Source: Oceanobacter sp. (GTDB lineage Bacteria > Pseudomonadota > Gammaproteobacteria > Pseudomonadales > Oceanobacteraceae). From it: a DNA stretch of 32,489 nt. Below, in pieces: positions 1 to 32,489 of this stretch (position 1 is the first letter of the stretch; every line of letters begins with the position of its first letter). Position numbers and translations under genes: made by a program. Under the pieces are notes generated by a model. That model saw only the letters and a program-made list of their open reading frames with translations. It was not told the origin of the DNA and made no database searches. The stretch spans positions 1-32,489 of the forward strand of contig NVWL01000027.1 of assembly GCA_002733645.1 (NCBI GenBank), read 5' to 3'.

Positions 1-101
1 ATGGCCCACATTGGTAACGTGCACTTTGATGTCTGTGATATGTTTTGTATTCTTCCACAGGTCGTTAGTGGTCTGCAATCGAATTGATGAAAGGGTGACC
101 A

Positions 102-452
102 ATGAAACACGAAAAGCTGGATTACGTGGAGTTTGCAGCCAAAGACCTAGAGGCGACTAAAGCTTTTTTTAAGCAAGTATTTGATTGGAAGTTTACCGAT
201 TACGGCGAAACCTATACGGCTTTTGATAATCAAGGTTTGATGGGCGGATTTTATCAAGCGGCACTTTATTCGCGATCAGAGCGCGGCAGTGCGTTGTTGG
301 TGTTCTATAGTAAAGATATTGATGCAACGATGAAAAAAGTAAAAACGGCCGGGGGGGAAATTCACCGCCCAGTGTTTGATTTTCCTGGTGGACGCCGTTT
401 TCATTTTGTTGAACCTAGCGGTAATGAATTTGCAGTGTGGTCGGATAAGTAA
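102..452 (+). CDS. VOC (glyoxalase/bleomycin-resistance fold) family protein
   Basis: This 116-residue protein has the usual length and layout of a single-chain vicinal-oxygen-chelate protein: an N-terminal beta strand reading YVEFAAKDLEATKAFF (one beta-alpha-beta-beta-beta unit), and a second unit that ends in the family-typical FVEPSGNEFAVW. The final Glu of NEFAVW lies where many VOC members have a metal ligand. The start at 102 is supported by an AAAGGG ribosome site about 8 bases upstream. Family members include glyoxalases, dioxygenases and resistance proteins, so the substrate cannot be named. It is transcribed toward the nitrate operon (convergent) and has no visible functional link to it. 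A run of seven G lies within the gene at about 351-357. Confidence 0.85.
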   Translation: MKHEKLDYVEFAAKDLEATKAFFKQVFDWKFTDYGETYTAFDNQGLMGGFYQAALYSRSERGSALLVFYSKDIDATMKKVKTAGGEIHRPVFDFPGGRRFHFVEPSGNEFAVWSDK

Positions 453-484
453 CCAGTAGGTTATTTGTTAGTTATACATACTAG

Positions 485-501
485 GGTGCGCATTGCGCAC
501 C
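485..501. other. perfect 7-bp stem hairpin between convergent genes
   Basis: GGTGCGC (485-491) and GCGCACC (495-501) form a perfect inverted repeat with a three-base loop, between the stop of the VOC gene and the 3' end of the minus-strand nitrate operon. No run of T follows on either strand, so it is not a standard intrinsic terminator. It could act as an RNA 3'-end structure for one or both convergent transcripts. Confidence 0.5.
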
Positions 502-587
502 ACTTCAGCGTTGATAAGTTAAATCACATATATTAAACCACGCGAAAGCTTCATCTATTTTTTATACGAAGCAGAGCAAGATTTCAG

Positions 588-1811
588 TTAGGCCGCTTGC
601 TCACAATACGCTTGCCCAAATATGAGCATGTCTCGTATTGAGCTAATATCAGCTCCATCAGACATTAATTCGTAATACCAATGGCTGTCGGTTACATCCC
701 CTACACATAAAACACCGACAATTTTATTCTCGCGTAGCACCAGTTTGCGATAGACACCTTCGCTGAGATCTTCGGTAGCGATAACGTCGCCGCCTTCGCT
801 GGCTTCGTATTCACCGATACTGTGCATGTCTAAGCCGGATACTTTTAGCTTAGTCAAATGAGTGCGTTCTTTATAGGGAGCAGTGTCATCATTTGATTTA
901 AGTATGGCCGCGAGTACTTTAGCTTGATCCCAAATAGGTGCGACTAAACCATACGTTTGGTTATCAAATTCACAACATTCACCCAGTGCATAAATACCTG
1001 GGGTGCACGTTTTCATTTGTTCATTAACACAAATACCGCGCTGAGTGGTTATCCCTGCGTCGACTGCTAATTCAATATTGGGTGCAATACCGGTAGCAAA
1101 CACGACGAGTTGTGTATCGAGTGTTTCTTCTCCGCGTTTGCTTTTTATTTCAATTTTCTGGATGGCGTCAGAATTACCATGTAATCGCACAGGGCTTGTG
1201 CCTGTGCGTACGTCAATACCGCGTTCAGCCAGTGAGGCTTCCAGTATGGAAGATGCGGTGGCATCTAACTGACGATTCATTAACACGGGGTTGCGGTGCA
1301 ATAGGGTGACATCAACCCCACGAAGCTTTAAACCCACCGCTGCTTCAACGCCTAATAAACCCGCCCCAATCACGGTGGCGTGTTTTAGGTTACCGAATTT
1401 TTCAACCATAGCATCGACATCGCTCATGGTGCGAAAGCCAATCACAGCAGGATGGTCGGCACCGTCAACGGGAGGAATAAACGATCGGCTTCCTGTGGCA
1501 AATACTAAGTCGCTATAGGGTAATGCACGCCCAGAGTTAGTTTCAACCTGTTGAGCTTGTACGTTAACTGCTTTAACGCCGTCCCCCAAAATAACCTCAA
1601 TACGGCGTTCTTGATACCAAGCATCGTCGTGAGGGGTAATGGCTTCTAGTGTTGTTTCATTAGCGAGTAAGGGTGACAGCATGATGCGATTGTAATGAGG
1701 GATATGCTCATCACCAATGACTTGAATTGCGTCGTATTGATGGTTGATGCCGAGTTCTTCAAGAACGCGGTTTGCCGCCATTCCGTTACCAATGATAACT
1801 AATGTTTGCAT
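588..1811 (-). CDS. NAD(P)/FAD-dependent oxidoreductase, NirB/NasB N-terminal type
   Basis: This is a two-dinucleotide-binding-domain flavoprotein of about 407 residues. An N-terminal FAD motif GNGMAANR (GxGxxxxR form, as in NirB/NasB), a second nucleotide site VIGAGLLGVEAA around residue 150, and the C-terminal FAD signature GIYALGECCEF are visible. It resembles the FAD/NADH part of assimilatory nitrite reductase but stops after that domain, with no siroheme/4Fe-4S module and no rubredoxin-like extension. A longer reading starts at 1826, but an AGGA site 6 bases before the Met at 1811 favours the shorter form. It is the last gene of the nitrate uptake operon, so it probably passes NAD(P)H electrons to a nitrate or nitrite reductase encoded elsewhere. 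That role is inferred from context. Confidence 0.8.
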   Translation of the reverse strand: MQTLVIIGNGMAANRVLEELGINHQYDAIQVIGDEHIPHYNRIMLSPLLANETTLEAITPHDDAWYQERRIEVILGDGVKAVNVQAQQVETNSGRALPYSDLVFATGSRSFIPPVDGADHPAVIGFRTMSDVDAMVEKFGNLKHATVIGAGLLGVEAAVGLKLRGVDVTLLHRNPVLMNRQLDATASSILEASLAERGIDVRTGTSPVRLHGNSDAIQKIEIKSKRGEETLDTQLVVFATGIAPNIELAVDAGITTQRGICVNEQMKTCTPGIYALGECCEFDNQTYGLVAPIWDQAKVLAAILKSNDDTAPYKERTHLTKLKVSGLDMHSIGEYEASEGGDVIATEDLSEGVYRKLVLRENKIVGVLCVGDVTDSHWYYELMSDGADISSIRDMLIFGQAYCEQAA

Positions 1812-1831
1812 GTTAAATCCTATCAATGAAC

Positions 1832-1853
1832 TACGGCCGGATAACCGGCCGTA
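1832..1853 (-). other. intra-operon 9-bp hairpin between porin and oxidoreductase genes
   Basis: TACGGCCGG (1832-1840) and CCGGCCGTA (1845-1853) form a perfect GC-rich stem with an ATAA loop. It lies between the stop of the porin gene and the start of the oxidoreductase on the minus strand. No U-run follows, so full termination is unlikely. A 3'-stabilising structure that protects the upstream porin message and lowers downstream expression is a reasonable inference. Confidence 0.6.
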
Positions 1854-1889
1854 ATTATTTAGCTGCTTAATTTAATAGAAGCTATTCTA

Positions 1890-3035
1890 TCAGAATTTAG
1901 CCTGAGCCCAGAGCCAGAATTTGTCAGTATCGACTTTACCTGATGCATCATCACCCGCCGAGTAGAAGGCTGCTTTTGCGCCTACAGTAAAGGTGTCATC
2001 CAGTTTTTTCACGGCTAGTAGGTCTAGTTCGCTGCCTAGGTCTGTGCTGCCTTCAACGGCATCAAACATGTGGTAGAAACCAACCAGTTTTATGCCTTTT
2101 ACTTTAGTCACAGCTTTAACGTAGGTATCACTTAGGCCTGAAGCTGGAGTGCCAAGGAATTGATCCGCCCAGCCATTGAATTTATGTTTGGTCGCTAATG
2201 GTGTTTGAAAGCCATAGTTGCCATCATCGCTGCCCAGAGTCTCGTTACCAAGAGCAAGTGTCACACCACTTATAACGGCGCCAGCTTCAAGTGCCATGTA
2301 GGTCGCATCAAAGTCATCGGTACTTTGAGTTGCGTATTCAGCGGAGTAAATAAGCTTTGCGCTGTCTAACGTGGTTGAACCCGCGTATGACACACCGAAG
2401 GTGTCATTTTTTGCTTCAGTATCATCATCTTCAAGAAGGTAAGCGTATGCGGTCACTTTGCCGCTACCCACTTTGTAAGAGGCATTTAATAGGTGGTCTG
2501 TTACGTCAGCGTCAAATCTAGGCAGAATGCTGTTTACTTGATCAATGTAAGAATACTGCAGGCTAATGCCATCTTTAGCATAAGTGAATGTTGCTGCGTC
2601 GAAGGTCTGCTCATTAGCACGCCATCCAACGTTACCGACAAAGCGTGCGCCATCAAGAATAATGCGCTGGCGGCCTACGACGGCACCCATGCCATCTTTT
2701 TTGTAGCTGACTTGAGCACGGTTCCACTCACGAACTTCTGGGTCAGCAACAACATCGAAGCCAGCAGTGACGGGGGCGTAGTTCTCGATAATGGCATTAA
2801 CCACTTCGTATTCGGCCAAAAATTTGAAGCCGCTAAAGTCTTTACTTTCGTAACCAAATGCAGTGTCTGCAATTAAAGCGTTTGCTGATTTAGCTTCTGC
2901 GGCATCATCCGCATCTACCGCTTCAAAGCGCGCTTTAACATCGGCGTAAAACGTACCATCGCTGATCATGTCGGCATTAGCGCCTAATGTCGCGGTTCCC
3001 AATGCAATTGCTAATAACGTTTTTGTAGCTTTCAT
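1890..3035 (-). CDS. outer-membrane beta-barrel porin-like protein of the nitrate operon
   Basis: This is a secreted beta-barrel protein of about 381 residues. It has a signal peptide (MKATKTLLAIALGTATLGANA, cleavage after ANA), alternating polar/hydrophobic strands such as FYADVKARFEAV and LAEYEVVNAI, and a C-terminal Phe (LWAQAKF) typical of BAM-inserted barrels. It most resembles alginate-export-type or general porin-fold proteins, but I cannot assign a named family with certainty. The start at 3035 is preferred over 3050 because AAGGAG lies 6 bases before it. It sits directly downstream of the nitrate ABC ATPase gene in the same direction, which suggests that it admits nitrate or nitrite across the outer membrane. 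That substrate is inferred from position only. Confidence 0.7.
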   Translation of the reverse strand: MKATKTLLAIALGTATLGANADMISDGTFYADVKARFEAVDADDAAEAKSANALIADTAFGYESKDFSGFKFLAEYEVVNAIIENYAPVTAGFDVVADPEVREWNRAQVSYKKDGMGAVVGRQRIILDGARFVGNVGWRANEQTFDAATFTYAKDGISLQYSYIDQVNSILPRFDADVTDHLLNASYKVGSGKVTAYAYLLEDDDTEAKNDTFGVSYAGSTTLDSAKLIYSAEYATQSTDDFDATYMALEAGAVISGVTLALGNETLGSDDGNYGFQTPLATKHKFNGWADQFLGTPASGLSDTYVKAVTKVKGIKLVGFYHMFDAVEGSTDLGSELDLLAVKKLDDTFTVGAKAAFYSAGDDASGKVDTDKFWLWAQAKF

Positions 3036-3088
3036 GGCATTCTCCTTCATCGAAGCCTTGATTTATTTTTAAGTAATTTAATAATTAT

Positions 3089-3946
3089 TTAGGCGACTTT
3101 TTCGTCACTTTTATTAGAATCTTTATCAACACTTGTGGCTTTTTTGACCGTAGCCTCAACATCAACTTTTCTTTGTTTTTCATACAAGAAGCTAAGCACT
3201 TGCTGACGATACTTGTTGTACGTTGGATCATCAGCAAGTTGTATTCGATTACGTGGACGCTCTAGTTCAACGTCCAGGATTTCTCCGACGGTTGCAGATG
3301 GGCCATTAGTCATCATAACGATGCGGTCGGATAGCAACACGGCTTCATCCACGTCGTGAGTAATCATAATGACGGTATTGTTGAGGTCTTTTTGAATTTC
3401 CATCAATGAGTCTTGCAGGTGGGCGCGAGTCAGAGCATCCAGCGCACCGAATGGCTCATCCATCAATAACACCTGTGGTTCCATCGCTAGAGCACGAGCA
3501 ATACCTACGCGCTGCTTCATACCACCTGAAATTTCATCCGGGCGTTTATGCAAGGCGTGAGTCATGTGTACGAGTTCTAAGTTGTGCTCAATCCATTCCT
3601 TCATTTCTGATTTGGATTTTTTGCCTTTAAATACGCGTTTAACGGCAAGCTCAACATTTTGATACGCGGTCAACCAAGGCAGTAATGAATGGTTCTGGAA
3701 CACAACCGCACGCTCTGGACCGGGTTCATTCACTTCTTTACCTTGCAGTACCACACCACCTTGGGTTGCTTGATATAGGCCGGCAACAATATTCAGTACG
3801 GTAGATTTTCCGCAACCCGAGTGGCCAATAAGGGAAATAAATTCGCCTTTTTTGATTTTTAAATTAACGCCTTGCAGTGCACAAAAAGGACCTTTAGGGG
3901 TAGGGAATTCAATGCCCACATCTGTTAATTCTAGTAATGGATTCAT
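3089..3946 (-). CDS. nrtD: nitrate/nitrite ABC transporter ATP-binding protein (NrtD/NasD-like)
   Basis: This is an ABC ATPase of the nitrate/sulfonate/bicarbonate class, about 285 residues. Walker A GHSGCGKST, Q-loop region VVFQNHSLLPWLT, signature SGGMKQR, Walker B VLLMDEPFGALD and the H-loop ITHDVDEAV are all intact and in the expected order. The C-terminal tail after about residue 255 is lysine- and acid-rich and poorly conserved. A start at 3952 is possible, but the TGAGGAGA ribosome site is only one base from it and seven from the Met at 3946, so the second Met is preferred. The site overlaps the stop codon of the permease gene, implying translational coupling. It would energise import by the adjacent permease. 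Confidence 0.88.
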   Translation of the reverse strand: MNPLLELTDVGIEFPTPKGPFCALQGVNLKIKKGEFISLIGHSGCGKSTVLNIVAGLYQATQGGVVLQGKEVNEPGPERAVVFQNHSLLPWLTAYQNVELAVKRVFKGKKSKSEMKEWIEHNLELVHMTHALHKRPDEISGGMKQRVGIARALAMEPQVLLMDEPFGALDALTRAHLQDSLMEIQKDLNNTVIMITHDVDEAVLLSDRIVMMTNGPSATVGEILDVELERPRNRIQLADDPTYNKYRQQVLSFLYEKQRKVDVEATVKKATSVDKDSNKSDEKVA

Positions 3947-3957
3947 AATCATTCTCC

Positions 3958-4977
3958 TCAGCGTAATGTCGCTGCTTTATCCCATGAAACGTAACGCTGA
4001 ATAGTCAACATCAGGCGATCTAATAGAAAACCAATAAGGCCAATGGTAACGACAGCAACCATGATGCGGCCGAGTGAATCTGAACTGCCATTTTGGAATT
4101 CATCCCAAACAAACTTACCTAGGCCTGGGTTTTGCGCCAGCATTTCTGCGGCGATCAGTACCATCCAAGCGATGCTTAGTGATAAACGTAGGCCGGTAAA
4201 TACCATTGGTATTGAGGCTGGGATAACAATTTTTCGTACGTGTTCTAGGTAGTTCAGGCTAAGTACTTGGCTTACGTTCACTAGATCTTTAGGGATGGAA
4301 GCAACACCCACGGCGGTATTAATAACGGTTGGCCATAAGCAGCACAGCATCACGGTAATCATTGAAGTGACAAACGACTTAGGCACCATCGGGTCATCGC
4401 TTACGTATAGTGCAGATACCACCATGGTGACAATGGGTAACCAAGCAAGTGGCGATACAGGCTTAAAAATTTGAATAATCGGGTTAAAGGCGCTGTACAA
4501 ATTAGCACTTAAGCCAATAACAATACCCAGCGGTATAGCCAGTAAAGAGGCAAGCACAAAGCCGGTCAGTACAGTCACGAGGCTGGTACCAATTTGGTCT
4601 ATGTAGGTTGGCTTACCTGTGTAAGCACGAATCTTTGGAACATACGTAGGATCTTGTTCTACTCGTGCTTTATTTCGTACTTCTTGACGCTCGTAAAAAG
4701 CGTCTGCTTTATTACGCTCGGTAATATGTTCTGCAATCAAACCTTTTGATTGTTTATACACTTCGCCAGGGCCTGGGAATTGACCAAGCGAGGTGTTGAT
4801 ATTGCTAGCTGCGGCGTGCCAAACCATCAGAAAGACAACAATACCTGCGAGTGGAATGCCCACAGCTTTAATAATTGTTTGTATATTTCCTGATACGTCT
4901 TCACCTTTGGCGATGTTCACTATCGGTTCGAGCCAGGCTACTTTCGATAGGTTAAGGTTTGACAGGGCAATGTTCAT
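3958..4977 (-). CDS. nrtB: nitrate/nitrite ABC transporter permease (NrtB-like)
   Basis: This 339-residue inner-membrane permease has a first membrane segment near residues 37-57, a hydrophilic, charge-rich stretch near 75-120, and then a BPD-type permease domain with about five more helices. The cytoplasmic EAA-type coupling loop is visible as IPASIPMVFTGLRLSLSIAW. The Pro-rich stretch FKPVSPLAWLPI is characteristic of the NrtB/SsuC/TauC permease family. It lies between the binding-protein and ATPase genes, and its stop codon is embedded in the ATPase ribosome site. An AAGGAGTAA ribosome site precedes the start. Nitrate or nitrite is the likely substrate, given the binding protein and the leader control. 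Confidence 0.88.
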   Translation of the reverse strand: MNIALSNLNLSKVAWLEPIVNIAKGEDVSGNIQTIIKAVGIPLAGIVVFLMVWHAAASNINTSLGQFPGPGEVYKQSKGLIAEHITERNKADAFYERQEVRNKARVEQDPTYVPKIRAYTGKPTYIDQIGTSLVTVLTGFVLASLLAIPLGIVIGLSANLYSAFNPIIQIFKPVSPLAWLPIVTMVVSALYVSDDPMVPKSFVTSMITVMLCCLWPTVINTAVGVASIPKDLVNVSQVLSLNYLEHVRKIVIPASIPMVFTGLRLSLSIAWMVLIAAEMLAQNPGLGKFVWDEFQNGSSDSLGRIMVAVVTIGLIGFLLDRLMLTIQRYVSWDKAATLR

Positions 4978-4992
4978 AATTTACTCCTTGAT

Positions 4993-5012
4993 GGACGGGC
5001 CGGAGCCCGTCC
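4993..5012 (-). other. intra-operon 8-bp GC hairpin after the binding-protein gene
   Basis: GGACGGGC (4993-5000) pairs perfectly with GCCCGTCC (5005-5012) across a four-base loop, between the binding-protein stop and the permease start. There is no U-run after it on the transcribed strand. By analogy with hairpins downstream of other periplasmic binding-protein genes, it probably protects the upstream mRNA and keeps binding protein in excess of membrane subunits. This is inference. Confidence 0.65.
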
Positions 5013-5060
5013 GTTTTATATCAAAACAATTCACTCAATAGCTTTGATACAAAGTTGTGT

Positions 5061-6446
5061 TTAAAGCTTGTCGTCAGATTTCAAACCAATATTGAATTTT
5101 TCAAGATAGGCATTTGGTTTAGTACCGTCGTAGGTAATGCCGTCGATGAATTCAGATTGTGGTGGCTTGAAACCAGTTTCTGTACCGAAATCTGGGAAGT
5201 CTTTCGCTTTTAATTTCCCTTCTTTGATCAGCTCTTTAGCGGCTTCTGCATAGATGTCAGGACGGTAAACTTTTTTCGCAATGTCCATGTACCAGTCATC
5301 AGATTTGGCATCAGAAATCTGGCCCCAACGGCGCATTTGAGTTAAGTACCAAATTGCATCTGAGTAGTATGGGTAGGTGGCGTTGTAGCGGAAGAAAACG
5401 TTGAAATCTGGCACTTCACGTACGTCCCCTTTTTCGTACTCAAATGTACCTGTCATAGAGTTAGCAATAACGTCGTAATCCGCACCAACATATTGTGGTT
5501 TTGATAGAATTTTTACTGCCTCAGGACGGTTAGCATTGTTATTGGCATCTAGCCATTCCGCTGCACGGATCATCGCTTTTACGACTTTTTTGTGAGTGAT
5601 TGGGTTTTTCTCTGCCCAACCTTTGCTGACACCAAATACTTTCTCTGGGTTGTTTTTCCAGATTTCGTAATCGGTAATAACCGGAACACCGATGCCTTTA
5701 AATACCGCTTGTTGGTTCCAAGGTTCGCCAACGCAGTAACCGTAAATTGTTCCGGCTTCAAGTGTTGAAGGCATTTGTGGTGGAGGCGTTACTGAAAGCA
5801 GGGCATCTGCATCAATTTGACCAGAAGTATCGGCTTTGTGAGGTGCGTAGTAACCTGGGTTAATTCCGCCAGCCGCTAGCCAGTAACGTAATTCATAGTT
5901 GTGTGTGGAAACCGGGAATACCATACCCATGTTAAATGGCTTGCCTTCGGCTTTATATTTATCAACTACTGGCTTCAGTGCGTCGGCCTTAATAGGATGA
6001 ACTGGTTTACCGTTTTCATCTTTGGGAATATGCACTTTCATTTGTTCCCAAACATCGTTGGAAACGGTAATGCCATTACCATTTAAATCCATACTGAAGG
6101 CGGTAATGATGTCGGCTTTTGTACCGAAGCCAATGGTGGCACCTAGCGGCTGACCTGCTAGCATGTGAGCACCGTCTAACTGACCGTCGATAACGCGATC
6201 AAGGAGAACTTTCCAGTTTGCTTGCGCTTCAAGTGTTACGTAGAGGCCTTCGTCTTCGAAATACCCTTTTTCGTAAGCAATAGCTAGTGGAGCCATGTCA
6301 GTTAATTTAATAAAGCCAAATTTTAGCTCTTCTTTTTCTGCATATTCCACTGCACTGGTAAGTGGTGACGACATCGTTGCCACACCTGCGGCCAGTACAA
6401 GTGCGCTTTTCATAAATGAGCGGCGCATTGTCTTGATTCCTCGCAT
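5061..6446 (-). CDS. nrtA: nitrate/nitrite ABC transporter periplasmic binding protein (NrtA-like)
   Basis: This 461-residue solute-binding protein of the NrtA/CmpA family opens with a twin-arginine-like signal (RRSFMK at residues 8-13, a hydrophobic stretch, then cleavage near TSA). The mature part contains family-typical segments such as [40 protein letters not shown] and [14 protein letters not shown]. The length fits NrtA rather than the shorter sulfonate-binding proteins. Two starts are possible: 6446, after a GGGGA site, and 6428, after AGGA; both retain the RR motif. It is the first gene of the operon, and its leader carries the antitermination elements described separately. Nitrate or nitrite is the probable ligand. 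Confidence 0.9.
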
Positions 6447-6469
6447 TTTCTTCCCCTTTTCTGAGCCAC

Positions 6470-6517
6470 AAAAAAAGGCGCAACGATAGTGACCTAAGTC
6501 GTATCGAAAGCGCCTTT
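6470..6517 (-). terminator. leader intrinsic terminator of the nitrate operon (attenuator)
   Basis: On the minus strand AAAGGCGC (6517-6510) pairs with GCGCCTTT (ending at 6474). Inner pairings CGATA/TATCG and GAC/GTC give one long hairpin, followed by a run of T down to 6470. It lies in the 5' leader before the first structural gene, so it is a regulatory attenuator rather than an end-of-operon terminator. Its 5' arm is also part of the second ANTAR hairpin. Confidence 0.85.
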
Positions 6518-6564
6518 GCTTTGTATATCTGAATTAAAAATTATAGACCTCGCCGTTGAGATCT
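6507..6564 (-). promoter_or_regulatory. two-hairpin ANTAR-type antitermination motif (NasT/NasR target)
   Basis: Two hexaloop hairpins lie in tandem on the minus strand. P1 spans 6564-6545: a 7-bp stem (with one G-U pair) closing the hexaloop AACGGC. P2 spans 6522-6507: a 5-bp stem AAAGC/GCTTT closing AAAGGC. Both loops have A at position 1 and G at position 4, the hallmark recognised by ANTAR-domain antiterminators such as NasR and NasT. The P2 loop and 3' arm are the same bases as the 5' arm of the terminator at 6510-6517, so stabilising P2 would prevent the terminator from forming. The regulator itself is not in this window. Confidence 0.85.
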
Positions 6565-6576
6565 TAAATTAGCTAA

Positions 6577-6592
6577 TACAAGTGCTGTGCCA
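6577..6592 (-). promoter_or_regulatory. sigma-54-type promoter of the nitrate operon
   Basis: The minus strand reads TGGCAC-N5-TTGTA from 6592 to 6577. The -24 GG and the -12 dinucleotide are separated by exactly ten bases, as sigma-54 requires, but the -12 pair is GT rather than the canonical GC. The predicted RNA start falls near 6567, immediately before the first ANTAR hairpin, which gives a leader of about 120 bases. Confidence 0.7.
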
Positions 6593-6644
6593 GAACTTAA
6601 AAAAGTAATGATTTTTTAATTAAAAGAGATGATTAACATGAAAA

Positions 6645-6790
6645 TGCACCAGAGATAATCATGAATACAGGGCGATAAATAGGTATGCATATTTATGGTG
6701 CAAAGGCGGTGTAGGGCTGTTTCTGAGGAGTAAACAGATGTCTGATATCTTTTGGTGCGCAGGGCTTTAAATGAGTCATTCCTTGGTGCA
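6645..6790 (-). promoter_or_regulatory. cluster of NtrC-like binding sites upstream of the sigma-54 promoter
   Basis: The best site, 6686-6702, reads TGCACCATAAATATGCA on the minus strand and matches the NtrC consensus TGCACCAAAATGGTGCA at 13 of 17 positions. Strong half sites lie at 6645-6651 (TGCACCA on plus), 6743-6759 (CGCACCAAAA... on minus) and 6785-6790 (TGCACC on minus). All are roughly 50-220 bp upstream of the sigma-54 element, where bacterial enhancer-binding proteins normally sit. Confidence 0.6.
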
Positions 6791-6799
6791 GCCCTGATT

Positions 6800-7148
6800 T
6801 TTAGGGGCGTTGGCGATGACGTATAGCCTAGCGATTGTCTATTTTTATGTGGCTAACTGTATGATTTATAAGATAATATTGCTTGTATAGTGAGTTGTTG
6901 TGGGATCTTGCTATATTCGTATTTTTTGCTTGATGTGAATATAGAGTGAAGAAGGAGAGGTGATGCTTTCTTTATTAGAGCAATTTTGTGTGCATAAAGT
7001 CGGTGCACGATGAGGGCCTCATCATTTTGGGTGGGTAGAGTAGTGTAGTACCATAAGCATTCACTGATACACTGTTTGCTATATGTGGTTTATTTAACTT
7101 GGGCCTTCTTTTGATACAGCACTTTTACATCTTGGTAACTACTAACTA
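6800..7148. other. intergenic stretch before the RIO kinase gene
   Basis: Between the NtrC-like site cluster and the RIO kinase start I see AT-rich sequence without a convincing ORF, RNA gene or repeat. The RIO kinase promoter must be here, but no clear -35/-10 pair stands out. Confidence 0.4.
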
Positions 7149-8012
7149 ATGAAAACACCAAAGTCTATCCTGCCACTAGTCGAAGACGGCATTGTTGATG
7201 AGGTGATCTCACAGCTGATGAGCGGTAAGGAAGCCACGGTTTACATCGTACGTTGTGGCGATGAAGTTCGTTGCGCCAAGGTATACAAAGACGCAGCAAA
7301 ACGTAGCTTTAAGAAAGCAGTTCAGTATCGTGAAGGTCGCAGTGTGCGTAATAGCCGCCGTGGGCGAGCGATGGAGAAAGGCAGTAAGTTTGGTCGGCAG
7401 CAGCAAGAAGAAGTTTGGCAAAATGCCGAAGTCGATGCCTTGTATCGCTTAGCGGCAGCTGGGGTGCGCGTGCCGCAGCCTTATGGCTGTTTCAATGGTG
7501 TGCTGATCATGGATTTGGTGTCTGACGACGAAGGTAATGTTGCGCCACGGCTCAATGACGTGAGCATGTCCGAAGAGCAAGCCCTTGAAGATCATGCCGA
7601 AATCATGGATTCCATCAAGCTCATGCTGATAGAAGGCATTATCCACGGGGACCTTTCTGAGTTTAATGTATTAGTTGATGATTACGGCCCCGTTATTATC
7701 GATCTGCCTCAGGCCGTGGATGCGGCGGGAAATAACAACGCATTTGCGATGCTTGATCGTGATGTGCGCAATATGTCTCAGTACTACGGTCAGTATGCTC
7801 CCCAGCTTTTGCAAACCAAATACGCGAAAGAGATGTGGGCTTTATACGAAGATGGCGAGTTGCTTGTCGATACCGAGCTGACCGGTGAATTTGAAGATGA
7901 TACCGAAAGCGCCGATGTTGATTCTGTCATGATGTCGATTAAAGCAGCGCTTGAGGAAGAAGAAGAACGCTTAGCGCGTGTGAGTGAAGACGACAGCGAC
8001 GACGAGCTATAA
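7149..8012 (+). CDS. RIO1-type serine/threonine protein kinase
   Basis: This is a 287-residue atypical protein kinase of the RIO family. A glycine-poor nucleotide loop (MSGKEATVYIV, residues 24-34), the ATP-anchoring Lys44 in AKVYK, the catalytic loop HGDLSEFNVL with Asp168 and Asn173, and the metal-binding Asp185 in IIDLPQ are all present, so it should be active. The RIO-specific insertion after the Lys strand (about residues 50-90, very basic: RSVRNSRRGRAMEKGSKFGR) is also visible. The last 45 residues are strongly acidic, ending DDSDDEL. Eukaryotic and archaeal relatives act in small-subunit ribosome maturation; the bacterial role is not settled. No good Shine-Dalgarno precedes the start. 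It converges with the chemotaxis gene. Confidence 0.9.
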   Translation: MKTPKSILPLVEDGIVDEVISQLMSGKEATVYIVRCGDEVRCAKVYKDAAKRSFKKAVQYREGRSVRNSRRGRAMEKGSKFGRQQQEEVWQNAEVDALYRLAAAGVRVPQPYGCFNGVLIMDLVSDDEGNVAPRLNDVSMSEEQALEDHAEIMDSIKLMLIEGIIHGDLSEFNVLVDDYGPVIIDLPQAVDAAGNNNAFAMLDRDVRNMSQYYGQYAPQLLQTKYAKEMWALYEDGELLVDTELTGEFEDDTESADVDSVMMSIKAALEEEEERLARVSEDDSDDEL

Positions 8013-8083
8013 GGCCTATTCGACGCGCTGTTTGTTAGCCATTGACTGAATTTTTAAACCTACCTGCATTACATCAATTTACT

Positions 8084-9703
8084 CTAAACCTTGAACTGCT
8101 GCGCAACGCTATTCAGTTGCGTGGCCAAGGTATGTAAAGAGCCACTTAATTCAGACACCTTCTTAGTGCTGGATTCTGCCGTTTTTGAAGCTTCATGCAT
8201 GTTATTCATGCTGTTTTCAATGGATTGAGCTGATTGTTGTTGCTCGTCTGTGGCGACAGCAATCTTGTTGTTCATGTCTGTGATCGAAGCAACATTTGTC
8301 GTGATGGTTTCAAGCGAGTTCACAGTGGCGAGTGCTTTTTCAACACTATAAGAGGCGTGTTCTTTGCTTTGATCAATCACCTCCACCGCGGAGCGTGCAG
8401 CGCTTTGAAGTTGCTCAATCACCGCGTTGATCTCGTGAGTTGAGTCTTGGGTTCGCGAGGCCAGAGTCCTTACTTCATCAGCAACCACAGCAAACCCTCG
8501 GCCTTGGTCACCAGCTCGTGCTGCTTCGATGGCGGCATTCAAGGCAAGTAAATTGGTTTGCTCGGCAATATCTTTAATCACGCCCAGAATACTGCCAACG
8601 CTTTCAGCATCGCTTTCCAGTTTAGTGATTACACCAGAGGCACGTTCCACCTCATCGGCCAGCTCGTTGATTGCCGTCACATTGCTTTGCACAATGGCAA
8701 TACCATCGTGGGCTTGCTTGTCAGCATCGCCCGCTGCTTGCGCTGCTGCCGATGCACTCAGGGCGACAGAACGCACATTTTCTATCATGTCGTTCATGGT
8801 TTTGGAGACAAGCTCAGAAGAGCGGCGCTGGTCAGCGGAGGTGCGTGTCGTTTCGGTGGATACGTGGTTAAGTTGTTCAGCGACTTCAGTCAGCGGATTA
8901 ATGGCATGGATGACATCGCCAATGGTTTTGTGCAGCTTTTCAATAAATACGTTAAACCACTGCTCTAAATCACCGAGTTCATCGCGATTGGTTTGAGGCA
9001 AGCGCAGCGTAAGGTCGCCTTCACCTTGTGCAATATTGCGCAGTGAATTCGAGATCGCAATGACACTTGAATACAGCATGTTAGTCACACTCAGGGCGAC
9101 TATCAGTAATACGATTATAGTGATTGCGCCGATTAATATACCGAATTGCAAGTTGCTTCTCTCGGTCTCTTTGGCGTCGCTTACGGTTTGGATGAATGCT
9201 TCGTGACTGCTGGTACGAATATCAGATAAGGCCTGCTTGATGGCATCTTCCGCTTCGGCTTTTTTCGCTGAAATAGCCCCAAGGCTACTAAAATCAATAG
9301 TGCCATCAATCATCTTTTGAGTAAGGTCAAACGTGATGCTGGTGTAATTTTGAAGTTTACTTTTGATGATCTGTACATCATCAAGTTGAGTTGGGCGAAG
9401 GTCCGTTTGTCGGGCTAGGTTCTCTTGTATTTGCCCTTCAATCTTGAGTGCTTGATCCAGTAAGTCTTGCTCTCCGGTAGCTGCGGCGTTGGCAAGTATT
9501 TCACTGACCTGATCAAGAAGCACAATGTTCTTGTTTGATAGTTCGAGCACGGGGAAGTAAATGTCTTCGATTTCTATGAAACGAGCGGTGTTTTTAGCTC
9601 CGGAATTGATGACAAACCCTAAAAACAGTAAAAACCCCATGATAGCTATCGTAGGAATGAGAAGAATCTTCTTCTTAATACCAAGGTTTTTGAACCAAAA
9701 CAT
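8084..9703 (-). CDS. methyl-accepting chemotaxis protein
   Basis: This is a 539-residue transmembrane chemoreceptor. It has one membrane helix near residues 11-34, a ~150-residue periplasmic sensor rich in helices (four-helix-bundle-like), a second helix near 188-210, a HAMP domain to about 264 ([24 protein letters not shown]), and then the long cytoplasmic coiled-coil. The signalling hairpin tip [20 protein letters not shown]...[14 protein letters not shown] is intact around residues 379-415 and would bind CheA/CheW. No C-terminal CheR-docking pentapeptide is visible; the protein ends VAQQFKV. The ligand is unknown. The start is supported by TTGGAG eight bases upstream. It is transcribed alone and converges with the RIO kinase gene. 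Confidence 0.93.
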
Positions 9704-10060
9704 ACTGAAACTCCAAGATCAGTCAGAAAATAGGTCGTCTATTAATAATAAATCTAGACCACAGGATATGACTTGTCGAAATTTATGAGGCTGATGCTTG
9801 ATCATGGTCAAAGTCTGGTGCTTACTGTTTTTAGAGCTGTTTTTTTAACCCTTTGATTTTAAATAATTAATTTCGTGTCGAGAGTTGATTAAATGGAGGT
9901 TTGGCCTAATGGGATATTAAATAGAATAGGCCTTCACGAAAGCAACCTGCCTTGACTGCCAAGGGAGAAGCTTTGGGGTACTAAGACGCAGTAGTCCTTT
10001 TGTCTGAAGGCTGATTTTGAGACAATAGCCGACTTTCTTACTTGGTCTTTACGGTCTTCC
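9704..10060. other. divergent intergenic region (MCP / YgiQ)
   Basis: These 357 bases separate divergent genes and must hold both promoters. I found no sigma-28-type chemotaxis promoter, RNA gene or repeat that I could defend. The bases just before the YgiQ start (GGTCTTCC) contain no Shine-Dalgarno sequence. Confidence 0.4.
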
Positions 10061-12238
10061 ATGAATCAGCCTCCAAAGCTTAACGAGAGCCAGAAAGAGA
10101 AACATCTCTTTTCTAACTACCCGTACTGGGCCGAATGTTTCGGTACAGCGCCTTTCTTGCCTATGTCACGAGATGAGATGGACCTGCTTGGCTGGGATTC
10201 GTGTGACGTGATTCTAGTAACGGGTGATGCCTATGTTGATCATCCGAGTTTTGGTATGGCGGTCATGGGGCGCATGCTTGAGTCGCAAGGCTTCCGGGTT
10301 GGCATCATTGCGCAGCCTGACTGGAATAACCCTGAAGACTTCATGAAGCTTGGCAAACCGAATTTTTACTTCGGTATCACCGCAGGCAACATGGATTCAA
10401 TGATCAACCGCTATACGGCGGATCTTAAAGTTCGTAGTGACGATGCCTACACACCGCATGGCGAACCGGGTAAGCGTCCTGATCGTGCAGTGATTGTCTA
10501 TTCGCAAAAATGCCGCGAAGTATATAAAGATGTGCCTATTGTGATCGGTGGCATTGAAGCCTCATTGCGTCGTATTGCCCAGTACGACTACTGGAGTGAC
10601 CAAGTACGTCGTTCAGTATTGATTGATTCTGGCGCAGACATTCTTTTATACGGTAACGCCGAACGTGCGATTGTTGATTTGACCCATGCGCTCGCGCAAG
10701 GTCGCAACGTCGAAGACTTAACAGACTTACGTGGCACCGCCGTGATCCGTGATTCCACCCCGGCAGGCTGGACCGAAATTGACTCAAGCCGAATTGATTG
10801 GCCGGGTAAAATTGACGACATCCCGAATCCGTATGAAATGAAAGATACGGAGAACATGACCTGCAGCACCAATGGTGATGACGATAATGAGGTGGCTTCC
10901 GACGAACCTGACGTCATGGCCATCAAAATCGTTCCAATGCCATTGCACCGTAAAGCCGATTTAGACCCAAATAAAACAGCGATTCGTTTGCCATCGTTCG
11001 AAAAAGTTCGTAACGACAGCGCGCTATACGCTCACGCCTCACGTGTATTGCACCAAGAGGCCAATCCATACAATGCGCGCCCATTGATTCAAAAACACGG
11101 CACGCGTGAAATCTGGGTCAACCCGCCACCGATTCCGCTTGAAACGGACGAGATGGACAGCGTATTTGGCTTTCAGTATCAACGTATACCGCACCCAAGT
11201 TATGGCGATGCCACGATTCCAGCCTACGACATGATTCGTTTCTCAGTAAATATCATGCGTGGTTGCTTTGGGGGGTGCACATTCTGCTCTATTACTGAGC
11301 ACGAAGGCCGAATTATTCAGAGTCGCTCGCAAGAGTCCGTACTGGGTGAAATCGAAGAAATCCGCGATAAAGTGCCAGGCTTTACCGGTACGATCTCAGA
11401 TCTCGGTGGCCCAACGGCCAATATGTATCACCTGACGTGTAAGAGTGAGACGATTCTCAAGAATTGTCGTCGCCTTTCTTGTGTGCATCCGGGAATATGT
11501 AAAAACCTAGAAACATCACACAAACCAACCACAGAGCTTTACCGTGCCGCGCGTAAAATACCGGGCGTCAAACGCATCGCGATTGCTTCTGGTTTACGCT
11601 ATGACCTAGCGATTAAAGATCCAGAGTACGTTCGTGAGTTGGTAACACACCACGTCGGTGGCTTATTGAAAATTGCTCCTGAGCATACCGAGGAAAACGT
11701 GCTCAATAAAATGATGAAACCGGGCATGGGCGCGTACGACACCTTTAAAAAGATGTTTGATAAGTACTCGAAAGAAGCGGGCAAAGAGCAGTACCTAGTA
11801 CCGTATTTTATTGCCGCGCATCCAGGCACAGAAACCAAAGATATGATGAACTTGGCGCTGTGGTTGAAAAAACAAAAAATGCGGGTGGATCAGGTACAAA
11901 CCTTCTACCCATCGCCAATGTCATTGGCAACGGCTATGTATCACTCAGAGCGCAATCCATTACAGCGCATGAGTTATAAATCGAAGAAAATTCATATTCC
12001 GCGTAAGCTAGAAGAGCGTCGATTGCAAAAAGCCTTTTTGCGTTACCACGACCCCAAAGGCTGGCCAGCACTGCGCGAAGAATTGAAGCGAATAGGGCGT
12101 GCGGATTTAATTGGCAGCGGCCCGAATGCCTTGATCCCCGCCGATGATGGTACTGGAAATGGTCGTCATGCTCGCCCTGGATTTAAATCGAATGTAGCGC
12201 GTACAGCTAAAAATTCAGGTCCGCGTAAGCGCCGCTAA
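10061..12238 (+). CDS. ygiQ: YgiQ-family radical SAM protein
   Basis: This 725-residue protein matches YgiQ from end to end. An N-terminal B12-binding-like region contains the family-typical [20 protein letters not shown] and [12 protein letters not shown]. The radical SAM core carries the 4Fe-4S ligands Cys402, Cys406 and Cys409 in [11 protein letters not shown]. Its C-terminal region has the family-typical [19 protein letters not shown], followed by a basic tail (GPRKRR). The reaction it catalyses is not established in the family. There is no recognisable ribosome site before the start, but the N-terminus lines up with the family start, so translation may begin on a near-leaderless or weakly initiated message. 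It is a single-gene unit closed by the terminator that follows. Confidence 0.93.
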
Positions 12239-12265
12239 TTACGAGGTTTTGTCTCAGGAATAAAC

Positions 12266-12300
12266 AAGCCGCTGCGATTTCTCGTTAGCGGCTTTTTTTT
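12266..12300 (+). terminator. intrinsic terminator after ygiQ
   Basis: GCCGCT (12268-12273) pairs with AGCGGC (12287-12292), followed by eight T (12293-12300). On the other strand the stem is followed by TTGTTTATT, so it may also stop the iron operon that arrives from the right. Confidence 0.9.
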
Positions 12301-12364
12301 GCTCCTTATTTCCCTAGCAAGCAAGTCAGGCTTTTAAGCTCAGGATTTGAAGGACAGGACACGT

Positions 12365-12694
12365 TTACCGTTTTGTAAAAATAGCGGGTGACAGCCAGCA
12401 AAAAGTTAATATTCTAAGCCAGCTTGGTTTCATACTTAATACCATTCCTGTGCTTATAGAGGCAGCTGAAATTAGCATCAGCCAAACCAGTACTGCCATA
12501 GATGCATGGTCTGCTTTTAAACTGCAGATTGCAGACAGTAACAAGGCTATCCAGCCAGCAACTCGTAAGCGAGTCACTGCAGGAGCATTTTTTTCTACTT
12601 GCTTCCAATGGGTAGGCTTTGATAACGCCATCCAGCCCATCGCCATTCCGGTTAAAATAATTGCAGAAATTAACCACAGGGTTTCATGAGTCAT
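12365..12694 (-). CDS. DUF3325 family small membrane protein
   Basis: This is a small hydrophobic protein of about 109 residues with three or four predicted membrane helices (near 5-25, 45-60, 65-90) separated by a basic loop. It fits the DUF3325 family, which typically travels with PepSY-TM and TonB receptor genes. Its function is unknown. The ATG at 12694 overlaps the end of the PepSY gene by 11 bases and has a GGAT site 8 bases upstream. A TTG at 12700 is possible but has worse spacing. It is the last gene of the iron-uptake operon. Confidence 0.75.
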   Translation of the reverse strand: MTHETLWLISAIILTGMAMGWMALSKPTHWKQVEKNAPAVTRLRVAGWIALLLSAICSLKADHASMAVLVWLMLISAASISTGMVLSMKPSWLRILTFCWLSPAIFTKR

Positions 12695-14375
12695 AAGCAA
12701 TATCCGATTTAGCGACCAAGGCCGAAGGTGAGTTCATGCGAAGGCGCTGCGCGACTCTCCAACAAATAACCGCTAGAGCAAGCAGGCTTAAATCAACACC
12801 AGCAACAGCCCAATATGGGTCGGTAAACATCGTTTTAAGTAAGTGGTCGCCGGTCGTGAGCCAGTTCGCAATTACCGCGATAACCGGAAGAAGTACAAGC
12901 AGTAGACATTGTTCAAGCCATGCAGGGTTCTTTTCACCGCGAGCAACTGGGGCGCTGCGTATCGTTGCATGAATAAAAGACAGCGCTAAAGCGATACAGA
13001 AAATCCATTTTTCCCAGTCGCCTTTATTCGCTAAATCTCCGGGTAATATCCGATTGGCGGCGAGCATAGTAACGGCGGCAACAACAATACCTGTGACCGT
13101 TGTTACAGCGAACGCATCGACAATACGGCTGCCTTGACTGTTATTTTTTGCATGCTGCTGTTTTCGTTTTTCAGTAAAGAAGATAAATCCAGTAGCGATA
13201 CACACACAGCCTAGTAAGCCGCCAAGCACATAAAGCCAGCGTAAAAACCAGTGTTCAAAATGTTGAAGGTGCAGCCCGGTAAGAAATTCGGCAATGCCTT
13301 CTGCTGTTGAGTGAGGTGGATCTTCGCGCAATACTTCACCCGTTGTGCCTTTAAAATGGATGCCCTCACCAACCAGCGATACACGATCACTGCCAGCACG
13401 ATAAATACTGACATAACTGTTTTTATCGCCAACGTGATGCACCATTAAAAACCCAACCTCGCCTGCCATATCACGTGCGGCCCAACGAGATTTGGCTTCA
13501 CCTACCATCGCATCTACGGAGGCTAGGGAAGCATTAATTCCTGATCGCTCATGGGGTAAACCTGTAGCTTCAGACTCAATGGCTTCATGCATATTATGCA
13601 GAGGCTTAAGCATCGTATTGGTAACGGGTAAATAATAAAAACCCGCGAAGATAATTAAGCCTGTAAGTGCAAAGAAAAAATGAAACGGCAGAGCGACGAC
13701 ACCGCTCATATTGTGCAAGTCTAATGTCGCACGACGTATACTTTTTTCTTTACGAAAGGTAAAAAATTCACGGAAAATTCGACGGTGAATCCAAACGCCA
13801 CTCACTAATGCGACTAACATAAAGAAAGCGGCGATTCCCACGATAAAAAAACCGATGTAATTCCAATTTAAATTGAGGCTGTAGTGAAGGGGATAAAACC
13901 AATCGCTTCCTATTTTTAATGAGCTACTTGGAATGTTATCCCCCGATCTCGGATCAATTGTCATACTGCCATGAATATGATTATGTTCATCCGGCTTTAA
14001 AGGATGAGGCACCCGAAAACCAATCCCCATAAGTAATACAGGGTCGCGATGAGTAGTGTAAGCCCAGTACTCATCGGCGGGTAACTCAGTTCGAGGTGTC
14101 ATCTCTCCAGCGGCTGGATTATGGAACTGAGGCATCATCAGATTGTATTCGTCAACATCCGGTTCGCTACGTTCGAATACATTAATAAGTAAGTTGTCGA
14201 ATGACGGCATAGGTTGTGGATCGAACCGTGTCTCAGGAATGGCCCAGCGATCAATCTCTCGATCAAATACAGACAAAGCGCCAAAGAAAAAACACACCAT
14301 CAACACAAAACCAAGAATAAGGCCAAGCCAAGTGTGTAGCCATGCCATAGCCTGACGCGTATTAGTAAACTTCAT
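12684..14375 (-). CDS. PepSY-associated transmembrane (PepSY-TM) protein of iron uptake locus
   Basis: This is a 563-residue inner-membrane protein. The first helix carries the family hallmark WLHTWLGLILGFVLMVCFFFGALSV (residues 12-36), followed by a periplasmic stretch, a helix pair near 175-205, the LHNMSGVVALPFHFFFALTGLIIF segment, a periplasmic PepSY-like region, and several helices in the last 180 residues (more than the shortest members have). Conserved histidines in LHTW, DLHNMSG and PFHF could ligate heme. Family members near TonB receptors are thought to reduce or release iron from siderophores on the inner membrane; that role is family inference. It sits in an operon between DUF3649 and DUF3325, with GGAG before the start. 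Confidence 0.85.
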   Translation of the reverse strand: MKFTNTRQAMAWLHTWLGLILGFVLMVCFFFGALSVFDREIDRWAIPETRFDPQPMPSFDNLLINVFERSEPDVDEYNLMMPQFHNPAAGEMTPRTELPADEYWAYTTHRDPVLLMGIGFRVPHPLKPDEHNHIHGSMTIDPRSGDNIPSSSLKIGSDWFYPLHYSLNLNWNYIGFFIVGIAAFFMLVALVSGVWIHRRIFREFFTFRKEKSIRRATLDLHNMSGVVALPFHFFFALTGLIIFAGFYYLPVTNTMLKPLHNMHEAIESEATGLPHERSGINASLASVDAMVGEAKSRWAARDMAGEVGFLMVHHVGDKNSYVSIYRAGSDRVSLVGEGIHFKGTTGEVLREDPPHSTAEGIAEFLTGLHLQHFEHWFLRWLYVLGGLLGCVCIATGFIFFTEKRKQQHAKNNSQGSRIVDAFAVTTVTGIVVAAVTMLAANRILPGDLANKGDWEKWIFCIALALSFIHATIRSAPVARGEKNPAWLEQCLLLVLLPVIAVIANWLTTGDHLLKTMFTDPYWAVAGVDLSLLALAVICWRVAQRLRMNSPSALVAKSDIAYDS

Positions 14376-14385
14376 GATGCTCCAT

Positions 14386-14685
14386 TTATCTAATTAGTAG
14401 CATTTGTAGCCAATAAGCCACTGCTGTCATAAGAGCACCACCTAAAAATGTGGTGGTGTAGGTTAACCATATTCGCTGGCTGATAAATACCCAGAAAAAT
14501 ACGATTAGGAAGATAGGAAATGCAATAAGAAACCCAACGGTTTCTGCATTATGAAAATCGTTACCAACGTAAACTAATCCACTGATCAATAGGGAGATTG
14601 TTCCCCATGTGAATAAGTAGCCGCCTAAAAAGGCGGCGACTACAGGGCTAATATAACGTCTGGTAACTTGCCAGATTGCTGTCAT
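14386..14685 (-). CDS. DUF3649 family small membrane protein
   Basis: This 99-residue protein has three predicted membrane helices (about 14-38, 48-67 and 73-95). It begins with the basic segment MTAIWQVTRRYISPVVAAFLGGY, whose R(Y)xxPVVAA.GGY pattern is typical of DUF3649. Such genes are found beside TonB-dependent receptors and PepSY-TM proteins. Biochemical function is unknown. The gene lies 17 bases downstream of the receptor and 10 bases upstream of the PepSY gene, so it is clearly co-transcribed. Confidence 0.8.
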   Translation of the reverse strand: MTAIWQVTRRYISPVVAAFLGGYLFTWGTISLLISGLVYVGNDFHNAETVGFLIAFPIFLIVFFWVFISQRIWLTYTTTFLGGALMTAVAYWLQMLLIR

Positions 14686-14702
14686 ATTATTCTCAATTTT
14701 AT

Positions 14703-16931
14703 TTAAAAGTCATACTTAGCTGACAATGAAACCGTACGCGGTGAGCCATAAGCAATTTGACCGAAGGTGCCTATGTTGGTGTAGTAAGTTTCATCGGTGG
14801 CATTCTCTATGTTCAAGCGAGTACTGAATTCTGGAGAAAATTGATACTTAGCCATCAGGGAGACAAGAGCAAAGGCGTCTTGTTGAACTTTTTCTGGATT
14901 ACCAGACACTGGGTTGGTCGCACTTGCGTAGCTTTCACTTTCCCAGTTAATACCACCGCTGATGGTTACTTTGCTTAACGAAGCAGGTAGCTGATAGCTT
15001 GCATACGATTTAAAGATACTGCGCGGTTGTTCGGTATTTACTTTTTCACCGTCGGCGTCTTTTACTTCGTACTTGGTCCAACCTATTTGTACTTCGAGGT
15101 CTTCGGTTAATGCACCGACCAACTCCAGTTCATAGCCTTCCGAGGTAGCGCCTTCAGCTTCTTTGTAGGCTTGATCAACCGACCCATTAACGGTATTGGT
15201 TCCGTCTATAGCGGCTAGATTGTCTTGTACGGTTTTAAAGATTGCAGCGGTGGCAATAAGTTGATCGTTTGCAAACCCAGCTTTTACCCCAAGCTCAAAG
15301 CTGTCGCCAGAGATAGGTTCTAGTGAACTACCATTGGTGTCTAATTCATTTTGCGGAAAAAATATTTCGGTATAGCTTGCATAACCGGTATAGGTATCGT
15401 TGAAGGCATAAAGCAAACCAAGGTACGGGGTAAAGATATTGTCGTGCTCAATAATTTGAGCCGCATTGTATGCCGCTTCTTTACGGTCAACTTCTTGGTT
15501 AGTGATACGCGCACCAACAATGGTCGAAAACTTATCAGTCAAACTGATACGAGTAGAACCATACAGGGCGGTTTGAGTATCGGTCTGCTCTTCGTATAAG
15601 AAGCGATCTCCCCAGACGTGCTCTGGATAGTTTTTGCCGTCCCAATCATTAAAATCACCAATCGGAGCCACGCTATCAGCAAACGCGGAGTAGGCCGTAA
15701 AATGGCGTTCAGATCGAGATAAACCGAACGACGCTTCTTGGGTTCGATCAAATAATTGATAACTGCCGCTGGCAAACACGTCAATCATTGAGTACTCAGA
15801 GTCGGTGCCAAAGTTACCGCCAGCGTAAGCTGAAATGCCTTCACCTGTGTCGCGGTTTGGATTCCCGAATACGTACAATAGGCGAGACTCGCCATCGGTA
15901 GTGCCATAGTTGTAACGCGCATTAATATCCCAATTATTGTTTAGGGTGTGGCGCAATTCCGCAAACACATTTTTGTGCGTGGTATTCCAGTAGGCCCAAT
16001 CAGCCGCGGTTGTTTTTGAGCGGTCGTAATTCGTACGAGTACCATCGTCGTACCAACCCGGGATTCCCCCCCATGTTGGCGCGTTATTTATGTTTTCCTG
16101 AATGCTGCCGCCGAGTGTTAATAGGGTGTCTTCTGACAGATCGGCTTCGGTCGTAGCGTAAATAATATTTTGTGTACTATCACCAACGTCACGGAAGGAA
16201 TCTTGTTGCTCGCGGTGAATAGCCGCGCGGCCACGAACGCTACCAGAATCGTTCAAGCCTGAAGCGACATCAATAGTTGCATTGATTTCATTACGGTTTC
16301 CTAAACCCAGCTCGGCAGTGCCTTTTAATTCTTTACTGGCTGCGCGTTTACGCACTAAGTTTACGGCGGCAGACGGGTTACCACTGCCGGTCATCAGGCC
16401 GGTTGCGCCTTTAATAACTTCCACTTGTTCGTACATGGTGGTGTTGGCAGAGTTTTCACCTGTGCCCCAGCCGGGATCAAATAGAGTGGGAACCCCATCA
16501 ATCATGATGGTATTTACTTCGAAACCACGAGAGTAATAGTACTGGCGCGCGCTATCGTATTCTTTGACTGAGATACCTGCGGTTTGTGATAAAACATCGT
16601 TCAATGTACTTAGGTTTTGGTCTTCCATGCGCCGACGGCTAAAGACACTCACGCTTTGTGGGGTTTCTTTGACAGAAATAGCTAGGCCAGATGACGAGCG
16701 GCTTTTTGTATCGGTAAAAATAGCGTCTGAATATTGAGGCTCTTGTCGAGTGACGGCTTCGTTGGCTTGCTCAGCGGTAACGGACATGGTGTCTAGTTTT
16801 ATGATCTCTTCATCGTCTGCGGCCTGCGCCGGTAAGGCGATCAGTAGGGCTGACGTACTTGCTGTCATCAGTGCAAGATTCAGTGGGTGGCGTTTACATT
16901 CCTTATAAACCAGATGCTCGGAGAACTTCAT
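14703..16931 (-). CDS. TonB-dependent siderophore receptor (FhuE/FpvA-type)
   Basis: This 742-residue outer-membrane receptor has a long signal peptide (cleaved after LPAQA, about residue 37), a TonB-box region (DTMSVTA), and a plug domain with KETPQSVSVFSRRRMEDQNLSTLNDVL and GVPTLFDPG...EVIKGATGLMTGSGNPSAAVNLVRKR. The large beta-barrel ends in the C-terminal Phe (LSAKYDF). The plug motifs are those of ferric-siderophore receptors of the FhuE/FpvA group, so a hydroxamate- or pyoverdine-like ligand is plausible but not proven. It heads a four-gene operon with DUF3649, PepSY-TM and DUF3325. GAGGA lies before the start and Fur-like boxes lie about 40-75 bp upstream. Confidence 0.92.
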   Translation of the reverse strand: MKFSEHLVYKECKRHPLNLALMTASTSALLIALPAQAADDEEIIKLDTMSVTAEQANEAVTRQEPQYSDAIFTDTKSRSSSGLAISVKETPQSVSVFSRRRMEDQNLSTLNDVLSQTAGISVKEYDSARQYYYSRGFEVNTIMIDGVPTLFDPGWGTGENSANTTMYEQVEVIKGATGLMTGSGNPSAAVNLVRKRAASKELKGTAELGLGNRNEINATIDVASGLNDSGSVRGRAAIHREQQDSFRDVGDSTQNIIYATTEADLSEDTLLTLGGSIQENINNAPTWGGIPGWYDDGTRTNYDRSKTTAADWAYWNTTHKNVFAELRHTLNNNWDINARYNYGTTDGESRLLYVFGNPNRDTGEGISAYAGGNFGTDSEYSMIDVFASGSYQLFDRTQEASFGLSRSERHFTAYSAFADSVAPIGDFNDWDGKNYPEHVWGDRFLYEEQTDTQTALYGSTRISLTDKFSTIVGARITNQEVDRKEAAYNAAQIIEHDNIFTPYLGLLYAFNDTYTGYASYTEIFFPQNELDTNGSSLEPISGDSFELGVKAGFANDQLIATAAIFKTVQDNLAAIDGTNTVNGSVDQAYKEAEGATSEGYELELVGALTEDLEVQIGWTKYEVKDADGEKVNTEQPRSIFKSYASYQLPASLSKVTISGGINWESESYASATNPVSGNPEKVQQDAFALVSLMAKYQFSPEFSTRLNIENATDETYYTNIGTFGQIAYGSPRTVSLSAKYDF

Positions 16932-16978
16932 AGACTTTCCTCAGTGATTCATTTGGGCGCATTATATGTTTTATTATT

Positions 16979-17003
16979 GATAATACAAATGATAATTGTT
17001 ATT
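16979..17003 (-). promoter_or_regulatory. overlapping Fur boxes upstream of the TonB receptor
   Basis: Two overlapping 19-bp windows resemble GATAATGATAATCATTATC: 16985-17003 matches 13 of 19 and 16979-16997 matches 12 of 19 (read on the plus strand; the site is a palindrome). The region is rich in alternating GATAAT/ATTATT blocks, and overlapping boxes of this type are usual for iron-repressed promoters. Confidence 0.7.
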
Positions 17004-17088
17004 ATTTAGATTTGTTGGGTGGGTTCAATAAAGTAAGTTCGTGTCTCTGGTCGTAATTCAGCGGAGTTTAGTGAAGGGAAGCGGTCGA

Positions 17089-17144
17089 TATTGAGGACGG
17101 TCAGTATTGAGGACGGTCGGAGTATGAAAGAGTCGGAGTATGAA
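17089..17144. repeat. degenerate short tandem repeat (~16-bp unit)
   Basis: TATTGAGGACGGTCAG (17089-17104) is followed directly by TATTGAGGACGGTCGG (17105-17120). Then come shorter related units, AGTATGAAAGAGTCGG (17121-17136) and AGTATGAA (17137-17144). It lies downstream of the glutamine synthetase terminator and upstream of the Fur boxes. Confidence 0.7.
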
Positions 17145-17149
17145 GCTAT

Positions 17150-17178
17150 AAAAACCCAGCCAAAATACTTGGCTGGGT
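17150..17178 (-). terminator. intrinsic terminator of the glutamine synthetase gene
   Basis: On the minus strand ACCCAGCC (17178-17171) pairs perfectly with GGCTGGGT (17161-17154) across a nine-base loop, followed by TTTT. It lies about 45 bases after the glutamine synthetase stop. Confidence 0.85.
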
Positions 17179-17196
17179 GAGAGGCGGTTGGGGGTT

Positions 17197-17250
17197 ATTT
17201 AATAAACAGCATCTCGCGATACTATTTTATGAACAGCATCTCGCGATACT
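17197..17250 (-). repeat. 27-bp tandem duplication of the last codons of glutamine synthetase III
   Basis: Units 17224-17250 and 17197-17223 are 25/27 identical and directly adjacent. In the gene's frame the first copy reads YREMLFIK then TAG, and the second reads YREMLFIK then TAA. Both base differences are silent (TTC/TTT and ATA/ATT). The stop codon TAG is formed across the junction of the two units. Confidence 0.9.
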
Positions 17251-19375
17251 TTGGCAAAGGCCATAAATCATCAGACACCAACATCTCTAGTGCATCCGAT
17301 TTAGCGCGAACATCATCCATAAGGCCCCGAACTGTGCCAGCAAGGAAGTCCATGTGCGCTTCCGTTGAGTCAAACTCTTCTGTTGTAAGCGCAGTGCTTA
17401 GCTGCTCAACAGCAGCCATCATCGCGTTGGCGTTTTCAGCAACTTTAGAGGCTGGTGAGAACTCAAGAGTGAAGCCGGTTGATGCCATGCTTGATAAGTA
17501 ATTAACGGCAGCTGGGTAAACCATGGTGGTGGCCATTTCAACGACCAATTTAGCTTCAACCTCAATCGACAATACGTATTGCTCTGCGTAAACCTCAAAA
17601 CGACTTTCGAGTTCGGTTGGTGTTAATACCCCAGTGCTTGAAAATAGCTCAATGACTTCCGGTGTTTTCAGTGCTGGTAAGGCGTCTGCTGTGGTGGGAG
17701 TGTTTTTCAAACCACGCTCTTCAACGGCCATCGTGTGCCACTCTGAAGAATAGCCATCGCCACCAAAGACAACATTACCGTGCTCTTCCATCAGTTCTTT
17801 TAGCACAGAGAATACGGCGGCTGTTTTATCTGACTCGGCTGAAATTGCTGTTTCTAACTTGCCTGCAATCCATTCTAGCGAGTCCGCGAGCATGGTGTTC
17901 ATCGCGACAAGAGGCCCAGAAACAGATTGCGATGATCCTACTGCACGGAATTCAAAACGGTTGCCGGTAAAGGCAAACGGAGAAGTGCGGTTACGGTCAC
18001 CTGGATCACGTTCAAATTTCAAAATCTGCGATAGACCTAAGTCCATCAAGCCGCCAGATTTAGGAACGTGCAGTTCGCCGGTTTTAATGTCATTGAATAC
18101 TCGCTCCAGCTGATCACCAAGATACACAGACAAAATAGCCGGAGGTGCTTCATTTGCGCCAAGTCGATGATCGTTTGCTGCGGAGGCGATAACGGCACGC
18201 AGTAATGGTCCAAATTTGTGCACGCCACGAATTACCGCGCCACAAAATAGCAAGAAATTTAGGTTTTCGTTAGGGGTGCTACCCGGGTCTAGAAGGTTGC
18301 CTTGAGTTGAGTTACCCACTGACCAATTCACGTGTTTCCCTGAACCGTTAACTCCGGCGAATGGCTTCTCGTGCAGCAAACAGCAGAAGCCATGTTTCTT
18401 CGCTGTGCTTTTCATTACGGTCATGAGTAACTGCTGGTGATCAGCAGCAACGTTGGCAGCCTCGAAGTAAGGCGCAATTTCAAATTGTCCCGGTGCTACT
18501 TCGTTGTGGTGTGTTTTTGCCGGAATGCCAAGACGGTAAAGCGTATCTTCAAAGTCTTGCATAAAGACCTGAACTCGCTCTGGAATGGCACCAAAATAAT
18601 GATCATCAAACTCTTGGCCTTTTGCTGGCGCTGCGCCTAATAAAGTACGACCAGCCAGTAGTAAATCTGGACGCATGTTGGCGAACTTTTCATCAATTAA
18701 GAAGTATTCTTGCTCGGCACCACAGCTTGAGTTCAACGTGGCGATCTCAGTTTCACCCATCAGAGATAAAACTTTTTGAGCGGCGGCATCCATGGCGGCA
18801 TTAGAGCGCAGCAGTGGGATTTTTTTATCCAGCGCTTCACCCGTCCACGACATAAATACACTAGGAATAGTCAATACCGAGCCGTTCGGCGTATGCATGA
18901 TATACGCTGGGCTTGTTGGGTCCCATGCGGTGTAACCTCGCGCTGCGTTAGTCATACGCAGGCTGCCGTTAGGAAATGAAGAACCGTCTGGCTCGCCCTT
19001 GATTAATAAGCTACCCGTGAACTCAGTGATGGCGTTGCCATCTGAATTAGTGATTACAAAGCCATCGTGTTTCTCTGCCGTGGCATTGGTCATGGGGTAA
19101 AATATATGCGAGAAAAACTTAGCGCCTTTAGACATCGCCCAGTCTTTCATCGCTGCGGCGACAACATCGGCTGTTGCGCTGTCTAGCTCTGCGCCGGTTT
19201 GCACGGTTTTCTTGATGGCTTTAAACGCTGACTTTGAAAGAGACTCTTCCATCTGTTGTAGACCAAACACATCACATGCCCAGATTTCTTTCAATGGGTC
19301 TGTCATGCTAGTGGCATATGGCGTTGCGTTTGTTATTTCTAAAACGGCATTGAAACGAGAATTTTTATCGCTCAT
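17222..19375 (-). CDS. glnN: glutamine synthetase type III
   Basis: This 717-residue protein has the length and motifs of the large type III glutamine synthetase, not the ~470-residue type I. It would condense ammonium and glutamate with ATP hydrolysis. Visible active-site motifs are CGAEQEYFLID (glutamate and metal ligands), HHNEVAPGQFEIAP, NGSGKHVNWS (the NGSGxHxxxS glutamate/metal loop), GANEAPPAILSVYLG and RTSPFAFTGNRFEFRAVGSSQS (ATP/phosphate-binding arginines). The start is supported by GGGGA eight bases upstream. The gene stands alone and ends in its own terminator. Its final nine codons are duplicated just past the stop. It probably complements a type I enzyme elsewhere and, like the nitrate operon, serves nitrogen assimilation. 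Confidence 0.95.
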   Translation of the reverse strand: MSDKNSRFNAVLEITNATPYATSMTDPLKEIWACDVFGLQQMEESLSKSAFKAIKKTVQTGAELDSATADVVAAAMKDWAMSKGAKFFSHIFYPMTNATAEKHDGFVITNSDGNAITEFTGSLLIKGEPDGSSFPNGSLRMTNAARGYTAWDPTSPAYIMHTPNGSVLTIPSVFMSWTGEALDKKIPLLRSNAAMDAAAQKVLSLMGETEIATLNSSCGAEQEYFLIDEKFANMRPDLLLAGRTLLGAAPAKGQEFDDHYFGAIPERVQVFMQDFEDTLYRLGIPAKTHHNEVAPGQFEIAPYFEAANVAADHQQLLMTVMKSTAKKHGFCCLLHEKPFAGVNGSGKHVNWSVGNSTQGNLLDPGSTPNENLNFLLFCGAVIRGVHKFGPLLRAVIASAANDHRLGANEAPPAILSVYLGDQLERVFNDIKTGELHVPKSGGLMDLGLSQILKFERDPGDRNRTSPFAFTGNRFEFRAVGSSQSVSGPLVAMNTMLADSLEWIAGKLETAISAESDKTAAVFSVLKELMEEHGNVVFGGDGYSSEWHTMAVEERGLKNTPTTADALPALKTPEVIELFSSTGVLTPTELESRFEVYAEQYVLSIEVEAKLVVEMATTMVYPAAVNYLSSMASTGFTLEFSPASKVAENANAMMAAVEQLSTALTTEEFDSTEAHMDFLAGTVRGLMDDVRAKSDALEMLVSDDLWPLPKYREMLFIK

Positions 19376-19506
19376 ATATCTTCCCCAATAGTTATTAATG
19401 ATGCTGCTTAAGCATTCCTTTCATTAGAACCTTTCATTAAAAAATACAAATGAAATGGCCAATATGAATATTTACCAGCAATAACTGAACCAACTGGTAT
19501 TTTTAA
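19376..19506 (-). other. glutamine synthetase upstream region with paired TAATGAAAGG repeats
   Basis: This region is the leader/promoter of the glutamine synthetase gene. Two copies of TAATGAAAGG occur on the minus strand about 15 bases apart, just upstream of the ribosome site (about 19420-19446). A TTGGCC...TTTGTA segment resembles a sigma-54 promoter but has eleven rather than ten bases between GG and GT, so I do not call it one. Confidence 0.4.
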
Positions 19507-19904
19507 GGCACCTCTGATTAATACAGTAGTGCTCGGCTTTGGCTTCCTGCGTCGCCCTACCTCCTGCATCCATGCAGTCGTGCGCGTGAGTCCTGTAACG
19601 CTTTAGACTATTAAGCTTTGGCAGGGGCGTTGATCAAGTTAATGGCGGGTCCTTAATAAGATCAACAACAAAGATATAAAGTGACGCATATAAGGTAGAC
19701 AGAGGTCACGCCCCTAATTACCTATGAACAGGGGCTTTCGAGAAAATAACATTTCGGTGTTGCTACTTTTTTACGTGACCCGCTGTGACCACCAAGGATG
19801 GTGGAAATGCAGGTTTTGCAGGAGCAAAAACCTGCCCAATAGTAGCGCCTTGAACTGCCATTTTCCTGAAAGCTACAGCATCCTCTGCATTAATCAGAGA
19901 TGCC
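19507..19904. mobile_element. MITE-like element with 20-bp terminal inverted repeats
   Basis: The left end at 19507-19526 and the reverse complement of 19885-19904 agree at 18 of 20 positions (both contain TCTCTGATTAAT or CTCTGATTAAT). The 398-bp interior has no transposase ORF but contains several small hairpins, e.g. GCAGGTTTT/AAAACCTGC at 19809-19835. No target-site duplication is evident (TTAA on the left, CTAG on the right). It is probably a decayed or non-autonomous IS derivative of unknown family. Confidence 0.5.
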
Positions 19905-20091
19905 CTAGGTTAAATGGCAGGTGGGGCGTGCGTGTACTTCAATATCACCTATCGTGCATTCTTGGACGGTGTGTTTTCTACCTAAGAGTCTATTCGATGT
20001 TTTGAATCTGCTCGTTGAACCCGACTCCGCATTGGGGTAGCTTTGCGGTTTTCGTTTCTATCTTTCTTTTTTACTTGCGGGAAATGACTCC

Positions 20092-20448
20092 ATGAGCAAA
20101 AAATCATCAGGCGGTTTGGTGTATTCAACAGAGTTTGGACGCACGTGTCCCGGTTGTCAGCAGCCTGTAGACGACTGCAACTGTAAGGACGAACAATTGC
20201 CTGAAGGCGATGGTGTCGTTCGTGTTGCTCGTGAAACCAAAGGGCGGGGTGGTAAAGTGATGACGCTGATTACCGGGGTTCCGTTGATTGGCGCAGAACT
20301 AAAAACACTGGCGAAAGACCTAAAGAAAAAATGCGGTGTTGGCGGCGCGCTGAAAGACGGCGTGATTGAAATCCAAGGAGATCAACGCGATTTACTGGTC
20401 GGTGAACTGACCAAACGTGGATTTACCGTTAAAAAGTCTGGCGGCTAA
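20092..20448 (+). CDS. yciH: SUI1/YciH-family translation initiation factor
   Basis: This 118-residue protein is of the eIF1/SUI1 type. Residues about 40-115 form the SUI1 domain, with GRGGKVMTLITGVPL, LKKKCGVGGALKDGVIEIQGDQRD and the C-terminal LTKRGFTVKKSGG, matching bacterial YciH. The N-terminal 35 residues carry a small cysteine cluster (CPGCQQPVDDCNC), as many YciH proteins do. Its role in start-site fidelity in bacteria is suggested by family knowledge. The ribosome site is weak (GGGA). It begins a tight run with the Kef genes, with only 5 bases before the next start. Confidence 0.9.
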   Translation: MSKKSSGGLVYSTEFGRTCPGCQQPVDDCNCKDEQLPEGDGVVRVARETKGRGGKVMTLITGVPLIGAELKTLAKDLKKKCGVGGALKDGVIEIQGDQRDLLVGELTKRGFTVKKSGG

Positions 20449-20453
20449 AACGC

Positions 20454-20990
20454 ATGAGCAAAGCCTTAATCGTATACGCACACCCGGCGCATCAGCGCTC
20501 GCGCGCGAATCAAGCACTGCTAAACAGTGTCAAAGACCTCACGGATGTCACGATTCATGATTTGTATGAGGTATATCCGAACTTCTTTATCGATGTGCCT
20601 GCCGAGCAAGCCTTACTTGAACAATACGACTTGATCGTTATTCAGCATCCTGTGTATTGGTACAACATGCCAGCGCTGTTACGTGAGTGGCAAGATCTTG
20701 TGCTGGAGTATGGTTTTGCCTATGGCAAAGGTACTCGTAAGCTTGCAGGCAAAGGGCTTTGGGTGGTTTTAACGGCAGGTGCGCCAGAAAATACGTACGC
20801 CGAGGGCGCGGTGAATGAACGTCCGCTCTCTGAGTACTTTTTACAATACGATCGCATGGCCAACGTATGTGGTATGCAAAAACTCGAAAGCTATGAACTC
20901 TATTATGGGCGTCATACCAGTGATGCTGACTTAAACAAACGTTGTGCTGATTATCGCGCAAATTTATTGCGTTTATTAAAGGAGATCTAA
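20454..20990 (+). CDS. KefF/KefG-like NAD(P)H-dependent quinone reductase, Kef ancillary protein
   Basis: This 178-residue flavodoxin-fold reductase has the family signatures VYAHPAHQRSRANQALL (phosphate/FMN loop), LYEVYPNFFIDVPAEQ, YDLIVIQHPVYWYNMPALLREWQD and GKGLWVVLTAGAPENTY. In E. coli, KefF and KefG bind and activate the glutathione-gated K+ efflux systems KefC and KefB, and they reduce quinones. The gene lies immediately before the Kef-type transporter gene (one base between stop and GTG), supporting the same partnership here. Whether it is KefF or KefG proper cannot be decided from the sequence alone. The ribosome site is weak, so it may rely on coupling to the SUI1 gene. Confidence 0.88.
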   Translation: MSKALIVYAHPAHQRSRANQALLNSVKDLTDVTIHDLYEVYPNFFIDVPAEQALLEQYDLIVIQHPVYWYNMPALLREWQDLVLEYGFAYGKGTRKLAGKGLWVVLTAGAPENTYAEGAVNERPLSEYFLQYDRMANVCGMQKLESYELYYGRHTSDADLNKRCADYRANLLRLLKEI

Positions 20991-20991
20991 G

Positions 20992-22830
20992 GTGGCAGAG
21001 TCTGGATTTCTTCAGCAAGCCTTTGTCTTTTTAGCCGCCGCGGTGATTGCCGTGCCATTAGCAAAGCGACTGGGGCTTGGCTCGGTATTAGGCTACTTAG
21101 CCGCAGGCGCTGTGATTGGGCCATTCGCCTTAGGCTTGATAGGCCAAGACATAGAGAGCGTGATGCACTTTGCTGAATTCGGCGTGGTGATGATGCTGTT
21201 TTTGGTGGGCTTAGAATTGGAGCCGTCGCTGTTGTGGCGTATGCGAATGCCGATAATAGGCCTAGGTGGCTTACAGGTCGTACTGACGGCGGCCGCTCTG
21301 GGTGGCATCGCCATGACCATGACCTACGCGTGGCAGCATGCGGTCGTTATTGGGATGGTGCTGGCGCTTTCCTCAACGGCGATTGTGTTGCAGACCCTAA
21401 ACGAAAAAGGATTATTAAAGAAAGAAAGCGGGCAATCCGCGTTTGCGGTGTTGTTGTTTCAAGATATAGCCGTCATTCCTATGCTGGCCATATTGCCGCT
21501 GTTAGCCGTGACTGAAGTAGGCACTTTTAGTGATAAACACAACATGCCTGGTTGGCAAAGCACTCTAATGGTCTTAGCGGTTGTGGCGGCTATTGTCGTG
21601 GTTGGTCGTGTGTTGGGTCGTCCGGTGTTTCGAATTATCGCAGCAACGCGTCTGCGTGAAATATTTACCGCTACAGCGTTATTGCTGGTGGTGGGGATTG
21701 CTTTATTAATGGAACACATAGGTTTATCTCCAGCATTGGGTACCTTTGTGGCGGGTGTGGTATTGGCTAACTCAGAGTATCGTCACGAGTTAGAGGCCGA
21801 GATCGAGCCGTTCAAAGGATTATTATTGGCACTCTTTTTTATCTCGGTGGGGGCGAGTATCGACTTTGAGCTATTGATGGCCGAGCCTCTGGTGATTTTA
21901 GGTTTGGTGGCTATTTTAGTATCAGTAAAAATGGTGATTCTATTTGTACTGGGTTTAGTATTTAAAATGACCAGCCGCAGTAACGCCATTTTTACGTTTT
22001 CGTTGGCCCAAGGTGGCGAATTCGCCTTTGTATTATTTAGCTACGCCAGCTCGCAAGACGTATTACCAGCAACCATTATTGATCCATTGACCTTAGTGGT
22101 GGCGCTGTCGATGGCATTAACCCCTTTACTGTTTTTGTTGAATGAAAAAGTGGTATTACCGAGGTTAGATCGTACTGTTACCGAACGCCAAGATGACTCG
22201 ATAGAAGATTCGCATGGTAAAGCCGTGTTGGTTGGTTTTGGGCGATTTGGCCAAATCGTAGGGCGTTTATTACGTATGAATGGTTTTGATATTACCGTCC
22301 TTGAACACGACGCTCAGCAAGTGGATCTTGTGCGTAGTTTTGGTCATGAAGTGTTTTATGGCGATGCCTCGCGCTTGGATTTATTGATATCGGCAGGTAT
22401 TGAGGATGCAACGTTATTAGTATTAGCGATTGACGATCATGAGCGCATGTTGAAAACCATTAAGCAGGTTAAAAATCACTTCCCAGCGATTAAAATTTTG
22501 GCGCGTGCAGCGGGCCGACGAGAAGCGGCGGAATTAATTCAGGCGGGTGCTCATTACGTAGAGCGCGAAACGTTTGATTCTGCTTTATCGTTGGGTCGTA
22601 CGGCACTTCATGCACTCGGCTTTCGTGCGTATCAGGCGCATCGTGCCGCGAAGCTGTTTAAGCACCATGATGAAAAAAGTTTGTATGCTTTGAGTGAAGT
22701 GCTGGAAGATGATCGTAAGTATTTAACCTTAGCGAAGCAACACGCTGCGGATTTAGAAAAAGTTTTACAGTCGGATGATCAAGCCAATAAAGAGCTGGAT
22801 GATCGCGGTTGGGATAGCGGTGGTAAATGA
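20992..22830 (+). CDS. Kef-type K+/H+ antiporter (CPA2 family)
   Basis: This 612-residue protein has about twelve to thirteen membrane helices to residue ~385, with CPA2 motifs such as FLVGLELEPSLLW, ALSSTAIVLQTL and SLAQGGEFAFVLFSYA. A cytoplasmic RCK/TrkA-N domain begins at about 405 and contains the Rossmann loop GFGRFGQIVGRLL, GDASRLDLLISAGI and the NAD-site acidic end of FDITVLEHD. The layout matches glutathione-gated KefB/KefC, which acidify the cytoplasm to protect against electrophiles. It starts with GTG at 20992, with AAGGAG eight bases upstream inside the previous gene's end. It overlaps the TadA gene by four bases. Gating by glutathione conjugates is inferred from family and the KefF/G-like neighbour. 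Confidence 0.92.
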   Translation: MAESGFLQQAFVFLAAAVIAVPLAKRLGLGSVLGYLAAGAVIGPFALGLIGQDIESVMHFAEFGVVMMLFLVGLELEPSLLWRMRMPIIGLGGLQVVLTAAALGGIAMTMTYAWQHAVVIGMVLALSSTAIVLQTLNEKGLLKKESGQSAFAVLLFQDIAVIPMLAILPLLAVTEVGTFSDKHNMPGWQSTLMVLAVVAAIVVVGRVLGRPVFRIIAATRLREIFTATALLLVVGIALLMEHIGLSPALGTFVAGVVLANSEYRHELEAEIEPFKGLLLALFFISVGASIDFELLMAEPLVILGLVAILVSVKMVILFVLGLVFKMTSRSNAIFTFSLAQGGEFAFVLFSYASSQDVLPATIIDPLTLVVALSMALTPLLFLLNEKVVLPRLDRTVTERQDDSIEDSHGKAVLVGFGRFGQIVGRLLRMNGFDITVLEHDAQQVDLVRSFGHEVFYGDASRLDLLISAGIEDATLLVLAIDDHERMLKTIKQVKNHFPAIKILARAAGRREAAELIQAGAHYVERETFDSALSLGRTALHALGFRAYQAHRAAKLFKHHDEKSLYALSEVLEDDRKYLTLAKQHAADLEKVLQSDDQANKELDDRGWDSGGK

Positions 22831-23369
22831 TGGCTGATCAAATAAACACTGCTACCCACCCGCTGATCGGCACAATCATCTCCTCCGATGATGACGCTAT
22901 GCGTTGTGCATTAGTATTGGCACGCGTCGCTTTTGATGCGGGGGAGGTGCCGGTTGGGGCGGTGATTGTCGCGGACAATAAAATTATCGGTGTGGGTGCC
23001 AATGCCCCCATTACCTCCCTTGATCCCACCTGTCACGCGGAAGTGGTAGCGATTCGAGATGCAGCGAAACGCTTAGGTAATTATCGCCTCAATGACACGA
23101 CCTTATACGTCACTGTTGAGCCATGCAGCATGTGTGCAGGGGCCATCGTACATAGCCGGGTAGGGCGTTTAGTGTATGGCACCACTGAGCCAAAAGCGGG
23201 AGTGGCATTGAGTGCTGAACAATTTTTTGAAAAACCGTTTTTGAATCGCATCGTGCTGGTGGATGGCGGAATCTTGGCCGATGAATGCTCAAGCATCATG
23301 ACGGAGTTTTTTGCACTGCGCCGTGCGGGAAAAAAGCGATTAAAAGAGCAGTTGAAAACCGGCGATTAA
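22827..23369 (+). CDS. tadA: tRNA-specific adenosine deaminase TadA
   Basis: This 180-residue zinc deaminase converts adenosine to inosine at the wobble position of tRNA-Arg(ACG). The zinc ligands and proton shuttle are visible: His70-Ala-Glu72 in TCHAEVVAI, and Cys100 and Cys103 in VEPCSMCAGAIVHSRVGRLVYG. The N-terminal extension (about 22 residues before the deaminase core) is longer than in E. coli. The start overlaps the Kef gene stop as ATGA, so translation is coupled. Its stop overlaps that of the convergent mltF gene. The Met at residue 2 is an alternative start. Confidence 0.94.
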   Translation: MMADQINTATHPLIGTIISSDDDAMRCALVLARVAFDAGEVPVGAVIVADNKIIGVGANAPITSLDPTCHAEVVAIRDAAKRLGNYRLNDTTLYVTVEPCSMCAGAIVHSRVGRLVYGTTEPKAGVALSAEQFFEKPFLNRIVLVDGGILADECSSIMTEFFALRRAGKKRLKEQLKTGD

Positions 23370-24859
23370 TTAAGACTTGGTGCTTCTGTATTCAGTTCAA
23401 TTTCAGGCTCAAGTTCCAGCAACGGTGGAATCACAGTAACTGGTACATCAAAATCATCGATGTCTGATTCATCTTCGCTTACCGCAATTACTTGTTCTTC
23501 ATTCCATATCAACACATCGTAATAGCGACGGATGTTTTGCACGTATGTGACAGGCTCCTGTCCACGAGCATAACCATAGCGCGTTTGTTTGTAATACCTT
23601 TGCTGGCTTAACAGCGGCAGAACATCTTTAACATCAATCCATAAGTCTGGGTTTTTGCCCATTTTTTCCGCCAAGCGGCGCGCATCCTCTAAATGACCAA
23701 AACCGACGTTGTACGCAGCTAGAGCCATCCAGGTACGATCAGGTTCTTTGACAGATTCATCTAAACGTTTTCGTAGTCCGGCAACATATTTACTGCCACC
23801 ACGAATACTTTGTGCAGGATCGAGACGATTCTCAATGCCCATTTCTTCGGCGGTACGTTGAGTGAGCATCATTAACCCGCGCACGCCTGTGAATGAACGC
23901 GCGCGCGGATTCCAGTGGCTTTCTTGGTAACCCATGGCGGCAAGTAAGCGCCAGTCAAAACCAAAGGTTTTGGCGGCTTTTTCAAAGTCATCTTGGTAAC
24001 GCGGCAAAGCGCGTCGACTTTGGCGTAAGAAGCGATGCGCACCGACATAATCGAATTGGGTTACATGACCATAAAACCGCTCTGACAGCTCGGCCATTAA
24101 TACGCCAGTTTCAGGGCGATAAAAGAAATCGAAGGTTTTGTCCCTTAATGATGAATCAGCGAGCTTAGGCATCACCCACGCCACGGTTTGAACTTCACCG
24201 AGCGAAAACGCCACATCTAAATTCGGCAAATATGAGCGCATCAGACGAAATTCATTCGAATTGACCAGTGTGAAATCCAGCTCTCGATCAGACACCATCT
24301 GCAGTAAATCTGAGGCTTCGAGTTCGCTGCTTTCGCGCCAAGAAAGGGACGGCAACTCTTCTCGTTGCCAATGTCTTAGCGTGCTGGCATGGCGAGATTT
24401 TGCAGGCACCATTAAACGACCATTTTGAAGATCTTCAATGGACTCCGGTTTTGGAGTACGTAATCGGTAAATAATTTGTTCGGTCATAGAGCTGTATGCT
24501 GGCCCATACAATACTGGATAACCCGATGTTTGTTCTTTGGTAAATCCGGCGGCAGCTATATGTGCCTCTCCAGAATCAAGTGCCTCCATAGCTTCTTGCA
24601 GGTTTGCCACAACCAGCAAGTTCAATTCTAAGCCTAGGTAGTCGGCAAATTCTTTTATAAGTTCGTATTCATAGCCGGTTGAGCCATGGCGATCTTCATA
24701 ATACGTAGTGGGGTTGTTGCGGGTGACGATGGTAATGCTGCCGCTGTCCATAATCTTGTCAAACAGGTAGGGGCGTACGCTGCCGGTTAGCGCAAGCACG
24801 CAAACCAGTGTAATCAGCACCCGACGGGTGGTGCGGATAGTGTTCAGCAGCGGTGTCAT
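23366..24859 (-). CDS. mltF: membrane-bound lytic murein transglycosylase F
   Basis: This 497-residue protein has an N-terminal signal/anchor helix (residues 13-30), a periplasmic SBP_bac_3-like domain (about 40-270, e.g. STGYEYELIKEFADYLGLEL) and a lytic transglycosylase domain (about 290-430). The catalytic Glu313 is in MGYQESHWNPRA, with the paired motifs GVRGLMMLT and AAYNVGFGHLEDA. This is the exact MltF architecture; it cleaves peptidoglycan glycan chains with formation of 1,6-anhydro ends. No lipobox is obvious. The C-terminal ~50 residues are acidic and variable. It runs toward tadA and the two stop codons overlap. Confidence 0.93.
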   Translation of the reverse strand: MTPLLNTIRTTRRVLITLVCVLALTGSVRPYLFDKIMDSGSITIVTRNNPTTYYEDRHGSTGYEYELIKEFADYLGLELNLLVVANLQEAMEALDSGEAHIAAAGFTKEQTSGYPVLYGPAYSSMTEQIIYRLRTPKPESIEDLQNGRLMVPAKSRHASTLRHWQREELPSLSWRESSELEASDLLQMVSDRELDFTLVNSNEFRLMRSYLPNLDVAFSLGEVQTVAWVMPKLADSSLRDKTFDFFYRPETGVLMAELSERFYGHVTQFDYVGAHRFLRQSRRALPRYQDDFEKAAKTFGFDWRLLAAMGYQESHWNPRARSFTGVRGLMMLTQRTAEEMGIENRLDPAQSIRGGSKYVAGLRKRLDESVKEPDRTWMALAAYNVGFGHLEDARRLAEKMGKNPDLWIDVKDVLPLLSQQRYYKQTRYGYARGQEPVTYVQNIRRYYDVLIWNEEQVIAVSEDESDIDDFDVPVTVIPPLLELEPEIELNTEAPSLN

Positions 24860-25150
24860 TGTGGTGAAAATCTCCTTATCTCAAATTGATTTTAGCTTTA
24901 GAAGGACAGTTAAGACAGGAATACTAATCCGTCAGGTAGAAAAAATGACGCATTGATCACACTTAAGTCCTTGAATTTTAGGTGAAAAGTAAAAAATGGT
25001 GACGATTGAAACAATCTTTTCAGCAGAAACGCGCAGTTAAATTCGTGTGGGCAATATTTCGGCTTTTTATGGAATGAAAGCGCTCAATCCAGTATGATTC
25101 GCCCTCATTTTATTACCCCTTTTACCTCTGCTCTTTGGAGTTAACCTGCG
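24860..25150. other. divergent promoter region of mltF and purL
   Basis: These 291 bases hold the promoters for two divergent genes. A TATGAT at 25093-25098 could be the purL -10 element, although no matching -35 is clear. I see no PurR operator, hairpin or small ORF that I can defend. Confidence 0.4.
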
Positions 25151-28100
25151 ATGCTCGAGCTGCGTGGCGCACCTGCGCTATCTTCTTTCCGCCAGAACAA
25201 GATCCTCACTAAGTTGCAAGCTGCGTTACCGCAGGTCACGGCTGTGTACGCTGAGTTTATGCACTTTGCAGATCTTAATGAGGCCCTGAACGATCACGAA
25301 CACTTGGTACTGGAGCGTATTTTACGTTACGGCCCGAAAGTAGACGTTCAAGCCACCGACGGTGAACTCTTCTTGGTGATCCCGCGTTTCGGCACGATTT
25401 CGCCGTGGTCTTCCAAAGCGAGTGACATCGCTCATAACTGTGGGTTAACCAAGGTTGATCGCTTAGAGCGTGGTATTGCCTACTACGTAAAAGGGGCCAC
25501 CGCCGCTGATCGCGACGTGATAGCAGCCGTGTTGCATGATCGCATGACCGAAGCCGTGTTAGACAATACCGCCGCAGCGAGTGCATTGTTCTCGCATGCA
25601 GAGCCAGCCCCATTAAGCACCATTGATGTGCTTGCGGGTGGCCGTGATGCCTTGATCGAAGCCGATAAAAACTTAGGTTTAGCATTGGCGGACGACGAAG
25701 TCGATTACCTCGTTGATAACTACAAAATTATGGGCCGCAACCCAACAGACGTTGAGTTGATGATGTTTGCGCAAGCGAACTCAGAGCACTGCCGCCATAA
25801 GATTTTTAATGCCAGCTGGACCATAGATGGTGAAGACAAAGACAAATCTTTGTTTGCCATGATCAAAAATACCTACGAGTGCTACAACGACAACATCCTG
25901 TCGGCGTATAAAGACAACGCCTCTGTGATTCGTGGATTTAAGGCTGGTCGCTTCTTCCCGAATCCTGATTCGCGTGCGTATGCGTACCACGAAGAAGAAA
26001 TGCACATTCTCATGAAGGTGGAAACCCACAACCACCCAACCGCCATTGCGCCGCATTCAGGTGCAGCAACGGGTTCTGGTGGTGAGATTCGTGACGAAGG
26101 CGCAACTGGCCGCGGCTCTAAGCCCAAAGCCGGTTTAACCGGTTTTACCGTATCCGATTTAAAAATTCCAAGCTTTACTCAGCCTTGGGAAAGCCAATAC
26201 GGCAAGCCAGATCGTATTGTGTCAGCGTTGGATATTATGCTCGAAGGTCCGATTGGCGGCGCAGCATTTAACAACGAGTTTGGTCGTCCTAATATCTGTG
26301 GTTACTTCCGTACCTTCGAACAGCAATACGATGGCGAAGTGCGCGGTTACCACAAGCCCATCATGATTGCCGGTGGATACGGCAACATTCGTGACGAGCA
26401 CGTACAAAAGGGTGATATCCCCGTGGGCGCACGCCTGATCGCACTCGGTGGCCCAGCCATGCAAATTGGTTTGGGTGGTGGTGCAGCGTCTTCTATGGCG
26501 TCTGGCCAATCCAATGCCGATTTAGATTTTGCTTCTGTACAGCGTGAAAACCCAGAAATGGAACGCCGTTGCCAAGAAGTAATCGACCGCTGCTGGCAGT
26601 TGGGTGATAAAAACCCAATCGCCTTTATTCACGACGTGGGCGCAGGTGGTTTGTCTAACGCCTTCCCTGAATTAGTGTCTGACGGTGGCCGTGGCGCAAA
26701 CTTCGAACTGCGTAACGTACCGAACGACGAGCCGGGCATGAGCCCGCTGGCGATCTGGTGTAACGAATCTCAAGAACGTTATGTAATGGCCGTTGCTGAA
26801 GCCGATATGGACGCATTTGATGCGATCTGTGCACGCGAACGCTGCCCATACGCCGTCGTTGGTACGGCCATTGAAGAAGAACACCTCACTGTTACCGACA
26901 GCCACTTCGACAACAAACCCGTCGATATGCCACTTGAAGTATTACTGGGCAAAGCACCCCGTATGCACCGTGAAGCGTCTAGCCGCAAAGCCGCAGACGA
27001 AACATTTGCATCGTCAGGTATTGACCTCGCTGACGCCGCTCAGCGTGTATTGACCTTACCGACCGTAGCAAGCAAATCCTTCCTGATTACCATTGGTGAC
27101 CGCTCCATTACCGGTACCGTGGCACGTGATCAGTTTGTTGGCCCTTGGCAAGTGCCGGTCGCTGATGTTGCTGTGACGACCTCGTCTTACGATACCTTCT
27201 CTGGTGAAGCCATGGCGATGGGCGAACGTACCCCGGTTGCTTTGATTAATGCACCAGCGTCTGGCCGTTTGGCAGTAGCAGAAGCCATCACCAACATCGC
27301 CGCTGCACCAATTAACAAGCTGGCTGACATTAAATTGTCGGCCAACTGGATGTGTGCCGCTGGCCACGACGGTGAAGACGAAAAGCTTTACGAAACCGTT
27401 AAAGCGGTAGGTATGGAGCTGTGTCCTGAATTGCAGGTCACTATTCCTGTGGGCAAAGATTCCATGTCGATGAAAACCCGCTGGACTGAAGTTAAAGAAA
27501 ATGGCAGTAATGAAGACAAGGCCGTTACCTCGCCAATGTCGCTCGTGATTACCGCATTCTCACCAGTGAACGACGCACGTAAAGTGTTAACGCCGCAATT
27601 GCAGCGTGATGCGGGCGCAACCGATTTGATCTTGGTTGATCTTGGCCGTGGTCAAAACCGCTTAGGTGCCTCTTGTTTGGCGCAAGTATTTAACCAAGTG
27701 GGTGATGTGGCTCCAGACTTAGACGACGCAGAAGACTTAAAAGCCTTCTTCGCGGTGATTCAAGGCCTCAATAACGACCGTAAATTACTCGCCTACCATG
27801 ACCGTTCCGACGGTGGCTTGTTCGCCACTCTGACGGAAATGGCCTTTGCAGGGCATTGCGGCCTCGACATTAAACTCGACCTATTAGCTGAAGCCCAAGA
27901 CGACCTAGCGGCAGCATTATTTGCCGAAGAGCTGGGTGCTGTGATGCAAGTTCAGCGTGATGATGTTGAAGAAGTATTGGCCCAGTTTGAAGCCGCAGGC
28001 CTTGGTGACTGCACGCAAGTGATTGGCACCGTGAATGACGACGACCAAATTACCTTCAGCTTCCAAGACGAAGAATTCCTCAGCGAAAGCCGTGTTACAT

Positions 28101-29056
28101 GGCAGCGTCTATGGTCACAAACCAGCTACGAAATTCAGGCACTGCGTGACAATGCTGATTGCGCGAAGCAAGAATTCGACGCACTGCTCGATGCAGAAAA
28201 CCCAGGTATTCATGCTGAATTAACCTTCGATATTAACGAAGACATCTGTGCTGAACTTCCAACGGATAACAAACCGAACATCGCCATCTTGCGTGAGCAA
28301 GGGGTGAATGGTCAGATTGAAATGGCCGCCGCCTTTGATCGCGCTGGCTTCAACACCGTTGACGTACACATGAGCGACGTATTGTCGGGCGCTGTGACCT
28401 TTGAAAGCTTCCGTGGCCTAGTCGCGTGTGGTGGTTTCTCCTACGGTGACGTACTCGGTGCCGGTGAAGGTTGGGCAAAATCCATCTTGTTCAACGACCA
28501 AGCACGTGGCCAGTTTAAAGCCTTCTTCGAACGCGAAGATACCTTTGCGCTGGGCGTGTGTAACGGTTGTCAGATGCTATCCAACCTACATGAACTGATT
28601 CCGGGTGCTGAGCACTGGCCACACTTTGTACGCAACATGAGCGAACAGTTTGAAGCCCGTGTCTCAATGGTTGAGATTCAAGAATCCGACTCCGTATTCC
28701 TTGCGGGCATGGCAGGCTCACGTATGCCAATCGCCGTGGCGCATGGTGAAGGCCGTGCTGAATTTGGTGCCGATAGCGACATTGATGAACTAGCAGGCCA
28801 GATAGCGCTACGTTATGTTGATAACTACGGCCAAGTGACCGAGCAATACCCACTGAACCCGAACGGTTCACCACAGGGTATCACCGGTTTAACCGCCAAC
28901 GACGGTCGTGTCACCATCATGATGCCGCACCCAGAACGAGTATTCCGTGCCATTCAAAACTCCTACATCCCTAACAGCCAAGACGGGGAATGGAGCGAAG
29001 ACGGTGCGTGGATGCGCATGTTCCGCAATGCGCGCGCGTGGTGTGAAGAGAATTAA
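25151..29056 (+). CDS. purL: phosphoribosylformylglycinamidine synthase (single-chain FGAM synthase)
   Basis: This 1301-residue enzyme is the large, fused PurL found in gammaproteobacteria; it converts FGAR and glutamine to FGAM in purine synthesis. The order is the typical N-terminal domain ([14 protein letters not shown]), a linker, an FGAM synthase core with [16 protein letters not shown] and [33 protein letters not shown], a second AIRS-like half, and a C-terminal class I glutamine amidotransferase domain from about residue 1040. The nucleophile Cys1137 lies in GVCNGCQML and the catalytic His is in MPHPERVF. Nothing is missing. A TTTGGAG site precedes the start. It is a monocistronic unit with its own terminator. 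Confidence 0.97.
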
Positions 29057-29111
29057 AATTATTTGATTCACATTGCAGGAGGGGTTCAGGCAGCTTGCTG
29101 CCTAACCGCGA

Positions 29112-29137
29112 AAAAAGGCCGCAACTGCGGCCTTTTT
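29112..29137 (+). terminator. intrinsic (bidirectional-looking) terminator after purL
   Basis: GGCCGC (29117-29122) pairs with GCGGCC (29127-29132) across a four-base AACT loop, flanked by a run of A before and a run of T after, extending the stem. It would work in both directions. Confidence 0.9.
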
Positions 29138-29155
29138 GTTGTCTATAAGCTTTTG

Positions 29156-29173
29156 TGATGTAATATTACATCA
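29156..29173. promoter_or_regulatory. perfect 18-bp palindrome, probable operator of the toxin-antitoxin pair
   Basis: TGATGTAATATTACATCA is its own reverse complement over all 18 bases. It lies about 37 bases before the antitoxin start, beyond the purL terminator, where a ribbon-helix-helix antitoxin would bind to repress its own promoter. Confidence 0.75.
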
Positions 29174-29209
29174 TTATGCTATTAATATGCATCAACTCTG
29201 GAGGCGCCT

Positions 29210-29464
29210 ATGGCAACGCGAGCAAGCCTATCAATTTCTGAACCCAATGAACGTTGGGTTCAATCTCAGATTGATAGCAAAGAGTTTTCGAGCCGCAGCG
29301 AGGTTATCAACGACCTAATACGCAAAGCGCGCGAAATAGAAGATATCCGTAAACGGCTTATCGCCTCTGAGCTATCAGTGGCAGAAAAGGGCTGGGTAAA
29401 TACATCGCAGGAAGTGATGCTAAATGGGTTCAGGGAAAGGGCGATAGCGGATGGCAAACTATAA
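29210..29464 (+). CDS. ParD-like antitoxin (ribbon-helix-helix)
   Basis: This 84-residue protein has a short N-terminal strand (TRASLSISEPNERWVQSQI) and two helices that form a CopG/ParD-type DNA-binding fold, then an extended C-terminus that would wrap the toxin. SKEFSSRSEVINDLIRKARE is typical of ParD-family antitoxins. GGAGG lies before the start. It overlaps the toxin gene by 14 bases and sits behind a perfect palindrome, the usual arrangement of an autoregulated type II module. Confidence 0.88.
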   Translation: MATRASLSISEPNERWVQSQIDSKEFSSRSEVINDLIRKAREIEDIRKRLIASELSVAEKGWVNTSQEVMLNGFRERAIADGKL

Positions 29465-29726
29465 AGTCTCACCAGAAGCTGAGAATGATCTGTATCTTAT
29501 TTGGTTGTATGGATTAGAGCATTGGGGTTTAAACGCAGCCGATTCATATATCAGTGATTTATTTGTTCGTTTTCAGCGCATTGCTGATAATCCAAGGCAA
29601 TTTCCAGATGTCGAAGACATTCGAACAGGCTATCGTAGGTGTGCATTAGGGAAAGAGAGCATCTACTTTCAAGACGCTCATGATGCCGTTGAAATTATGG
29701 CGGTGATCGGCAAGCAGAATTATTAA
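29451..29726 (+). CDS. ParE/RelE-family toxin
   Basis: This is a 91-residue toxin of the RelE/ParE superfamily. YKVSPEAENDLYLIWLYGLEHWGLNAADSYI at the N-terminus, DNPRQFPDVEDIRTGYRRCALGKESIYFQ in the middle and EIMAVIGKQNY at the end match ParE-type toxins. ParE proteins poison DNA gyrase; RelE relatives cut mRNA at the ribosome. The missing catalytic basic/tyrosine set of RelE favours the ParE reading, but that is not decisive. It is translated from inside the antitoxin gene, giving coupled expression. Confidence 0.88.
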   Translation: MANYKVSPEAENDLYLIWLYGLEHWGLNAADSYISDLFVRFQRIADNPRQFPDVEDIRTGYRRCALGKESIYFQDAHDAVEIMAVIGKQNY

Positions 29727-29750
29727 CCTACACCGAAGATGAGTCGAATT

Positions 29751-29882
29751 ATGAGTAAGCAATTGATTGATAAAAATGGCGAAGTTCGTGAACTAAGCAC
29801 AGACGATTTAAAGAAATTTCGTCCAGCAGTGGATGTCCTACCAAAGGCATCGCATAAAGCCTTACGTGTGCGTGGTAAGTAG
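29751..29882 (+). CDS. truncated BrnA-like antitoxin fragment
   Basis: This 43-codon ORF, too short for standard ORF tracks, reads MSKQLIDKNGEVRELSTDDL and continues KKFRPAVDVLPKASHKALRVRGK. It resembles the N-terminal segment of BrnA-family antitoxins (GEVRELTxEDxxxFRPAxEVLP), in which a DNA-binding region normally follows. Here a stop cuts it off after about 43 residues. It lies 24 bases after the ParE-like toxin and may be a remnant of a second TA module. No toxin partner is adjacent. Confidence 0.5.
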   Translation: MSKQLIDKNGEVRELSTDDLKKFRPAVDVLPKASHKALRVRGK

Positions 29883-29930
29883 AAAGAACCACCAAAACTC
29901 AGATCAGTATTCGTTTATTTCCCGAAGTTG

Positions 29931-30001
29931 AGAATAAATAGGACAGTCTGAAGAATAGAAGAATAAATAGGACGAAGAATAAATAGGACAGTCTGATTAA
30001 G
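29931..30001 (+). repeat. three AATAAATAGGAC repeats, left cluster
   Basis: AATAAATAGGAC occurs at about 29933-29944, 29962-29973 and 29978-29989. The first and third are followed by AGTCTGA, and the third continues as AGTCTGATTAAG to 30001. The last ~42 bases closely repeat the cluster at 31956-31996 on the far side of the Rhs module. Confidence 0.85.
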
Positions 30002-30070
30002 AACTAGAATCCCGGCTGGAATCAGATATTTCTTAAGCGTACTCCAGAAGGAGGCAGCGTCTGGAACCAG

Positions 30071-31474
30071 TTGCAGGCAGTTGATAGTCAAGGAGCCAAG
30101 ACAGCGGGTATTCGAAATGAAGTCCGTCAGTTGTTGCATTTTGATGCAGAGTCGAAAGGCTACACCCTCTATCAAGATCGCAGCGGTAGCCTTACGAGCC
30201 TGCGAGGAAATCAAGCGTACTGGATTAAGTTAACCAGCAACCCAGATATACAATACCCTTTCGCTTGGGTTGTACGCGCCGATGCAAGTTATGCAGATGA
30301 AGACAACCTTGAACGTTTTGCCAAGCGTCTCAGCGCGGGTTGGAATCATACTCGGTTGCCGATGGACCAAACCCTTAACAATAAGAACGACATAGATAGG
30401 TTTGTTGCAGCCACGGCTATTGAGCGTATTTGGTGGTACCAACAGGCAGAAGACCGCTGGTATTCTTGGATAAAAGGGCAGGATCAAAACACACTTACAC
30501 AGCTTTCACCCGACGCAATCTATTGGGTATACAGCACGCGTGAGCAAGTTATTGCCCGGGCAAGTGGCATCAACAGTGAACGTTTCTTCCTTCACAATAA
30601 CCACCTCGGTAGCGTTGCCTTTGAAACCAATGTTGATGGCGGTATAACAGAATCTAGTAACTACCAGCCTTATGGCTCTGCGAAAGCGAATAGCCAGCAA
30701 TCTTACGAGAAAGTAGGCACCTACAGTTTCTCTGGCAAAGAGCAGGATGGCTCAGGTCTTTATTATTTTGAAGCACGCTACTACGACCCGGTAACGACTC
30801 GATTTATTTCTCCTGATCCATTGTTTGCGGTGGAAATGGAAAAGTGCATCGAGAGTATTATTGAGTGTAATCTGTATCAGTACACTGGGAATAATCCGGT
30901 TGTTTTTGTGGATTTGAGTGGTAGGGTAAGGGAATATCAGCAGAAGGTGGGTAATACTATCTTTAACCTGAAAGCATCGCAGATGGATGAAATCGCAGCG
31001 GTTCCCACTCAAGAAGCGGAAGCGAAAGCATTTTATATGCACATGGAATTAGCTTTAGATATAACACCTGATGGTGAAACAGTTTACTTGTCAACATATG
31101 GCAATCACAATAAAGAATATTTTGATGCTGTCAAAGCAAAATTTGGCGATGATTTTAGTACTATGGGTGCTGCTGTAAAGGTTATCCCTTTTCCAGCAAC
31201 TAGGGTAGGGGGCACTATTATGGAAGGTGCTGGCTTAACTATTAAAGGTCTATACTCAGATAATATAACAAATGTGATGATAGAGGAGGCTGCAGGCAAG
31301 TTAGGTAGCAAGGTAGGTCTTAAAGCACTACAAGATAAAGTTGAGGCGCCAACTATAACGCAAAAAAATGCTACTGAGTTATTGGGTGGGGAAATATTTG
31401 AGAATACTATGAAAAACTTTACGCAGATGCCACGAGAAATAACACCGGCCAATCAATTTGATCCACAAGAATGA
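30071..31474 (+). CDS. 5'-truncated Rhs core protein with an unrecognised C-terminal tip (candidate toxin)
   Basis: From the TTG at 30071 this is 467 residues, but the frame is open from 30008, directly after a TAG at the repeat junction, so the N-terminus appears to have been lost. Residues 1-160 hold two diverged copies of a domain running from GWN to YWI/YWV. Residues about 172-284 are the Rhs-associated core (NNHLGSVAFETN, ARYYDPVTTRFISPDPL, NLYQYTGNNPVVFVDLSG); the usual DPxG cleavage motif is altered to DLSG. The final ~183 residues match no toxin family I know, are glycine/alanine-rich in the middle (GAAVKVIPFPATRVGGTIMEGAGLTIKG) and are the likely variable tip. The stop overlaps the next start (ATGA). 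No good start signal precedes it, so it may be a silent cassette. Confidence 0.75.
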   Translation: MQAVDSQGAKTAGIRNEVRQLLHFDAESKGYTLYQDRSGSLTSLRGNQAYWIKLTSNPDIQYPFAWVVRADASYADEDNLERFAKRLSAGWNHTRLPMDQTLNNKNDIDRFVAATAIERIWWYQQAEDRWYSWIKGQDQNTLTQLSPDAIYWVYSTREQVIARASGINSERFFLHNNHLGSVAFETNVDGGITESSNYQPYGSAKANSQQSYEKVGTYSFSGKEQDGSGLYYFEARYYDPVTTRFISPDPLFAVEMEKCIESIIECNLYQYTGNNPVVFVDLSGRVREYQQKVGNTIFNLKASQMDEIAAVPTQEAEAKAFYMHMELALDITPDGETVYLSTYGNHNKEYFDAVKAKFGDDFSTMGAAVKVIPFPATRVGGTIMEGAGLTIKGLYSDNITNVMIEEAAGKLGSKVGLKALQDKVEAPTITQKNATELLGGEIFENTMKNFTQMPREITPANQFDPQE

Positions 31475-31830
31475 GTGTTTTATTGAATTTAATTTATATC
31501 CTGTCGTCAAAGAGAATTGCAGGTTTTGTTAAGTTGTATTCGAAAAGTTATAGGTACCGAACTCTTTTCGTAATAATTAATTTTTCAATTTTATTATCTA
31601 TCTCTGGTTTCGGGATTAAGGAAACACTATCATCCTTGTTTTTATCTATATGTATTGAAATTTTTTTTGTTGATACTTATGTCGATCGAAATAGGGGGGG
31701 GGTAGCCCTAGTAGTTTGTGATTTACTCGAAAAAGATCACGATTCTAGTTTCTCAAGAGCGATTTATTTTATTGATTTTTTTGTTTTCTGTCTTTTTATA
31801 TATGTGGGTTATTTATATTATTATTCCTGA
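31471..31830 (+). CDS. small AT-rich membrane protein, candidate immunity protein
   Basis: This 119-residue protein has three predicted membrane helices (about 31-48, 52-68 and 97-117) separated by a charged loop (DTYVDRNRGG, EKDHDSS). It matches no family I recognise. It starts inside the stop of the Rhs tip (ATGA overlap at 31471-31474), the normal position of the cognate immunity gene. Its base composition is markedly more AT-rich than the rest of the window, suggesting a different origin. A run of nine G at 31694-31702, encoding R75-G-G, lies in the loop before the third helix; loss or gain of one G would give an early stop. The immunity role is inferred from position only. Confidence 0.6.
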   Translation: MSVLLNLIYILSSKRIAGFVKLYSKSYRYRTLFVIINFSILLSISGFGIKETLSSLFLSICIEIFFVDTYVDRNRGGVALVVCDLLEKDHDSSFSRAIYFIDFFVFCLFIYVGYLYYYS

Positions 31831-31924
31831 AAACTAATAGGACACCCATGTTAGTACTTTATCCTGATTGCTCATAAATTAACCCATGTTAGACTCAGAG
31901 CATCTTCGTTGAAGGATCAACACT

Positions 31925-31966
31925 ATGCCAAAACCAAGAAAACAGCAGATCGCTCGAAATAAATAG
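31925..31966 (+). pseudogene. truncated REP-associated transposase start
   Basis: A copy of the transposase start codon and first ten codons (MPKPRKQQIA) is followed by RNK and TAG where the sequence enters the AATAAATAGGAC repeat. Two base differences from the intact copy fall in lysine codons and are silent. Confidence 0.75.
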
Positions 31967-31996
31967 GACCGAAATAAATAGGACAGTCTGATTAAG
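31956..31996 (+). repeat. AATAAATAGGAC repeats, right cluster
   Basis: Two copies, at about 31958-31969 and 31973-31984, the second continuing AGTCTGATTAAG. The spacing and sequence mirror the left cluster at 29960-30001, so the Rhs module lies between near-identical direct repeats of about 40 bp. Confidence 0.85.
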
Positions 31997-32036
31997 AAAA
32001 ACACTGTTGATTTTTGCTAGAGTTTTTCATGGAGTG

Positions 32037-32160
32037 AACTAATAGGACACCCACGTTAGTACTTTATCCTGATTGCTCATAAATTGACCCATGTTAGACT
32101 CAGAGCATCTTCGTTGAAGGATCAACACTATGCCAAAGCCAAGAAAGCAGCAGATCGCTC
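32037..32160 (+). repeat. second copy of the 124-bp transposase 5' segment
   Basis: This is the intact-gene copy of the repeat at 31832-31955, offset by 205 bp. It starts AACTAATAGGACACCC and includes the putative promoter region and first ten codons of the transposase. Internal direct repeats ACCCA(T/C)GTTAG, about 38 bases apart, occur in both copies. Confidence 0.9.
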
Positions 32161-32489
32161 TGGATGCTACGCCTTACTATCACTGTGTATCTCGCTGTGT
32201 CCGCAGGGCGTTTCTTTGCGGTACGGATTCATATTCGGGTCGAAGCTATGAACACCGCCGCGGGTGGTTAGAAGAGAAGTTGCTGGCTCTGCCTCAGACT
32301 TTCGCAATCAATGTAGCGGCGTACGCCATCATGAGTAATCACTATCACGTGGTGCTTCATATCGACAAACAGCAGGCAGATCAGTGGTCTGATCTTGAGG
32401 TGGTTGAGCGCTGGCACTCGGTTTTCAAAGGTAATCTGTCCTCGCAGAAATTTATCAGGGATGAAGTTCTGGATGTGGCGCAACGAGCG
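32130..32489 (+). CDS. REP-associated tyrosine transposase (Y1/HUH family), partial
   Basis: The frame runs off the right end, so 120 residues are seen. MPKPRKQQIALDATPYYHCV and VSRCVRRAFLCG at the N-terminus, then NVAAYAIMSNHYHVVLHID with the HxH motif of HUH nucleases, identify a Y1_Tnp/RAYT protein. The catalytic tyrosine, which normally lies further downstream, is beyond the window. These single-strand transposases are usually domesticated or short-range mobile. The first ten codons and the leader are duplicated 205 bp upstream, and ATAGGAC repeats flank the neighbouring Rhs region. Confidence 0.88.
   Translation, partial: MPKPRKQQIALDATPYYHCVSRCVRRAFLCGTDSYSGRSYEHRRGWLEEKLLALPQTFAINVAAYAIMSNHYHVVLHIDKQQADQWSDLEVVERWHSVFKGNLSSQKFIRDEVLDVAQRA

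Follow-up and report, generated by a model that had tools for sequence, protein, structure and literature searches.

A leader with two A1/G4 hexaloop hairpins precedes nrtABC-like genes in Oceanobacter sp. and probably acts as a NasR-controlled antitermination switch

We analyzed a stretch of 32,489 nucleotides (the window) from Oceanobacter sp. (Gammaproteobacteria; GenBank assembly GCA_002733645.1, contig NVWL01000027.1). Five genes on the minus strand lie downstream of the leader studied here, beginning with three that resemble the nitrate ABC transporter genes nrtABC (Table 1). No NCBIfam nitrate model scored the NrtA-like protein above its cut-off. For comparison we used the best 80 of 588 nrtA loci, among which the closest named locus was that of Thalassolituus marinus (89%). 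Elsewhere in the window (29048-29149, plus strand), a weak match to the Rfam family Atu_C8 (25.5 bits; gathering score 50) was in large part a hairpin resembling a terminator, located where a 1301-residue frame ends; we take this frame to be purL-like.

Table 1. Predicted features of the leader, its upstream region, and the genes behind it.
Feature	Position	Strand	Basis
NtrC-like enhancer site TGCACC-N5-TATGCA (weak)	6686..6702	-	10/12 to consensus; 2/100 shuffles as good
Sigma-54-like -24/-12 promoter TGGCACAGCACTTGTA, predicted RNA start ~6566	6577..6592	-	11/11 on own score
Hairpin P1, hexaloop AACGGC (A1, G4)	6545..6564	-	Folding and covariation
Hairpin P2, hexaloop AAAGGC (A1, G4), antiterminator	6507..6522	-	Folding and covariation
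Intrinsic terminator, 5' arm 6517-6510, 3' arm 6481-6474	6470..6517	-	Folding
nrtA-like nitrate ABC transporter substrate-binding protein, first gene	5061..6446	-	PF13379 330.5 bits; precedes nrtBC-like genes
nrtB-like permease	3958..4977	-	TIGR01183 160.6 bits, below cut-off 209.05
nrtC/D-like ATPase	3089..3952	-	TIGR01184 357.7 bits, over cut-off 291.8
Porin-like outer-membrane protein	1890..3050	-	PF13372 19.6 bits, below cut-off
NirB-N-terminal-like FAD/NAD reductase	588..1826	-	TIGR02374 355.1 bits over positions 1-400 of 794, below cut-off

Read on the minus strand, the leader carries the two hexaloops with A at position 1 and G at position 4 that a sequence-only reading had described. 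P1 (AGATCTC-AACGGC-GAGGTCT, 7 pairs; A1 at 6557, G4 at 6554) and P2 (AAAGC-AAAGGC-GCTTT, 5 pairs; A1 at 6517, G4 at 6514) both have a C-G closing pair under the loop and are separated by a linker of 22 bases. The terminator stem is formed by AAAGGCGC pairing with GCGCCTTT, with a T run at 6476-6470. Because its 5' arm starts with the first P2 loop base, P2 and the terminator are mutually exclusive, as the same reading had claimed. Of 22 leaders chosen by their hairpins and not by terminator overlap, 21 showed the same overlap, starting at loop base 1 in 20 and at base 2 in L027; L051 did not.

The free minus-strand fold consisted of P1 and the terminator (z = -4.35), and none of 200 shuffled sequences was equally stable. 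For the 98-nt leader, this free fold reached -29.6 kcal/mol, versus -18.5 kcal/mol when P1 and P2 were forced. When growing transcripts were folded (n = 12), P1 and P2 were predicted for ends from 6506 to 6480 and the terminator for ends from 6478 onward, the succession that would suit a switch needing timely capture by a protein. The plus strand of the leader also folded well (z = -3.96), but as the complement of a strong hairpin; a plus-strand reading was further ruled out by the nitrate genes lying on the minus strand and by the nearest plus-strand gene starting at 7149.

To assess conservation of the two hairpins, we aligned 14 leaders (the window and 13 loci, with L027 left out) using P1 and P2 as the structure. 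Three of five covariation measures lay beyond all 500 shuffles: standard pairs occupied 84.4% of cells (64.0 in shuffles), 41 cells were changed on both sides (14.0 in shuffles), and the covariation score was 0.730 (0.281 shuffled; 0.110-0.220 for slid structures). The double changes are better evidence than the paired percentage, which is biased towards the structure because the sites were picked for having hairpins. The other two, weaker measures were reached by some shuffles, namely 9 pairs with a double change (7.0 in shuffles; reached by 45 of 500) and 22 further pair types (19.0; reached by 57 of 500), and 2 of the 14 sequences form the outermost pair of P2. These data bear on whether the leader is a constitutive attenuator only, with P1 and P2 as by-products of a terminator that fixes the basal level. 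Such an arrangement would agree with a free fold of P1 plus terminator; however, P2 is absent from the full-leader free fold, yet its pairs covary and its loop is near-invariant, and the genome does contain an ANTAR gene. We regard a purely constitutive attenuator as very improbable.

Two models were used to search for further leaders. R2 comprises 10 leaders, with the window and its close relatives (L002, L003, and L047) excluded, whereas R1 includes all four; loci with long linkers (L020, L034, L036, L061, and L064) and L026, which shares its assembly with L024, were left out of both. A covariance-model check of the leader came out in its favor, as R2 scored it at 32.8 bits (E = 2.1e-5 over 116 kb). 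The window site was not in the list from the genome-wide R2 search, in which 150 of 1073 candidates were scored at the first pass and a 31.5-bit site corresponded to E = 0.0014. Across 35 genomes (the window's own and 34 relatives), R1 gave 26 matches in 16 genomes, of which 15 were before nrtA-like genes and 8 before formate/nitrite transporter genes, with gene labels taken from ORF starts and Pfam run on the window genome's own transporter only. The remaining three (L142, L147, and L148) lie inside coding sequence and were rejected as false. All nine genomes of the genus had the leader before nrtA and six of nine had it before the transporter gene, although R1 hits within the genus are not independent of the window because the model includes the window, L002, L003, and L047.

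Of the best 80 of 588 nrtA loci, 20 had the loops AAYGRY in P1 and AAAGRY in P2 together with a terminator candidate, by a scan whose scoring favors the expected loops and which reports one hairpin pair per locus. Together with the leader match before nrtA in every genome of the genus, this indicates that the A1/G4 loops are kept in homologous leaders, as expected from the earlier proposal. The other 60 loci had other loops, lacked a terminator after P2, or yielded none by this simple scan; L069, with loops AATGAC and AAAGGT but no terminator after P2, was excluded from the 20 on that ground, and several uncounted loci, such as Alteromonas L017, have other A1/G4 loops. An ANTAR match was found in 68 of the 78 genomes that hold these best 80 loci (10 had none), including 19 of 19 genomes with the AAYGRY/AAAGRY pair versus 49 of 59 without it.

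The sequence-only reading had placed the leader in the NasR/NasT type, which is supported here with NasR as the partner. The search for an ANTAR regulator in the genome, whose completeness is rated at 99.44%, returned a single match, in a frame of 427 residues that scored 175.5 bits for the NIT domain and 73.3 bits for the ANTAR domain; the same ANTAR search gave no match in 14 control genomes. The best PDB match of this NIT-ANTAR protein was Klebsiella oxytoca NasR (4akk, E = 1.6e-49), and no REC-ANTAR protein (NasT) was found in the genome. By its sequence, the protein is thus NasR rather than NasT, and its gene lies on another contig than the nrtABC-like operon. The available parts of PMC7496416 name R340, K345, K347, W362, R366, and N373 of NasR for RNA binding. 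R340, K341, K345, K347, R366, and N373 are identical in the Oceanobacter protein, and W362 is replaced by Y, an aromatic residue being usual at this position in NIT-ANTAR proteins according to the same text (PMC7496416). The nitrate-pocket residues E175 and R176 are also identical. Several residues proposed to couple the NIT and ANTAR domains are changed (E191 to D, R193 to Q, Q194 to S, R199 to L, Q204 to A, and E359 to D), whereas Q174, D201, and Q203 are kept, so the coupling may differ in detail from that in K. oxytoca.

We also examined the regulators of related genomes. An ANTAR gene was present in all nine genomes of the genus. In eight of them the ANTAR frame has 426-451 codons, as for NasR (Pfam was run on three of these, the window's own, G001, and G002). 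In the ninth, G006, the sole ANTAR match is NasT (REC + ANTAR), followed by a NasS-like protein, so labeled from its NMT1_2 domain, directly before the leader; the loci concerned are L100 and L134. In G009, a member of the same family, the nrtA leader follows a NasT/NasS-like pair, and a NIT-ANTAR gene precedes a gene for a formate/nitrite transporter. Klebsiella, as described in the available portion of PMC5424462, has nasR standing in place of nasTS. These NasT and NasS-like genes directly before such leaders in G006 and G009 are also what might favor another ANTAR protein, either NasT with NasS or an unassembled one, running the switch in the window. Given that the sole ANTAR match in a genome 99.44% complete is a NIT-ANTAR protein, we consider control by an ANTAR protein other than the NasR found here very unlikely. 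Behind nasR in G009, a site at L096:2278-2306 seems to have the loops AATGTG and ACAGAC, compared with AACGGC and AAAGGC behind the nasT pair; the R2 search did not find this site, and the differing loops perhaps provide insulation in this one case.

Upstream of the leader, a sigma-54-like promoter was scored against the -24/-12 consensus. The predicted RNA start lies about two bases 5' of P1, which fits the earlier proposal that transcription begins just before this hairpin. With the box sought within 90 bases of each leader, a score of at least 10/11 was reached by 22 of 23 non-coding R1 hits (the leader studied here included) versus 39 of 2300 shuffled stretches. In 21 leaders, the start predicted from the box fell between 9 bases before and 1 base after the first modeled P1 base, and in one leader it lay 19 bases before. 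The genome also contains rpoN. For NtrC, with the consensus TGCACC-N5-GGTGCA, best matches over 13 leaders spanned 7 to 10, and at least 13 of 100 shuffles did equally well for 5 of these leaders; the evidence for NtrC-like sites before the leaders is therefore weak. A sigma-70-like site at 6567-6540 that scores 10/12 would, if used, give an RNA without P1 that starts inside the linker, leaving P2 and the terminator alone to matter, but the region holds 2 such sites versus 2.5 in shuffles, P1 is conserved with covariation, and related leaders carry the sigma-54-like box at a matching distance, which makes this the least credible of the alternatives.

Based on these sequence comparisons, we hold it highly probable that the leader is a NasR-controlled transcription antitermination switch ahead of the nrtABC-like operon for nitrate uptake. 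When nitrogen is limiting, sigma-54 polymerase, probably with NtrC, would start about two bases upstream of P1. Without nitrate, P1 and then the terminator are predicted to fold, the latter recruiting the loop and 3' stem of P2 for its 5' arm; transcription would then stop in the T run at 6476-6470. With nitrate or nitrite, by analogy with K. oxytoca NasR, the NIT domain would free the ANTAR domain, and a NasR dimer would grip the P1 and P2 hexaloops; with P2 held, terminator formation would be blocked, allowing transcription of nrtABC and the genes that follow. This would place the nitrate uptake of this gammaproteobacterium under a known kind of nitrate sensor.

A second leader was identified in the same genome (G000:C24:91820-91873, corresponding to L122:2821-2874), with loops AATGGC and AACGGC and a terminator whose 5' arm, AACGGCGTCG, runs from loop base 1. 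It was matched by R1 (E = 0.0036), by R2 (E = 0.0014), and by the Rfam narK RNA model (RF03032; E = 2.9e-4, 32.9 bits, below the gathering score of 43.2). The leader lies upstream of a formate/nitrite transporter gene followed by a PP2C-protein kinase fusion gene, 223 bases past which the contig ends. It would bring the transporter under the same NasR control, adding another operon to the likely NasR regulon. A third candidate (C22:5717-5785; 20.3 bits, E = 0.64) overlaps the start of an opposite-strand frame and was set aside as a chance match.

We further analyzed the relationship of these leaders to the narK RNA. The RF03032 consensus can be read as a sigma-54-like box plus two hairpins, one with the loop AACGGC and one of sequence CGAC-AAAGAC-GUCG. 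The model scored the window leader at 14.9 bits (E = 2.6), short of the gathering score of 43.2; a whole-window Rfam search with E up to 1 gave no narK match at the leader, and Rfam at gathering score had no hits on 20 of the best 80 of 588 nrtA loci. In 274 genomes of the class, narK matches (E ≤ 0.001) occurred in 13, two of them over the gathering score, and ANTAR genes in 87. An ANTAR gene was present in 12 of the 13 genomes with a narK match versus 75 of the 261 without (one-sided Fisher test, 5.8e-6; 1.7e-5 without the window's own genome), in a test that treats species as independent, which they are not, two sharing a genus. In the 11 other genomes with both, the narK match nearest to the ANTAR gene was 54 bases to 9.2 kb away, within 1.4 kb in nine of them; in the window's genome the two are on different contigs. 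Thirteen of 14 narK matches have two A1/G4 hexaloops and a T-ending helix of at least 6 pairs starting in the P2 loop (start offset 0-3, just 6 pairs in L110 and L120, counted without a shuffle baseline), and the one that failed, L117, is from the single narK genome without an ANTAR gene. R2 re-found 10 of the 13 narK loci at E ≤ 0.0032, as well as L122, which holds the fourteenth match; L117 was found only at E = 0.53, and L116 and L119 were not found. As a separate observation, the usual pair in L115 and L118 is preceded by a third hexaloop hairpin (AATGGC), which lies just downstream of an ANTAR gene.

Because of the ANTAR association, the overlap of terminator and P2, and the re-finding by R2, RF03032 (matches at L108-L121) very probably represents the NasT/NasR antitermination switch together with its sigma-54 promoter. 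Within one genus, the same leader would be served either by one-component NasR or by NasT plus a NasS-like partner, the regulator having been exchanged while the RNA switch was kept. We consider the two parts jointly, the identity of RF03032 and the exchange of regulators, to be likely. If true, the Rfam family would gain a function and a protein partner, and a genus with the same RNA and two regulator kinds would offer a natural case for ANTAR protein-RNA compatibility. Our literature search found no paper naming narK RNA or RF03032, the motif's original description lying outside that search. For Bradyrhizobium diazoefficiens, the available part of PMC6759348 describes predicted NasT-recognizable hairpins in the leaders of narK and bjgb. 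It reports, however, that under denitrifying conditions narK expression rose in a nasT mutant, at odds with the simple reading that NasT activates narK there.

Compared with known systems, the window leader shares with the Rfam narK RNA the sigma-54-like box, the AACGGC hairpin, and a second hexaloop hairpin, but it has a longer linker and the low model score given above. The EutV antiterminators, as outlined in the available text of PMC8934654, likewise have a dual hexaloop and a mutually exclusive terminator, but they belong to the eut operon and a REC-ANTAR protein. The NasS-NasT nas leaders of Paracoccus, Azotobacter, Pseudomonas, and Bradyrhizobium are also hairpin leaders for an ANTAR protein in the available parts of PMC3795266, PMC5424462, and PMC6759348; unlike in those systems, a REC-ANTAR protein was not found in this genome, though a relative in the genus has one. 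K. oxytoca NasR/nasF differs in that nasR here is on a different contig from the operon, several proposed NIT-ANTAR coupling residues are changed, and the genes comprise an nrtABC-like set with a porin-like protein and a NirB-like reductase. In common with the NasR/nasF system, whose mechanism and layout are already published as far as the available parts of PMC3369931 and PMC7496416 describe them, there is a NIT-ANTAR regulator and there are two A1/G4 hexaloops with C-G closing pairs. Judged against the published description of nasF, to the extent available, P2 is likewise embedded in an intrinsic terminator with a nitrate-assimilation operon downstream. The leader is very probably an example, clear but ordinary, of a known mechanism, well shown at the sequence level.
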